From the NCBI GenBank assembly GCA_005885405.1, contig VAYN01000005.1, positions 82,583 through 146,582 of the forward strand: a stretch of DNA of 64,000 nt. The letters are read 5' to 3'. Under the pieces are notes generated by a model. The model had not been told where the DNA came from. It saw only the letters and a list, made by a program, of their open reading frames with translations, and did no database searches. This stretch comes from Actinomycetota bacterium. GTDB lineage: Bacteria > Actinomycetota > Thermoleophilia > Solirubrobacterales > 70-9. A program made the translations under genes and the position numbers. Positions 1-64,000 of this stretch are shown here, piece after piece (the stretch's first letter is position 1; every line of letters starts with the position of its first letter).

Positions 1-477
1 CTGAGAGAAGTCGCCGAGCGGGCCGATCTCGAGCTTGACCCGGCCGGCCTGCAAGCTCTCGTCGTCAGCCTCCGCCGGCGAGTCCGCACCGACAGCCAAT
101 TCAGCCTCGGTCAGCGCCTGCACCTTCTTGCTCACCTCGACCGCCTCGCGCAGGGCTTTCATCCGGATCCGGGTCGCCTGGCCCCGGGCCTGCGCCTCCA
201 GCTCCTCGAGGCGGACGGTGATCGCGTCGAGCGAGGCGATGCTGCGGTCGTGGCACTCGTTCGCCTCGCGCAGGCGCTGGTCGAGGACCCTGATCTCCCG
301 CTCGCGCTCGAGCACCATTCCGGAGAGCGTCGTGCTCTCCCGTTCCAGCTCGGTGATCGTCTGGCGCTGCGCGTCGGTGTTCAGCTGCAGACCGTGGATG
401 CGCGCGTCGCGCATCGAGATCGCATCCTCCACCTCCGCGCGCCGATACCCAAGCAGCGCCCGCTTGAACCCATTCAT
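1..477 (-). CDS. DivIVA-like coiled-coil protein, truncated by window start
   Basis: Reverse strand reads MNGFKRALLGYRRAEVEDAISMRDARIHGLQL... then a long coiled coil; N-terminus resembles the DivIVA GYRxxEVD motif. Not in the ORF track because it has no stop in the window. Start overlaps the rsfS stop (ATGA). Confidence 0.6.
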   Translation of the reverse strand, partial: MNGFKRALLGYRRAEVEDAISMRDARIHGLQLNTDAQRQTITELERESTTLSGMVLEREREIRVLDQRLREANECHDRSIASLDAITVRLEELEAQARGQATRIRMKALREAVEVSKKVQALTEAELAVGADSPAEADDESLQAGRVKLEIGPLGDFSQ

Positions 478-899
478 GGACGGGCACCGTAATCCGGCGC
501 TCGGACGGTATTTGTGCTGGCGGCTTCGGGCGCTTCCGGCGCCTCGAGATCGAGCTCCAGGCGGGGCGCGTCGCGCCACAGCTCCTCAAGCCCGTAGCGC
601 TGCCGCGCCTCTGGGGTGAAGACGTGGAGGACGCAGTCGAGGTAGTCGAGGATCGTCCACCCCGCTTCGCCGCCGCCGTCTACTCCGCCAGGCAGCAGGC
701 CGGCGTCGCGCTTTACCTGGACCCGCACCTCGTCGACGATCGCCCGCGCCTGGCGCTCGTTGCGCGCCGTGCAGATGACCAGGAAGTCGGTGTAGGCGAC
801 AAGCTCGCGCATCCCCAGCACGACCAGGTCCTCGGCTTTTTTCGAGTCGGCGATCGCCGCCAGGCGACGTGCCAGCTCCTCTGACTGCGCCTCCCTCAC
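474..899 (-). CDS. rsfS: Ribosomal silencing factor RsfS
   Basis: Translation contains KKAEDLVVLGMRELVAYTDFLVICTARNERQARAIVDEV and the DYLDCVLHVFTPEARQRYGLEELW block typical of RsfS; next to nadD. Confidence 0.92.
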   Translation of the reverse strand: MREAQSEELARRLAAIADSKKAEDLVVLGMRELVAYTDFLVICTARNERQARAIVDEVRVQVKRDAGLLPGGVDGGGEAGWTILDYLDCVLHVFTPEARQRYGLEELWRDAPRLELDLEAPEAPEAASTNTVRAPDYGARP

Positions 900-1507
900 C
901 GGTAGATCCCCCTCTCTTCGATCATCTCAGCGACGGCATCGGGGACGAGGTAGCGCAGCGGCCGTCCCTGGCCGGCGCGCTCGCGCACGGTCGAGGAGGA
1001 AACCCCGAACTGCGGCATCTCCAGCATCGTCGCCCGCCCCTCGCAGCCGAGACTGCGCATCGTCGCCGCCACCTCGGCGTCGGAGACGCCGGCGCGCCGG
1101 GCCACAGCGATGTTCGCCAGCTCGACAACCCGCTCCGGCTGCCGCCAGCTCTCCAGGCCTACCGCAGCATCCGCCCCCATCACGAACACCAGCTCCCTGT
1201 CGGCCCGTTCCTCTGCAAGTGCCTCCAAGGTCTCATACGTGTAGGACGGCCCCTCGCGCTCGACCTCCAGGGCCGAGACCGAGAAGCGGTCGTCGTCCGC
1301 GGCCGCCAGCTCGGTCATCTCCATCCGCACTTCGCGACCCGGGTCCTCGGCGATCCGCTTGTGCGGGGCGTTGCCGGTGGGAACCAGGATCACTTCTTCC
1401 AGCCCGAGCTGCCAGGCAGCCTCCTGGGCAAGCGCCAGGTGACCGAGGTGCGGGGGGTTGAAGGCCGACCCCAGCACGCCGATCGCGGCGCCACCGGCGC
1501 TACTCAC
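896..1507 (-). CDS. nadD: Nicotinate-nucleotide adenylyltransferase
   Basis: GVLGSAFNPPHLGHLALAQEA nucleotidyltransferase motif and SSSTVRERAGQGRPLRYLVPDAV C-terminal motif; GTG start. Confidence 0.93.
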   Translation of the reverse strand: MSSAGGAAIGVLGSAFNPPHLGHLALAQEAAWQLGLEEVILVPTGNAPHKRIAEDPGREVRMEMTELAAADDDRFSVSALEVEREGPSYTYETLEALAEERADRELVFVMGADAAVGLESWRQPERVVELANIAVARRAGVSDAEVAATMRSLGCEGRATMLEMPQFGVSSSTVRERAGQGRPLRYLVPDAVAEMIEERGIYR

Positions 1508-2765
1508 GCACCTGGCCGTCGCCGTGGGCGACGTACTTGAAGGTCGTCAGCTCGCGCATCCCGATTGGGCCGCGGGCGTGCAGCTTCTGGGTGGAGTTTC
1601 CGATCTCCGCCCCCATCCCGTACTCGAAGCCGTCGGTGAAGCGGGTCGAGGCGTTGACGTAGACGGCGGCGGCGTCGACGCCGCTGACGAAGGCGTCTGC
1701 CGCCTCCCCGGAAGAGGTGACGATTGCCTCCGAGTGGCCGGTGCCGTGCGCGTTGACATGGTCGACCGCGTCCTCAACCGAGTCGACGACGGCGACCGCC
1801 ATCTTCAGGCCGAGGTACTCGTTATCCCAATCCTCATCGACCGCCTCCCCCACCGCAACCGAGCCGGCGGCGGCGCGGATCCGCTCGTCCCCGACCAGCT
1901 CGACGCCGGCGTCGGCGAGGTCGGCGAGCACGGCCGGGGCGAAGCGATCGGCGATCGCGGCATCGATCAGCAGCGTCTCGGCGGCGTTGCAGACACCGGG
2001 CCGCTGCACCTTGGCGTTGACGGCGATCCGGCGCGCCATCTCCGGGTCGGCGTCGGCGTGGACGTAGACGTGGCAGTTGCCGGCCGCCGCGTACATCACC
2101 GGCACCGTCGCCACCTTCTTGATCGCCGCCTTCAGGCCTTCGCCGCCGCGGGGGATCAGTAAGTCGACCAGACCCTCCTGCGTCGCCAGCTCGGCCAGCT
2201 CCTCGTGGCCGCCGCCGCCGAGCGAGAGAACAGCGTCCTCCGGCAGGCCGGCCTCGGCCAGCGCCTCGCGCACGACGGCCGCCAACGCCGCGTTGGAGCG
2301 CTCCGCGTAGCTAGAGCCGCGGAGGACGATCGCGTTGCCGCTCTTGATCGTCAGCGCCGCGCAATCGATGGTCACGTTCGGGCGCGCCTCGTAGACGACG
2401 GCGACGACTCCCAGCGGCACCCGCACCTTGCGCAGGTCGAGGCCGCTATCCAGCCTTTTGCGTTCCAGCTCCTCGCCGACCGGGTCTTCAAGCGCGGCGA
2501 CGACCCGCACGCCCTCGGCCATCGCCGACACCCGCTCGGGCGTCAGCGCCAGTCGGTCGCGCAGCGCCTCGGTGAGCCCGACAGCGCGCTCGTCGGCGAG
2601 GTCGCCGGCGTTCGCCTCGAGGATCGCCTCGCTGCGCTCTTCAAGCAGCCGCGCGGTGGCCTCGAGCGCAGCGTTCTTCGCCTCGGTCGAAGCGGTGGCA
2701 AGCCGCCGGGCCGCGCGCTTGGCAGCAGCGCAGCTCTCGGCAACGGTGGTCTCGGTCACAGCCAT
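1500..2765 (-). CDS. proA: Gamma-glutamyl phosphate reductase
   Basis: 421 aa with ProA motifs (RKVRVPLGVVAVVYEARPNVTIDCAALTIKSGNAIVLRG; QRPGVCNAAETLLID); adjacent to proB. Confidence 0.95.
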   Translation of the reverse strand: MAVTETTVAESCAAAKRAARRLATASTEAKNAALEATARLLEERSEAILEANAGDLADERAVGLTEALRDRLALTPERVSAMAEGVRVVAALEDPVGEELERKRLDSGLDLRKVRVPLGVVAVVYEARPNVTIDCAALTIKSGNAIVLRGSSYAERSNAALAAVVREALAEAGLPEDAVLSLGGGGHEELAELATQEGLVDLLIPRGGEGLKAAIKKVATVPVMYAAAGNCHVYVHADADPEMARRIAVNAKVQRPGVCNAAETLLIDAAIADRFAPAVLADLADAGVELVGDERIRAAAGSVAVGEAVDEDWDNEYLGLKMAVAVVDSVEDAVDHVNAHGTGHSEAIVTSSGEAADAFVSGVDAAAVYVNASTRFTDGFEYGMGAEIGNSTQKLHARGPIGMRELTTFKYVAHGDGQVRE

Positions 2766-2785
2766 CGGATAAGGGTAGCTGGGGC

Positions 2786-3874
2786 CTAGAGCAGGACGAA
2801 GCGGTCGCGGTGGACGACCTCCGCGGGGGCATGGGGCAGCAGCTCGCGAACCTGCTCCGTCTTCATCCCTTTGACGCGGATCAGCTCCCGCGAGGAGTAG
2901 TCGCTGATGCCCTTGCCGATCTCGCCGTCGCTTCCGACCACGGAGACCGCGTCACCCGCCTCGAAGGGCCCGTGCAGGTCGGACACCCCCACCGGCAGCA
3001 GGCTGGAACCGCTGTCGCGCAGGGCCCGAGCAGCGCCATCGTCGACTTCGACCTTTCCGCGGATCGGCTTCCCGTATTTCAGCCAGAGCTTGAAACTCGA
3101 CTCCTTGCCCGTCTGGGCGAGGAAGTGCGTACCACCCTCGTCCCCCCTTGCCGCAGCGAACAGCGTGCCTGCTTCGGTCCCATTGCAGATCGTCACCGGA
3201 ATCCCCGACTCGCTCGCCATCTCCGCTGCCGCGACCTTGCTGCGCATGCCACCAGAGCCGAAGGCTGAGGTCCGGTCTCCAATCGCCAAGCCGCGAAGAT
3301 CGGAGCGCGCGGCCACCTCGCTGATCAGCTCCGGATCCGGATCGAGGTCCGGGTCCCGGGCGTAGAGTCCGTCGACGTTCGTAAGCAGCACCAGCAGCCG
3401 GGCTTCCAGCAGGATCGCCACCTGGGCCGCGAGGAAGTCGTTGTCGCCGAAGGTGATCTCGTCGGTGGCGGTGGTGTCGTTCTCGTTGACGACCGGGACC
3501 ACCCCCCACGCCAGCAGTCGGCGCAGCGTCTGGCGCGCGTTCACGTAGTTGGTGTGAGAGCCGATGTCGGCCGCCGTCAGCAGTACCTGGGCGGCGCGAG
3601 TGCCGTTGCCGGAGAGGCGGGTCTCGTAGGCGCGGAAGAGGTCGCCTTGGCCTACCGCCGAGGACGCCTGCAGCTCGTCCATCGCCCGCGGCCGCGCCGG
3701 CAGCTCCATCAGCCGCATGCCGCGGGCGATCGCGCCGGAGGTGACCATGACGACGCGCTCTCCCTCCTGCTCCAGCTGCGCGACCTGCTCGCAGACGGAG
3801 TCGAGCACGTCCGTGCGCAGCTCGCCGTCGTCGGCGGCGACAATCGAGGATCCGAGCTTGACGACCAGGGTCAT
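2786..3874 (-). CDS. proB: Glutamate 5-kinase with C-terminal PUA domain
   Basis: MTLVVKLGSSIVAADDGELR...VNENDTTATDEITFGDNDFLAAQVA; start placed at the ATG before TLVVKLGSS rather than the longer ORF. Confidence 0.94.
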   Translation of the reverse strand: MTLVVKLGSSIVAADDGELRTDVLDSVCEQVAQLEQEGERVVMVTSGAIARGMRLMELPARPRAMDELQASSAVGQGDLFRAYETRLSGNGTRAAQVLLTAADIGSHTNYVNARQTLRRLLAWGVVPVVNENDTTATDEITFGDNDFLAAQVAILLEARLLVLLTNVDGLYARDPDLDPDPELISEVAARSDLRGLAIGDRTSAFGSGGMRSKVAAAEMASESGIPVTICNGTEAGTLFAAARGDEGGTHFLAQTGKESSFKLWLKYGKPIRGKVEVDDGAARALRDSGSSLLPVGVSDLHGPFEAGDAVSVVGSDGEIGKGISDYSSRELIRVKGMKTEQVRELLPHAPAEVVHRDRFVLL

Positions 3875-3893
3875 GGCCGTGAAAGTAGCCGAG

Positions 3894-4622
3894 ATGGGGT
3901 CCGCAATCGGTTGGGGCGCGCTCGCCGCAAGCTCCCTCGTCATCGGCGCCGCCCTCAGCTTCGCCCGCGAGTGGTCGATGCGGCAGGTCGGCTACGTCCT
4001 CGCCTTCGGCGCCGGGGCGCTGATCAGCGCCGTCAGCTTCGAGCTCGCGGCCGAGGGGATCGAGGTGGGTGGGGCGCCAATCACTGGTCTCGGTCTGGGC
4101 GTCGGCGCTGTCACCTATTTCCTCCTCGATGGTCTGATCGCCCGCCGCCACTCGACCGGCCGCGGCCGCAAGGGCCGGACGGAGGGAGACGGGAGCGGCA
4201 CGGCGCTAGCGCTCGGCGCCTTCCTCGACGGCATCCCCGAGCAGCTCGTACTAGGGATCAACATCGCCGCCGGCGGCGGCGTCGGGGTCTCGCTGCTGGT
4301 CGCGATCTTCGTCTCCAACCTCCCCGAGGCCCTGGGCTCGGCCGACGACATGGCAAAGCAGGGCAAACCGCGCGAGCGGATCCTCCGCCTTTGGCTCCTC
4401 GTCGCCGCGATCTGCGCGCTGGCGAGCCTCGTCGGCTACCTTCTCGCCGATGCGGTCCGCGGCAACGCCAAGGCGGCGATCGACGGCTTCGCAGCCGGGG
4501 CGCTGCTGGTGATGCTGATCGACTCGATGATCCCCGACGCCCGCAAAGACGCCGGCCGCGGTGCCGGCCTAGTCACGGTCCTCGGCTTCGCCGTCGCGGC
4601 GGGCCTTTCGAGTCTCAGCTAG
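3894..4622 (+). CDS. ZIP-family-like integral membrane metal transporter
   Basis: Multi-TM protein MGSAIGWGALAASSLVIGAALSF... with ALGAFLDGIPEQLVLGINIAAGGGVGVS, resembling the ZIP HxxPE-type helix. An ATG at 3873 is an alternative start. Confidence 0.65.
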   Translation: MGSAIGWGALAASSLVIGAALSFAREWSMRQVGYVLAFGAGALISAVSFELAAEGIEVGGAPITGLGLGVGAVTYFLLDGLIARRHSTGRGRKGRTEGDGSGTALALGAFLDGIPEQLVLGINIAAGGGVGVSLLVAIFVSNLPEALGSADDMAKQGKPRERILRLWLLVAAICALASLVGYLLADAVRGNAKAAIDGFAAGALLVMLIDSMIPDARKDAGRGAGLVTVLGFAVAAGLSSLS

Positions 4623-5914
4623 ATGTGCAACTCGAACTCGTGCTCGCCGACTCGGACGTCGTCACCGGGTTCGAAGCCGGCGCGGTCTAGCGCGGCGAGG
4701 ACGCCCATCTCCTTCAGGCGCTGCTCGAGGTAGGCGAGCGCTTCTTCGTTTTTGGTGTCGTGGCGTTCGAACAGCATCTCGACGCCGCGACCGAGGATGC
4801 GGAAGCCGCCGTCGGCCTCGCGCTCGACCCAATAGCCGCCCTCTCCGGCCGGCCGGTAGACCCGGTGCTCGACCTCGAATTCGCCGTCGCCTGGATCGGC
4901 GCCAGGCGCGGGTGACGGCGGCTGGAGCTCGGACAGCTGGGCGAGGATCCGCCCTCGCAGCTCGTCCAGTCCCTCCCCCGTCGCCGCGGAGACGGCAAGC
5001 ACTCCGAGCGCCCGCGCTCCGACCCGCTGCTGCCACTCCCCCACCGCCGCCTCGACGTCCTCTGCCGGCAGCAGGTCGCGCTTGCTGAGGAGGACCAGCT
5101 CCGGCAGCGCCTCGAGGCCTGCACCGTGGGCCGCAAGCTCGCCGCGAACGGTCTCGTAATTGGCGACGGGGTCGCCTTCGATCGGCGCCACGTCGACGAG
5201 GTGGACCAGCATCGAGCAGCGCTCGACGTGGGCGAGGAATTCGTGGCCGAGGCCGGCCCCCGCCGCGGCGCCTTCGATCAGGCCCGGGATGTCGGCGACG
5301 ATCGCCTGGCGGTCCTCTCCCTCGATCGTTCCCAGGACCGGCGAGAGAGTCGTGAACGGATAGTCGGCGACTTTCGGCGCCGCCCTCGTCAGCCGGCCGA
5401 GCAGCGAGGACTTGCCGGCGTTCGGGAGGCCGACCAGACCGACGTCGGCGAGCAGTTTCAACCGCAGCTCGATCCAGTCGGCTTCAGCCGCCGTGCCTTT
5501 CTCGGCAAAGCGAGGCGCCTGCCGGGTCGAGCTGGTGAAGCGTCGGTTCCCGTGCCCGCCGCGACCGCCGCGCGCCACCACCGCCCGCTGTCCCGCCGCC
5601 ACAAGATCGATTGAGCTGCCGTCGACCGCCGTCGCCTGCGTGCCCGGCGGCACCGGGATCTCCCTGTCCTCCCCCCGCGCCCCCTGTCGGTTCGACCCTT
5701 CCCCATGACGCCCTCGCTGCGCCCGGAAGTGCTTGCTCCCTCTCAAGGCCCCGAGGTCGCGCCGCGAAGCGTCGCAGACGAGGACCACGTCGCCGCCGTG
5801 CCCGCCGTCACCGCCATCGGGTCCGCCGCGAGGGACATGGGCCTCGCGCCGAAATGAGATCGAGCCGTCACCACCGGCACCGCCCTCAACCCAGATTTTC
5901 GCCTTGTCGTACAC
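4619..5914 (-). CDS. obg: GTPase Obg/CgtA with OCT domain
   Basis: N-terminal Gly-rich Obg fold (AKIWVEGGAGGDGSISFRREAHVPRGGPDGGDGGHGGDV), G1 GLPNAGKSSLL, G3 DIPGLIEGA, and C-terminal OCT domain. Confidence 0.96.
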   Translation of the reverse strand: MYDKAKIWVEGGAGGDGSISFRREAHVPRGGPDGGDGGHGGDVVLVCDASRRDLGALRGSKHFRAQRGRHGEGSNRQGARGEDREIPVPPGTQATAVDGSSIDLVAAGQRAVVARGGRGGHGNRRFTSSTRQAPRFAEKGTAAEADWIELRLKLLADVGLVGLPNAGKSSLLGRLTRAAPKVADYPFTTLSPVLGTIEGEDRQAIVADIPGLIEGAAAGAGLGHEFLAHVERCSMLVHLVDVAPIEGDPVANYETVRGELAAHGAGLEALPELVLLSKRDLLPAEDVEAAVGEWQQRVGARALGVLAVSAATGEGLDELRGRILAQLSELQPPSPAPGADPGDGEFEVEHRVYRPAGEGGYWVEREADGGFRILGRGVEMLFERHDTKNEEALAYLEQRLKEMGVLAALDRAGFEPGDDVRVGEHEFELHI

Positions 5915-5933
5915 CGGGAGAGCATCCCGGATT

Positions 5934-6149
5934 TCAGGATTGAGCGAGGAGCGCGAAAATCATTCCGGCAAACCCCAAGAGGAGCGTGACGATCATCCCG
6001 GCGAAGAGCTGAGAGGTCATCCGCTGCAGCGCTGCGATCTGACCACCCAGCTCCGTTCGAACCGCCTGGAATTCGCTTTTCATCTCAGAGCGCACAGCGC
6101 GGAATTCGTTTTTCATCTCGGCCCGCACAGCCTGAAATTCGCCCTTCAT
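5934..6149 (-). CDS. Small coiled-coil protein with C-terminal transmembrane anchor; tandem MKxEFxAVRxE repeats
   Basis: MKGEFQAVRAEMKNEFRAVRSEMKSEFQAVRTELGGQIAALQRMTSQLFAGMIVTLLLGFAGMIFALLAQS; three 11-residue repeats then one TM helix. Confidence 0.6.
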   Translation of the reverse strand: MKGEFQAVRAEMKNEFRAVRSEMKSEFQAVRTELGGQIAALQRMTSQLFAGMIVTLLLGFAGMIFALLAQS

Positions 6150-6191
6150 CTCCGCGCGGATCGCTGCGCGCCAACATTGCGACGGAAGTGG

Positions 6192-6228
6192 AAAAAACCC
6201 GAGGGAGGGCGTACGCCCTCCCTCGGGT
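6192..6228 (-). terminator. Rho-independent terminator of the 6234-7793 gene
   Basis: Perfect 16-nt inverted repeat ACCCGAGGGAGGGCGT/ACGCCCTCCCTCGGGT (6197-6212/6213-6228) followed on the minus strand by TTTTTT, just after the stop. Confidence 0.85.
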
Positions 6229-6233
6229 AAGTC

Positions 6234-7793
6234 CTACCTGACGGTGATCTTCGACTTTGCCGCCTTACCGGCGGTGCCCTTGACCTGGAAGGTCAGCTTG
6301 TCGGTCCCCTCGTCGGCGGCCGGCTTCACCTTGACCTTCAGCGTCAGCGTCTTCTTCGCCCCGCCTTTAAGGCCGAGCTTCTTGCACTTCGGCGCCTTCA
6401 GGTCGTCCTTGGCCGCCTTCGGCAGCTTCACGCAAAGCTTCGCGTTCTTCGGCTTCAGGTCGCCCTGATTAACGGCCTTGACCTTGAAGGTGACGAGGTC
6501 GCCGGCGTCAGCCTTGGCCTTCTTCTTGGTCGTCACCTTGAATTTCGAAGCCTTGACATTCATTACCGCGCTGACCTGGGCAGCCGAACCCACGGGGTTG
6601 GAGCCCGTGACCGTGCAGCTGTACTGGCCCGCTGCTTGCGCGGCCAACGTCGGGGCCGTGGCACCGGTGATCGGCGCGCCGTTGCGGAGCCACTGGTAGG
6701 CAAACGCGTTGGGAGCCTGGTAGACGTTGCCCCCGACCGCGTCGGCGCCCCAACTCCCGCTAGAGCAGGTCAGCTCAGCGCGATTGCCCGGACTACGGGT
6801 GATCGCGGGAGCGCCAGTCCCGGCTGGACTCTTGACGATCACTGGATCTTGAGGGCCTTTCACCGGCGCCGCCGGAGACGGCGTTATCGAGCCACCCCCG
6901 CCGCTAAGGCGAACAAAGCCGATGGCGCCGGCGTTTTCGCCGTCGCCGCTGTCGTAGTTGCCCCAGTAGACGGTCCCATTCGCCGGGTCCAGCGCAAGGC
7001 CGTAGGCGCTGCGGATGTCGGCGCCGGTGAGGTTGACGGTGCCGCCCGATCCACCGTTGACGCTGACGTAGTTGAGATCGTCCCCTTCGGTCCAGTAGAG
7101 CCTGCCAGCGGCTGAATCGACCGTGAAGCCGTTGACGCCACCGAGCGTGGGAGCGCCGGAGAGATCCAGGGTGCCGCCGCCGCTGCCGTTGACGTTGGCG
7201 AACGCGATGGTGTCCGTCGTGCCAATTTCGTCGTACCAGAAGAGTTTGCCGGTCGCCGGGTCAAAGCCAAGCCGATACGGACTATCGAACGCGGGGGCGC
7301 CTGCGGTGTTCAGCTGTCCGCCGCCGCTGCCGTCTAGACGCGCGAAGCCGATCGAGCCGTTGCCCGGGCCATCCGTGTTGAGCCAGTAGATCAGCCGGTT
7401 GACCGGGTCGACAGCGACTCCCATCGGTTCATCCACCGGGGCCCCAGTCGTGTTCAGCACTCCACCGCCGCTGCCGTTGATATTGGCCCAGATGATCTGG
7501 CCTTTTTTGTCGAGGCCGCTTTCGTAGCCGGCGACGAAGATGCGCCCGGTGACCGAGTCGTAGGCCATCCCTTCCGGCCCCGCCAGGTCGACGCCGCTGA
7601 GGTTGAGCGCGCCACCCCCAGCACCGCTGATGTCGGAATAGCCGATGCTCTCGGGTTCACCTGAATAGTTGTCCCAGAAAACGGTTTCGGTGGCTTGGGC
7701 GCGGCTGACTAGCGCCAGCATCGCGAGGAGGACGAGGACGATCGACGCGGAGACCGTGAAGAACCGGCCCCTGCGCTCAGTGGCGAGCGACAA
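6234..7793 (-). CDS. Secreted beta-propeller (YWTD/NHL-like repeats) plus Ig-like and CARDB/DUF11-like C-terminal domains
   Basis: Signal peptide LATERRGRFFTVSASIVLVLLAMLALVSRAQA; repeats of type G(L/V)A(V/L)DPxNxxIYW...NGSGGGxLN; then AYQWLRNGAPITGATAPTL...YSCTVTGSN; Lys-rich C-terminus. TTG start at 7793 with upstream AAAGGA. Confidence 0.65.
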   Translation of the reverse strand: MSLATERRGRFFTVSASIVLVLLAMLALVSRAQATETVFWDNYSGEPESIGYSDISGAGGGALNLSGVDLAGPEGMAYDSVTGRIFVAGYESGLDKKGQIIWANINGSGGGVLNTTGAPVDEPMGVAVDPVNRLIYWLNTDGPGNGSIGFARLDGSGGGQLNTAGAPAFDSPYRLGFDPATGKLFWYDEIGTTDTIAFANVNGSGGGTLDLSGAPTLGGVNGFTVDSAAGRLYWTEGDDLNYVSVNGGSGGTVNLTGADIRSAYGLALDPANGTVYWGNYDSGDGENAGAIGFVRLSGGGGSITPSPAAPVKGPQDPVIVKSPAGTGAPAITRSPGNRAELTCSSGSWGADAVGGNVYQAPNAFAYQWLRNGAPITGATAPTLAAQAAGQYSCTVTGSNPVGSAAQVSAVMNVKASKFKVTTKKKAKADAGDLVTFKVKAVNQGDLKPKNAKLCVKLPKAAKDDLKAPKCKKLGLKGGAKKTLTLKVKVKPAADEGTDKLTFQVKGTAGKAAKSKITVR

Positions 7794-7806
7794 TGGAGTT
7801 CCTTTC

Positions 7807-8058
7807 TTAGTCCTGGAGGACGCTGATCGTACGACCCTTGCGGGACGGCTTGAACTCCACCACCCCTTCACGGGTCGCAAAGATCGTGTGATCGCGGCCG
7901 ATGCCGACGCCATCGCCGGGCCAGAAGCGGGTGCCACGCTGGCGGACGATGATCTCGCCGCCGCTGACGCGCTGGCCGGCGAAGACCTTGACGCCGAGCA
8001 TGTTCGGGTTAGATTCGCGGCCATTACGGCTAGAGCCGAGGCCTTTCTTATGCGCCAT
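7807..8058 (-). CDS. rpmA: 50S ribosomal protein L27
   Basis: [48 protein letters not shown]. Confidence 0.98.
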
Positions 8059-8060
8059 GC

Positions 8061-8378
8061 CTAGCCTTTCCCTTTCAGTTTCGTGACCTCGAGCCTGGTC
8101 AACTCCGAACGGTGGCCGGCACGGCGGCGGTAGCCCTTCTTCGCCTTGTATTTGAAGACTTTGATCTTGGGCCCGCGCAGGTGCTCGGTGACTTTCGCCT
8201 CGACTTTGACTTTCTCCAAGTCTTTGCCGCCGGCGAGGACGTCGTCGCCGCGGAAGAGGACCGGGCGGAGGTTGACTTTGTCTCCCTCCTTAGCGTCTAG
8301 CCGGTCGACGAGCAGGGACGAACCCTCCTCGACTTTGTACTGCTTGCCACCGCTCTCTATGACTGCGTAAGTGCTCAT
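8061..8378 (-). CDS. rplU: 50S ribosomal protein L21
   Basis: [19 protein letters not shown]...[23 protein letters not shown]. Confidence 0.97.
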
Positions 8379-10222
8379 TCGTCCTTGCTGCCTTGTTTGG
8401 CGCGCGAACGCCCACGACCACCCCGGCGGCCACGGCTGCGTTTGCGCGAAGAGTCGGAGGATTCTAGCTGGGAGCCGTTCTCCTCGCCTCCTCCGGACCC
8501 GTTGGGGGAATCTCCCCCCAGCAGCGAGGCGATCGCCGCCGAACGCTCGACCTCGTCGATCCGCACCAGCTTGCGCTCGCCGACGAAGCGGCCGCCGCCG
8601 GTGACGCTGACGATGTAGGAGTCGATCCGGGCGACGGCGTCGTCGGCGTTGTACATGTGGGGCTCGTCGATCTTGACCAGCACCTCCTCGCCGACTTTGA
8701 ACGGCAGCGCCCGCTCCTCGATCTCGCTGCGGCTGCCGGACTCGATCAGCTCGAAGGTGTCGATCGGCAGCGCCTCGCCGCCCTCGAAGTGGAACCGCTT
8801 GCCGGTTTCCTCCTCGAGCTCGGTCAGACCGCTGTCGGGATCGGTCAGCTCGTGGGCGACTTTCGGGTTGACGCGCAGCAGGAAGGCCTCGGCGTCCGCC
8901 TTCTCGGCGGCGATGTCGCGCATCCTCGTCAGCCCTTCCAATGCGACGGTCTCGGCCGAGAGGACGACCCCCTCCCCGTGACAGGTGGGGCAGGGCGCCG
9001 TCAGGATCTCCCGCACCCCGTCAGTGACGTTCTGGCGGGTCATCTCGACCAGGCCCAGCGGTGAGACCTCGACCACGTAGCTCTTCGACTTGTCGGTGTC
9101 GAGCGCTTTGCGCATCGTTTTCAGGACCTTGTCGCGGTTGCTGGCCCGGGCCATGTCGATGAAGTCGATGACGATGATGCCGCCGATGTCGCGCAGCCGC
9201 AGCTGCCGCACCGCCTCCTCGGCCGCCTCGGTGTTGACTTTGGTGATCGTCTCCTCGAGGCCGCCTTTGCCGCGGCCGGTGAAGGAGCCGCTGTTGACGT
9301 CGATCACCGTCAGCGCCTCGGCGTAGTCAATGATCAGGTAGCCGCCGGAAGGCAGGTCGACGCGCCGGTTCAGGGTCGACTCGATCGCCTCGTTGACCTT
9401 CCATTTTTCGAACAGCGGCTTCGTGCCCTCGTAGAGCTCCACCCCGTCGACCAGCTCGGGGGCGGTGCGCTGGAAGAAGCTCGTCACCCGCTCGAACTGC
9501 TTCGGCGAGTCGATCACGGCCTTTTCGAACTCGTTGAGGAAGACGTCGCGCAGCACGCGGACCGAGAGGTCGGCCTCCTGGAAGACCAGGGACGGCGCCT
9601 TGGTCGACTCAGCCCGCCGCACCAGCACCTCGTTCAGCTTCTGCAGGTAGCCGATCTCGCGCACGAAGTCGGCTTTTTTCGCCCCGTGGGCGGCGGTGCG
9701 GACGATCAGCCCGCCCGGGCCTTTATAGGTGCGGTCGACCATCTTCCGCAGGCGGTCGCGCTCTTTGTCGGAGAGCCGGCGGCTGACGCCGACCCCGCTC
9801 CCCTGCGGCGCGTAGACGAGGTAGCGACCGGCGATCGAGAGGTTCATCGAGAGCCTCGCGCCCTTCGTCTTCAGCGGGTCCTTGACGACGGCGACCAGGA
9901 TCTCCTGGCCCGGCTTGATCAGCTCGTTGATGCGCCGGCCGCTGCCGCGGCCGCGCTTCGGCGCCTGTTCTCCGTTGGGGAGGACGATCTCGTCGACGTG
10001 GAGGAAGCCGTTTCGCTCGAGGCCGATGTCGACGAAGGCGGCCTCCATACCGGGAAGGACGTTGTCGACCTTCCCCTTGTAGATGTTGCCGACGATCGAA
10101 CGTCGGCCCCGCCGCTCTATGTAGAGCTCGGCCACATCGCGTTTGCCGCCCTTCTGCTTTGCCTCGAGGACGGCCACTCGGGTCTCGCCGCGCTCGGCGG
10201 AGACCAAAATCGTTTTTTTCAT
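8375..10222 (-). CDS. Ribonuclease E/G family protein with C-terminal TRAM-like segment and basic tail
   Basis: VGNIYKGKVDNVLPGMEAAFVDIGLERNGFLH (S1), DVNSGSFTGRG, IDFIDMA, PCPTCHGEG; C-terminus GEEVLVKIDEPHMYNADDAVARIDSYIVSVTGGGRFVGERKLVRIDEV resembles TRAM. Confidence 0.92.
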   Translation of the reverse strand: MKKTILVSAERGETRVAVLEAKQKGGKRDVAELYIERRGRRSIVGNIYKGKVDNVLPGMEAAFVDIGLERNGFLHVDEIVLPNGEQAPKRGRGSGRRINELIKPGQEILVAVVKDPLKTKGARLSMNLSIAGRYLVYAPQGSGVGVSRRLSDKERDRLRKMVDRTYKGPGGLIVRTAAHGAKKADFVREIGYLQKLNEVLVRRAESTKAPSLVFQEADLSVRVLRDVFLNEFEKAVIDSPKQFERVTSFFQRTAPELVDGVELYEGTKPLFEKWKVNEAIESTLNRRVDLPSGGYLIIDYAEALTVIDVNSGSFTGRGKGGLEETITKVNTEAAEEAVRQLRLRDIGGIIVIDFIDMARASNRDKVLKTMRKALDTDKSKSYVVEVSPLGLVEMTRQNVTDGVREILTAPCPTCHGEGVVLSAETVALEGLTRMRDIAAEKADAEAFLLRVNPKVAHELTDPDSGLTELEEETGKRFHFEGGEALPIDTFELIESGSRSEIEERALPFKVGEEVLVKIDEPHMYNADDAVARIDSYIVSVTGGGRFVGERKLVRIDEVERSAAIASLLGGDSPNGSGGGEENGSQLESSDSSRKRSRGRRGGRGRSRAKQGSKDE

Positions 10223-10276
10223 TTGTAAGTCAGCTCAGTTCGGTTAGGTACGCATCGCCGGATCTCTTTCCAGAGA

Positions 10277-11479
10277 TCACCAGGCGAACCTTCCCTTCTG
10301 GCTGAGATGCGCTTGGACGTTGATGCTCTGAAGAACTCCGATCGCCAGAAACGTAGCGAGGACGGAGGACCCTCCGTAGCTCATCAACGGCAGGGGAATC
10401 CCGGTGATCGGCATGATCCCGAGGTTCATCCCCACGTTGACGAAGGTCTGGAACAGCAGCGCGACGGCGATGCCGCCGGCTACCAGGGTTCCGTATGAGT
10501 TCTTCGAGAGCGTCGTTATCCGCAGCGCCCGCCAGAAGAGCAGGGCGTAAAGGGATAGGACGAACGCGTCTCCCATGAACCCGTAGCGCTCACCGATCAC
10601 CGCGAAGATGAAGTCGATGTGCCGCTCTGGGACGAAGTCGAGCCGCGTCTGGGTGGCTTTGTCGCCACGGCCGGACAACTGACCGGCGCCGGTGGCGATC
10701 ACTGATTGGTTCTGCTGGTAGCCCGCACCGCTTTGATGCTCGTCGGGGTTGAGGAAAGACGTCAGCCTTTCCTCCTGGTACCCCTTGAGGATCGGGGTCC
10801 CGACCGCCGGAGCGACGACCAGGACCAGCGCGATCAAGGCAACAAGCGCGCCGCCGATAACGGCGAAGTGCGTCCAGGGGACGCCTCCGAAGTACATGAC
10901 GGCAAGGGTGGCGACCACGTACACCAAGGAGGTGCCGAGGTCGGGTTGCAGGAAGACGAGGCCGGCCGGTGCAAGGCCGAGGCAGAGGTAGCGCACGGTG
11001 CGCTGGACCTCCGAGCCCCGCCGGGCGCCATCGATCACGAACCCGGCAAGCGCGAGCACAAGCAAGAGCTTGCCGAGCTCCGATGGCTGGAAGCTGAAGA
11101 AGGGAAGTTCGAAGGCGCGCCGGGAGCCGCGGGCGGCGAAGCCGAAGAAGAAAACGAGGGTGACGGTGGTGCAGAGGAAGGTGTAGATCCCGACCCGCAG
11201 CTCGCGGAAGCGCGAGTAGTCGATGCGGGTGAGGACGAACATTCCGACGATCCCGAGCAGGGCGTAGATCGTCTGCCGCTCGAGGAAGTAGTTGGGGTCA
11301 CCGGGGACGTCGTTCTGCGTCGCCTGCCCGAGCGTGAAGACGCTGAAGGCGATCAGGGCGACCGCGGCGATCGTCAGCGGCCAGTCCATGTGGGCGAGGC
11401 CGAGGCGCTCGCCGAGACCGACGTGGACGGCGAACGGCTCCGGCCGCGAGTTCCTGGTTCGGGTTGCGTAGGTGTTCAT
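10277..11479 (-). CDS. rodA: Rod shape-determining SEDS protein RodA
   Basis: FtsW/RodA/SpoVE multi-TM protein with ...PITGIPLPLMSYGGSSVLATFLAIGVLQSI; in the mre/pbp2 cluster. Confidence 0.92.
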   Translation of the reverse strand: MNTYATRTRNSRPEPFAVHVGLGERLGLAHMDWPLTIAAVALIAFSVFTLGQATQNDVPGDPNYFLERQTIYALLGIVGMFVLTRIDYSRFRELRVGIYTFLCTTVTLVFFFGFAARGSRRAFELPFFSFQPSELGKLLLVLALAGFVIDGARRGSEVQRTVRYLCLGLAPAGLVFLQPDLGTSLVYVVATLAVMYFGGVPWTHFAVIGGALVALIALVLVVAPAVGTPILKGYQEERLTSFLNPDEHQSGAGYQQNQSVIATGAGQLSGRGDKATQTRLDFVPERHIDFIFAVIGERYGFMGDAFVLSLYALLFWRALRITTLSKNSYGTLVAGGIAVALLFQTFVNVGMNLGIMPITGIPLPLMSYGGSSVLATFLAIGVLQSINVQAHLSQKGRFAW

Positions 11480-13332
11480 TCAGCGCCACCGCCGCTCGAG
11501 ACTGCCGAGGCCTGTTTGTCGTAGATGGCTTCGAGGATGTCGAGGACGACGGGGGCTGCGGATTCGGCTCCGAAGCCGCCTTCCTCGACGGTGGCAATAG
11601 TCACGATACGCGGGTTGGGGTACGGGGAGAGCGCCGCGAACCAGGATTGGTCGGCGTGGTCATCACGTTCTGCGGTCCCGGTCTTGCCCGCGATCTCGAT
11701 CGGGAAGCCACCGAAAACGCCGGCGGCGGTGCCGTCGCCTTCTTGCGCGGCGGCGTGAAGGCCTTCGAGGATCGCGGTGCGAAAGCCGGGGTCGATGTGG
11801 ATCTTGCGCTGCGGCTTGAACTTGAATTCCTTCAGCACCCGCCCCGCCGCGTCCTCGACTTCCAGCCCCACATGCGGGGTCGGGATCGTGCCGCCGTTGC
11901 CGAGGGCCGCGTAGGCCAGCGCCATCTGCAGCGGGTTGGTCTGTAGATCGCCCTGGCCGGTCGCAAGCTGGATGTTGTCGCCGGCCGACCAAGGGCGATC
12001 GGTCAACTTTTCCTTGAAGAGCTGGTTGCGCCACTGCTTGTCCGGCAGCAGGGTTTCGCCTTCCTCCGGCAGGTCGAGCCCCGCCGGCCGGCCGATCCCG
12101 AGTTTGTGCGCCCATTCCTGCAGCTCGTTCGTCTTCCACATGTCGAGACCGAGCAGGTAGAAGTAGACGTCGGAGGAGACCTGGAGGGCGCGCCGCAGTT
12201 CGACCGCGCCGTGGGCGACCCCGCCGGCGTTTTCAAAGGTGTCGGTGCCGACTTCGATCTGGCCGTTGTCCTGGACCACCGTGTCCGGCGTGATCTGGCC
12301 GTTTTCGAGCGCCGCCAGGGCGGTGATGATCTTGAAGATCGATCCCGTCGGATAGGCGCCTTCGGTCGCGCGGTTGACCAGCGGCGCCAGGACCGGGTCG
12401 CGGTAGAGCTGGTCGACCTGCGCCTGGCTCGGTTCGATCAGTTCGCTCGGGTCAAAGGTCGGGTTCGAGCCCATCGCGAGGATTTCACCGTTGTCGATGT
12501 TCATCGAGATGAACGCCCCCGGCAGACCGCGGGCGCCGAGCCCGCCTTCGCCGGCAGCCTGGACCTCGCCGTCGATCGTCAGCTTCAGGTTGTTCCCCGG
12601 CGTCGGTGGTTCGGAGACCAGCTGGCCGCCCGGGGTCGGCTCCCCCAGCGCGTTGACCTGGATCCGGGTGTGGCCCGGGTCGCCGCGAAGGAACTTGTCA
12701 TAGGAGTACTCGACCCCGCCTTTGCCGACTTCATCACCGGGTTCCAGGTCCTTGAATTCGGGTTCCTTCAGCTCCTCCTTGTCGACCTCGCCGACGCTGC
12801 CGACCAGGTGGGCGGCGCGGGTTCCGTCGGGGTAGTTGCGGACGAAGACCCGCTCCACCGAGACGCCGGGGAACTCCTCCTGGTTCTCTTCGATGTAGGC
12901 GATCAGCTCGAAGCCGACGTCGCGCCGCAGCGTCACCGGGGCGCCGGCGGCGACTTCTTCCTCTTCGGCGATCGTCCGGCGGACCTTGCGCAGGGACATG
13001 TGCGCCAGCTCCCCCAGCCGCGCCAGCTCGGCCTTTTCCTCGGCCGGGTCTTCGGGCAGTTTCGTGGTGTTGAGCTGCAGCGCCAGGCTGGCCCGGTTGT
13101 CGACCAGGACTTCGCCGTTGCGGTCGAGGATGTCGCCACGCGGGGCGATCACTTTGATCTCGCGGGTGCGGTTGTTCTGCGCCTCGGCCAGGTACTCGTC
13201 GCCGGAGAGCACCTGCAGGTTCCAGAGCCGGAAGAAGAGAACCGCGAAGAGGACGGCGCCGACGCCGCCGGCGACCGCCACCCGCAGCGAGAGGCGGCTG
13301 CCCTGGGGTTTCGAGTCGTTGCGCAGATACAT
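11476..13332 (-). CDS. mrdA: Penicillin-binding protein 2 (MrdA-like)
   Basis: Transpeptidase motifs SIFK (GAYPTGSIFKIITALAAL), SSDVYFY and AGKTGTAE; N-terminal TM; adjacent to rodA. Confidence 0.92.
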   Translation of the reverse strand: MYLRNDSKPQGSRLSLRVAVAGGVGAVLFAVLFFRLWNLQVLSGDEYLAEAQNNRTREIKVIAPRGDILDRNGEVLVDNRASLALQLNTTKLPEDPAEEKAELARLGELAHMSLRKVRRTIAEEEEVAAGAPVTLRRDVGFELIAYIEENQEEFPGVSVERVFVRNYPDGTRAAHLVGSVGEVDKEELKEPEFKDLEPGDEVGKGGVEYSYDKFLRGDPGHTRIQVNALGEPTPGGQLVSEPPTPGNNLKLTIDGEVQAAGEGGLGARGLPGAFISMNIDNGEILAMGSNPTFDPSELIEPSQAQVDQLYRDPVLAPLVNRATEGAYPTGSIFKIITALAALENGQITPDTVVQDNGQIEVGTDTFENAGGVAHGAVELRRALQVSSDVYFYLLGLDMWKTNELQEWAHKLGIGRPAGLDLPEEGETLLPDKQWRNQLFKEKLTDRPWSAGDNIQLATGQGDLQTNPLQMALAYAALGNGGTIPTPHVGLEVEDAAGRVLKEFKFKPQRKIHIDPGFRTAILEGLHAAAQEGDGTAAGVFGGFPIEIAGKTGTAERDDHADQSWFAALSPYPNPRIVTIATVEEGGFGAESAAPVVLDILEAIYDKQASAVSSGGGAE

Positions 13333-13336
13333 GGTC

Positions 13337-13885
13337 TTAGGTTCCCAACACGGTCGGGCGGCGATTGCGTCGCAGCGCCGGCTCCTCGACCAGGGCCGGG
13401 CGCAGCGCCCGCCTGACGCCGATGTAGATCGCCCAGCCGGCGAAGAAGGCGAAGACGCTCTTCACCAGCATGTCGCGGATCACGAGCGTGCTGACGGGGG
13501 CGTCGATCCCGAGCATCAACTCGACGGCGCCGAATCCGAGCTCGGCGAACAGGGTCAGTCCCATGCAGAGGAGCGGCGGCACCAGCACGCTGTGGATCTC
13601 GAAGCGCTCGCGGAAGAGGCCGGCGAGGTAGCCGGTCGCGAGGAGGACGAGCGAGCCGCCACCGAGCGGCACGATCAGCAGGCAGTCGAGCAGGAAGCCG
13701 GCGGAGAAGCCGCAGACGGCGCCGGTAAGGGAGCCGCCGAGCAGCCCGAGGACGACGATCAGCGCCGGCAGCAGATCGGGGCTGACGTGGAAGATCGAGA
13801 CCTGGGAGAAGAAGGTCAGCTGCAGGATTACGCCGCCGACGACGATCGCGACCAGGCGGGCGAGGATGTTCGGGGTGAGGATCAC
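13337..13885 (-). CDS. mreD: Rod shape-determining protein MreD
   Basis: 182-aa multi-TM protein between mreC and pbp2. Confidence 0.85.
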   Translation of the reverse strand: MILTPNILARLVAIVVGGVILQLTFFSQVSIFHVSPDLLPALIVVLGLLGGSLTGAVCGFSAGFLLDCLLIVPLGGGSLVLLATGYLAGLFRERFEIHSVLVPPLLCMGLTLFAELGFGAVELMLGIDAPVSTLVIRDMLVKSVFAFFAGWAIYIGVRRALRPALVEEPALRRNRRPTVLGT

Positions 13886-14730
13886 CCGCGCGAGCCCCCG
13901 GTCAGAACCTGGACCAGGTCGAGGTTGCGGAGGTCCGCGTAGGGCTTGATGTGGACCTGCTGCTGGGCCTCTTGCTCGACCAGCGGTGCTTCTACGACTT
14001 CACCGATCGGCAGGTTCGGCGGGTATCCGGATTCGTAGCCGATCGCGCGGAAGCCGGAGGTGACGACCGACTGGCCTTTGCCGACCAGCTTTTCGCTGGC
14101 GAGGAAGTCGAGGACGAGGTCTTCGGGGTCGCCGACCGAGGGTTTCAGCAGCCCCTGGGTCCCGCTCGGGACGAGCTTGGCCGTAACCGCGCTGGAGTGG
14201 TCGACGATCAGGGTCACCCGGGCGGTGCCGCCGGTTACCGCGGCGACGGTGCCGACGAGGCCGTCGCCGTTAACGACCGGATCGTCGACCCCGACGCCGT
14301 CGCCGGAGCCGACGTCGATCGTGACGTCGGAGAACCAGACGGTCGGAGAGCGAGAGATGACGCGGCCGGTCACCGGCGTGTAGCCACCGGGGATGGCGCC
14401 GCTGTTGTCGAGCCCCAGCAGTTTCCGCAGCTGCTCGTTTTCGGCCAGCGCCGCCTTCGCCCCGACCGCCTGCTTACGGGCGACTTCCAGTTCGGAGTGC
14501 AACTGCTCGTTGCGCCCCTTCGCGTCGAACGTCTCGTCGAACCAGTTGACCATGTCGCGCGCCGGCTTCAGGGCGCGATCGGCGACGGAGACGAGGGGGC
14601 TAAAGATGGTGCTGACGCCGCGCTGCATCCCGTCATTGCCCTGCTGGTAGGTGATCGTGAGCAGAGCGAACGAGCCGACTATCAGCAGCGCGAGGACCGC
14701 CCTACGGCGGCGTACTTGCTTTCGATACAC
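13882..14730 (-). CDS. mreC: Rod shape-determining protein MreC
   Basis: N-terminal TM, coiled coil, then ...GRVISRSPTVWFSDVTIDVGSGDGVGVDDPVVNGDGLVGTVAAVTGGTARVTLIVD. Confidence 0.93.
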   Translation of the reverse strand: MYRKQVRRRRAVLALLIVGSFALLTITYQQGNDGMQRGVSTIFSPLVSVADRALKPARDMVNWFDETFDAKGRNEQLHSELEVARKQAVGAKAALAENEQLRKLLGLDNSGAIPGGYTPVTGRVISRSPTVWFSDVTIDVGSGDGVGVDDPVVNGDGLVGTVAAVTGGTARVTLIVDHSSAVTAKLVPSGTQGLLKPSVGDPEDLVLDFLASEKLVGKGQSVVTSGFRAIGYESGYPPNLPIGEVVEAPLVEQEAQQQVHIKPYADLRNLDLVQVLTGGSRG

Positions 14731-14763
14731 GTTCTAGACCTAAGTTCGTTCGCATGGCGGTGG

Positions 14764-15807
14764 CTAACGCCGGGGCCGCGCTCCGTTGTTCTTGCCGGCG
14801 CGGTGGATCGTCTCGACCTCCTCGAGCGAGATGCCCGAGCCGACCGCCACGCACGTCAACGGCGACTCTGCCAGTTGGCAGGGCATCTGGCACTCGTCGC
14901 GCAGGCGCTGCTCCAGTCCTTGCAGGAGGGCGCCGCCCCCGGCCAGGGTGATGCCGCGGTCCATGATGTCACCCGCGAGCTCCGGGGGAGTGCGGTCGAG
15001 AGTCTCCTTGACCGCGGCGACGACATGGCTGACGGGCTCCTCGAGGGCGCCTCGCACCTCCTCGGAAGTGAGTTCGATCGTCTTCGGCAACCCGGAAACG
15101 AGATCGCGACCACGGATCTCGGTTCGGATCTCTTTCGGCAGCGGTGAGGCCGAGCCGGCCTCGAGCTTGACCGCCTCGGCGGTCTGAGCGCCGATCGCCA
15201 GTTTGTATTCGCGCTTGCAGTGGCTGACGATCGCTTCGTCGAGCTCGTCGCCGCCGACCCGGATCGACTGCGAGACGACGATGCCGCCGAGGCTGATCAC
15301 CGCCACCTCGGTCGTGCCGCCGCCGACGTCGACGACCATCGACCCGGTCGGCTCGGCGACCGGCAGGCCGGCGCCGATCGCCGCCGCCATCGGCTCCTCG
15401 ATCAGATAGGCCTGGCGGGCGCCGGCGGAGAGGCAGGCCTCCTCCACCGCCCGCTTCTCCACCCCGGTCACTCCGGAGGGAACGCAGACGACGACCCGGG
15501 GATGGGCGAAGCGATTGGAGTGGACCGAGGCGATGAAGTGCCGGAGCATCTGCTCGGCGACGTCGAAGTCGGCGATGACGCCGTCCTTCAGTGGCCGGAT
15601 CGCCGTGATCGTCCCCGGCGTGCGGCCGAGCATCCGCTTCGCTTCGGCCCCGACGGCATGGACCTGACCGCTGACCGAGTCGATCGCCACCACCGAGGGC
15701 TCGGAGAGGACGATGCCGCGACCGCGGACGTAGACGAGGGTGTTGGCGGTGCCGAGGTCGACGGCCATATCGCGGCCCCCGATTCCGATCTTGGCGAGGA
15801 AGCCCAT
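14764..15807 (-). CDS. mreB: Rod shape-determining protein MreB
   Basis: [43 protein letters not shown]; start chosen at the MreB N-terminus. Confidence 0.96.
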
Positions 15808-15856
15808 TGACAGGGCCGATGATGGCAAACGCGTCTTAGCGTTCTGTGAGCCCCAT

Positions 15857-16402
15857 TTAGGCGCGCTCGAACAACTCCGGAGCCAGCTCAGCCAGCAACC
15901 CGACCGGCAGCCCAACCACGTTAGAAACACTCCCCTCAACCCGCTCCACCAAGCTAGATCCAAGCGTCTGAATCGCATACCCCCCGGATCGCCCCTCCCA
16001 CTCCCCAAACCGAACGTACCGCTCCTTTTCAGCCTCGCTCAACTCCTTGAAGACCACCGTCGTCTTCTCAACCCCAACCCGCTCTTCTCCATCCGCAACA
16101 ACAACGAGCCCACTCATAACCGTATGAGCCCGCCCACTCATCCGATCCAAATACGCCCGAGCCTCATCCTGATCCGCCGGCTTACCAAGCACGACGTCAT
16201 CCAGAACCACGTCGGTGTCGCAGGCAATGACGAAGTCGCCCTCCACCGCCCTCGCCTTAGAGAGCGCGTTCAAGCGAACCAACTCTTCAGCGTCTCCGCT
16301 AGTCAGCTCCTCAACGCCAGGAACAACGACGTCGAACTCCAACCCAAGCTTCTGCAGGATCTCCCGCCGCTGCGGAGACCCAGATGCAAGCGTGACCCTC
16401 AG
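15857..16402 (-). CDS. maf: Maf-family nucleoside triphosphate pyrophosphatase; apparent CTG start
   Basis: Conserved N-terminal Maf motif (V)[20 protein letters not shown] lies upstream of the first ATG/GTG/TTG in frame (16342). The CTG at 16402-16400 overlaps the ndk TGA (CTGA). Confidence 0.8.
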
Positions 16403-16806
16403 GACAGCTCTGGGAACCAGATCCCGATCTCACGCTCAGCCGACTCATCCGAATCGGACCCATGAACCATGTTGAAGGTCACCTCAAGCGCGAAGTCCCC
16501 ACGAATCGAACCGGGAGCCGCCTCGACCGGATTAGTAGCCCCGATCAACTGCCGCGCCGCCTTCACCGCTTCGGGCCCCTCCAGCACCATCGCGACCAGC
16601 GTCCCACCGGTAATGAACGAAACGAGCTCGCCGAAGAACGGCTTGTCGGTGTGCTCGGCGTAGTGCTGGTTAGCGATCGACTCGTCGGCGCGCATCGTCT
16701 TCAGGGCGGCGATTCGCAGCCCCTTGCGCTCAAAGCGGGCGATCACCTCTCCGGTCAGGGCGCGTTCGAAGGCGTCAGGCTTGACGAGGATCAGCGTCCG
16801 GCTCAC
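16399..16806 (-). CDS. ndk: Nucleoside diphosphate kinase
   Basis: [32 protein letters not shown]...[33 protein letters not shown] start. Confidence 0.97.
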
Positions 16807-17401
16807 GGCGGGGGCTCCTTTGCTCTTTGGTTGGCTGTGCCCCTTGGTCCGCCTCCGGCGGCGCTTTCCTGCGGCGCGGCTGCGCTTGGCGTTGCTGCTG
16901 CGGCTGCGCCTGGCGCTCTTCGGGGTCTCTACGTTTGCGGCGCGGCCGCTCGCCACCGCCGCCGAGGCTCGTCTCGCAGAAGGGGCAGAGGCCCCAGCGC
17001 GGGTCGACCGGCTTGCCGCAGGTCGGACAAGGATCCTTGAGCCGGCGCTGGCAGTTGGGGCAGCGCAGGTAGCTTTTCTCGATCGGGTACTCGCAGTTGG
17101 GGCAGGACTGGTCCTCCAGCTGCCGCACCCGCAGCTCCGCCGCTTTGATCTCCAGCTCGCGCTCGTGCGCGTCCTCCAGGTACTCCGGCGGGCGGACGAT
17201 CGCGTAGACGGCGGTGCCGATGAAGGGGAAGAAGGAGGCGACGGTCGCGCAGGCGACCAGGAACGGGTCGGAGATCCGGCGGCGGGCGTCGAGGTAGGTG
17301 TAGACGATCAGCGCCAGCCAGAGCACGACCAGCATCAGCAGGAAGAGGGTGGCGACCAAATTGAGGCCGTCGTTGGTGATGCCGAAGATCGCTAGGGGCA
17401 T
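16775..17401 (-). CDS. Membrane protein with C-terminal zinc ribbons
   Basis: Two N-terminal TM segments; [47 protein letters not shown]. Its 3' end overlaps the ndk start by 32 nt. Confidence 0.8.
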
Positions 17402-17474
17402 AAGTAGAAAAGGGGGTTGCGGACGCCGCGGGGGCGGCAGTCTACTTCGCCGTTGCCGACGTCAACCCTGTTCT

Positions 17475-17600
17475 TTAGAGAAACAGCCTTCCGAACAGGT
17501 AGCCGACTCCGAAGAAGACGAGGATCACGATCGCCACCACAGCCGCGACCAACCCCATCATCGAGAGCAATTCGGCACCGGCGCTGCGAGGGCGATCCAT
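17475..17600 (-). CDS. 41-aa single-TM small protein
   Basis: MDRPRSAGAELLSMMGLVAAVVAIVILVFFGVGYLFGRLFL, read by hand between folC and the zinc-ribbon gene; below the ORF-track size cutoff. Confidence 0.5.
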   Translation of the reverse strand: MDRPRSAGAELLSMMGLVAAVVAIVILVFFGVGYLFGRLFL

Positions 17601-17618
17601 GGCCGAATCCTCGCATAG

Positions 17619-18860
17619 TCAGGTTCCGAGGATCGCCCGCGCCGGGGCGATTGCATAGTGGGAACCGGCGACGAGGACGACGCCTTCGGGAGGCTCCAAC
17701 GCGAGCGATCGCGCCCGCTCCAGGGCGGCCGCCAGCTGCGGCTCGGACTCGCCTCGCAGGCCTGCCTCCTCGCAGAGCGCGACCAACTCCGAGGCGGGAT
17801 GCGAGCGGGCGCCGGGGCGCCCGTGACCTTCCAGGGCGGCCGCCGGCAGCTCGGTGCAGACGACCCGGTCGAGGGCTGGGGCGAGGGCCGAGATCATCGC
17901 CGCCGCATCCTTGTCGGCGAGGATCGCCAGGCAGCCGACCACCCTGCCGCCGCCTACTGCGGGCAGCGCTTCGGCGAGCGCCGCCGCCCCGGCCGGGTTG
18001 TGGGCCGCATCGATGTAGACCGCCGGCTGCTCGGCGATCCGCTCGAGGCGCCCCGGCACCGTCACCGTCGCCGCCACCCGTTCCGCCAGATCGCGATCCA
18101 GGGGCCGCTGCAGGAACGCCTCCGCGGCGGCGCAGGCGGTGGCGAAGTTACGGCGCTGGAAGGCGCCGGGGGCGCGCGTCGGCATCTCTGCGTCTGCCCC
18201 GACCTGGACGACCGCTGCGCCCCGCTCTGCGGCGGTCCTCGTCGCCAGCGTGAGGACGTCGGGCGAGACGTTCCCCAGCACCAGCGTCGTCTGGTCGCGC
18301 AGGACCGCCAGCTTCTCGGCGGCAATCTCGACCTCGGTCTCGCCCAGCCACTCGGTGTGATCGAGGCCGATCGAGGTGAGGACGGTGACCCGGGACGGGA
18401 TCGTGTTGGTCGCGTCCAGCCTTCCCCCCAGCCCGGCCTCCACCACTGCCACCTCGACCCGCGCGTTCGCCAGCGCCACGAAGCTTGCCGCCGTCGCCGC
18501 CTCAAACTGGGTGATCGCATCGCCCTCTTCGAGGCTGCGGTTGACCCCCTCGGCAGCCCGCGCGACCTGTTCCACCGCCTCCGCCCAGGCCTCTTCGCCC
18601 ACCTCCTGCCCGCCGATCAACGTCCGCTGCGCCCAGCGGTCGCTGTGCGGGGAGACAACCGCGCCGGTCCTCAGGCCGTGCGTTTCCAGCAGCGCCGCCG
18701 TCATCCGGGTCACCGAGGACTTGCCGTTGGTGCCGACGACGTGGATCGAGGCGAAGCGGTGCTGGGGCAGGCCCAGCGCCGTCGTCAGCTTGTGCATCCG
18801 CTCGAGGCCGAGTCGCCAGCCGACCGGTTCGAGGGCTTCGAGGTAGGCGTCGGGCTCCAA
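17619..18860 (-). CDS. folC: Folylpolyglutamate synthase/dihydrofolate synthase
   Basis: GTNGKSSVTRMTAALLETHGLRTGAVVSPHSDRWAQR; VVEAGLGGRLDATN; VYIDAAHNPAGAAALAEAL; TTG start. Confidence 0.93.
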   Translation of the reverse strand: MEPDAYLEALEPVGWRLGLERMHKLTTALGLPQHRFASIHVVGTNGKSSVTRMTAALLETHGLRTGAVVSPHSDRWAQRTLIGGQEVGEEAWAEAVEQVARAAEGVNRSLEEGDAITQFEAATAASFVALANARVEVAVVEAGLGGRLDATNTIPSRVTVLTSIGLDHTEWLGETEVEIAAEKLAVLRDQTTLVLGNVSPDVLTLATRTAAERGAAVVQVGADAEMPTRAPGAFQRRNFATACAAAEAFLQRPLDRDLAERVAATVTVPGRLERIAEQPAVYIDAAHNPAGAAALAEALPAVGGGRVVGCLAILADKDAAAMISALAPALDRVVCTELPAAALEGHGRPGARSHPASELVALCEEAGLRGESEPQLAAALERARSLALEPPEGVVLVAGSHYAIAPARAILGT

Positions 18861-18887
18861 GATCAGTCGGCGGCGCGTTCGCGCCGC

Positions 18888-21442
18888 CTAGCTCAGCTCG
18901 GCGAGTTCGGTGCGGTAGCGCTCCAGCTTCCCCCGCTCCTCCTCGACCACCTCGGCCGGCGCCTTCTCGACGAAGCCCTCGTTGCCGAGTTTGCGCTCGC
19001 CGCGCTCGACCTCCGACCGCAGCTCGGCGCGGCGCTTCTCGAGGCGCTCGGCAACCGCCGCGGCGTCGAGCTGGTCGGAGTCGAGCACCCGCACCGGGCC
19101 GATCGAGGCGACCGGCTCGGCGCCGATGCCGTCGAACTCGACCCGGGAGAGGCGGGAGACAAAGGGGGGCGGCTCGACCCCGTCGATCACCGCCGCCAGC
19201 TTCGCCCCGGCGGGGACGCCGGCGAGATCGCGCCAGGCGCGCAGCCGCTGGGTCAGCCTGATGCCGCTCTCGACGTCGGTTTCGGCGGCCTCGTCGAAGA
19301 GCGACTCGTCGGCCTGCGGGAAAGCGTGGACGGTGAGGTGTCCTTGGCGCGAGGGATGGAAGTTCCAGATCTCCTCAGTGACGAAGGGCATCGTCGGGTG
19401 CAGCAGCGCCAGCACCCGCTCGAGCGCGTAGAGGAGCGTCGCCGAGACCTCCTCCTCGCCGTCGTAGAGGCGCGGCTTGGCGATCTCCAGGTACCAGTCG
19501 CAGAGGTCGCGCCAGAAGAACGAGTAAGCCTCCTGCACCGGTCGTAGGTCTCGAGCTTCTCGGTCACCGAGGCGATCGTCCGCTCCAGCCGCGAGAGGAT
19601 CCAGCGGTCCTCGACGCAGGTCGGCCGCGGCGCCGCCTCGACCTCAACCGTGTTGAGGAGGATCAGCCGGCTCGCGTTCCAGAGCTTGTTGGCGAGGTCG
19701 CGTCCCTGCTGCACCTTGGCGTCAGAGAAGCGGACGTCCTGGGTCGAGGACATCGCCAGCAGGCCGAAGCGCAGCGCGTCGGCGCCGTGGACGTCGATTT
19801 CCTCCAGCGGGTCGATTCCGGTGCCGAGGCTCTTCGACATCCGCCGCCCGTCGCGGGCCTGGATCACCGAGTGGACGTAGACGTCGCGGAAGGGGATCGC
19901 GCCCGGGAACTCGATCCCAGTCATGATCATCCGCGCCACCCAGAGGAAGAGGATCTCCCGCGCCGTGGTCAGGAAGCTGGTCGGGTAGAAGGCGCGCAGC
20001 TCCGGGGTGTCGTCGGGCCAGCCGAGGGTCGCGAACGGCCAGATCGCCGAGCTGAACCAGGTGTCGAGGACGTCCTCCTCCTGGCGCAGCTCGCCGCCGC
20101 AGGAGCCGCAGCGCTCGGGCACCGCCGCCGGATCCTCGGCGACGTAGACCTCCCCGCAGGCGTCGCAATACCAGACCGGGATCCGGTGGCCCCACCAGAG
20201 CTGACGGGAGATGCACCAGGGCCGGATCTCCCCCATCCAGTCGAGGTAGACGCGCTTCCACTGCGACGGCGTGATGTGGACCTCGTCGCGTTCGACCACC
20301 TCGATCGCCGGCTGCGCCAGCTCGTCCATGCGGCAGAACCACTGCAGCGAGATCAACGGCTCGATCCGCTCGCCGGAGCGGTGCGAGAAGGGGACCGAGT
20401 GGGTGTAGGGCTCCTCGGCGCGGAGTCGGCCCTCGGTGCGCAGCGCCTCGACGACCGCCGCCTGCGCCTCGGCCGCCGTAAGCCCCTCGAACTTCCCCGC
20501 CTCCTCGGTCATCCGCCCGTCGGGGCCGATCACGCCGATCTCCTCGAGCCCGTGCTGGCGGCCGATCTCGAAGTCGTTGGGGTCGTGGCCGGGGGTGATC
20601 TTCAGCGCCCCGGTGCCGAACTCGACGTCAACGTGCTCGTCGGCGATGACCGGGATGCGGCGACCGACCAGGGGCAGGACCACGTGCTGTCCGACGAGGT
20701 GGCCGTAGCGCTCGTCGTCGGGGTTGACGGCGACGGCGGTGTCGGCCAGCATCGTCTCCGGCCGCACCGTGGCGACGGTCAGGACCTCGTCGGAGCCCTC
20801 GACCGGATAGTCGATTGAGTAGAGGACGTCCTCGACCTCGCGGTTCTCGACCTCGAGATCGGAGATCGCCGAGTGCGAGCCGGGATCCCAATTGACCATG
20901 TAGTTGTCGCGGTAGATGTAGCCCTTGTCGAAGAGCTGTTTGAAGACGCGGTAGACGGCCTTGACGTAGCCCTCGTCGAGGGTGAAGCGCTCGCGCTCGT
21001 AGTCGCAGGAGGCACCCAGCCGCTTGTACTGCTCGACGATCCGCGAGCCGTACTCGGCTTTCCACTCCCAAACCCGCTCGACGAAAGCCTCCCGCCCCAG
21101 ATCGTGGCGGCTCTTCCCTTCTTTCCGCAGGTCTTTCTCGACCACCGCCTGGGTCGCGATCCCGGCATGGTCGGTCCCCAGGATCCAAAGCGTGTTCTTG
21201 CCCCGCATCCGGTTCATCCGCACCAGCGCGTCCTGCATCGAGCCGTTCAGCGCATGCCCCATGTGCAGCGCCCCGGTCACGTTCGGCGGCGGGATCGCCA
21301 CCGAGAAATTCTCCACCGGCGACCCCTCCGCCTCCGGGTGAAAGTACCCCCCGTCGATCCACTCCGCAAAGACCCGAGCCTCAACCTCGGTCGGGTCGTA
21401 ACGCGTCGTGCTCTCGAGTTTTTGCCGGTCCCCCGCGCTCAC
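18888..21442 (-). pseudogene. valS: Valyl-tRNA synthetase split by a frameshift near 19538-19545
   Basis: 21442-19253 ORF carries the ValRS catalytic core (PPPNVTGALHMGHAL, GRRMSKSLGTGIDP). The anticodon-binding and C-terminal part (QEAYSFFWRDLCDWYLEIAKP...) continues in another frame (18888-19538). Either pseudogene or assembly error. Confidence 0.88.
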
Positions 21443-21461
21443 GGGGCCGAGTCTAAAGACG

Positions 21462-22748
<1,287 letters not shown>

Positions 22749-22898
22749 CGGGATCCCCTCCTAACGGGACTATCTCTTGCCTCCGGCGGCGCCCCAAAGG
22801 TTAGAGGGGGACCTGCACCGGTTCGTGAGACCGTTTACGGCATCGACCCGGCGGTCCCTTCACGTGAGCGCAGCCTTGCGTGCCGCTACCGTGGGGCG

Positions 22899-23354
22899 AT
22901 GCCCGCTGAGCTGGAGATCGCGCCGGTCGCCGTCGAGGAGTTCGAGCAGCTGCTGCCGCTGATCGCCGCCTACCAGCGCTTCTACGAAGTCAAGGACGTC
23001 GACGACCAGCGCAACCGCACCTTCTTCCGCCGCTTCGTCGCGCCCAGTGAGGACGGACTGCTGCTGGGAGCTCGCCGGGACGGTCGGTTCGTCGGCTACG
23101 CCTGCCTCTACTGGCACTTCAGCTCCCTCGAGGCCTGCGAGAGCGTGTTGATGAATGACCTGTTCGTGACCGAGGATGCCCGCGGTACGGGCGTCGGCCG
23201 CGCCCTGATCGAAGCGACCGTCGAAGTCGCCCGCGAACGCGGCGTCCCCTTCGTCGAGTGGTCGACTGCGCCCGACAACGAGACCGCGCAGCGCCTCTAC
23301 GACTCCACTGGCGCCGAGCGCACCGAGTGGTTCAGCTACGAACTACGGGTCTGA
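22899..23354 (+). CDS. GNAT-family N-acetyltransferase
   Basis: ...MNDLFVTEDARGTGVGRALIEATVEVARERGVPFVEWSTAPDNETAQRLYDSTGAER. Confidence 0.88.
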   Translation: MPAELEIAPVAVEEFEQLLPLIAAYQRFYEVKDVDDQRNRTFFRRFVAPSEDGLLLGARRDGRFVGYACLYWHFSSLEACESVLMNDLFVTEDARGTGVGRALIEATVEVARERGVPFVEWSTAPDNETAQRLYDSTGAERTEWFSYELRV

Positions 23355-23744
23355 CCGCCGTCTAGCCGGTCGATCACCCTGAAGATTGCCTCGATCAGCG
23401 CCCGCCGCTCGTCTCGATGTTCTTTCAGCTCGGCAATGATCGCCCTGGTCTCGAGACTGGATTCCTCCATCAACTTGTTCCGGCGCTCGGCCTCCCGGCG
23501 CATCACCACACTTTCCTCCTGCCACCGGGCATCTGCCTCAGCCCGCTCTTTCTCAAGCGTTGCGGTTAGCGCTTTTTGTTCCGCGGCCACCGCTTCGTGC
23601 TTCGCGATGGCCGCCTCTTGCTTCCGCGTCGCCTCCTCGACGCCCGCCCGCGCGATTTCGGTGCGCGCGGCGCATTCCGTCAAGACTGCAGACAGTTCCT
23701 TCTCGGTCACGAAAGGGATTCTGCCAGGCGTGACCGTACGCATC
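23336..23744 (-). CDS. Coiled-coil protein of unknown function
   Basis: MRTVTPGRIPFVTEKELSAVLTECAARTEIARAGVEEATRKQEAAIAKHEAVAAEQKAL...; Glu/Ala/Lys-rich heptads. Confidence 0.55.
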
Positions 23745-23788
23745 GCGCGCAGAATGAAGAAATTCTGCAACGCGTTAGCGTCAGCTCC

Positions 23789-24280
23789 GTGACTTTCTCC
23801 CTCGACCCGATCGACCGAGACGATCCGCGGGTGCGGGAGCTCTACGCCGAGTTCGTCCGCGAGGCCGACGGGCCGCTTGTCTATGACCGCGAGGGCAGCG
23901 GCATCGACCTCGACGAGGAGATCGCCGCTGGACCGCCAACCGACCTGGTGCCGCCGAACGGCATCCTCCTGCTGGCCCGGGTAGACGGCGAGCCGGCCGG
24001 CCTTGGCGGGGTCCGCCACCTCGACACCGAGGTCGCCGAGGTGAAGAGCATGTACGTCGCGCCTGCCTTCCGCGGGTCGGGGCTAGGCCGCCGCATCCTC
24101 GCCCGCCTCGACGAGATCGCGCTCGAACACGGCTGCCGCGCCGTCCGCCTCGACACCAGCGACTACCTCACCCCCGCCGTCGGCCTCTACCGCGGCGCCG
24201 GCTACCGCGAAGTCCCCGCCTACAACGAGAACCCCAAAGCCGACCTCTGGTTCGAACGCTCGCTCCAGCCGGAGGATTAG
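23789..24280 (+). CDS. GNAT-family N-acetyltransferase
   Basis: VTFSLDPIDRDDPRVRELYAEF...VKSMYVAPAFRGSGLGRRILARLDEIALEHGCRAVRLDTS; GTG start. Confidence 0.85.
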   Translation: MTFSLDPIDRDDPRVRELYAEFVREADGPLVYDREGSGIDLDEEIAAGPPTDLVPPNGILLLARVDGEPAGLGGVRHLDTEVAEVKSMYVAPAFRGSGLGRRILARLDEIALEHGCRAVRLDTSDYLTPAVGLYRGAGYREVPAYNENPKADLWFERSLQPED

Positions 24281-24792
24281 CTGTAGCGGTCCCAGCGCCG
24301 CAGCGAGGGCTCGGGGTCGACCGGCACCCCGCGGGCGTGGATCTCGAAGTGAAGGTGGCAGCCGGTACCGGCGGCGTTGCCGGTTTCACCGACCCGGCCC
24401 ACAGCCTCCCCCTCCAGCACCTCCTCCCCGCGCCGCACCTGGGCGGGCCGAACCAGGTGCGCGTAGAAGTAGCTCCGCCGCTCCCCCTCCCCGTGGATGA
24501 GCAAGTAGTTGCCGTAGAGGACAGGGTCGAACCCGCGCCCCAGGACCCGGCCGTTGCGGACCGCGACCAGCCGCGTCCCACAGCGGGCGGTGATGTCGAA
24601 CCCGTCGTGGATGCGGCCGCCGCTGCGCGGCGCGTGGTACTCCCCGATCGCCCCCCGCACTCCGTGCGGACCCTGGACCGGAAAGACGTGCCCGTAGTAA
24701 GGGACTCCGCCGTCGCGACCGGCGCTCTGCGCTGCAGACGGCGCGATCGACGCGATCAGCAGGAGGACGGCAAGGAGGAGAGTGCGCCTCAG
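24277..24792 (-). CDS. Secreted M23-family peptidase; apparent CTG start
   Basis: [23 protein letters not shown]...[20 protein letters not shown]...[15 protein letters not shown] (LytM/M23). A signal peptide (M)[24 protein letters not shown] is read only from the CTG at 24792-24790, overlapping the clpP stop. Confidence 0.85.
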
Positions 24793-25382
24793 TGGTGCTC
24801 GATCACGCGGTCGACGATGTTGTACTCCTTCGCCTCCTCCGCGCTCATGAAGTAATCGCGTTCGGTGTCGTTGGTGACCTTCTCGAACGACTGCCCCGTG
24901 TGCTGGGCGATGATCTCGTCGAGGCGGCGGCGCACGTCGATGATCTCTTTGGCGTGGATCTCGATGTCGGTCGCCTGGCCCTGGAAGCCGGCGGAGACCT
25001 GGTGGATGAGGATCTTCGAGTTCGGCAGCGCCATCCGCTTGCCCGCGGCGCCGCCACTCAGCAGCAGCGCCCCCATGCTCATCGCGACGCCGACGCAGAT
25101 CGTCTGCACGTCGGGCTTGATGAACTGCATCGTGTCGTAGATCGCCAGACCCGCGTAGACGGAGCCGCCGGGCGAGTTGATGTAGAGGCTGACGTCCTTG
25201 TCCGGATCGTCGGACTCCAGGTGCAGGAGTTGGGCGACGATCAGGTTGGCGATGTCGTCGGTGACCGGGGTCCCGAGGAAGATGATCCGCTCGCCGAGCA
25301 GGCGCGAGTAGATGTCGAAAGCACGCTCGCCGCGCGAGGTCTGCTCGACCACCATCGGGACCAGAGGACTCATGTTTCGCAC
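24789..25382 (-). CDS. clpP: ATP-dependent Clp protease proteolytic subunit
   Basis: [57 protein letters not shown] catalytic region. Confidence 0.97.
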
Positions 25383-25401
25383 TCTATAGAGGGGCGCCGA
25401 C

Positions 25402-26814
25402 CTACTCGCCGCCCGGGGTCCAGAGGCCGCTGGCTTTGGCTTTGCCCTCGCCCTCCCCCTCGGGCGCCAGCAGTTTCTCCCGCGCCTCGGCTTTCTCCTG
25501 GCGCGCGTCGGCCTCCTCTTTCGGGATCGGCTTGGCGGCGTCGGCGACCAGCTCGATCGCTTTGCGGGCGCGCAGGTCCTCGCTGACCATCGCGTCGCGG
25601 CCGTTCTGGCGCAGGCGCTCCAGCAATTTCTCCGGGGTCGTGCGTTCGTGCTCGGCGCTGTGCTCGAGGGCCTCGAGCATTTCCTCCTCGGTCACCTCGA
25701 TCCCCTCGGCCTCGGCGATCGCGGTCACAACCGCCTCGCGCTTCAGCTCTTTTTCCGCATCGGGCTTCGTCTCCTCGATCAGCTCGTCGCGGGTTTTGCC
25801 CTGCATCTGCAGGAACTGGTTGGGATCCATGCCGCGTTGTGCGAGCTGGCGTTCCATCCGCTCCCAGCGTTCGGTCGCCCGCGCCGTCGCCAGCTCCTCG
25901 GGAACCTCGACCGTGGCCTCTTCGACGGCGGCGTCGATCGCGGCGACGCGGAAGTCTTCATCGGCCCGACTGCCCAGCGCCGTCCCGACTTTCTCGCGGA
26001 TGTCGGCCCGCAGCTCCTCCAGCGTGTCGAACTCGGAGGCCTCGGAGGCGAAGTCGTCGTCGAGCTCGGGCAGAACTTTCTCCCGCACCTCTTTGACCTT
26101 GACTTTGAAGACCGCCTCTTTCCCGGCCAGGTGCTCGGCTTGGTAATCCTCGGGGAAGGTGACGTTAACCTCGCGCTCCTCGCCGGCTTTGGCGCCGACG
26201 AGCTGCTCCTCGAAGCCCGGGATCAGCTGCCCGGAGCCGATCGTCACGTTCTGCTCCTCGGCCGTGCCCCCCTGGAACGGCGAGCCGTCGAGGAAGCCCT
26301 CGAAGTCGATCACCAGCAGGTCGCCCTCGGCGGCCTCGCGCTCGACCGTCTCCAGCCGGGCAAAGCCTTCGCGGACACGCTCGACCTCGGTGTCGACGAT
26401 TTCGTCGGGCACCTCTTTTTCCTCTTTGCCGACCTCGAGCCCTTTGTAGTTGCCAAGCGTGGCCTCCGGCCGCACCCCAACCTCGAACTTGAACTTGAGC
26501 GGTTCGCCCTCGTCCTCGGGGGCGGAGACCATCTCGATGCTGGGGTCGCCGATCGGCGAGACGCCGGTGTCGAGTAGGGCCTGTTCGTACCACTCCGGCA
26601 GCGCGTCGCGGATCGCCTCCTGCAGGACCGAGGCGAAGCCGAGGCGCTGGATCACCAGCGAGGGCGGCGCCTTGCCGGCGCGGAAGCCCGGCATCCGCAT
26701 TTCCTTCGCCATCGCGCGGGCGGCGCGGGAAGTGGCTTTCTCGATGTCGGCGGCGGGGACCTCCGCTTCGACCTCGACTCGGCTGTTCGGAAGCTCCTTG
26801 AAGGTGGTCTGCAT
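25402..26814 (-). CDS. tig: Trigger factor
   Basis: [27 protein letters not shown]...[23 protein letters not shown]-like middle domain; upstream of clpP. Confidence 0.94.
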
Positions 26815-26845
26815 AGAACGGATGACCCTAGATGATTGCGACCGT

Positions 26846-26965
26846 CTACCGACGCTGGGAGAGCATCGTCCGCAAGGCGACCGCGAAGTCGATCCCGAAG
26901 GCCAGCCCGCGCCCGATCGGACCCGTCACCAGCCAGGCACGCAGGCGCTCGCCGAAGTCACTCAT
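26846..26965 (-). CDS. 39-aa small ORF in the ctaG operon
   Basis: MSDFGERLRAWLVTGPIGRGLAFGIDFAVALRTMLSQRR; start overlaps the ctaG stop region. Hand-read, below the ORF-track cutoff. Confidence 0.4.
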   Translation of the reverse strand: MSDFGERLRAWLVTGPIGRGLAFGIDFAVALRTMLSQRR

Positions 26966-27863
26966 CGCGCTCGCCGCCCGCGCCGATCAGCTGCCGCTCC
27001 AGGCGCTCGGCTTGCCCCGCCGCGACCGCCCGCTGCGCCCGTGCCTCGTCGAGCTCGACCCCGCATTCGCTCGCTAGATCAAGCAGCCGCTGCTTCTCGA
27101 TCCCTTCGCGGGAGACTTCGAAAAAGACCCAGGCGAGCAGGCCGAGGCCGAGAAAGGTCCCCTCGACCATCATCACCACCCCGGCCGTGCTCTGGTCGGC
27201 GATCGGCGTGATGTTCCAGTAGGCCTCCCCCGCCGCGTACTTCGGGTAGAGCACGCTTCCCGACCACATCAGGACGTTGCCGAGGATCGCCCCGGCAAAG
27301 CGGACGGCGACGACGTAGCCGACCTTCCAGGCGGCGTTGAACCAGCTCGGCTTCGGCAGCGGCCCGAAGATCGGCATCCACATCAGGCAGCCGAAGAAGA
27401 TGAAGCTGGTGTGCTCGAGCGCGTGCACGAAGGCGCCCCCGTAGGCGGCGTCATAGAACGCCGGGATGTGCCAGACGTAGAAGTTGACCATCCAGAGTGG
27501 GAAGGCGACGAGCGGGTGGGCGAGGATCCGCAGCCGGTCGAAGACGCGAATCGCCAGGATCGGCTGCAGCAGCGGTCCGGTCAGCCCGAGGACCAGCAGC
27601 AGGGTGGCGATGTCCCCCAGCAGCAGGTGCTCGACCATGTGGGCGATCACCAGCTCCTCGGCGATGTGGGCGATCGGGGAGACGAGGGCGATAACGATCG
27701 TCAGCAGCCCAGCGGCGAAGCAGAGCTGGCGCCAGAGCGGCACCGGCCGCCCGCGCTCGGCCAGGGTGATCGAGCGCTTCGCGTAGAGCGCGGCGGCAAC
27801 GAGCAGCGGCAGCACCTCGAGCGGGGCGAAGGCGGCGCTGACGTGGGCGAGCGGAAGGTTCAT
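26958..27863 (-). CDS. ctaG: Cytochrome c oxidase assembly protein, CtaG family
   Basis: Multi-TM protein MNLPLAHVSAAFAPLEVLPLLVAAALYAKR...EELVIAHMVEHLLLGDIATLLLVLGLTGPLLQP; start chosen at 27863. Confidence 0.85.
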   Translation of the reverse strand: MNLPLAHVSAAFAPLEVLPLLVAAALYAKRSITLAERGRPVPLWRQLCFAAGLLTIVIALVSPIAHIAEELVIAHMVEHLLLGDIATLLLVLGLTGPLLQPILAIRVFDRLRILAHPLVAFPLWMVNFYVWHIPAFYDAAYGGAFVHALEHTSFIFFGCLMWMPIFGPLPKPSWFNAAWKVGYVVAVRFAGAILGNVLMWSGSVLYPKYAAGEAYWNITPIADQSTAGVVMMVEGTFLGLGLLAWVFFEVSREGIEKQRLLDLASECGVELDEARAQRAVAAGQAERLERQLIGAGGERDE

Positions 27864-27902
27864 TGCAAATTCAGCGTAGCCCGCTGGTAGCTTGGCTCGG
27901 CC

Positions 27903-29810
27903 GTGAGCTCCCAGAACCACCGCTTTCCCCCGATCGGGAGCTACGGCTTCCTTTCCGACTGCCACACCGCCGCCCTCGTCTCCTTCAGCGGCAGCGTCGA
28001 GTGGCTCTGCTTCCCACGCTTCGACTCCCCCAGCGCCTTCGCCGCCCTGCTCGACCGCGGCGCCGGCCAGATGACCCTGCGGCCAAAGGGCGTGATCGTC
28101 CCGATCAGTCGCCGCTACGTCCCCGGCACCCTTGTGATCGAGACGACCTGGGTGACGGAGACGGGCTGGGCGGTGGTCAAGGACGCACTGACGATCGCCG
28201 ACTGGGTGACGCCGGAAGGAGGCCCGCCGGACGTGCGTGGCAGGCCAGACACCGGGCATGAGTCCGACGCCTCGCTGCTGCGGACGATCACCTGCATCGA
28301 CGGCTATGTCGAGATGGAGATGGAATGCGCCCCGCGCTTCGACTACGCCCGCGACGGCGCCAACTGGAGCGGCGGCGAGCTCGGCGAAGCGCTCGCGACC
28401 GCTAAGGACGGCACCGAGCTGCAGCTAACCAGCGACATGGAGCTGGAGCTCGACGGCGAGGTCTGCCGCGGGAGGGTGGAACTGCACGAAGACCAGTCCG
28501 GCTTCTGCGCGATCACCTGGACCGACGGCGAACTCGGCGGCCCCCGCAGCGCCCCGGAGGCGCTGGAGCGGATCGACTCAACCGAAGAGTTCTGGCGCGA
28601 ATGGCTGCGCGACGGCAACTTCCCCGACCACCCCTGGCGGATCCACCTGCAGCGCTCGGCCCTCGTCCTCAAGGGCCTCACCTACGCGCCGACCGGGGCG
28701 ATCGTCGCCGCCCCCACCACCTCGCTGCCGGAGACGCCCGGCGGCGAACGCAACTGGGACTACCGCTTCAGCTGGATCCGCGACTCGACCTTCTCCCTCT
28801 GGGCCCTGCACACGCTCGGCTTCGACCGCGAGGCGCGCGACTTCATGCGCTTCATCGTCGACGTCTGCAAGGACCGCCCGGACCTCCAGATCATGTACGG
28901 GATCGGCCACGAGCGCGACCTCTCAGAGGAGACGCTCGACCACCTCGGCGGCTACGGCGGCGCCCAGCCGGTGCGGATCGGCAACGGCGCCTTCGACCAG
29001 CGCCAGAATGACGTCTGGGGCTCCCTGCTCGACTCGCTCTACATTCACGAAAAGGCGCTGCGGGGGCGCGGCGACCAGGGCACGCGAGAACTGATCCGCT
29101 ACCAGGTCGAAGCGGCGATCAAGGCCTGGCCGCACCCCGACCAGGGGATCTGGGAGTCCCGCGGGGAGCCGCAGCACTACGTCTCCTCGAAGCTGATGAT
29201 CTGGGTCGCGGTCGACCGTGGCGCCCGCCTCGCCCGCAGCGGCGGCTTTGAGGAGCTGGCCGAGGAGTGGCAGGCGAAGGCGGACGAGTTCAAAGCCGAG
29301 ATCCTCGAGCGCGGCGTCCGCGACGGCGTTTTCCGCCAGCACTACGACACCGACGCGCTCGATGCATCGCTGCTGCTGATCCCGCTCTTCCGCTTCCTTC
29401 GCCCCGATGACCCCCGCGTTCGCGACACCGTCAACGCGATCGCCGAGGGCCTAACCGAGCACGGGCTGGTCTGTCGCTACAAGGTCGACGAGACCGACGA
29501 CGGCCTCCAAGGCCGCGAGGGCACCTTCCTGATCTGCTCGTTCTGGCTCGTCTCGGCGCTCTCGGAGATCGGCGAGCGCGCCCGCGCCCGCCGGCTCTGC
29601 GAACGGCTACTGGAGGCCGCCGGCTGGCTCGACCTCTTCGCTGAGGAGCTCGATGCCGAGTCGGGCCAGCACCTCGGAAACTTCCCGCAGGCCTTCACCC
29701 ACCTCGCCCTGATCAACGCCGTTTCCCACGTGATCGCCGACGAACGGCGCGAGGACGGTGGCTACACGGCGGTCTTCACCGAGATGGGCGGCGTCGGCGA
29801 GAACGTCTGA
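27903..29810 (+). CDS. Glycoside hydrolase family 15 (glucoamylase/trehalase-like)
   Basis: FPPIGSYGFLSDCHTAALVSFSGSVEWLCFPRFDSPSAFAALLD; ETPGGERNWDYRFSWIRDSTFSLWAL. Confidence 0.92.
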   Translation: MSSQNHRFPPIGSYGFLSDCHTAALVSFSGSVEWLCFPRFDSPSAFAALLDRGAGQMTLRPKGVIVPISRRYVPGTLVIETTWVTETGWAVVKDALTIADWVTPEGGPPDVRGRPDTGHESDASLLRTITCIDGYVEMEMECAPRFDYARDGANWSGGELGEALATAKDGTELQLTSDMELELDGEVCRGRVELHEDQSGFCAITWTDGELGGPRSAPEALERIDSTEEFWREWLRDGNFPDHPWRIHLQRSALVLKGLTYAPTGAIVAAPTTSLPETPGGERNWDYRFSWIRDSTFSLWALHTLGFDREARDFMRFIVDVCKDRPDLQIMYGIGHERDLSEETLDHLGGYGGAQPVRIGNGAFDQRQNDVWGSLLDSLYIHEKALRGRGDQGTRELIRYQVEAAIKAWPHPDQGIWESRGEPQHYVSSKLMIWVAVDRGARLARSGGFEELAEEWQAKADEFKAEILERGVRDGVFRQHYDTDALDASLLLIPLFRFLRPDDPRVRDTVNAIAEGLTEHGLVCRYKVDETDDGLQGREGTFLICSFWLVSALSEIGERARARRLCERLLEAAGWLDLFAEELDAESGQHLGNFPQAFTHLALINAVSHVIADERREDGGYTAVFTEMGGVGENV

Positions 29811-29946
29811 CGCGTTCGGCATGATTCTGTCGTAGACAAAAGATCTACAGACAACATACTTCTTCGAGCCTAAAGTGTCACGAACGGTTGAGAGTTCGGT
29901 GACGACGCTTGAACCGCCAGGAGGCCGACCAGAGACGGGAGGGACG

Positions 29947-30219
29947 ATGCAAGCGATCGCGGAGAGCAAGACGACCTGGGCAGAAGACGAAAACGTGGAG
30001 GCGGCGGTCCTGCAGCAACTGCTCGATCTCCATCCCACCCGCCTCACCCTGGCGGAGCTGGTGCGCGAGCTGGCCGGTGAGCACGCCGGTTTTGCCGAAC
30101 GGGATTCGGTCGAACGGGCGGTCCGCAACCTCTCCGCCACCGGGCTTTTACACGAAGGCGAGGGCTTCGTTGGCCCGAGCCGGGCGGCGCTGCGGTTCAG
30201 TGAGCTGCAGGACCGCTGA
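29947..30219 (+). CDS. Small predicted winged-helix-like protein
   Basis: MQAIAESKTTWAEDENVEAAVLQQLLDLHPTRLTLAELVRELAGEHAGFAERDSVERAVRNLSATGLLHEGEG. Confidence 0.55.
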   Translation: MQAIAESKTTWAEDENVEAAVLQQLLDLHPTRLTLAELVRELAGEHAGFAERDSVERAVRNLSATGLLHEGEGFVGPSRAALRFSELQDR

Positions 30220-30796
30220 GGATCCAGCGGAACTTCGCCCGCAGTCGCGAGCGCAACTCGCGCGCGGCTGCGGCTGCCGCCGGGTCTTCCTCACCCCCAG
30301 CGCTGACCAGGATTACTTCCGCGGCGGGGAAGCTGCCGAGCTGGTCTTCGACCGCCTGGACGACGTCTTCGTCGCCCACCCGCGCCTCGGCCTCGACCCC
30401 GGCAGCCGCTAGTGAAGCAACGCTGATCACCAGCCGGCGCTGAGCGTCTCGCCGCGCCGCCTCGACATCAGAAGCCCAGCGATCGAGGAAGCCGATCCGC
30501 GCCGGCGCCAGGACCATCACCTCGGAGGCGCCGTTGGTGCGGACGACGGCAGCGACCTCCTCGACCGCAGCCGTGTCCTCGAGCGGATCGCCGACGACGA
30601 CGAGCACGCGCCGGACGTCGGCGCCATCCTCGCCTCCGATTGTCCCTCGCGGTTGCTGGTTAGCCGCAACCGCGACGATTGCGACAGCTGCCAATGCCCC
30701 CGCCGCCATCCCGAGGGCGGGACCCACGGTGACGAAGGAGACGGCGATCGGGACGGCGATCGCAGCGACGACGAGGGGGATCTTCCAAGGAGTCAC
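30197..30796 (-). CDS. Two-TM protein with universal-stress-protein-like domain
   Basis: N-terminal TMs (VTPWKIPLVVAAIAVPIAVSFVTVGPALGMAAGALAAVAIVAVAANQQ) then Rossmann-like VRRVLVVVGDPLEDTAAVEEVAAVVRTNGASEVMVLAPAR; GTG start. Confidence 0.6.
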   Translation of the reverse strand: MTPWKIPLVVAAIAVPIAVSFVTVGPALGMAAGALAAVAIVAVAANQQPRGTIGGEDGADVRRVLVVVGDPLEDTAAVEEVAAVVRTNGASEVMVLAPARIGFLDRWASDVEAARRDAQRRLVISVASLAAAGVEAEARVGDEDVVQAVEDQLGSFPAAEVILVSAGGEEDPAAAAAARELRSRLRAKFRWILSGPAAH

Positions 30797-31122
30797 CCCT
30801 CCCAGCCTCGCATGCGACCGCCGCCTTCTGAAACTCCCTAGTAGCCCTTCCTGATCACGGCTACCGGCACCACGCGCTCCCCGATTGCGAACGTCACGAG
30901 TCCACCTCCCCTCTCTCCCTCGAAAGCCAAGCTCCGCCGTCTTGCGGCATCGCTCTAAAGTGATTGAGCGTTTAATACTGGAATAAATTCCAGCATTCAA
31001 GGTTTGACCAGTAAAACTCGTCAATAATCGGAAAACGCGGGAGCGTTGTGAAAATCCTGATTGACAAGGTGTAAAGTCTTGGTATCGGCCATTACCCCTG
31101 GAAACAATCCAAAGAAAAGGCC

Positions 31123-31713
31123 ATGCCGAAGACCAAGAACAAAAAAGAGGGCGTAGAACAGGTTGTTGCTAAAGCCTTCGCCCACCCCTTGCGGGTGCAG
31201 ATCCTGATCATTTTGAATGAAAAGGTCGCGAGCCCGAATATGCTCGCGCAGCACCTCGATCAGAGCCTCAACCTCGTCGCCTACCACGTCCGCGTGCTCG
31301 AGAAATACGACTGCATCGAGCTCGTTGACACGAAGCAGCGACGCGGAGCCACCGAGCACTTCTACCGAGCCACCCGCCGCCAGTTCCTCACCGACAACGA
31401 GTGGTCGCGACTGCCGAAAGGCCTCCGCGGTGGCCTCTCCGGCGCGATGCTGAAGCCGGTGTTCGACGATGTCGAGGAGGCGCTCGACGCCAACACCTTC
31501 GACGAGCTCGACGACAGCCACCTCAGCCGTACGCCGATGGCGGTCGACAAAAAGGGCTGGGAAGATGCCGCCGGCGTGCTGGCGGACGCGCTTGAGCGCT
31601 TGATCGAGATTCAGGGCGAAGCAGCCACCCGGATGTCCGAGAGCGGCGAGGAGCCGATTCACTCCCGGGCTCTGATTCTTCACTTCAAATCGCCGGGACC
31701 AGCTTCCTCCTGA
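31123..31713 (+). CDS. ArsR-like winged-helix transcriptional regulator
   Basis: AFAHPLRVQILIILNEKVASPNMLAQHLDQSLNLVAYHVRVLEKYDCIELVDTKQRRGATEHFYRAT. Confidence 0.85.
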   Translation: MPKTKNKKEGVEQVVAKAFAHPLRVQILIILNEKVASPNMLAQHLDQSLNLVAYHVRVLEKYDCIELVDTKQRRGATEHFYRATRRQFLTDNEWSRLPKGLRGGLSGAMLKPVFDDVEEALDANTFDELDDSHLSRTPMAVDKKGWEDAAGVLADALERLIEIQGEAATRMSESGEEPIHSRALILHFKSPGPASS

Positions 31714-31924
31714 CGCGCCCCTAACATGGCGACGGTGCCGCTCCCGCCCGGGCGGCGCCGTCGGCATGGCCTCTCTTCAGCCTCCCCCTGGGACCCCGAC
31801 TGGGACTCTCGCTATGGTTGCTGCGACGGCGAAGATTCTCTCGCCGCGCTGCACGGCTTCGGACTGACGCTCTTAGGGCAGCGACGTTAGATAAGTATCG
31901 CCGCCTAATTGAACGACCACTGCT

Positions 31925-32740
31925 GTGAACAGCGAAGAGCCGCGTAACAACGACCAGTCGAGCCCTGGCCCCGGAGAGGGGTTGGCAAGTGAGCGCGTGC
32001 TCTGGGCGCGCTACGTCAAAGATCGCGATCCGGCGATCCGAGAGGAGCTCGTCCGCCGCTACCTGCCCTTTGCCAAGAACCTCGCGCTCCGCTATCGCGG
32101 CGCCAGCGAGTCCTTCGACGACCTCCTGCAGGTGGCGAGCCTCGGCCTCGTCAACGCGATCGACCGCTTCGACCCCGACCGCGGCGCCCCCTTCACCGCC
32201 TTCGCCTCGCCGACGATCCTCGGCGAGCTGAAGCGCCACTTCCGCGATCGCGTTTGGACCGTCCGCGTCCCCCGCGGCCTGCACGACCGGATGGCCGAGG
32301 TCGAGAAGGCGATCTCCGAGCTGACCGTGCAGCTGCAGCGCTCGCCCTCGGTGCCGGAGATCGCCGAGCGGCTCGAAGTCGACCCGACCGACGTGCTCGA
32401 GGTCCTCGAGGCAAACCACAACCGCCGCCCGCTCTCCCTCGACCGCCCGGTCGGCGGCGAGGACTCCGAAGAATCGCCCGCCTCAGAGTGGGTCGGGGAT
32501 GAAGACGCCGGCTACGAGCTGGTCGAGGACAAACTCGCGCTCGAGGGCGCCCTCCCCCACCTCGACGAGCGCGAGCGCCTCGTCCTGCAGTTGCGCTTCG
32601 TCGAGGACCTGACCCAGTCGCAGATCGCCGAGCGGATCGGCCACTCCCAGATGCATGTCTCCCGCATCCTGCGGCGGACCTTGGAGCGGATCAGGGCTGA
32701 GGTGGCCGAGCAGAGCGAGGCCGCGAGCAGCGCTGAGTGA
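31925..32740 (+). CDS. sigF: SigB/SigF/SigG-subfamily RNA polymerase sigma factor
   Basis: RYLPFAKNLALRYRGASESFDDLLQVASLGLVNAIDRFDPDRGAPFTAFASPTILGELKRHFRDRVWTVRVPRGLHD; region 4 LTQSQIAERIGHSQMHVSRILRRTLERIR. Confidence 0.93.
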   Translation: MNSEEPRNNDQSSPGPGEGLASERVLWARYVKDRDPAIREELVRRYLPFAKNLALRYRGASESFDDLLQVASLGLVNAIDRFDPDRGAPFTAFASPTILGELKRHFRDRVWTVRVPRGLHDRMAEVEKAISELTVQLQRSPSVPEIAERLEVDPTDVLEVLEANHNRRPLSLDRPVGGEDSEESPASEWVGDEDAGYELVEDKLALEGALPHLDERERLVLQLRFVEDLTQSQIAERIGHSQMHVSRILRRTLERIRAEVAEQSEAASSAE

Positions 32741-32752
32741 CGAGGGTCTTGC

Positions 32753-33589
32753 TCAGGTCGTAGAGAGCGAGGAGATGCCGACGACGAGGTACTCGCCTTC
32801 GTCGCCGTCCTCGATCCGCAACTCGTCGGTTAGCTTCTCCAGGGAGCCGCCGACCTCGGGCAACTCGAAGCTGGCGCGGAGGCGCTCGGCGCCGCCATGG
32901 GTCATCGGCCCTACCTTGAGCTGGATTCCTTCGGGGCGCTCCGCGATGCTGAGCGAGACGTGGCCGTCGGTGAAGCCTTGGGGGGCCCGGGCGGAGATCG
33001 CGTCGCTGAGCAGCATCGTGTCGGAGAGCCGGTCGACGCTGATGTCCTGACGCGCGGCCAGGGCAGAGAGGGCGCGGCTGAGGACCGGACCGACGATCTC
33101 CGGGGGGCCGACGCGGATGCGGGTCTCCTCGTCGGCGGTGACGGTGAAGGTGGAGCCGGTCTTGGCGCTGTCCTCGCGGGCCTGGAGCGGCAGGTGCATG
33201 CGGATCTCGGTGCCTTTGTCCGCCCCGCCCTTGATCTCGAAGCTGCTGGAGAGCGCGGCGATCAGGGTCAGCCCGATCCGCAGGCTCGGCCGGTCGGAGT
33301 CCGGGCGCGGTCGGATCCCGCTGCCGTGGTCGCGAATCACCACAGTGACCCCGTCCAGATCGCTCTCGGCCTCGACCTCGAGCGGCCCGGGGTCAGCACC
33401 CGCGTAGGCATGGACGACGACGTTCATGCAGGCCTCGGTGACAACGGTCTTCAGGTCGGCGAGGGAGGCCTCGTCCATCCCCAGGCGTTCGGCCAGTCCG
33501 GCGAGGGCGTGGCGGACGACCGCGACATTCTCGGCCTTTGCCGGAAGGGACATTTGGAGCCCAGAGCGATCGTTGGTTGAGGTATTCAA
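32753..33589 (-). CDS. RsbW-like anti-sigma factor (HATPase_c_2) with a long C-terminal extension
   Basis: LADLKTVVTEACMNVVVHAYAGADPGPLEVEAESDLDGVTVVIRDHGSGIRP; about 140 further residues after the kinase domain. Confidence 0.85.
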   Translation of the reverse strand: MNTSTNDRSGLQMSLPAKAENVAVVRHALAGLAERLGMDEASLADLKTVVTEACMNVVVHAYAGADPGPLEVEAESDLDGVTVVIRDHGSGIRPRPDSDRPSLRIGLTLIAALSSSFEIKGGADKGTEIRMHLPLQAREDSAKTGSTFTVTADEETRIRVGPPEIVGPVLSRALSALAARQDISVDRLSDTMLLSDAISARAPQGFTDGHVSLSIAERPEGIQLKVGPMTHGGAERLRASFELPEVGGSLEKLTDELRIEDGDEGEYLVVGISSLSTT

Positions 33590-33734
33590 AGTTCCAGCCT
33601 GCCCTCAGGAACGCTGAGGCTCGTCTTCGGGGGCGCGAGCATAACTTGCTGTGTCGCTTCAAAGCCTGCTTACCCCGCCACAGGCACGCAAAACAGTGTG
33701 CAGCTCACACGGCATCCTGCGGTAGCATCGAGCC

Positions 33735-34097
33735 GTGAACCCAGCCCCGTTCGAGGTGAAGGTCGGCGAGCTCGTAGAGGGCGTGCGGACGATTGCCGTC
33801 CACGGAGAGTTGGACCTGAGTACCGCACCGGAACTCGAGGGTCCCCTGGAGCAGGCGCTCGACAGCGGCGAGGGCTCCGTCCTCATCGATCTCTCCCAGT
33901 GTGAGTTCATCGACTCCACCGGGATTGCCCTCATCGTCCGCGCCTGGCAGCGCCTCGACAGCGGCGGCAACGGGCGCGGCCTGGTGATCTGCAGCCACAA
34001 CGAACAGGTGCGCCGGGTGCTTGAGATCACTGGCCTTGAGCTTTCGATCCCGGTCCACTCGACCCGGGACGAGGCGCTGGCCGCGATCGCTTCTTAG
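33735..34097 (+). CDS. STAS-domain anti-sigma factor antagonist (RsbV/SpoIIAA-like)
   Basis: VRTIAVHGELDLSTAPELEGPLEQALDSGEGSVLIDLSQCEFIDSTGIALIVRAWQRL. Confidence 0.92.
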   Translation: MNPAPFEVKVGELVEGVRTIAVHGELDLSTAPELEGPLEQALDSGEGSVLIDLSQCEFIDSTGIALIVRAWQRLDSGGNGRGLVICSHNEQVRRVLEITGLELSIPVHSTRDEALAAIAS

Positions 34098-34153
34098 TTC
34101 GAGGCTCTTTTCCAATTGCGTAGGGAGCGGCGGCCGCGGGTAGCCGAACCCTG

Positions 34154-35092
34154 ATGTCCCCTCCTCCGCGTCGCCGTCCCCGGCTCCCGCGGGAGCTGTT
34201 CGAGACCCGCAGCCACGCCTGGCACTCGCTCGGCTTGGGCGATGAGCTGGCGCCGCGATTCTCCAAACGGCAGTTTGGCGGGCTGCTCCTGGCCCTGCTG
34301 GTGATCGCCGGGACGCTCTTCGTCTACTACAACCGGCACGACATCGCCCCCGGCTACGGGCCCTGGATCCGCTACGCGACGGTGGTCGTCCTCGTTCTCG
34401 TCGGCACTACGGCGACCCACTGGTTGGTGCGCGGCCTCTCGCCCCCGCTCTACCGCCGCCTCGACCCGGCAACCGCCGGAACCGCCGGCTTCGTCGTCCG
34501 CCTCTTGGCGACGGCGGCGGTCGTGATCCTCGCCCTGCGGATCGCCGGGGTCAACGCCAGCACGTTGGCCGTCGGTGGCGCCTTCACCGCCGTCCTCCTC
34601 GGCCTCGCCGCCCAGCAGGCGATGAGCGGGATCTTCGCCGGCATCGTCCTCCAGAGCACGCGACCCTTCCGGGTTGGCGAACGAGTCCGCCTCGTCGGCG
34701 GTGCCCTGGCCGGTTCGCTCGAGGGCACCGTCACCTCCCTCGGCCTCTTCTACACGACCCTGAGCCAGGGGGCCGACCGGCTGCTGGTGCCAAACAACGT
34801 CCTCCTCAGCCTCGTCGTCGTGCCGCTGCGGGAGCCCGACAAAGTCGACGTCCGCGTCCGCTTCCCCGTCCAAGCGAACCCGAAAGAGATCGAGGACCGG
34901 TTGCTGGCGGCGATCACCGTCCCCACCCGGTACAAGCCAAGCGTCGCTCTGGAGGAGCTCGACGGCGACGCCGTCGTCTTCCGCGTCAACGCGACGCCGC
35001 TGCGCCCCGAGGATGGGTCGCGGCTAGCCGAGGAGGTACTGGAGGCGCTGCGACGTTCGGAACCGGCGACGGCGGAAACGCGGCAGGAGTAG
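34154..35092 (+). CDS. MscS-family mechanosensitive channel
   Basis: TM segments then TLAVGGAFTAVLLGLAAQQAMSGIFAGIVLQSTRPFRVGERVRLVGG...GTVTSLGLFYTTL...LLVPNNVLL. Confidence 0.9.
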   Translation: MSPPPRRRPRLPRELFETRSHAWHSLGLGDELAPRFSKRQFGGLLLALLVIAGTLFVYYNRHDIAPGYGPWIRYATVVVLVLVGTTATHWLVRGLSPPLYRRLDPATAGTAGFVVRLLATAAVVILALRIAGVNASTLAVGGAFTAVLLGLAAQQAMSGIFAGIVLQSTRPFRVGERVRLVGGALAGSLEGTVTSLGLFYTTLSQGADRLLVPNNVLLSLVVVPLREPDKVDVRVRFPVQANPKEIEDRLLAAITVPTRYKPSVALEELDGDAVVFRVNATPLRPEDGSRLAEEVLEALRRSEPATAETRQE

Positions 35093-35098
35093 GGCGGG

Positions 35099-35914
35099 TC
35101 AGTCGCCGGCGAAAATCAGGATCGCAAGGTTGATCACTAGCGCTAGCGGCGTGATGACTAGTGCCACCGAACGGAAGAATTTGGCGAAGCCGCCTCGGTA
35201 GCGGATGCTCTCGAAGATGCCGATCCCGACTACGTGAGCGAGGTTGGCGAGGGCTACGCCGATCGCGATTAGGATCGCCACTGCTTCCCAGCCGGACTCG
35301 TGGCCGTTGCCCGAGGCGATGGCGGCGGCGAGGATCGCGACGACGATCGTGCCGAGGATGCCGGCGATCATCCCGGCGAGGTCAGAGCGGGTCATGCCGG
35401 GGATGTAGGTGCCGCCCGCGACTTCCTTGTCGGCGATTGGGTTGACGGTGCCGCGACCGGTCTCCTCGACGTTGACGACGTGGTCGGGCTCCTGCTCGGC
35501 GTGCTCCAAAGCGACCACCCGCAGCGGCGGCTCGATCGATTCTTCGGCGCGCTGGTTGAGGCCTTTCTCGTACCACTCCGTCTGGCCCTCGGCGTGGGTA
35601 AAGATCAACACTTCGTCGGCGGGCGCTTTCAGCAAGGCATCCTGGGCGGCCTGGACCGGGTCCGGATCTCCCACCTCACCGCTGACGTCGACGCCGCCGT
35701 CGCGCAGCGCCCTCAGGTTGCGCTCCAGCCGGTTCTCGGCCCGCTCCCGCGGGCCCTCGATGTCCCCCAAGGTGTGCCGCAGCGGAGTCGCCTCGACGGC
35801 AGGGACGACGACCCGCACCTCGACGCCCTCGCCGTTGGCGTTGGCCTGGATCTGGTCCAGCGGCTCGGAGCCGTGCAGCTCGTCGGTGACGATCGCGATC
35901 ACTCGGCGGGTCAT
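35099..35914 (-). CDS. USP-like domain fused to a C-terminal membrane domain
   Basis: MTRRVIAIVTDELHGSEPLDQI...ADEVLIFTHAEGQTEWYEKGLNQRAEESIEPPLRVV; several TM helices in the C-terminal third. Confidence 0.6.
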   Translation of the reverse strand: MTRRVIAIVTDELHGSEPLDQIQANANGEGVEVRVVVPAVEATPLRHTLGDIEGPRERAENRLERNLRALRDGGVDVSGEVGDPDPVQAAQDALLKAPADEVLIFTHAEGQTEWYEKGLNQRAEESIEPPLRVVALEHAEQEPDHVVNVEETGRGTVNPIADKEVAGGTYIPGMTRSDLAGMIAGILGTIVVAILAAAIASGNGHESGWEAVAILIAIGVALANLAHVVGIGIFESIRYRGGFAKFFRSVALVITPLALVINLAILIFAGD

Positions 35915-35924
35915 GGCTGGCCTC

Positions 35925-36251
35925 CTACTCGTCTTTGCGAATCGACTCGTCGGCGTCGCGGGGAATCTCTTCGTCGGCTTCGCCGAAGGCCGTATCGGTT
36001 GGCTCCTCCGGTGGCGGGGCGTCGCGGCCGGGGAACCGTTTCTGGTCGCCGTGGGAAGCGTTGTCGATCAGCTCCTCCTCGGCGAGCTCAAAGCCCTCGG
36101 ACTCTCCCCCGCCAGCCTCGGCCACCGGCCGCTGGGCAGGATCCTCGATGGGGTCACCGGGAGCCGGGCCGCCGATCCGGGCGGCTTCGGCCGCCGCCGC
36201 CTCGGCCTCTTCCTCGGCGATGGGGTCGCGATCCGGTGCGTTCTCGGTCAT
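35925..36251 (-). CDS. Acidic low-complexity hypothetical protein
   Basis: MTENAPDRDPIAEEEAEAAAAEAARIGGPAPGDPIEDPAQRPVAEAGGGESEGFELAEEELIDNASHGD; contiguous with neighbours on the minus strand. Confidence 0.6.
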   Translation of the reverse strand: MTENAPDRDPIAEEEAEAAAAEAARIGGPAPGDPIEDPAQRPVAEAGGGESEGFELAEEELIDNASHGDQKRFPGRDAPPPEEPTDTAFGEADEEIPRDADESIRKDE

Positions 36252-36478
36252 CAGGCCTTCCTCTCTCCCCAGAGGCCGGTGTCGCCCTGGGCCTCGTGTT
36301 GTGGCTGACGTCCGGGTTGCTCAGGCGGCGTCAGTTTCTCATCCGCCCGCCGGTTGAGGCCAGCGTAGGCGAGGAAGGCGATGAAGCCGATGACGAAGAA
36401 GACGAGCGCGAAGACCGGCGACCACGCGACGGCGATCAGCGCCAACAGAACAATGAGGACAAGCGGGATCACGTACAT
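36251..36478 (-). CDS. Small membrane protein (two TM helices)
   Basis: MYVIPLVLIVLLALIAVAWSPVFALVFFVIGFIAFLAYAGLNRRADEKLTPPEQPGRQ; ATG at 36478 preferred over the longer ORF. Confidence 0.65.
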   Translation of the reverse strand: MYVIPLVLIVLLALIAVAWSPVFALVFFVIGFIAFLAYAGLNRRADEKLTPPEQPGRQPQHEAQGDTGLWGERKA

Positions 36479-36487
36479 GCCGGACCG

Positions 36488-36513
36488 GTACCCCTGCCAT
36501 GCAGGCACGAAAC
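36488..36513 (-). promoter_or_regulatory. SigF/SigB-like promoter GTTT-N16-GGGTAC for the 36478 operon
   Basis: Minus strand GTTTCGTGCCTGCATGGCAGGGGTAC directly upstream of the gene. Confidence 0.5.
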
Positions 36514-36523
36514 TCGCTTGATC

Positions 36524-36550
36524 GTTTTCCCCGCGGCGGCGAATGGGTAG
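36524..36550 (+). promoter_or_regulatory. SigF/SigB-like promoter GTTT-N17-GGGTAG for the 36588 gene
   Basis: Plus strand GTTTTCCCCGCGGCGGCGAATGGGTAG, divergent to the 36488-36513 motif. Confidence 0.45.
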
Positions 36551-36587
36551 TCGCAAGGTGAAGAGCAAACGACCCGGAGGAGTGACG

Positions 36588-36818
36588 ATGGGTACCCAGG
36601 AGACCGGTCAAGTCACCGGCACGAAGGACAAGGACTACAACGTCATCTGGTTCGTCGAGCAGTGCCTCAGCAACGTGCTTCGACTCGAGACCTACATCGA
36701 AGACGCGGAGCGCGAGGGCGACTCCGACCTCGCCGATTTCTTCCGTCGCGCGCAGGAGACCAGCCGCAAGGGAGCCGAGCAGGGCAAGGATGTGCTGCGC
36801 TCCCGCCTCGCTTCCTGA
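36588..36818 (+). CDS. Small acidic hypothetical protein (76 aa)
   Basis: MGTQETGQVTGTKDKDYNVIWFVEQCLSNVLRLETYIEDAEREGDSDLADFFRRAQETSRKGAEQGKDVLRSRLAS; GGAGG upstream; followed by a stem-loop. Confidence 0.75.
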   Translation: MGTQETGQVTGTKDKDYNVIWFVEQCLSNVLRLETYIEDAEREGDSDLADFFRRAQETSRKGAEQGKDVLRSRLAS

Positions 36819-36838
36819 GGGATGCCCGAGGATCAATT

Positions 36839-36864
36839 GCCGGCCCGGTGGAAGCCGGGCCGGC
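36839..36864. terminator. GC-rich stem-loop, possible bidirectional terminator
   Basis: GCCGGCCCGG-tggaag-CCGGGCCGGC, perfect 10-bp stem between convergent genes; no strong T-tract. Confidence 0.55.
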
Positions 36865-36900
36865 GCTTTAGGAGCCGGTGCTGCTTTAGGAGCCGGTGCT
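36865..36900. repeat. Perfect 18-bp tandem duplication spanning a stop codon
   Basis: gctttaggagccggtgct repeated exactly at 36865-36882 and 36883-36900. Confidence 0.95.
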
Positions 36901-37086
36901 GACCGAGGCGGTACCGGTCGCGGCGCGAGCGGCGATCCAACCGGCGACGGCGCCAACCGCACCGCCGAGGCCGAGTAGCGTCGCTGCCCGCATCGGGTCC
37001 CGCTTCACCTTCGAGGCGGTGCCGCGGGCGGTGTGCTTTGCGGTCGCCTTGACGACCTTTCGGGCGAGGGTGTTTTTTGCTGACAT
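36886..37086 (-). CDS. Small basic membrane protein
   Basis: MSAKNTLARKVVKATAKHTARGTASKVKRDPMRAATLLGLGGAVGAVAGWIAARAATGTASVSTGS; basic N-terminus and one TM. Confidence 0.6.
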   Translation of the reverse strand: MSAKNTLARKVVKATAKHTARGTASKVKRDPMRAATLLGLGGAVGAVAGWIAARAATGTASVSTGS

Positions 37087-37114
37087 GCCCGACCAGTACC
37101 CCGGGCGCCTGTGC

Positions 37115-37852
37115 CTACACCAACTGCGGTGATGAGAGGCCCCGGCGCAGGGAGATCGCATTCGGGGGAGCGAATTCCTCCCAGTCGTTGTTGAGATAGG
37201 CAAAGACCTCGCGGCGGGCACGCCAGGCGGCGATCCGCCGCCGCCAGCGATCCAGCTCGGTCGCCGAGTAGTTGCCGTTGCGGCCGCGGGCGCCGTGATG
37301 GAGGCGCAGGTAGGCGACCTCCCCCACCGGCCGCGCCTCCGGCAGCGGACGGCGGGCGTCGTGGGGGATTACCAGCGAGGCGCCATGCTCCTCCAGCACC
37401 CGCATCACCACTGGCGAGAACCAGCTCGGATGGCGGAACTCGAAGCAGTGGCGGGCGGGCGGCAGCAACTCCAGGGCGGAGGCGAGGACGGCGTCGTCGC
37501 GGTGGAAGTTCGCCGGCAGCTGCCAGAGGACCGGGCCCAGCTTGCCGCTCTCGCGCAGCGGCTCCAGCGGCTCCCAGAAGCGCTCGACCCCCTGCTCGAT
37601 ATCCCGCAGCCGGCGGATATGGGTGAGGTAGCGGCTGCCCTTGACCGCGAAGAGAAACCCCGGCGGCGTGCGCTCCACCCAGCCCTCCACGGTCGAGCGC
37701 TTGATCAGCCGGTAGAAGGTCGCATTGACCTCGACGGTGTCGAAAACCTCGGAGTAGCGCTCGAGCCAGCGCGCCTGCGGCACCCCCTCGTAGATGCCCT
37801 CCCGCCAGGAGGCATAGACCCAGCCTGAGCAACCGATGCGCACATCTTTCAT
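37115..37852 (-). CDS. DUF72 family protein
   Basis: VRIGCSGWVYASWREGIYEG...YSEVFDTVEVNATFYRL...TPPGFLFAVKGSRYLTHIRRL; ...VAYLRLHHGARGRNGNYSATELDRW. Confidence 0.9.
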   Translation of the reverse strand: MKDVRIGCSGWVYASWREGIYEGVPQARWLERYSEVFDTVEVNATFYRLIKRSTVEGWVERTPPGFLFAVKGSRYLTHIRRLRDIEQGVERFWEPLEPLRESGKLGPVLWQLPANFHRDDAVLASALELLPPARHCFEFRHPSWFSPVVMRVLEEHGASLVIPHDARRPLPEARPVGEVAYLRLHHGARGRNGNYSATELDRWRRRIAAWRARREVFAYLNNDWEEFAPPNAISLRRGLSSPQLV

Positions 37853-37861
37853 GGTCTTGTT

Positions 37862-37888
37862 CGTTTACCCGGCCGGCGCCGCCGGGTA
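37862..37888 (+). promoter_or_regulatory. SigF/SigB-like motif GTTT-N17-GGGTAC upstream of the HAD gene
   Basis: GTTTACCCGGCCGGCGCCGCCGGGTAC ending 12 nt before the ATG at 37900; embedded in a GC-rich palindromic stretch. Confidence 0.35.
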
Positions 37889-37899
37889 CCTCGACGCGC

Positions 37900-38553
37900 G
37901 TGTCTTTGATCGCGATCCTCGACGTCGACGGCACCCTCGTCGACACCAACTACCACCACGCGCTGGCCTGGCACCGGGCCCTGCACGCCCACGGCCACCC
38001 CGTTCAGATGTGGAAGGTCCACCGCCACATCGGGATGGGCGGCGACCAGATCCTCGACGCGCTGATCGGCGAGGAAGCCGCCGCCGAGCAGGGTGACGCG
38101 ATCCGCGACGCCGAGGCCGAGGCTTATGGCGAGCTGATCGACGAAGTCGAGCCGATGACGGGGGCGCGCGAGCTGATCGAGAGGCTGCGCGAAGACGGGG
38201 CGACGGTGATCCTCGCCAGCTCGGCCAAGGAAGAGGAGGTCGACCATTACCTCGACCTACTCGACGCCCGCGACCTGGTCGACGACTGGACCACCTCCGC
38301 CGACGTCGAAAGCACCAAGCCCGATCCCGACCTGATCAAGGCGGCGCTGGAGAAGGCGGATAGCGACGGACCGGCGGTGATGGTCGGCGACTCCGTCTGG
38401 GACGTGAAGGCGGCGAAGGCGGCCGACGTCTCGACCCTCGCCGTCCTCACCGGCGGCTTCTCGGAGGCGGAGCTGAGGGAGGCAGGCGCCTCCCAGGTCG
38501 TTGAATCGATCGCCGAGCTCGACTTCGAGCCCCTCCTCGCGCAGTCGACCTAG
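37900..38553 (+). CDS. HAD-superfamily hydrolase (phosphoglycolate phosphatase-like)
   Basis: MSLIAILDVDGTLVDTNYHHALAWHRAL; ILASSAKEEEVDHYL; STKPDPDLIKAALEK; VMVGDSVWDVKAAKAADV. Confidence 0.9.
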   Translation: MSLIAILDVDGTLVDTNYHHALAWHRALHAHGHPVQMWKVHRHIGMGGDQILDALIGEEAAAEQGDAIRDAEAEAYGELIDEVEPMTGARELIERLREDGATVILASSAKEEEVDHYLDLLDARDLVDDWTTSADVESTKPDPDLIKAALEKADSDGPAVMVGDSVWDVKAAKAADVSTLAVLTGGFSEAELREAGASQVVESIAELDFEPLLAQST

Positions 38554-38888
38554 CTAGCGCCCGCCACTGCCTTCTGCAGCTCGTTCTTGCTCATCTTCGA
38601 GCGACCTTCGATCCCGAGCTTCTTGGCGTCGTTGTAAAGCTGTTCCCGGGTGCGGCCGCCGGGGCCGCTGCCGGATTGTTTGCCGCCGCGGCTACTGGCG
38701 GAGCGGCCGCGGGTCGAACTGCGCGAGGAGGTTTTTGATTCGCCCGAGCGCGCCTTTTCCTTGTTGACGGCGCGGGCGGCAATCTCCTCGGCTCGTTTCG
38801 TCGAGCGGCCTGCTTCCTTCTCGCTCTTTTTGATGTGTTTGTACTGGCGGTCGCGTTTGCTGCCTTTTTTCACTCCGCGCGGTGGCAT
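38550..38888 (-). CDS. Basic protein with Rho-N/SAP-like C-terminal motif
   Basis: MPPRGVKKGSKRDRQYKHIKKSEKEAGRSTKRAEEIAARAVNKEKARSGE...GRTREQLYNDAKKLGIEGRSKMSKNELQKAVAGAS. Confidence 0.7.
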   Translation of the reverse strand: MPPRGVKKGSKRDRQYKHIKKSEKEAGRSTKRAEEIAARAVNKEKARSGESKTSSRSSTRGRSASSRGGKQSGSGPGGRTREQLYNDAKKLGIEGRSKMSKNELQKAVAGAS

Positions 38889-38902
38889 CGCTACCTCCTC
38901 GT

Positions 38903-39484
38903 TCAGCCGACGTTTGACTTCTCGCGTTGACCCTCGTGGACGCCCTCGGCGAACTCCTCGACGATCTTCGCGTTGAAGGCTTCAAGATCGTCCGGTTTGC
39001 GGCTCGTCACCAAGCCTTGGTCGACGTGAACTTCCTCGTCAACCCAGTTCGCGCCGGCGTTGCGGAGATCGGTCTGCAGGCTCGGCCATGAGGTGAGCGT
39101 CCGACCCTCGATGACCCCAGCGTCGATCAACGTCCAGGGCGCGTGACAGATGGCGCCCACCGGCTTGCCGGCGGCGAAGAACCCACGGACGAACTCAAGT
39201 GCCTCGGGTTTCGTCCGCAGCTGATCCGGATTGGCGACGCCACCGGGGAGGACGAGCCCGTCGAATTCACCGGCGTCGGCCTCGTCGACCCGGCGGTCGA
39301 CGTCGAAGGTGTCGCCCTTGTCGAGGTGGTTGAAAGCCTGAATCTGGCCGGCTTCGGGCGCCAGCAGCTCGACCTCGGCGCCCGCCTCGCGCACTGCTTT
39401 GAGGGGCTCAGTCAGCTCGACCTCCTCGACCCCCTCATTGGCGCTCAAGAAGGCGATTTTCTTTCCCTGCAGACGGTCGGACAT
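38903..39484 (-). CDS. DJ-1/PfpI-family type 1 glutamine amidotransferase-like protein
   Basis: KIAFLSANEGVEEVELTEPLKAVREAGAEVELLAPE...GLVLPGGVANPDQLR...KPVGAICHAPWTLIDAGVIEGRTLTSWPSLQTDLRNAG. Confidence 0.92.
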   Translation of the reverse strand: MSDRLQGKKIAFLSANEGVEEVELTEPLKAVREAGAEVELLAPEAGQIQAFNHLDKGDTFDVDRRVDEADAGEFDGLVLPGGVANPDQLRTKPEALEFVRGFFAAGKPVGAICHAPWTLIDAGVIEGRTLTSWPSLQTDLRNAGANWVDEEVHVDQGLVTSRKPDDLEAFNAKIVEEFAEGVHEGQREKSNVG

Positions 39485-39503
39485 TGCTGCCTCCGATCAG
39501 TTC

Positions 39504-39704
39504 TTAGGTGGTCTGAGTCACCTCCCGGCTACCCTCGGCCTGGGGCACCAAACGATCTACAACCGGCTCCGCTTGACGCTGCCAACCGAGCTCAAAAGTC
39601 AGCGGCACCTGGATCCTCTCTTTGGCGAGGCAACGCGGACAAGAAGTCCACGAGGAGGCTGCCTGACTGGAATATCCGCTTCCGCAGTTATCGCACCGAA
39701 ACAT
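39504..39704 (-). CDS. Small zinc-ribbon protein
   Basis: MFRCDNCGSGYSSQAASSWTSCPRCLAKERIQVPLTFELGWQRQ; two CxxC knuckles. Confidence 0.65.
   Translation of the reverse strand: MFRCDNCGSGYSSQAASSWTSCPRCLAKERIQVPLTFELGWQRQAEPVVDRLVPQAEGSREVTQTT
39529..39553 (-). promoter_or_regulatory. SigF/SigB-like promoter GTTT-N15-GGGTAG for the 39484 gene
   Basis: Minus strand GTTTGGTGCCCCAGGCCGAGGGTAG, inside the zinc-ribbon gene's 3' end. Confidence 0.5.
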
Positions 39705-39746
39705 GATCTTCTTCTTCCCGTTCGTATAAACCCGTCGAGCGCACTT

Positions 39747-39772
39747 TTACCCTTCGGCTAATTGCCATAAAC
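39747..39772 (-). promoter_or_regulatory. SigF/SigB-like promoter GTTT-N16-GGGTAA for the 39704 gene
   Basis: Minus strand GTTTATGGCAATTAGCCGAAGGGTAA, about 43 nt upstream of ATG. Confidence 0.55.
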
Positions 39773-39844
39773 AGACGTTTTCCAGGATTGGCAGTCGGGG
39801 CGGCGGCATGGAGTGGGCGCTCACGGGGTAGCGTTCGGGGAGGA

Positions 39845-42067
39845 ATGCAAGAGCCGCAGGAACTGGAGCTGCGGCGCTACCTGAGGAGCCAGCGGGAGCT
39901 GGCGGCGCGCCTGATCGAGGGCGAGTCCCTGGCCCAGGTCGCGCCCCGGTTCCTGGAGATCGTCGCCAACCTTCTGCGTTGGGAGGCCGGGGCGATCTGG
40001 GAAGTGGCCGGCGAAGACGAGCCGCTGCAGCTGATCGCCGCCTGGAGCACGCCGGAGCTCGATGCCGAGCCGCTCTGGCGCCGCAGCCGCGAGCTGACCT
40101 TCAGGCGCGGGACGGGGTTGCCCGGGGACGCCTGGGAGACCGGGCAGATTGCGCTCGCCCCCAACTACAGCCAGTACCCGACCCCCACCCCCCGCTTCGA
40201 AGTCTCAGCCGAACTGGGGCTGGAGGCGGCGCTGGCGATCCCGGTCCCGATCGGCTCTCCGGAGAAGGTGCTGGCGGTGGCCGAGTTCCACACGACCTCC
40301 TTCGAAGCCCAGTCGCAGGAGCTGATGGACCTACTTGGGGGGTTTGCCGAGCAGCTCGGCAGCTTCGTCGCCCGGCGCCGCGCCGAGGCGAAGAGCGCCG
40401 AAGCTGAGCGCTTCCGCCAGCACCTGGCTGAGGTCGTCCGCGGCACCCAGGACGCGGTCCTCAGCAAGGACCTCGACGGGGTCGTGACGAGCTGGAACCC
40501 AGCCGCCTCACGGCTCTACGGCTATGGCCCCGAGGAAGCGATCGGCCGCCATATCTCCTTCCTCGTCCCGCCCGACCACAAAGACGAGGAGAAAGTGATC
40601 CTCGATCGGGTCAAGCGCGGGGAACGGCTCGACACCTATGAGACCGAGCGGCTTCGAAAAGACGGCACCCGCATCTCCGTCTCCCTCACCGTCTCGCCAA
40701 TCCGCAGCCCCCTGCGAGGCCTGATCGGCGCCTCGGTCGTCGCCCGCGACATCACCGCCGACGTCCGCCGCCGCCGCGCCCAGGAGTTCCTTGTCGCCGC
40801 CAGCCGCCTGATCGACAGCTCGCTCGACCCGATCGAGACGGCACGGACGATCGTCTCCACCGCGGTCCCGGAGCTGGCCGAGCTCTGCCTGATCGATTTC
40901 CGCCGGCCCGATGGCTGGCTCGGCGACAGCGTCGTCGCCGGCGCTAATCCCGAGATGGCGAAAAGGCTGGAACGGATCCGCCGCGAGAAGCCGCTCGACC
41001 CGGCTGGCGAGCACCCGGTGGCGCAGGTGCTGCGACTGAAACAGCCGATGATTTGGCGCGACCTCAAGGCCCCCGAGGTAATCGACAAGGTCTCGCAGGG
41101 CGCCGACCACCTGCAGCTGATGCAAGACGCCGGTTACAACTCCGCCGCGGTGGTGCCGCTCGCCGCGCGCGGGCGCACGATCGGTGCCCTCTCCTTCCTC
41201 CACGCCCACGGCGACCTCCGCTACGACCAGGGGGACCTTGACTTCCTCGCCGAGCTCGGTGAGCGGGCCGGCCTAGCGCTCGACAACGCCCGCCTCTACC
41301 AGGAGCGCGACCGCGTTGCCAAAAACCTGCAGCGGGGGCTGCGGCCGCCCCACCCAGCAGAGGTCGAGGGCCTCGAGGTCTCGGTCATCTTCGAGGCCGC
41401 GGGCGAGGGGATCGAGGTCGGCGGCGACCTCTACGACGTGATCCCGACCGAGGACGGCTGCTGGATCCTCGTCGGCGACGTCGCCGGCAAGGGGAGCACC
41501 GCGGCCGGGGTCTCGGTCGCTGTCCGGCACTCGGTGCGAGGGCTGACGCGCGAGATTGACGAGCCCGACGAGGTACTGCGCCGAGTCAACGACCTTCTGC
41601 TCAGTGGCGAAACCCTCAACGACTTCGCGACCGCGATGCTGGCGCGCCTACGGCGCCACGGTGAGGTCTGGAGCATCGCCCTCGCCTCCGCCGGTCACCC
41701 TGCCGCGGTCTTGGCCACCGACTCCGGACCGCAGCTGCTCGGGGGCGGCTCGGTCCTGGGCGCCTGGCGAGAGGCCAACGTCGAGCGCCACGAACGCGCG
41801 CTGGCGCCGCAAGAGACCCTCGCCCTCTGCACCGACGGCTGGCTCGAGGTCGGCCCGGTCAACGCCCACCAGGGGCCGGAGGCCTTCGCCGAGATGACGC
41901 AGGCGCTTGCCGGCTTGGAGCTCGACGAGGTGACGGAGCGTTTACGCGCCGACGCGGTCGGCCGTGGCTCCGGCCGCCTCCGCGACGACCTCGTCGTCCT
42001 CGCCATCCGCCCCCGGGCGACCTCGGGCAGTCCCGAGGCGCCGCGGGCGGTGGCGGTCAGCGCCTAG
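39845..42067 (+). CDS. GAF-PAS-GAF-PP2C (SpoIIE/RsbU-type) protein phosphatase
   Basis: PAS segment VVRGTQDAVLSKDLDGVVTSWNPAASRLYGYGPEEAIG; PP2C GEGIEVGGDLYDVIPTEDGCWILVGDVAGKGSTAAGVSVAVRHSVR; ATG at 39845 preferred. Confidence 0.9.
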   Translation: MQEPQELELRRYLRSQRELAARLIEGESLAQVAPRFLEIVANLLRWEAGAIWEVAGEDEPLQLIAAWSTPELDAEPLWRRSRELTFRRGTGLPGDAWETGQIALAPNYSQYPTPTPRFEVSAELGLEAALAIPVPIGSPEKVLAVAEFHTTSFEAQSQELMDLLGGFAEQLGSFVARRRAEAKSAEAERFRQHLAEVVRGTQDAVLSKDLDGVVTSWNPAASRLYGYGPEEAIGRHISFLVPPDHKDEEKVILDRVKRGERLDTYETERLRKDGTRISVSLTVSPIRSPLRGLIGASVVARDITADVRRRRAQEFLVAASRLIDSSLDPIETARTIVSTAVPELAELCLIDFRRPDGWLGDSVVAGANPEMAKRLERIRREKPLDPAGEHPVAQVLRLKQPMIWRDLKAPEVIDKVSQGADHLQLMQDAGYNSAAVVPLAARGRTIGALSFLHAHGDLRYDQGDLDFLAELGERAGLALDNARLYQERDRVAKNLQRGLRPPHPAEVEGLEVSVIFEAAGEGIEVGGDLYDVIPTEDGCWILVGDVAGKGSTAAGVSVAVRHSVRGLTREIDEPDEVLRRVNDLLLSGETLNDFATAMLARLRRHGEVWSIALASAGHPAAVLATDSGPQLLGGGSVLGAWREANVERHERALAPQETLALCTDGWLEVGPVNAHQGPEAFAEMTQALAGLELDEVTERLRADAVGRGSGRLRDDLVVLAIRPRATSGSPEAPRAVAVSA

Positions 42068-42765
42068 CGTTTCGCTTTTTTGGCGGCTTTTTTCGGGCGC
42101 GGGTTCGGCCGGGCTTTTTTCGTCCTAGCTTTTTTCGAGGCCGATTTCGTCGAGCTTGATTTTTTCGCCGACGATTTTGAGCTCGATTTCGCAGCCGGTT
42201 TTTTCGCCGCTTTTTTGGGTTTCGCTTTGCGTTTCGGCGAGGCGGCACGGCGCAGCGCAGCGGGGATGTCCTCGCGGGCGACGGCCCCGGTCAGGGACTT
42301 GATCTGGCCCTGGAGGAAGTTCGCCATTTTTTCCTCCTCGCGCCGAATCGCCCGCGCGAGTTTTGCCGTCTCGGAGTCCTGGACTTTTTCCGCCAGCGTC
42401 TCGATCGCGAGGTAGGTGGCGATCTCCTCGTGCTCGTTGAAGTACTCGGTCTTGGCGTTCTTCAGCATTTTCTCCTGCTCGCCGCCGCCACGGATCGCGT
42501 GCAGCGGGCCCTTCGCCGCCGCGGTCAATTTGCCAACCGCGCTCTGCAGAGTCTGGCCGCCGCCGCCGAGTTTTTTGATCCGGCGCTCGACCTGTTTGGC
42601 GTGGTTTTTCGTCTCTTTCAGATGCTGCTGAAGCCGTTTTTTGTAGGGCCCTTTGGCGGTCATCGCGATGTGGGCCCCCAGGGAAGCCTCCAGTTCGCGC
42701 TCCTTACCGTAAGCCTCACTCAGGTACTGGACCAGCTTTGCGTCACGCTCGTTCATATCCGCCAT
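42064..42765 (-). CDS. Ferritin-like DUF892 protein with Lys/Ala/Ser-rich histone-H1-like tail
   Basis: MADMNERDAKLVQYLSEAYGKERELEASLGAHIAMTAKGPYKKRLQQHLKETKNHAKQVERRIKKL...; tail KPKKAAKKPAAKSSSKSSAKKSSSTKSASKKARTKKARPNPRPKKAAKKAKR. Confidence 0.85.
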   Translation of the reverse strand: MADMNERDAKLVQYLSEAYGKERELEASLGAHIAMTAKGPYKKRLQQHLKETKNHAKQVERRIKKLGGGGQTLQSAVGKLTAAAKGPLHAIRGGGEQEKMLKNAKTEYFNEHEEIATYLAIETLAEKVQDSETAKLARAIRREEEKMANFLQGQIKSLTGAVAREDIPAALRRAASPKRKAKPKKAAKKPAAKSSSKSSAKKSSSTKSASKKARTKKARPNPRPKKAAKKAKR

Positions 42766-42808
42766 CGCGAATTGCGCCTCCTCAGTCTCGCTTCGTTGCT
42801 GCGCTTAT

Positions 42809-42833
42809 TTACCCAGCGCAATTGGGGTGAAAC
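42809..42833 (-). promoter_or_regulatory. SigF/SigB-like promoter GTTT-N15-GGGTAA for the 42765 gene
   Basis: Minus strand GTTTCACCCCAATTGCGCTGGGTAA, 44 nt upstream of ATG. Confidence 0.55.
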
Positions 42834-42878
42834 TGCGGTGCGGGAGCGTATTGACTGGATCGGCCTACCATCCCGCGG

Positions 42879-43523
42879 GTGAAGTTGCTCCTCCTCGCAG
42901 CGGCGGCGCTGGCAGGCGCCGGCCTTTCCCTTCCTTCTCCCCCGCCGCCCCCGATCAAGGCGTGGCCGATCCCCTACGGGCAGAAGCGCAAGCACGAGAT
43001 GGCGCAGTACTCGCAGCGCCACTACGGCGAAGGGACCTGGCGGCTGCGACACCCGCGGGTGATCGTCGAGCACATGGCCCAGAGCGGCAGCGCCGCCGCC
43101 GTGCGCAACACCTTCGCCCGCGACGTCCCCGACCCCGAGCTGCACGAGCTGCCCAACGTCTGCTCGCACTTCGTCGTCGCCGACTCGGGGCGAATCTTCC
43201 GGCTAGTCAACCTCCGCACCCGCTGCCGCCACACGGTTGGCCTCAACTGGACCGCGATCGGGATCGAGCACGTCGGCTACAGCGACGGCGACGTCCTCGG
43301 CGACCGCCGGCAACTGGGCGCCTCGCTGCGGTTGACCCAGTGGCTGCGCTGCCGTTTCCGGATCAAGGTGCGCGACGTGATCGGCCACGCCGAGAGCCTC
43401 ACTTCCCCCTACCACCGGGAGCGCATCCCGAGCCTGCGTCGGCAGACCCACGGCGACTGGCGCCACGCCTCGATGCAGGTCTACAGGCAGAAGCTGAGGC
43501 GGTTCGGGCCCTGCCCGCGCTGA
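42879..43523 (+). CDS. Secreted N-acetylmuramoyl-L-alanine amidase (PGRP/Amidase_2-like)
   Basis: Signal peptide; RVIVEHMAQSGSAAAVRNTF...CSHFVVADSGRIFRLVNLRTRCRHTVGLNWTAIGIEHVGYSDG...VIGHAE. Confidence 0.85.
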   Translation: MKLLLLAAAALAGAGLSLPSPPPPPIKAWPIPYGQKRKHEMAQYSQRHYGEGTWRLRHPRVIVEHMAQSGSAAAVRNTFARDVPDPELHELPNVCSHFVVADSGRIFRLVNLRTRCRHTVGLNWTAIGIEHVGYSDGDVLGDRRQLGASLRLTQWLRCRFRIKVRDVIGHAESLTSPYHRERIPSLRRQTHGDWRHASMQVYRQKLRRFGPCPR

Positions 43524-43546
43524 GCTCAGAAGAAATCTCCGGGCAA

Positions 43547-43573
43547 TGTCGATTTCGCCCCCGCCCGTTCGTC
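43547..43573 (+). promoter_or_regulatory. Candidate ECF42-type promoter TGTCGA-N17-CGTC
   Basis: TGTCGA at 43547-43552 and CGTC at 43570-43573, about 46 nt upstream of the DGPF gene. Confidence 0.45.
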
Positions 43574-43619
43574 GTCAGGTAAAAGGGCGGGACAGCCGCC
43601 CCCGACGAAAGAGGACCCG

Positions 43620-44000
43620 ATGCGTTTCATGATGTTCATGTATCCCGAAATCGAGGAGCAGGACTGGAACCCGACGCCGGAGGCTGTCGCGGCGATGGGC
43701 CGCTACAACGAAGAGCTGCAGAAGGCCGGGATGCTGCTGTCGATGGACGGGCTGCGGCCGCCGAGCGACGGCGGCAACGTCGTCTTCGACGCCGAGGCCA
43801 AGGCGACGATCACCGACGGGCCCTTTACGGAGGCGAAGGAGGTCGTCGGGGGTTACTGGCTGATCCAGGCGCGCTCGAAGGAGGAGGCGCTGGAGTGGGC
43901 GAGCCGCTGCCCGGACGCTAACTGCCGGATCGAAGTCCGCCGGGTATTCGAGATGGAGGACTTCCCGCAGGAGGTGCAGGACGCCTACGAGGGCCCCTGA
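43620..44000 (+). CDS. YCII-related (DGPF) domain protein
   Basis: MRFMMFMYPEIEEQDWNPTPEAVAAMGRYNEELQKAG...TITDGPFTEAKEVVGGYWLIQARSKEEALEWASRCP. Confidence 0.92.
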   Translation: MRFMMFMYPEIEEQDWNPTPEAVAAMGRYNEELQKAGMLLSMDGLRPPSDGGNVVFDAEAKATITDGPFTEAKEVVGGYWLIQARSKEEALEWASRCPDANCRIEVRRVFEMEDFPQEVQDAYEGP

Positions 44001-44004
44001 GGGC

Positions 44005-45261
44005 ATGACCGAGGCCACGCGCGCGATCGAGGCGGTCTGGCGGATCGAGTCCGCCCGCCTGATCGCGGGCCTGGCGCGGATGGTCGGCGACGTCGGCTTG
44101 GCCGAGGACATGGCGCAGGACGCGCTGGTCGCGGCGATCGAGAAGTGGCCGGCCGACGGCGTTCCCGACAACCCCGGCGCCTGGCTGATGGCGACGGCGA
44201 AGAACCGGGCGATCGACCGGATGCGGCGGGAGAAGACGTACGAGCGCAAGCGCGAAGAGGTCGCCCACGACACCGGCGTGCTCTTTGCAATGGAGCGCTC
44301 CGACTTCGAGGCCGCGGCCGACGACGAGATCGGCGACGACCTGCTGGCGCTGATTTTCACCTGCTGCCACCCGCTGCTCTCCCGCGAGGCGCGGGTGGCG
44401 CTGACGCTGCGGCTGCTCGGCGGGCTGACGACGGGCGAGATCGCCCGCGCCTTCCTCGGCTCCGAGTCGACGGTGGCGCAGCGGCTGGTGCGGGCGAAGC
44501 GGACGCTGCGCGACGCCAAGGTCCCGTTCGAGGTGCCGCGCGGGGCTGAGCTGGAGGAGCGCCTTGGCTCGGTGCTGGAAGTGATCTACCTCGTTTTCAA
44601 CGAGGGCTACGCGGCGAGCGCGGGCGAGGACTGGGTCCGCCGCGACCTCTGCGAGGAAGCGCTGCGGCTGGGGCGGATCCTCGCCGAGCTGGCGCCGGCG
44701 GAGCCGGAGGTGCACGGACTGGTGGCGCTGATGGAGATCCAGGCCTCGCGGCTGGGCGCTCGACACGGCCCCGATGGCGAACCGGTGCTGCTGCTCGACC
44801 AGGACCGCAGCCGCTGGGACCCGCTCCTAATCGTCCGCGGCCGGCAGGCACTGGAGCGAGCCGAAGCCCTCCCGGGCCCACTTGGCCCCTACGGCCTGCA
44901 GGCCGCGATCGCCGCCTGCCACGCCCGCGCCCTCCGCCCCGGAGAAACCGATTGGGTCCGGATCAGCGCCCTCTACGACGCCCTCGCCCAGATCTCCGGC
45001 TCCCCGATCGTAGAGCTGAACCGAGCCGTCGCCGTAGGGATGGCCTTCGGTCCAGAGGCCGGGCTCGAACTACTCGACCGGATCAAAGACGAGCCAGCGC
45101 TGCAGAACTACCACCTGCTCCCAAGCGTCCGCGGCGACCTACTGGAAAAAGCCGGCCGCACCGAGGAGGCCTCAGCCGAGTTCGAACGCGCCGCGGAGCT
45201 GACTCAGAACGAGCGCGAGCGCGGGCTCCTACTCAAGCGTGCCCGTTTGCAAGTCGATTGA
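44005..45261 (+). CDS. ECF42-like RNA polymerase sigma factor with long C-terminal extension
   Basis: AVWRIESARLIAGLARMVGDVGLAEDMAQDALVAAIEKWPADGVPDNPGAWLMATAKNRAIDRMRRE; directly follows the DGPF gene; large C-terminal helical domain. Confidence 0.9.
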   Translation: MTEATRAIEAVWRIESARLIAGLARMVGDVGLAEDMAQDALVAAIEKWPADGVPDNPGAWLMATAKNRAIDRMRREKTYERKREEVAHDTGVLFAMERSDFEAAADDEIGDDLLALIFTCCHPLLSREARVALTLRLLGGLTTGEIARAFLGSESTVAQRLVRAKRTLRDAKVPFEVPRGAELEERLGSVLEVIYLVFNEGYAASAGEDWVRRDLCEEALRLGRILAELAPAEPEVHGLVALMEIQASRLGARHGPDGEPVLLLDQDRSRWDPLLIVRGRQALERAEALPGPLGPYGLQAAIAACHARALRPGETDWVRISALYDALAQISGSPIVELNRAVAVGMAFGPEAGLELLDRIKDEPALQNYHLLPSVRGDLLEKAGRTEEASAEFERAAELTQNERERGLLLKRARLQVD

Positions 45262-45730
45262 TCCCGTCCCTTTCCAGTCGCAGCATCCGCCAGTCGTCGA
45301 GCCGGCGCGCACCGATCTTGGCGTAGAAGTCGAGCGCCGGTTCGTTCCACTCCAGGGCGCACCATTCGAGCCGGGCGTAATCGCGCTCCTCGGCGATCCG
45401 CGCCAGGTGCTCCATCACCGCCAGGCCGATGCCGCCGCGCCGGTGCTCGGGACGGACGTAGACGTCCTCCAGCCAGATCCCCGGCCGGCACTCGAAGGTC
45501 GAGAAGTTGGTGAAGAAGATCGCGTAGCCGACCGCTTCGCCGTCGGCGGTCTCAATCAGGAGCGCCTCGGCGGCTTTGCGCTCGAACAGCGAGTTATGGA
45601 GGGTCTCGGCGTCACCGGCCAGCTTGTCGGCGAGTTTCTCGTAGGCGGCGAGCTCGAGGATCAGGTCGAAGAGCAGCTGCGCGTCCTCTTCGGTCGCCGG
45701 GCGGATCTCGACGTCGTTGACGGTGGCCAT
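45233..45730 (-). CDS. GNAT-family N-acetyltransferase (SSAT-like)
   Basis: IRPATEEDAQLLFDLILELAAYEKLADKLAGD...WLEDVYVRPEHRRGGIGLAVMEHLARIAEERDYARLEWCALEWNEPALDFYAKIGARRL. Confidence 0.9.
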   Translation of the reverse strand: MATVNDVEIRPATEEDAQLLFDLILELAAYEKLADKLAGDAETLHNSLFERKAAEALLIETADGEAVGYAIFFTNFSTFECRPGIWLEDVYVRPEHRRGGIGLAVMEHLARIAEERDYARLEWCALEWNEPALDFYAKIGARRLDDWRMLRLERDGINRLANGHA

Positions 45731-45740
45731 CCGGCGGAGC

Positions 45741-46736
45741 CTAGGCCGAGCCGCGAAGGCGCGGCAGCACCTCGCCCTTGTAGACGTCGATCGCGCCCAG
45801 CGGGTCGGCGCCGGAGTTGTTCATCAGGGCGACGACCGTCGCCCCCATCTCTTCGACTTCGCGGATGCGTTCGGCGTGGACCTCGGGGTCGGCGGCGATG
45901 ATCAGGTCTTCCTTCAGCTCCTCGTCGGAGACCTGCTTCTCGCCCTCCTCGTACATCGCCTGCGGGTCGTGCCACTCGTCGCGGTAGAACTCTTTCGGCT
46001 GCGAGCCCTTCCAGACCCGGCAGCCCTCGAGCGCGGCGTCGTCGTCGGGGGCCCAGGAGAAGGCGGCCTGGAGAACGATCTCGCCCGGCTCGCGGCCGGC
46101 GTCCTCGGCGGCGCCCTTGTAGGCGTCGATCAGCTCCGGCACCGATTCCGGGTCGGCGAGGGTCCAAAGGCCGTCGCCGTGGCGGCCGGCGACCTTCGCC
46201 GCCTTCGGGCCGAAGGCGGAGACGTAAATCGGCGGCCGGCGGTTCTCCGGCCGCGAGTGGATATAGGCGCGGTCGGTGGCGAAGTGCTTGCCGGCGCCGC
46301 TGAGGCGCTGGCCGTCCCAGAGGGCGCGGATCATCTCCAGCGCCTCCTCCATCCGCTCGACCTTTTCGCTGGGCGAGGGCCAGTCCGCCCCCAGCGGCAC
46401 CTCGTTGAGGGCCTCGCCGGAGCCCACCCCGAGGTAGGGACGGCCGGGGTACATCAGCTCCATCGTCGCCCAGGCCTGCGCGATCAGGACCGGGTGGTAG
46501 CGCGGGCCCGGCGGCGTCACCGCGGTGCCGAAGGAAACGCGCTCGGTCGCCTGCGCCGCCGCCCCGAGCCAGACCCAGGCGTGCCCCGCCTCCCCCGGTT
46601 CCCACCAGGGCTGCAGGTGGTCGCTGCAGCCGATGCCGTCGAACCCCGCCTCCTCAGCGGCGACGGCTTGCGGCAGCAACTGCTCGGGCGGGAACTGCTC
46701 GTGGGCGCAGAGGTGGAGGTAGCGCATCGGCTTCAC
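45741..46736 (-). CDS. LLM-class F420-dependent oxidoreductase (TIGR03557-like)
   Basis: AEEAGFDGIGCSDHLQPWWEPGEAGHAWVWLGAAAQATERVSFGTAVTPPGPRYHPVLIAQAWATMELMYPGRPYLGVGSGEALNE. Confidence 0.92.
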   Translation of the reverse strand: MKPMRYLHLCAHEQFPPEQLLPQAVAAEEAGFDGIGCSDHLQPWWEPGEAGHAWVWLGAAAQATERVSFGTAVTPPGPRYHPVLIAQAWATMELMYPGRPYLGVGSGEALNEVPLGADWPSPSEKVERMEEALEMIRALWDGQRLSGAGKHFATDRAYIHSRPENRRPPIYVSAFGPKAAKVAGRHGDGLWTLADPESVPELIDAYKGAAEDAGREPGEIVLQAAFSWAPDDDAALEGCRVWKGSQPKEFYRDEWHDPQAMYEEGEKQVSDEELKEDLIIAADPEVHAERIREVEEMGATVVALMNNSGADPLGAIDVYKGEVLPRLRGSA

Positions 46737-46759
46737 CCCAGGGTCGGCGCGGGCCTCGC

Positions 46760-47269
46760 CTACGCCTTGCCCTCGAACTCGTACTCGCGCAGGAAGCCCT
46801 CGAAGAGGCGCCGGTGGCCCTGCTCGTCGCGGAGGATCGCGACCACCATGTCCTGGGTGACCGGGTCGACCCCGTCGGTCACCTCGATGATCCGGGTGTA
46901 GTGCTCAATCGCGCCCGTCTCGGCTTTGATCACGCCGCGGATCACGTGGACGACGTCGACCTGGTGCTCGGGCGGCTGTAGGAAGCTCTGTTCGGCGCTG
47001 AAGGCTTCGGAACCGGGGACGACGCCGTAGAGCTCCTTGATCCGGTCGGCGAACTGCCTCGCGTGGCCGAGCTCCTCTTCGATGTCTTCGGCGAGGGACT
47101 CGCGGATCTCCTGGGCGCGGACGCCGTCGAGGTTGGTCGAAGCGGCGAGATAGCTCATCACCGTCTCGATCTCCATCCAGTAGGCCTTGGTCAGCAGGGC
47201 GACGATCTCTTCGCGGGTACCGGAGGCATCGCCGCTGAAGATCCCCTTGTCGGAGGTGGTGGACTCCAT
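46760..47269 (-). CDS. Ferritin-like/bacterioferritin-like protein
   Basis: EEIVALLTKAYWMEIETVMSYLAASTNLDG...LAEDIEEELGHARQFADRIKELYG...VIKAETGAIEHYTRIIEVTDG...ILRDEQGHRRLFEGFL; repeated ExxH-type motifs. Confidence 0.88.
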   Translation of the reverse strand: MESTTSDKGIFSGDASGTREEIVALLTKAYWMEIETVMSYLAASTNLDGVRAQEIRESLAEDIEEELGHARQFADRIKELYGVVPGSEAFSAEQSFLQPPEHQVDVVHVIRGVIKAETGAIEHYTRIIEVTDGVDPVTQDMVVAILRDEQGHRRLFEGFLREYEFEGKA

Positions 47270-47334
47270 CGCTAGTTCTTCTCCCTCATGGTCGTCTGGC
47301 AACTGGTTACTCGTCTTGAGCCTACGCCCGGCGG

Positions 47335-47360
47335 CTACCCCGGCGCGTGGGCGTGGAAAC
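47335..47360 (-). promoter_or_regulatory. SigF/SigB-like promoter GTTT-N16-GGGTAG for the 47269 ferritin operon
   Basis: Minus strand GTTTCCACGCCCACGCGCCGGGGTAG, about 65 nt upstream of ATG. Confidence 0.5.
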
Positions 47361-47401
47361 GCGGCTGCGGGCGAGGCGGACTGCGGCTAGGCTGCGGCGC
47401 C

Positions 47402-47902
47402 ATGGACACGATCGATTCCCTGCTCGAGAACAACAAAGGCTTTGCCGACGGACTGACCCCGCGGCACCTCGACGTCGAACCGCAACGCCACCTGGCGATC
47501 GTCACCTGCATGGACTCGCGGCTGGACGTCTTCGCCGCCCTCGGTCTCGGCGACGGCGAGGCGCACATCCTCCGCAACGCCGGCGGCGTCATCACCGACG
47601 ACGTGATCCGCTCACTGGCGCTCTCGCAGCGGCGGCTGGGGACGCGCGAGGTGATGCTGATCCACCACGACGACTGCGGCCTGCAGAAGATCACCGAGGA
47701 CGGCTTCCGGATGGAGCTGCAGGAGACGACGGGGATCGCCCCCTCCTTTGCGATCGAGGCGTTCAAGGACGTCGAGGAGGACGTGCGGCAGTCGATCCGC
47801 CGCGTCCGCGCCTCCCCCTTCCTGCCCCACCGCGACGTCGTGCGCGGCTTCGTCTACGACGTCGACACCCACCGGCTGCGCGAGGTCGAGGTCCCCGAGT
47901 AG
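47402..47902 (+). CDS. Beta-class carbonic anhydrase
   Basis: LAIVTCMDSRLDVFAALGLGDGEAHILRNAGGVITDDVIRSLALSQRRLGTREVMLIHHDDCGL; C-D-R and H-x2-C zinc ligands. Confidence 0.93.
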   Translation: MDTIDSLLENNKGFADGLTPRHLDVEPQRHLAIVTCMDSRLDVFAALGLGDGEAHILRNAGGVITDDVIRSLALSQRRLGTREVMLIHHDDCGLQKITEDGFRMELQETTGIAPSFAIEAFKDVEEDVRQSIRRVRASPFLPHRDVVRGFVYDVDTHRLREVEVPE

Positions 47903-49866
47903 TGGCGACGGTCGCCCCCTACGGGTCCTGGTCCTCGCCAATCGCGGCGGCGACGGTGGCCCGGTCGGGGCGGCGGCTGGGTTTCCCGGCGATCGCCGCC
48001 GACGGCGCGGTCTGGTGGGCGGAAGGGCGGCCGGAGGAGGGCGGCCGCGTGGCGCTGATGCGCCAGCTCGGCGGGGGCGAGCTTGAGCGGGTGACGCCGG
48101 AGGGGGTCAACGTCCGCACCCGAGTGCACGAGTACGGCGGCGGCGCCTGGTGCCTGGTCGAGCCCGACCTCGTCGTCTTCGTCGACTTCTCCGACCAGCG
48201 CCTGTACCGGCAGCGGATCGGCTCCGAGCCGGTGGCGATCTCGCCCGAGCCGCCGGTGCTAGGTGCTGTCCGCTACGCCGATATGCGGCCGACGCCGGAT
48301 GGGAGCGGGATCGTCTGCGTGCGTGAACGCGATGCCGAGCCCGAACCGGTGAACGAGATCGTCTCGCTGCCCCTCGACGGCTCGGCGCAGCCGCAGGTGA
48401 TCGCCGGCGGTCGTGACTTCTACTCCTTCCCGCGGATCAGCCCCGATGGGTCATGGCTCGCCTGGACCTGCTGGGACCACCCGAACATGCCTTGGGACGG
48501 GACCGAGCTATGGATCGCGCCGCTCGGCGATCCGGGCGAGGAGCGGCTGATCGCAGGGGGCCGCGACGAGTCGGTCTTCCAGCCCGAATGGGATGCCCGC
48601 GGGCGCCTGCACTTCCTCTCCGACCGCGCCGGCTGGTGGAACCTCTACCGGGCCGGGGAGCCGGATGCCGAGCTGAGCGGCGAGGACGGTCCGCTCGTCC
48701 AGCTGACCGACCAGCACGCCGACCACGCCCACCCGCAGTGGCTCTTCGGCGGCGCTACCTACGCCTTCCTTGAGAGCGGCGCGATCGCCGTCGTCCGCAC
48801 CGAGCAGGCCGAAGAACGCCTTGTCCTGCTGCAGCCGGAGGGCTGGGAACCCACCAACCTCGATCTTCCCTTTACCTCCTTCGGCTACCCGGCGCTGGCG
48901 GCGCGCGGCGAGAAGGTCGCCTTCGCCGCGGCGAGCCCGGAGAGCGAGACCGCGGTCGTCGTCTACGACGCCGAGCGCGGCGAGACCGAGGTGGTGCGCA
49001 CCTCCAGCGACGATCCCGTCGACCCCGCCTACGTCTCGCGGCCGCGGGCGATCGAGTTCCCGACCGGCGACGGCGAGGTCGCCTACGGCTTCTACTACCC
49101 GCCGACGAACCCGGAGTTCGTGGCGCCAGAGGGGGAACTGCCGCCGTTGATCGTCGAGAGCCACGGCGGGCCGACCTCCCACGCCACCCCGGCGCTGGAC
49201 CGCGAATTCCTCTACTGGACCAGCCGCGGGATCGGCGTCGTCGACGTCAACTACCGGGGGAGCAGCGGCTTCGGGCGCGAGTACCGCAACAAACTGCGCG
49301 GCACCTGGGGCGTCGTCGACAACGTGGACTGCCTGAGCGCGGCGCTCCACCTGGCCGATAGGGGCCTCGCCGACCGCGAGCGGCTGGCAATCCGCGGCGG
49401 CTCGGCCGGCGGCTACGCCACCCTCTGCGCGCTCACCTTCCACGACGGATTCGCCGCCGGGGCGAGCTACTTCGGCGTCGCCGACGCCGAGGCGCTCGCC
49501 ACCGACACCCACAAGTTCGAGTCCCGCTACCTCGACCTCCTGATCGGCCCGTATCCCGAGCAGGCCGACCTCTACCGCGAGCGCTCGCCGATCAACCACG
49601 TCGAGCAGCTGCAGGTGCCGGTGATCCTCTTCCAGGGACTCGAGGACAAGGTGGTGCCGCCGAACCAGGCGGAGACGATGGCGGCGGCGCTGAAGAGCAA
49701 CGGCGTCCCCTACGCCTACCTCCCCTTCGAGGGTGAGCAGCACGGGTTCCGCAAGGCGGAGACGAACATCCGCTGCCTCGAAGCCGAGCTCTACTTCTAC
49801 GGGCGGATCATGGGATTCGAGCCGGCCGGGGATCCGGAGCCGGTCGAGATCGTCGGCCTCAGCTGA
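47902..49866 (+). CDS. S9-family (prolyl oligopeptidase-like) peptidase
   Basis: N-terminal beta-propeller; LPPLIVESHGGPTSH...VVDVNYRGSSGFGREYRNKLRGTWG...LAIRGGSAGGYATLCAL...FQGLEDKVVPPNQAE. GTG start at 47902. Confidence 0.93.
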   Translation: MATVAPYGSWSSPIAAATVARSGRRLGFPAIAADGAVWWAEGRPEEGGRVALMRQLGGGELERVTPEGVNVRTRVHEYGGGAWCLVEPDLVVFVDFSDQRLYRQRIGSEPVAISPEPPVLGAVRYADMRPTPDGSGIVCVRERDAEPEPVNEIVSLPLDGSAQPQVIAGGRDFYSFPRISPDGSWLAWTCWDHPNMPWDGTELWIAPLGDPGEERLIAGGRDESVFQPEWDARGRLHFLSDRAGWWNLYRAGEPDAELSGEDGPLVQLTDQHADHAHPQWLFGGATYAFLESGAIAVVRTEQAEERLVLLQPEGWEPTNLDLPFTSFGYPALAARGEKVAFAAASPESETAVVVYDAERGETEVVRTSSDDPVDPAYVSRPRAIEFPTGDGEVAYGFYYPPTNPEFVAPEGELPPLIVESHGGPTSHATPALDREFLYWTSRGIGVVDVNYRGSSGFGREYRNKLRGTWGVVDNVDCLSAALHLADRGLADRERLAIRGGSAGGYATLCALTFHDGFAAGASYFGVADAEALATDTHKFESRYLDLLIGPYPEQADLYRERSPINHVEQLQVPVILFQGLEDKVVPPNQAETMAAALKSNGVPYAYLPFEGEQHGFRKAETNIRCLEAELYFYGRIMGFEPAGDPEPVEIVGLS

Positions 49867-51823
49867 CGACGCAGTTCTTCGAGCCGCCCTCGGTTTCGCC
49901 TTTTTCCGGGAAGGCGTGGGCGAGGGCGTTGGCGATCAGCTCGGCGCGGGCGGCGTAGCCCGGCGAGGTGAAGTGGATGCCGTCTTCGATGAACCACTCG
50001 TCTTTGAGGTCCGAGGCCCAGTCGTAGACGCGCATGTTGGGGTAGGTGGCGCAGGCGGTGACGAGTTCCTCGTCCCACTTCTCCATGTTGCCCTTCGAGT
50101 AGGGGTCGCCGGCTTCGACGATCGAGCGGACGTTGACCCAGAGCACCGGTTCGTCGCCGATGATGGTCATCATTTTTTCGATCCGTTCGCGCTCGGTAAC
50201 GGTTGAGCCGGCGGCGACGTTGGCGGCCTCATTGGTGCCGAGAGCGAGGACCCAGCAGCCTTTGAAGCCTTCGGCCTTCCAGGCGGCGGCGACTTCCTGG
50301 GCGTTGGGGTTGCCTTCGAAGCGCTCTTCGATCGAGGTCGCCCCCGTCACCTCCATGTGGACTTCTTTGACCCCGACTTCGGCGTAGCGGGCGGGGATGC
50401 GCTGCGATTCGATCGGCAGGTATTCGGCGTTGTCGAGGCCCTCGGAGGTGGAGTCGCCGATGTGGACGACGGCTTTGCAGGACGATTTCGTCGAATCTTC
50501 CGCCTGCGCTTTGGTCAGCGGCGGCGGCTTCGTCGTCCCCTCTGCGCGCGCCTGCTCGGCGCGGATGTCGTTGCCTTCGGCCGAGGTCGAGTTGAGTCCG
50601 GCCATCCCGGCGGCGGCGATCACGAGGACGATGCCCATGCCGACGATCGCGACCCGCATCGGCGGCGCGAAGGTCTCCCATTTCCAGCCGACGGCGCGGC
50701 GGCGGGCGAAGAAGCGGCCGATCGCGCCGTGGCGGATCGGCTCCTCGACGAAGCGCCAGGAGAGAGCGGCGATGGCGAAGATCGCGGCTACCTGGAGCAG
50801 GCTGCGGGTGAGGCTGTCCTCGTGCCCCGCCCCCTGGGGCGTGGTGAGGACGATGATCGGCGTCTGCCAGAGGTAGATCCCGTAGGAGCGGACGCCGACC
50901 CAGCGCAGCGGCTGCACCCCCAGCCAGGTGCCGAGGCGGCAGGCTGGATGGGTCAACGGCATCAGCACCATCACCGTCGCCAGCGAGAGGATCATGAAGC
51001 CGCCGCGGTAGAGGAAAGGCGAAAGTTCGCCGCAGCGCCAGATCATCAGGGCGATGATCGCCAGGCCGGCGACGCCGAGGGCGTCGAGCGTGTTGCGCGC
51101 CTGGGGGGCGATGCGGCGGCTGAGTTTGCGGCTCGGCCAGACCATCGCCAGGGCGGCGCCGAAGAGGAGGCCGCCGGCGCGGGTGTCGGTGCCGAAGTAG
51201 AGGCGCGAGGGGTCGAAGCTCGGTTCGTAGAGGATCGCCATCAAGATCGTGGAGGCGAGGGCGCCGGCAATCGTCAACAGCGCCAGGCGGGGGCGTACTC
51301 CCGAGGGGAGCGGGCGCTCGTGGACGAGCTTGACCCCGGCCAGGAGCAGGAACGGCCAGAGGATGTAGAACTGCTCCTCGACCGAGAGCGACCAGAGGTG
51401 GTCGAGCGGGCCTTCGGCTTCGAAGCGAGCGAAGTAGGAGACGTCGGCGAAGATCTGCTGCCAGTTGTTGACGTAGAAGATCGCCGAGACGACGCCCTTG
51501 CGGAACTGGTCGGGCTGGGCGGGGCCGAAGATCGTCACCCAGGCGACGACGATCGCCAGCATCAGGAAGAGCGCCGGCAGCAGGCGGCGGGCGCGGGCGA
51601 GCCAGAAGGCGCCGAGCTTGATCCGGCCGTGGGCGTTCAGCTGGTTCAGCAGGATGTCGGTGATCAGATAGCCGCTGAGGGTGAAGAAGACGCCGACCCC
51701 GAGCATGCCGCCGGGCGCCCAGTCGAAACCGAGGTGGAAGAGGATGACCGAGAGGACGGCTATCGCACGTAGCCCGTCCAGCCCAGGCATGTAGCGCTGG
51801 TTGCGCTTGACGGGTTCAGGCAT
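49859..51823 (-). CDS. OafA-type acyltransferase 3 with C-terminal SGNH-like domain
   Basis: RYMPGLDGLRAIAVLSVILFHLGFDWAPGGMLGVGVFFTLSGYLIT; C-terminal VVHIGDSTSEGLDNAEYLP...WVLALGTNEAANVAAG...DGIHFTSPGYAARAELI. Confidence 0.92.
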   Translation of the reverse strand: MPEPVKRNQRYMPGLDGLRAIAVLSVILFHLGFDWAPGGMLGVGVFFTLSGYLITDILLNQLNAHGRIKLGAFWLARARRLLPALFLMLAIVVAWVTIFGPAQPDQFRKGVVSAIFYVNNWQQIFADVSYFARFEAEGPLDHLWSLSVEEQFYILWPFLLLAGVKLVHERPLPSGVRPRLALLTIAGALASTILMAILYEPSFDPSRLYFGTDTRAGGLLFGAALAMVWPSRKLSRRIAPQARNTLDALGVAGLAIIALMIWRCGELSPFLYRGGFMILSLATVMVLMPLTHPACRLGTWLGVQPLRWVGVRSYGIYLWQTPIIVLTTPQGAGHEDSLTRSLLQVAAIFAIAALSWRFVEEPIRHGAIGRFFARRRAVGWKWETFAPPMRVAIVGMGIVLVIAAAGMAGLNSTSAEGNDIRAEQARAEGTTKPPPLTKAQAEDSTKSSCKAVVHIGDSTSEGLDNAEYLPIESQRIPARYAEVGVKEVHMEVTGATSIEERFEGNPNAQEVAAAWKAEGFKGCWVLALGTNEAANVAAGSTVTERERIEKMMTIIGDEPVLWVNVRSIVEAGDPYSKGNMEKWDEELVTACATYPNMRVYDWASDLKDEWFIEDGIHFTSPGYAARAELIANALAHAFPEKGETEGGSKNCVVS

Positions 51824-51867
51824 CGGTGCGCGCATGCTACGGATCGGCGCTGATAGCTTTCGCCGCA

Positions 51868-52524
51868 GTGAGTCCCGTCCGAGCCTCTCGCCGCCGCCTC
51901 TCCTTCTTTTTTTCCTTGGCTCTGGTCGCAGGGCTCGCGGTACTGGCGTTTGGGAGTTCGAGTGCGGTCGCAAAGGACAGCTGTCCTGGGTTCAAAGTCC
52001 TGCACGACGACCGCATCGGGTCGGCAGAGCTCCCCGCCGGTACCTACAGCGTGATTGCCGCCGAAGATCTTGGCTGCGAAGCCGCCTCCAAACTCTTCAC
52101 CCGCTTCCTCCAGGACTGGGACGGAAACCTGCCGCGCCCCTGGCGCGTCACCGGTGAAGGCAGCGGCGTTGCCTCTTTCTCCCGCGGCGGAGGCATGGGG
52201 GGCTTCACCGTCCGACGGACGGGCGGAAGCGGAGGCGGCACCAACCCCGAAATCGGCAAGCTCTGCCCCGGCACCTTCACCGTCAACGCCGGCTCCGACG
52301 TCGGCCCCCTCTACTTCGCCAAAGGCCAGTACCTCCTCTACATCCCGGCGCGCTCCGGGATCACCTGTCGCCGCGCCTCGGTTCTGTTCACGCGCTTCCT
52401 CGCAGCGCCCGGCGGGATGCTGCCGAGCCCGTGGCGTGTGCTGACCCAGACGGCGACGTTCTACAAGCCGGCAAACCCGACGCGGTCGGCGTTCCGGGTC
52501 GAGCCCGAGGCCGGGGTCTCCTAG
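51868..52524 (+). CDS. Secreted protein with two tandem copies of an unrecognised domain
   Basis: Signal peptide RRRLSFFFSLALVAGLAVLAFGSSSAVA; copies SCPGFKVL...LFTRFLQDWDGNLPRPWRV and LCPGTFTV...LFTRFLAAPGGMLPSPWRV. GTG 51868 is the likely start (ORF track gives 51826). Confidence 0.7.
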   Translation: MSPVRASRRRLSFFFSLALVAGLAVLAFGSSSAVAKDSCPGFKVLHDDRIGSAELPAGTYSVIAAEDLGCEAASKLFTRFLQDWDGNLPRPWRVTGEGSGVASFSRGGGMGGFTVRRTGGSGGGTNPEIGKLCPGTFTVNAGSDVGPLYFAKGQYLLYIPARSGITCRRASVLFTRFLAAPGGMLPSPWRVLTQTATFYKPANPTRSAFRVEPEAGVS

Positions 52525-52570
52525 CTCGTAGTTCCTGGGTACTGCGCCCGACTCAGGCGGTATTTGACCG

Positions 52571-52615
52571 CGAGTCCGCGAGAAACACTCTCCAGGGATG
52601 GTTTTCGCGGACTCG
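52571..52615. other. Inverted repeat between the secreted-protein gene and udgX
   Basis: CGAGTCCGCGAGAAAC-14 nt-GTTTTCGCGGACTCG; 11-bp perfect stem plus imperfect extension. Confidence 0.7.
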
Positions 52616-52651
52616 ACGGGCTCGGTCTCGGTTAGGGCTCTTCGGGTTGCG

Positions 52652-52678
52652 GTTTCTCTTCCTATCGAGCTTGGGTAG
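52652..52678 (+). promoter_or_regulatory. SigF/SigB-like motif GTTT-N17-GGGTAG upstream of udgX
   Basis: GTTTCTCTTCCTATCGAGCTTGGGTAG ending 9 nt before the udgX ATG. Confidence 0.4.
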
Positions 52679-52687
52679 CTGGCGACT

Positions 52688-53317
52688 ATGGCTAATGCCG
52701 CCGAATTTGTGCCTCTCTCCCGGTCGCTGAAGGCGCTCGATGAGGCTGTTCAGACCTGTCGCGGTTGCGAGCTCTACAAGGACGCTACGCAGGCGGTTTT
52801 CGGCTCGGGGCGCAAGAAGGCGGAGCTGATGCTGGTTGGGGAGCAGCCGGGGGACAAGGAGGATCTGGCGGGGGAACCGTTTGTGGGGCCGGCGGGGCGG
52901 TTGCTGGACCGGGCGCTCGAGGAGGCTGGAATCGACCGGGGTGAGGCCTACGTGACCAACGCGGTCAAGCACTTCAAGTGGAAACCGCAGGGAAAGCGGC
53001 GCCTGCACCAGACGCCGCGCGCCGGGGAGATCGAGGCCTGCAAGCCCTGGCTGGCGGCGGAGATCGAGGCAATTAAGCCCCAGGCTCTGCTGGCAATGGG
53101 AGCTACGGCAACTCGATCTTTGTTCGGGTCAAAATTTAAGGTCCTCAAAGATCGAGGTCGGCAAATAGATTCACCTTTGGCACCGGTGGCCGCCGTCACC
53201 ATCCACCCCTCGGCGATCCTGCGGCTTCGGGAGCACGACGAGCGGGAGGCGGAGTTCGCTGCCTTTGTCGCCGACCTCGAAGGGGTCGCCTCGGCGCTCC
53301 GGGGCGCCGTCAGGTGA
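52688..53317 (+). CDS. udgX: UdgX-type uracil-DNA glycosylase
   Basis: CRGCELYKDATQAVFGSGRKKAELMLVGEQPGDKEDLAGEPFVGPAGRLLDRAL; VTNAVKHFKWKPQGKRRLHQTPRAGEIEACKPWL; the KRRLHQTP loop matches the UdgX signature. Confidence 0.92.
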   Translation: MANAAEFVPLSRSLKALDEAVQTCRGCELYKDATQAVFGSGRKKAELMLVGEQPGDKEDLAGEPFVGPAGRLLDRALEEAGIDRGEAYVTNAVKHFKWKPQGKRRLHQTPRAGEIEACKPWLAAEIEAIKPQALLAMGATATRSLFGSKFKVLKDRGRQIDSPLAPVAAVTIHPSAILRLREHDEREAEFAAFVADLEGVASALRGAVR

Positions 53318-54267
53318 GCACTACCGCCACGGCCCCCCGCCGCGGCCGCCTTCGCCGCGCCGACTGCGCCGGGCCGGGGATCAGACGGGTGCGCCGCGGG
53401 CGCGGCTTCTCCTTCGAGGACGGCTCCGGCGAGACGATCGCCGACGAGGAGACGCTAGAGCGGATCCGGGCGCTGGTCATCCCCCCGGCTTGGAAGTACC
53501 TCTACCACGAGCGCTGGCAGCAGCGGCAGGCCGAACGCAAGTACGAGCTGATCCGCGAGTTCGCCCACAAGCTGCCGAAATTGCGCCGCGCCGTCACCGC
53601 CGACCTGCGCCGCCAGGGGATGCCCCGCGAGCGGGCGCTGGCCTGCGCGATCCGCCTCCTCGACCTCGGCTTCTTCCGCGTCGGCAGCGAGGTCTACGCC
53701 GAGGAAAACGAGAGCTTTGGCCTCGCCACCGTGCGCCGTGAGCACGTCACGATCAAGCGCAGCGAGATCGTCTTCGACTTCCCCGCCAAGAGCGGCCAGC
53801 GCCGGATCCAATCGATCCGCGACGCCGCCGCCCGGCGCGCGATCGAGACGATGTACCGGCGCCGCGGCGGCCCCGAGGACCTGCTCGCCTACCGCGCCGG
53901 CGGCGAATGGGTCGACGTCCGCTCCCAGGAGATCAACGAGTACATCCACGCCAAAATCGGCGACGAGTTCTCGGCCAAGGACTTCCGCACCTGGCACGGC
54001 ACCGTGCTCGCGGCGGTCGCCCTCGCCGGCGAAGAGAAGCCGCGCTCCGAAGCGGCGGCGAAGCGCTGCATCGCCAAGGCCGTCAAACAGGTCTCCGAAG
54101 CGCTCGGCAACACTCCCGCCGTCTGCCGCGCCTCCTACATCGACCCCCGCGTCCTCGACCGCTACCGCAACGGCGACACGATCCGTCCGTCCGTCAGCGC
54201 CAACGGCCGGATGAGCGCAAAACAGCGCCTGAAAATCGAGCGGGAAGTGCTCGATCTCGTTTCGTAA
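53314..54267 (+). CDS. Type IB DNA topoisomerase (poxvirus-like), N-terminal domain apparently lacking about 25 conserved residues
   Basis: ALACAIRLLDLGFFRVGSEVYAEENESFGLATVRREHVTI; FPAKSGQRR; FSAKDFRTWHGTVLAAVALA; IDPRVLDRYRNG. GTGA overlap with udgX. Confidence 0.92.
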   Translation: MSTTATAPRRGRLRRADCAGPGIRRVRRGRGFSFEDGSGETIADEETLERIRALVIPPAWKYLYHERWQQRQAERKYELIREFAHKLPKLRRAVTADLRRQGMPRERALACAIRLLDLGFFRVGSEVYAEENESFGLATVRREHVTIKRSEIVFDFPAKSGQRRIQSIRDAAARRAIETMYRRRGGPEDLLAYRAGGEWVDVRSQEINEYIHAKIGDEFSAKDFRTWHGTVLAAVALAGEEKPRSEAAAKRCIAKAVKQVSEALGNTPAVCRASYIDPRVLDRYRNGDTIRPSVSANGRMSAKQRLKIEREVLDLVS

Positions 54268-54319
54268 CGCCCGGCCACGGGGAGTTGGGGAGTCCAGACA
54301 GCTAGGGAAGGCAACGAGT

Positions 54320-55135
54320 ATGAGTACGCAGGAAAATCGTCCCTTTGCGGTGGTGACGGGGGCATCGAGCGGGATCGGTTTCGAGCTCGCCAAGGTCCTC
54401 GCCGAAGAGGGATTCGACCTTCTGATCACCGCCGAGGACGCGGAGATCGACGGGGCGCAACGGGAGCTGAACCAGCTCACCGCGAGCGTCGAGTGCACCC
54501 GCCTCGATCTCTCCCGAGAAGAGGAGATCAACCGCCTCTACGAGCGAATCCAGGCGGCCGCCCGCCCGGTCGACGTCCTCGTCCTCAACGCCGGGATCGG
54601 CGCCGGCGGCGACTTCGCCCGCGAAACCGAGCTGCGCAAGGAGCTGCGGCTGATCGACCTCAACGTCCGCTCCACCGTCCACCTCTGCAAGCTGGTCGTG
54701 CAGGACATGGTCGCGCGTGACCAGGGCCGGATCCTCTTCACCTCGTCGATCGCCTCAACGATGCCCGGCGCCTACCAGGCCGTCTACAACGCCTCCAAGT
54801 CCTTCGTCCAGTCCTTCGCGCTGGCGATCCGCAACGAGCTCAAGGACACCGACCTCACCGTCACCTCGCTGATGCCGGGACCGACCGAGACCGAGTTCTT
54901 CGAGCGCGCCGACATGCTCGACACTCCCGTCGGCGAAGAAGAGAAGGACGACCCCGCCGAGGTCGCGCGCCAGGGATACGAGGCGCTGATGGCCGGCCGC
55001 GAAAAGGTCGTCGGCGGCAGCTTCAAAAACAAAGCGCAAACCGTCCTCGGCAAGGTCGTCCCCGACTCTGTCAAGGCCGAGATGCACCGCAAAATGGCCC
55101 AGCCGGCAACGGCCGGAGAGAAGGAGGAGCGATGA
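54320..55135 (+). CDS. SDR-family oxidoreductase
   Basis: AVVTGASSGIGFELAKVLAEEGFDLLITAED; NAGIGAGGDFARE; YNASKSFVQSFALAIRNEL. Confidence 0.92.
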   Translation: MSTQENRPFAVVTGASSGIGFELAKVLAEEGFDLLITAEDAEIDGAQRELNQLTASVECTRLDLSREEEINRLYERIQAAARPVDVLVLNAGIGAGGDFARETELRKELRLIDLNVRSTVHLCKLVVQDMVARDQGRILFTSSIASTMPGAYQAVYNASKSFVQSFALAIRNELKDTDLTVTSLMPGPTETEFFERADMLDTPVGEEEKDDPAEVARQGYEALMAGREKVVGGSFKNKAQTVLGKVVPDSVKAEMHRKMAQPATAGEKEER

Positions 55136-56313
55136 AGGCTGCCGTCTGGCACGGTCCCCGCGACGTCCGCGTCGACGAGGTCGAGGACCCGAAGATCGAA
55201 GAGGCCACGGATGCGGTGATCAAAATCACCTCGAGCGCGATCTGCGGCTCCGACCTCCACCTCTACGAGATCCTCTCGCCGTTTATGACCGAGGGCGACA
55301 TCCTCGGCCACGAGCCGATGGGGATAGTCGAGGAGGTCGGCCCCGAGGTCACCCACATTGCCCCCGGCGACCGCGTCGTCATCCCCTTCAACATCTCCTG
55401 CGGGCACTGCTGGATGTGCGACCGCCAGCTCTTCGCCCAGTGCGAGACGACCCAGAACCGGGAGGAAGAAAAAGGAGCTTCGCTGCTCGGCTACACCAAA
55501 CTCTACGGGCAGGTGCCAGGCGGGCAGGCCGAGTATCTGCGCGTCCCCCAGGCCCACTTCGGGCCGATCAAGGTTCCCGAGGGCCCGCCCGACGACCGCT
55601 TCCTCTACCTCTCCGACGTGCTGCCGACCTCCTGGCAGGCGGTCGAGTACGCGGCGATCCCCGAGGGCGGCTCGGTTGCCGTCTTCGGCCTCGGCCCGAT
55701 CGGGCAGATGACCTCGCGGATCGCCGCCCACAAAGGCGCGCGGGTGATCGCGGTCGACATCGTCCCCGAGCGGCTCGAGCTGGCTCGGAAACACGGGATC
55801 GAGACGCTCGACCTCGAAGAGCACGACGACATCTCCGACACGATCCGGGAGATGACCGAGGGGCGTGGCACCGACGGCGCGATCGACGCAGTCGGGATGG
55901 AGGCGCACGGCGCTCCGGTCGGCGAGTTCGCCCAGAAAGCGGCGGGCCTGCTCCCCGACAAGGTCGCCGAGAAGCTGATCGAAAAGGCCGCGATCGACCG
56001 GATGTCGGCGCTCTACCAGTGCTTCGACACCGTCCGCCGCGGCGGCACCGTCTCGATCAGCGGCGTCTACGGCGGCATGGTCGACCCGATCCCGATGTTC
56101 CAGCTCTTCGACAAGGGCGTGCAGCTGCGGATGGGCCAGGCCCACGTGAAGAAATGGATCGACGAGATCATGCCGCTGCTGAGCGAGGACGGCGACCCGC
56201 TCGGGACCGAAGACCTCGCCTCCCACAAGATCGCGATCGACGAGGTCCCCGAGGCCTACGAGAAGTTCCAGAAGAAGGAAGACGGCGCGATCAAGTTCGT
56301 GATCCAGCCGTAG
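55132..56313 (+). CDS. Zinc-dependent alcohol dehydrogenase (MDR family)
   Basis: AICGSDLHLYEILSPFMTEGDILGHEPMGIVEEVGPEV; CGHCWMCDRQLFAQCE; VFGLGPIGQMTSRIAAHKGA. Confidence 0.93.
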   Translation: MKAAVWHGPRDVRVDEVEDPKIEEATDAVIKITSSAICGSDLHLYEILSPFMTEGDILGHEPMGIVEEVGPEVTHIAPGDRVVIPFNISCGHCWMCDRQLFAQCETTQNREEEKGASLLGYTKLYGQVPGGQAEYLRVPQAHFGPIKVPEGPPDDRFLYLSDVLPTSWQAVEYAAIPEGGSVAVFGLGPIGQMTSRIAAHKGARVIAVDIVPERLELARKHGIETLDLEEHDDISDTIREMTEGRGTDGAIDAVGMEAHGAPVGEFAQKAAGLLPDKVAEKLIEKAAIDRMSALYQCFDTVRRGGTVSISGVYGGMVDPIPMFQLFDKGVQLRMGQAHVKKWIDEIMPLLSEDGDPLGTEDLASHKIAIDEVPEAYEKFQKKEDGAIKFVIQP

Positions 56314-56322
56314 AGGAGGACC

Positions 56323-57378
56323 ATGCGAGTAATCGTCACCGGAGCGAGCGGCAACGTCGGCACCAGCGTCCTCGAGGCGCTGGGCCGGGAGGCGAAGGTC
56401 GACGAGATCGTCGGCCTCGCTCGCCGCGTGCCCACGGTCGAGATGCCGAAGGTGCGCTGGGTTGGCGCCGACGTCGTCAGCGACGACCTAGCGCCGATCT
56501 TCAGCGGCGCCGACGCGGTCATCCACCTCGCCTGGGCGATCCAGCCGAGCCGTGACGAAGCGGTGACCGAGCGGATCAACGTCGAGGGCAGCCGCCGCGT
56601 CTTCGACGCCGTCGCAGCGGCGAAAGTCCCCGCCCTCGTCCACGCCTCCTCGGTCGGCGCCTACAGCCCCGGCCCGAAGGAACGCCAAGTGGACGAGTCC
56701 TGGCCGGTCGAGGGAATTCCCTCCTCCTTCTACTCGCGCCACAAGGCCGCGGTCGAAGACCTCCTCGACGAGCTCGAAGGGCGGGCGCCGGAGCTGCGTG
56801 TCGTCCGCCTCCGCCCCGGTCTGATCTTCAAATCCGAGGCGGCGAGCGAGATCCGCCGCCTCTTCGCCGGCCCCTTCCTGCCCGGTTTCCTGGTCCGCAA
56901 GCAGCTGGTGCCGCTGATCCCGCGGGTGCCGCGGCTGCGCTTCCAGGCGGTCCACTCGCGCGACGTCGGTGAGGCCTACCGACAAGCAGTAGTGCGCGAC
57001 GTCCACGGCGCCTTCAACATCGCCGCCGAACCGGAGATCGGGGTCGAGGCGCTCTGCGAGTTCTTCGGCGCCCGCAGCTTCCCGCTGCCGGCGCGGGCCC
57101 TCCGCGGCGCCGCCGACCTGAGCTGGAAGCTGCGCCTGCAGCCCACCTCCCCCGGCTGGCTTGACCTCGCCCTCGGCGTGCCGATGATGGACACGCGCCG
57201 GGCTCGCGAGGAGCTGGCCTGGGAGCCGACCGTGACCTCGCTGGATGCTCTCGACGACCTCCTGGAGGGGATGCGCAACGCGGAGGGCGCGCCGACGCCG
57301 CCGCTGGAGCCGAACGCAGGCGGCTCGATGCGGGCCCGCGAGGTTGCCACCGGGGTCGGCCAAAAGCAGGGAACTTAA
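56323..57378 (+). CDS. NAD-dependent epimerase/dehydratase (extended SDR)
   Basis: MRVIVTGASGNVGTSVLEALGREAKVDEIVGLARR; VHASSVGAYSPGPKERQVDESWPVEGIPSSFYSRHKAAVEDLLDELE. Confidence 0.92.
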   Translation: MRVIVTGASGNVGTSVLEALGREAKVDEIVGLARRVPTVEMPKVRWVGADVVSDDLAPIFSGADAVIHLAWAIQPSRDEAVTERINVEGSRRVFDAVAAAKVPALVHASSVGAYSPGPKERQVDESWPVEGIPSSFYSRHKAAVEDLLDELEGRAPELRVVRLRPGLIFKSEAASEIRRLFAGPFLPGFLVRKQLVPLIPRVPRLRFQAVHSRDVGEAYRQAVVRDVHGAFNIAAEPEIGVEALCEFFGARSFPLPARALRGAADLSWKLRLQPTSPGWLDLALGVPMMDTRRAREELAWEPTVTSLDALDDLLEGMRNAEGAPTPPLEPNAGGSMRAREVATGVGQKQGT

Positions 57379-57416
57379 TTACCTCAGCTTTATCCTAATT
57401 TCGGGGAAGGTTCACG

Positions 57417-57441
57417 GTTTTCGTGTCGAATGCAGGGGTAC
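57417..57441 (+). promoter_or_regulatory. SigF/SigB-like promoter GTTT-N15-GGGTAC
   Basis: GTTTTCGTGTCGAATGCAGGGGTAC, 9 nt before the ATG at 57451. Confidence 0.5.
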
Positions 57442-57450
57442 CGAAGACCC

Positions 57451-57681
57451 ATGGCGCGATCCGGATTAAAAACTCTTCCTAAACCCGGCGAGGTCTGGCT
57501 CAGCTGCCCGCCGTACCTGATGATGGCCCGGATCGTCGACGTCGACCTCGCCTCCGAGCCGCCGGTAGTCAGCTATGAGCTCCACGACGACGACGGCTCG
57601 CTCCTGCAGGCGGTCGAGCACGCCACACTCGACGGCGGCTGGTGGCGCACCTTCCAGCGCCTCGAACCGCGTTTCGGTTAG
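57451..57681 (+). CDS. Small conserved-looking hypothetical protein
   Basis: MARSGLKTLPKPGEVWLSCPPYLMMARIVDVDLASEPPVVSYELHDDDGSLLQAVEHATLDGGWWRTFQRLEPRFG; the upstream ATG at 57430 lies inside the promoter motif. Confidence 0.65.
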   Translation: MARSGLKTLPKPGEVWLSCPPYLMMARIVDVDLASEPPVVSYELHDDDGSLLQAVEHATLDGGWWRTFQRLEPRFG

Positions 57682-58043
57682 CCCTGCTCGGCCGCGGCCC
57701 CGCCGACCGCCGCCAGCGCCTCCTCGGCGCTGTCGAAGACGAGCCCGTTGGAGGTGAGGCCGGTCATCGAGAGCACGCGCAGGACCTGGGCGCTCGGCGC
57801 GTAGACGGCGAGGCGGTTGCCGTCGCCCTCCATGCGGTTGTGGGCGCGGAGGATCACGGCGATCCCGGAGGAGTCGATGAAGTCGCAGCGCTCGAGGCCG
57901 ACGAGGACGCAGCTGCACTCGCCGATCGCGTTGGTCAGGACCTCGTCCAGCTGCCCCGCGACGGCGAGGTCGAGCTCCCCTTCGATTTGGATGTCCCTGC
58001 AGCCAGGGCGCAGGTCTTTCTCGGTGAGGTTAAAACGCTGCAT
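57678..58043 (-). CDS. STAS-domain anti-sigma factor antagonist
   Basis: DIQIEGELDLAVAGQLDEVLTNAIGECSCVLVGLERCDFIDSSGIAVILRAHNRM. Confidence 0.92.
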   Translation of the reverse strand: MQRFNLTEKDLRPGCRDIQIEGELDLAVAGQLDEVLTNAIGECSCVLVGLERCDFIDSSGIAVILRAHNRMEGDGNRLAVYAPSAQVLRVLSMTGLTSNGLVFDSAEEALAAVGGAAAEQG

Positions 58044-58212
58044 GATTTGACTCTGAATCGTAGAAAAAAGGCATTGGGGAAACCTCTGCGGATCGAATTT
58101 GTTCTGGTCCGTAGATCGACTTCCCTAGCCGGCCCCCGTGCCTTGTATGTCTAGCAATGCCCCGGCGCCTCGCCCCGGAACATCCGCACGATCCTAACTT
58201 AAGCTCGCCGCC

Positions 58213-58458
58213 GTGTCCCCCCGTCGCGCCCTGCCAACACCCGAGCAGATCGTCGCTGCGATTGTCGCCCTGGCCGATGACGGGTTCTGCCGCCGCTCCG
58301 AGCTGGCGCAGCGGTTTCCCGGCCTCGGCGCGCGGGATCTGCGGCGGGCGTTGCGGCGCGCCGTCGCGCAGGGGCTGGTGATCGAGCGCCGCGGTCCCGA
58401 CGGAGGCTTCCACCTCGCAGTCAGTAGCGAGGGTTGGGATCTGCACCGCAGCGGGTAG
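58213..58458 (+). CDS. Small predicted winged-helix-like protein
   Basis: VSPRRALPTPEQIVAAIVALADDGFCRRSELAQRFPGLGARDLRRALRRAVAQGLVIERRGPDGGFHLAVSSEGWDL. Confidence 0.55.
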   Translation: MSPRRALPTPEQIVAAIVALADDGFCRRSELAQRFPGLGARDLRRALRRAVAQGLVIERRGPDGGFHLAVSSEGWDLHRSG

Positions 58459-58461
58459 CGG

Positions 58462-58983
58462 ATGGCGGTGAGCCCATCGCTAGAGGACGCGCCGGCGGCC
58501 GTCGCCGGCTATGCCGACCCGCAAAAACGGCCGCCCTTTGGCCCCTACCTCGCTTTCATGAGCATCTTCGGGACGCTGGTCAGCGCTGCCCTGCTCCTCG
58601 CCCGGCGCCAGGGGCGCGAGTTGCCGGAGCGGGTTTCGGCCGCCGACCTCGCCCTGGTCGGAACCGCTTCCCACAAGCTCAGCCGGCTCGTCTCCAAGGA
58701 CAAGGTGACGAGCCCGCTGCGGGCACCGTTCACCGAACTGGAAGGCAAGGGCGGCCCGGCCGAGCTCGAGGAGAGCTCACGCGGCACCGGCCTGCAAAAA
58801 GCGATCGGGGAGCTCCTGATCTGCCCCTACTGCCTCGGACTCTGGGTGGTGGCGGCGTTCTCGATCGGGATCGTCTTCGCCCCCCGCGTCACCCGCTTCG
58901 TCGCCTCGCTCTTCTCGGCGCTGACGATCTCGGACTTCTTCCAGATCGCCTACAAGGCCGCCGAGGAGAAGGGGCTCGGCTAG
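58462..58983 (+). CDS. DUF1360 membrane protein
   Basis: ADLALVGTASHKLSRLVSKDKVTSPLRAPFTELEGKGGPAELEESSRGTGLQKAIGELLICPYCLGLWVVAAF. Confidence 0.9.
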   Translation: MAVSPSLEDAPAAVAGYADPQKRPPFGPYLAFMSIFGTLVSAALLLARRQGRELPERVSAADLALVGTASHKLSRLVSKDKVTSPLRAPFTELEGKGGPAELEESSRGTGLQKAIGELLICPYCLGLWVVAAFSIGIVFAPRVTRFVASLFSALTISDFFQIAYKAAEEKGLG

Positions 58984-58991
58984 GTACCGGC

Positions 58992-59951
58992 GTGCCACGC
59001 CCGCTCGAGCAGGCGGTGGTGGCGATCACCGGCGCCTCGAGCGGGATCGGGCGAGCGGCGTCGCTGCGGCTGGCGCGACGGGGCGCGTCACTGGCGCTGT
59101 GCGCGCGCTCGGAGGGCCCGTTGGCCGAGATCGCGGCCGAGTGCGAAGCAGACGGGGCCGAGGTCTTCTACCGGGCGCTCGACGTCTCCGACGAGGACGC
59201 GGTCGAGGCTTTCGCCGCCGCCACCGTCGAGCGCTTCGGCCACCTCGACGTCTGGGTCAACAACGCCGGGACGATTGCCTACGGACCCTTCGAGGAGATC
59301 CCCTCCGCGGTCTTCCGCCAGATCATCGAGACCAACCTGATGGGCCAGGTCCACGGGGCGCGGGCGGCACTGAAGCGCTTCCGCGAGCAGGGTGCCGGGG
59401 TGCTGATCAACATGTCCTCGGTTTGGGGACGGGTCAGCACGCCGCAGGTGACGCCCTACATCGTCAGCAAGAACGCGGTCCGGGCATTTTCGGAATGCCT
59501 ATCTGGCGAACTCGTCGACGAGGATGGGATCCACGTCGCGACGATGGTGCCGCAGGCGGTCGACACGCCGATCTTCGAGCACGCCGGCAACTTCACCGGC
59601 AAGCAAGTGCGGCCGATCCCGCCGGTTCTCGACGTCGAAGCGGTGGCGGAAGGGATCGAGCTCTGCGCTGAGAATCCCAAGCGCGAAGTCAACTACGGGC
59701 AGGCCGGGCGGGCGCTGGAGATCCTCCACGCGACGGCGCCACCCCTTTACCGCCGCCTTGCCCACGGCGCCTTCGTCCGCGGGTCGTTCGGCAGCGTCCC
59801 GGCCGACCCCGCCCCCGGCAACGTGCTCGAGAGCCGGGGACCGTACGCGGCCGAAGGCGGCTGGCACGCGCGGCGCGAGCGGACCCTGCGGCGAGCCTTC
59901 CTCGAAGCGGCCGGCGCCTCGGTTCGCGGCCTTTTCGGGAAGAACTCTTGA
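58992..59951 (+). CDS. SDR-family oxidoreductase
   Basis: VAITGASSGIGRAASLRLARRGASLALCARS; VNNAGTIAYGPFEEIP; YIVSKNAVRAFSECL. GTG start; the longer ORF-track call runs through DUF1360 out of frame. Confidence 0.92.
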   Translation: MPRPLEQAVVAITGASSGIGRAASLRLARRGASLALCARSEGPLAEIAAECEADGAEVFYRALDVSDEDAVEAFAAATVERFGHLDVWVNNAGTIAYGPFEEIPSAVFRQIIETNLMGQVHGARAALKRFREQGAGVLINMSSVWGRVSTPQVTPYIVSKNAVRAFSECLSGELVDEDGIHVATMVPQAVDTPIFEHAGNFTGKQVRPIPPVLDVEAVAEGIELCAENPKREVNYGQAGRALEILHATAPPLYRRLAHGAFVRGSFGSVPADPAPGNVLESRGPYAAEGGWHARRERTLRRAFLEAAGASVRGLFGKNS

Positions 59952-59952
59952 G

Positions 59953-59979
59953 GTTTACGGGCGCCGCCGCCAGGGGTAA
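59953..59979 (+). promoter_or_regulatory. SigF/SigB-like motif GTTT-N17-GGGTAA upstream of the sulfotransferase
   Basis: GTTTACGGGCGCCGCCGCCAGGGGTAA, 12 nt before ATG 59992. Confidence 0.4.
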
Positions 59980-59991
59980 CCTCGCCCCAAC

Positions 59992-60876
59992 ATGCAGGAG
60001 AACCGCTTGGCATGGATCTTCGGCTCGTCCCGCAGCGGCAGCACCTGGCTGCTGAAGATGCTCTCCGACCTCGACGGCGTCGTCCCGATCGACGACCCGC
60101 ACCTGGGCCATCACCTCGGCGTTTGGCGTCCGATCCCGCTCGCCTGGGCGGCAAGCGAGAACCCGCCTGAGCTCAGCACCCTGCTCGACCTCAAGGCCGA
60201 GGAACCGGGCTACTTCTTTGCCGAGCGCTACCGCGACGCCTGGGAGGGGCCGCTGCGGGCGCTGATCGAAGCGCGCTTCGAGGCCCAGGCCGAAGGCCAG
60301 GAGCCGGACGGCGCCTACGTCGTTAAGGAGCCCGGCTCCCACGTCGCCCCCTTCCTCGCCGAGCTCTTCCCCCGCTCGAAGGTGATCTTCCTCCTCCGCG
60401 ACGGCCGCGACGTCGTCGACTCCTGGCTCGACGCCTACAGCGATGGCTCCTGGGCGATTCCTGGTGGTGCCTTCCCGGTCTCCCCCGAGGGCCGGATCCC
60501 GCTGATCCGCTGGCTCTCGGAAGTCTGGGCCTTCCGCAGCCGCGAGGTCCGTAAGGCGTATGAGACCAGGGCGCTCGAGGACCGGATCCAGATCCGTTAC
60601 GAGGACCTGCGCGGCGACACGGCGGCCTGCCTGGAGAGGATCTGCAAGATGGTCGGGGTCGATCCCGACCGGGTGCCTGACGTGGTCGAAGCCCACCGTT
60701 TCGAGAAGCAGCCGAGCGAGGCGCGCGGGCGAAGGCGGTTCATCCGCCAGGCCCGGCCCGGTGGCTGGCGCGACAACCTCAACCCCGCCGAGCAGCGGGC
60801 AATGCACGAGGTGATGGCGGGAACGCTGACCGAGTTCGGCTACGAGATCGACGCGCCGCTCGCCGCAGCCGGTTGA
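59992..60876 (+). CDS. Sulfotransferase-family protein
   Basis: AWIFGSSRSGSTWLLKMLSDLDGVVPIDDPHLGHHLG (5'-PSB-like), KVIFLLRDGRDVVDSWLDAY (3'-PB-like). Confidence 0.88.
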   Translation: MQENRLAWIFGSSRSGSTWLLKMLSDLDGVVPIDDPHLGHHLGVWRPIPLAWAASENPPELSTLLDLKAEEPGYFFAERYRDAWEGPLRALIEARFEAQAEGQEPDGAYVVKEPGSHVAPFLAELFPRSKVIFLLRDGRDVVDSWLDAYSDGSWAIPGGAFPVSPEGRIPLIRWLSEVWAFRSREVRKAYETRALEDRIQIRYEDLRGDTAACLERICKMVGVDPDRVPDVVEAHRFEKQPSEARGRRRFIRQARPGGWRDNLNPAEQRAMHEVMAGTLTEFGYEIDAPLAAAG

Positions 60877-61358
60877 TCGCGGTTATCGCCGACACCCACA
60901 TGCCGAAGGGAAAACGGCGGCTCCCTGAAGAGTGTGTGGAGAGGATTTGCGAGGCCGAGGCGCTGATCCACGCCGGCGATTTCTCTGCCGCCTCGGTGCT
61001 GGCCGAGCTGCGGGAGCTCTGCTCGGTCGTCCTGGCGGTGCACGGCAACGTCGACGACGCGGAGCTGCGTCGTCAGCTGCCGGAGGAGCTGGAGGTGGAA
61101 ATTGGCGGCCACACCGTCGCCCTCCTCCACGACACTGGCCCCGCCAAGGGCCGCCTCGCCCGCATGCGCACCCGCTTCCCGGACGCCGACGCCCTCGTCT
61201 TCGGCCACAGCCACCTGCCCCTGCACGAAGAGGCGGACGGGTTCCAGATCTTCAACCCCGGCAGCCCGACCGAGCGCCGCCGCGCCCCCCGTCCCTCGAT
61301 GGGGCTCCTCCACCCCACCGCCACGGGACTGCGCTTCGAACACGTCTGGCTCGGGTAA
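60873..61358 (+). CDS. YfcE/MJ0936-like metallophosphoesterase
   Basis: IAVIADTHMPKGKRRLPEE; LIHAGDFSAASVL; VLAVHGNVDDAELR; LVFGHSHLPLHEE; FNPGSPTERR. TTG start in a TTGA overlap. Confidence 0.9.
   Translation: MIAVIADTHMPKGKRRLPEECVERICEAEALIHAGDFSAASVLAELRELCSVVLAVHGNVDDAELRRQLPEELEVEIGGHTVALLHDTGPAKGRLARMRTRFPDADALVFGHSHLPLHEEADGFQIFNPGSPTERRRAPRPSMGLLHPTATGLRFEHVWLG
61333..61358 (+). promoter_or_regulatory. Weak SigF/SigB-like motif GCTT-N16-GGGTAA upstream of 61400
   Basis: GCTTCGAACACGTCTGGCTCGGGTAA; one mismatch in -35; -10 overlaps the upstream stop codon. Confidence 0.3.
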
Positions 61359-61399
61359 GGAAACGGCAACCGCCAACCCCAACCGCAGGAGGAAAGACG

Positions 61400-61888
61400 A
61401 TGGCCGAGTTGACGACTTTGGAGGAGAAGCTGGCAGAGGTGATCGGGCTCGCCGAAGCCGCCCAGAAAGCGACCGAGAAGGTCGAGGGCCTAGTCGACGA
61501 CGACACCGTTGCCTCGAAACTGCAGCAGATGCGCGAGGAGGCCGAAGAGACCGCGCGCCGCGGCACCGAGGTCGCAGAGCAGCGCGACGGCAAGAAGACG
61601 GCGATCCTCGAAAAGGCCAAAGAGACCAAAGGCGAGGCCTCGGAGATGATGGAGACCTACCTCGGCGACGACGCCGACGGGCTCGACGGCTTCGAGTTCA
61701 TGACGATGGCCGAGGCGGGCGAGGTCGGCCACTGGGCGGTGCTGCAGAAACTGAACGAGGAGGCCGGCGAGGAGCAGATCTCCGAACTGGTCCAGTGGGC
61801 GCTGCCGATCCAGGAACGGCACTTCAGCGAGACCAAGGAGTGCGCGCTGCAGCTGGCCGGCGAGAAAGACCCCTACGAGGAGGCGTAA
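61400..61888 (+). CDS. Helical-bundle (ferritin-like?) hypothetical protein
   Basis: MAELTTLEEKLAEVIGLAEAAQKATEKVEGLVDD...EFMTMAEAGEVGHWAVLQKLNEEAGEEQISELVQWALPIQERHFSETKECAL. Confidence 0.6.
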   Translation: MAELTTLEEKLAEVIGLAEAAQKATEKVEGLVDDDTVASKLQQMREEAEETARRGTEVAEQRDGKKTAILEKAKETKGEASEMMETYLGDDADGLDGFEFMTMAEAGEVGHWAVLQKLNEEAGEEQISELVQWALPIQERHFSETKECALQLAGEKDPYEEA

Positions 61889-61896
61889 CCGAACCG

Positions 61897-62397
61897 ATGG
61901 CCGAGAAAGCTGACCACGGTCGCTACCTGGCCATCTACCTGAACGACCATCTGGCGGGGGCCGCGCTCGGAGTCGAGCTGGCCCGCCGCCTGCGGTCGAG
62001 TAACTCCGGCGACGCCGAGTTCGGGGCGCCGCTAACCCGGATCTGCGGCGAAATCGAGGAGGACCGCGAGACGCTGATCCGCCTCACCGACCGCATCGGG
62101 ATCAAGCGCGATCAGATCAAACCGGCACTGGCGAAAGTAGCCGAGCGCCTCGGCCGCCTGAAGCCGAACGGCCACCTGCGCACCTATTCCCCGCTCAGCC
62201 GCGTGCTCGAGCTCGAGGTGCTGGCTTCGGGGATCGGCGGCAAGATGCAGCTCTGGAACGCGCTCGAGGAGAGCTTCGGCGACTCGCTCGACGGCTTCGA
62301 CTTCCACGCCCTCGCCGAGCGCGCCGACCGCCAGGGCCAGGTCGTCGAGGACCTGCACCTGGCGGCGGTGAAGCGGACGCTGCCGCAGCGCTCGTAG
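61897..62397 (+). CDS. Helical hypothetical protein
   Basis: MAEKADHGRYLAIYLNDHLAGAALGVELARRLRSSNSGDAEFGAPLTRICGEIEEDRETLIRLTDRIGIKRDQIKPALAKVAERLGRLKPNGHLRTYSPLSRVLELEVLASGIGGKMQLWNAL. Confidence 0.7.
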   Translation: MAEKADHGRYLAIYLNDHLAGAALGVELARRLRSSNSGDAEFGAPLTRICGEIEEDRETLIRLTDRIGIKRDQIKPALAKVAERLGRLKPNGHLRTYSPLSRVLELEVLASGIGGKMQLWNALEESFGDSLDGFDFHALAERADRQGQVVEDLHLAAVKRTLPQRS

Positions 62398-62401
62398 AAG
62401 C

Positions 62402-63352
62402 TCAGGCGACGCTCATCGAGACCGGCCACTGGTCGGCGACCGATTTCGCCGCGGCCTTCTCCTCGGCGAGGATCGACTCGGTGAGCGCGACCGTCTCCTC
62501 GTCGCCGGCGCGACGAGCGACGCGGAGTAGCAGCTCGTAGGCGGCGACCTCGAGGTTCTCGACCGCGTAGGCGAAGCCGGAGAGCTTTGCCGGCGTGTCT
62601 GGCTGGGCGGCGAAGAAGGCGCCCCAGTTGAGGGCGCCGAGGCGGAGCATCGCGTCCTTGATCGCCGAGGGGGTGGCGCCGCGGTCGTCGAGGCGGCGCT
62701 CGATTTTCTCCAGGTGCCCTTCGGTCTCGGCCAGGTGGTGGTCCAGGGCCGCGCGGAGCGCCTCCGGCACGTCCATCTCCCGGCTTTTCTCCAGCAGCTT
62801 CTTCGACTGTCCCTCGAGCGCGTGGACGTCGGCGAGGTAGGTGTTGAGGGTGTCGCCGAGGTCGTCCGGTTCGACCCGGGCGAGCGCCTGCTCGACCGCG
62901 TCGTCCCAGTGCGCGGCGATCCGGCCCGCCATCTCGCGCTCCTCGTCGGCGATCGCCGCTGCCAGCGCCGAGGTCGCCTCGTCGCCGGCTTCGCGGGCGG
63001 CAATCCCGAGCAGCTCGTAGGCGGCCACCTCCATGTGCTCATAGGAGAAGGCGTGCATCGCCAGCTTGCCGGGCGTGTCCGGCTGCGAGCGGGCGAAGAG
63101 GACCATCCCGAAGCCACCGGCCTGTCCGGCGACGTCCTTCAGCCTCGAGGGAGAGGCATCGTGCGCTTCCAGCCGCGCCCGTACGCGCTGCTCCTGCGAT
63201 TCGGTCTCGCCGAGGTGCTTGCGGAAGGCATCGGCAAAGGCGCCCTCGACCAGGTCGGGGGCGCGGCGCATCTGCACGGCGGCCTGTTCCTCGATCGAGT
63301 GGACGTCGGTCAGGTACTTGACGAGCTGGGTCTGCGGATCATTGTCTGGCAT
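62402..63352 (-). CDS. Tandem-duplicated ferritin-like (DUF892-type) protein
   Basis: Two copies: KYLTDVHSIEEQAAVQMRRAP...AYELLGIAAREAGDEATSALAAAIADEEREM and TYLADVHALEGQSKKLLEKSR...AYELLLRVARRAGDEETVALTESILAEEKAA. Confidence 0.85.
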   Translation of the reverse strand: MPDNDPQTQLVKYLTDVHSIEEQAAVQMRRAPDLVEGAFADAFRKHLGETESQEQRVRARLEAHDASPSRLKDVAGQAGGFGMVLFARSQPDTPGKLAMHAFSYEHMEVAAYELLGIAAREAGDEATSALAAAIADEEREMAGRIAAHWDDAVEQALARVEPDDLGDTLNTYLADVHALEGQSKKLLEKSREMDVPEALRAALDHHLAETEGHLEKIERRLDDRGATPSAIKDAMLRLGALNWGAFFAAQPDTPAKLSGFAYAVENLEVAAYELLLRVARRAGDEETVALTESILAEEKAAAKSVADQWPVSMSVA

Positions 63353-63401
63353 GTCCCCCGACTACCCGGGGCGGACGCTGCCCACGCCTGGAAAGTCCCT
63401 C

Positions 63402-64000
63402 CTAGACGAAAGCCGCCTCGCGGGCGAGGAGGTGGAGGCGAACCGTCGTCCCCGAATCGCCGGAGCGGATCTGGACCAGGTCGCAGAGCTGGTTGGCGAG
63501 CCAGAGACCGCGTCCGCCCTCCTGGTGCACGTCGGGCCTGATCCGCCCGACCAACGGCTCCTCGATCAGGCCTCTGTCCTCGACCTCGGCCAGCAGCCGC
63601 TCGTGCTCCTCCCAGAGGCGGAGGGTGCCGCTGCCGCCGCCGTGCATGACGCTGTTGGCGGCGAGCTCGCTGACCGCGGTGACGAGGTCGGCAACCTCGG
63701 TCGGATCCATCCCGGCGCGTTCGGCTGCTGCGGTGACTCGGCGGCGCACCTCGCCCAAACCGGTGACATCGAAGGCGAGGGTCTCGGGGGTCGTCGACGG
63801 TGGCGCCAGCTCGCCGCCGAAGCAGTCTTCGTCACGGAGGAAGGTGGAGCTCCTTTCGCTGCGGCCGCCGCGAACGATGGAGGGGTGCGAATGGGCCACG
63901 TGGTCGAGGAGCTCGTCACCGAGGCTCCCGGCGTTGTAGGGGCAGAGCAGGTCCCAGGCCGCGCCGCGGTCGAAGGCGGTGTTGATCAGCGACTCGAGCC
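63402..64000 (-). CDS. MEDS domain plus HATPase_c_2 anti-sigma-type regulator, truncated by window end
   Basis: The frame continues past the ORF-track start to the edge: LESLINTAFDRGAAWDLLCPYNAGSLGDELLDHVAHSHPSIV..., then ADLVTAVSELAANSVMHGGGSGTLRLW...DRGLIEEPLVGRIRPDVHQEGGRGLWLANQLCDLVQIRSGDSGTTVRLHL. Confidence 0.85.
   Translation of the reverse strand, partial: LESLINTAFDRGAAWDLLCPYNAGSLGDELLDHVAHSHPSIVRGGRSERSSTFLRDEDCFGGELAPPSTTPETLAFDVTGLGEVRRRVTAAAERAGMDPTEVADLVTAVSELAANSVMHGGGSGTLRLWEEHERLLAEVEDRGLIEEPLVGRIRPDVHQEGGRGLWLANQLCDLVQIRSGDSGTTVRLHLLAREAAFV

What the first reader, a model, noticed from the sequence alone, without database searches (positions are those of the whole stretch)
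19530..19552. Frameshift in essential valS, consistent with about 10 missing nucleotides
Upstream frame reads ...VTEKLETYD then garbage (RCRRLTRSSG); downstream frame reads VQEAYSFFWRDLCDWYLEIAKP. Against the ValRS pattern (YxFxxAxxxLYxFxWxxFCDWYLE) four residues are missing between YD and VQ; two bases (CG, fitting an Ala GCG) remain, so 10 nt appear lost. ValRS is normally single-copy and essential.
Basis: partly seen in the sequence, partly recalled or inferred. Interest (0 to 1): 0.6.

Follow-up and report, generated by a model that had tools for sequence, protein, structure and literature searches.

The report
Assembly gap breaking a housekeeping gene
The gene for the valine-charging enzyme of this uncultured bacterium reads as broken because exactly ten bases are missing, and the same kind of loss recurs elsewhere in the same draft genome, so it is most likely an assembly error and not biology.

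Summary
On the minus strand valS (window 21442 to 18888) is split into two frames at 19538-19541, and the sequence is exactly 10 nt shorter than in close relatives, which read ETYD-FAHA-VQEAYSFF where the window reads ETYD-(CG)-VQEAYSFF. It is the only valS in the held genome (2.6 Mb, 30 contigs, 93% complete), in its native position, and both halves look selectively constrained. The 10 bases are probably not missing from the organism. The contig is a scaffold: 10 runs of N (6-125) occur in 622 kb sampled, one ending at the base before the window. Where relatives allow measurement, N runs are shorter than the true distance (by 10, 13, 65 and 1 nt). Four other genes on the same scaffold carry N-free, frame-breaking deletions of 22, 32, 40 and 71 nt between conserved halves. 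The valS break fits this class: a join where bases were dropped. No frameshift signal, second gene or split-protein arrangement was found. Raw reads, which I could not see, would settle it. Verdict: ordinary artefact, about 87% likely.

The parts
19541..21442 (-). 5' part of valS (valine--tRNA ligase), catalytic and editing region up to ...EKLETYD
   Evidence: TIGR00422 872.6 bits, profile positions 3-630; 91.5% DNA identity to G009 valS
19253..19540 (-). out-of-frame tail read after the break in the upstream frame (no homology)
   Evidence: ORF 19253-21442 continues ~95 codons past the break
19538..19541 (-). break point: 10 bases fewer than in relatives (between the GAC of YD and the GTG of VQE; leftover CG at 19539-19540)
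18888..19538 (-). 3' part of valS (anticodon-binding and C-terminal region), in another frame; its GTG is the internal Val codon of VQEAYSFF
   Evidence: NF004349 133.5 bits, positions 622-856; dN/dS 0.21-0.32 to relatives

Best explanation
Assembly artefact. The organism (an uncultured member of a genus whose named relatives are Solirubrobacterales MAGs) has a normal single-copy valS; the deposited scaffold lost 10 bases where two pieces were joined or a short gap was closed without leaving N. Shown: the 10-nt deficit, its uniqueness to this genome, the scaffolded nature of the contig, the tendency of its N gaps to be too short, and other N-free deletions in conserved genes on the same scaffold. 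Inferred: that the valS site is such a join, since no reads were available.
For: Ten N runs of irregular length (6, 8, 11, 11, 15, 27, 35, 57, 58, 125) in 622 kb of this genome, one (57 N, C28:82526-82582) ending just before window base 1. Measured against relatives, N runs are 10 (57 N, 67 bases in both G009 and G003), 13, 65 and 1 nt too short. N-free frame-breaking deletions in otherwise conserved genes on the same scaffold: glycosyltransferase-like gene -71 (C28:197100), M23 peptidase -40 (213631), acyl-CoA dehydrogenase -32 (231752; halves 91% and 98% identical), luciferase-like oxidoreductase -22 (246885). fumC on C30 is interrupted by an 8-N gap 65 nt too short. All these clear cases are losses. 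valS is the only valS, sits in conserved synteny, and both halves look constrained (dN/dS 0.21-0.33) with no identity step at the break.
Against: No read data, so the join is not seen directly. The valS junction is clean, whereas some other junctions (glycosyltransferase, acyl-CoA dehydrogenase) have mismatched bases beside them. The survey compared mainly one relative (G009) over about 240 kb and needed hand checking because antisense and boundary ORFs give false splits.
Confidence: 0.87

Rival explanations
1. A real, very recent 10-bp deletion carried by part of the population (dead or dying cells, or a merodiploid lineage), picked up by the assembler as the consensus.
For: The junction is clean and no N marks it; both halves are otherwise intact, as expected for a very recent event.
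Against: ValRS is essential and no second valS is held. Several other conserved genes on the same scaffold show the same type of loss, which one organism would not be expected to have.
Confidence: 0.1
2. The exact sequence still gives a working ValRS, by ribosomal frameshifting or as two separately translated halves.
For: The downstream frame opens at 19643, so the two frames overlap, and a GTG stands at the start of the 3' part.
Against: The only X-XXY-YYZ-like heptamer in the overlap lies about 215 nt past the break. The sequence shows no clear Shine-Dalgarno-like motif just before the GTG, which is the conserved internal Val codon. Frame restoration by -1 would still lack three residues (FAH) that genus relatives keep.
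Confidence: 0.02
3. valS is a true pseudogene and a second ValRS lies in the roughly 7% of the genome not assembled.
For: Completeness is 93.2%.
Against: The broken copy is in the native, syntenic position and looks constrained in both halves; the family search shows essentially one valS per genome.
Confidence: 0.01

Closest known systems
Bacterial valine--tRNA ligase (TIGR00422 / NF004349), valS of sister genomes G003, G009, G010
   Same: Same gene, same synteny, 81-92% DNA identity by half
   Different: 10 nt missing, so the frame breaks at the start of the anticodon-binding region
Scaffold-gap and join errors of draft metagenome-assembled genomes (general knowledge)
   Same: Irregular short N runs, underestimated gaps and losses inside conserved genes
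   Different: At valS no N marks the join, so it reads like a natural frameshift

Membership tests
Bacterial ValRS (TIGR00422, NF004349) | Match over the curated cut-off | tested here: met
   The upstream part alone scores 872.6 bits against cut-off 612.1, but only to profile position 630
Bacterial ValRS (TIGR00422, NF004349) | Continuous catalytic plus anticodon-binding regions in one frame | tested here: not met
   3' part lies in another frame after a 10-nt loss
Assembly artefact at a scaffold join | Scaffolded sequence with N gaps whose lengths disagree with relatives | tested here: met
Assembly artefact at a scaffold join | Same lesion type in other conserved genes of the same scaffold | tested here: met
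   -22, -32, -40, -71 nt without N
Assembly artefact at a scaffold join | Reads disagree with the assembled junction | not testable with these tools
   no reads available
Programmed -1 frameshifting | Slippery heptamer at or before the break | tested here: not met
   none; a single TTTCCCG about 215 nt downstream

The most novel reading that the evidence does not exclude
A free-living bacterium truly carries only this split valS and makes ValRS from two pieces or through an undescribed recoding event.
Probability: 0.02. Interest if true: 0.7.

Novelty: not a real feature. Interest (0 to 1): 0.06.

Why it matters
Little biologically. Practically, it shows that draft genomes of this kind can hold N-free deletions that mimic pseudogenes, so apparent loss of essential genes here should not be read as biology.

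Tried and rejected
Second valS copy: none by profile or DNA; the other hits are IleRS/LeuRS/MetRS-like relatives. Slippage between repeats: no direct repeats of 8+ nt in the 141 bases around the site. Chimeric join of two species: identity profiles against G009 and G003 show no step at the break; the lower G009 identity of the 3' half is local to 19034-19221 and is shared by the G003-G009 pair. Frameshift elsewhere in the window: the apparent splits near 58 kb are intergenic or antisense reading frames. Broken valS in a sister genome (G011): a run of N. One pattern search was ill-conceived and uninformative. One literature search gave nothing I relied on.

Full report
What is there. The minus strand carries valS between clpX (upstream) and folC (downstream). 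The upstream ORF (19253-21442) matches the ValRS profile only to position 630; the 216-aa ORF 18888-19538 continues it from position 637 in another frame. The sequence at the junction reads ...GAG ACC TAC GAC CG GTG CAG GAG GCT TAC... Close relatives have four more residues there, D-FAHA-V. The difference is exactly 10 bases, confirmed by gapped DNA alignment to G009 (518 versus 528). The names clpX and folC are my reading of the translations.

Single copy. A profile search of the window's genome (G000: 2.61 Mb, 30 contigs, 93.2% complete) gives only this valS over the cut-off; the other hits are relatives such as IleRS, LeuRS and MetRS. A DNA search with 501 bases across the site finds only itself. 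The gene is in conserved order with G009. Named relatives from GTDB are MAGs labelled Solirubrobacterales or Thermoleophilia.

Is the gene decaying? Both halves look constrained: dN/dS 0.21-0.33 upstream and 0.21-0.32 downstream against four relatives, similar to 0.28 between two intact relatives. Neither half has a second stop or frame error. No step in identity occurs at the break. This fits either an artefact or a very recent event.

Is it the assembly? In 622 kb sampled from G000 there are ten N runs of irregular length, so the 'contigs' are scaffolds; G009 has none in 892 kb. One run of 57 N ends at C28:82582, just before window base 1. In both G009 and G003 the same interval is 67 bases, so this gap is also 10 too short. 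A 6-N gap is 13 too short, an 8-N gap inside fumC is 65 too short, and a 35-N gap is about right. I then looked for conserved genes split across two frames. After discarding antisense and gene-boundary cases, four further N-free deletions stand on the same scaffold: -71, -40, -32 and -22 nt, inside a glycosyltransferase-like gene, an M23 peptidase, an acyl-CoA dehydrogenase and a luciferase-like oxidoreductase, with flanking halves 69-98% identical in protein to G009. Searching in reverse (G000 ORFs against G009) recovers most of the same events as extra bases in G009; the few opposite-sign hits are small or lie near ORF ends and were not hand-checked. The glycosyltransferase name rests on my reading of its sequence, not on a family search.

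Interpretation. One genome with several conserved genes cut by small, N-free losses, on a scaffold whose marked gaps tend to be underestimated, points to dropped bases at joins. The valS break is the same kind of event. This step is inference: I could not see reads or contig boundaries.

Alternatives. A true recent deletion in a subpopulation cannot be excluded. Recoding or a split enzyme has no support: there is no slippery heptamer at or before the break, no clear ribosome-binding-like motif before the GTG, and three conserved residues would still be missing.

Noticed in passing
G000 C28:82526-82582, just before window base 1: Run of 57 N inside a small unnamed conserved gene; the same interval is 67 bases in G009 and G003.
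   Followed up: yes
G000 C28:197100, 213631, 231752, 246885: N-free frame-breaking deletions (71, 40, 32, 22 nt) in conserved genes, outside the window.
   Followed up: yes
G000 C30:27784: fumC interrupted by an 8-N gap about 65 nt too short.
   Followed up: partly
G000 C4:79189-81384 and C28:78518-80962: Two LeuRS-like genes (747 and 832 aa open frames); the C4 one is divergent (193 bits for a 348-aa part, against 442 for a 393-aa part of the other) and may be a paralogue with another role.
   Followed up: no
G000 C28 around 214300: A repeat-rich, calcium-binding-like protein also appears split (-43 nt), but it is too divergent to call.
   Followed up: no
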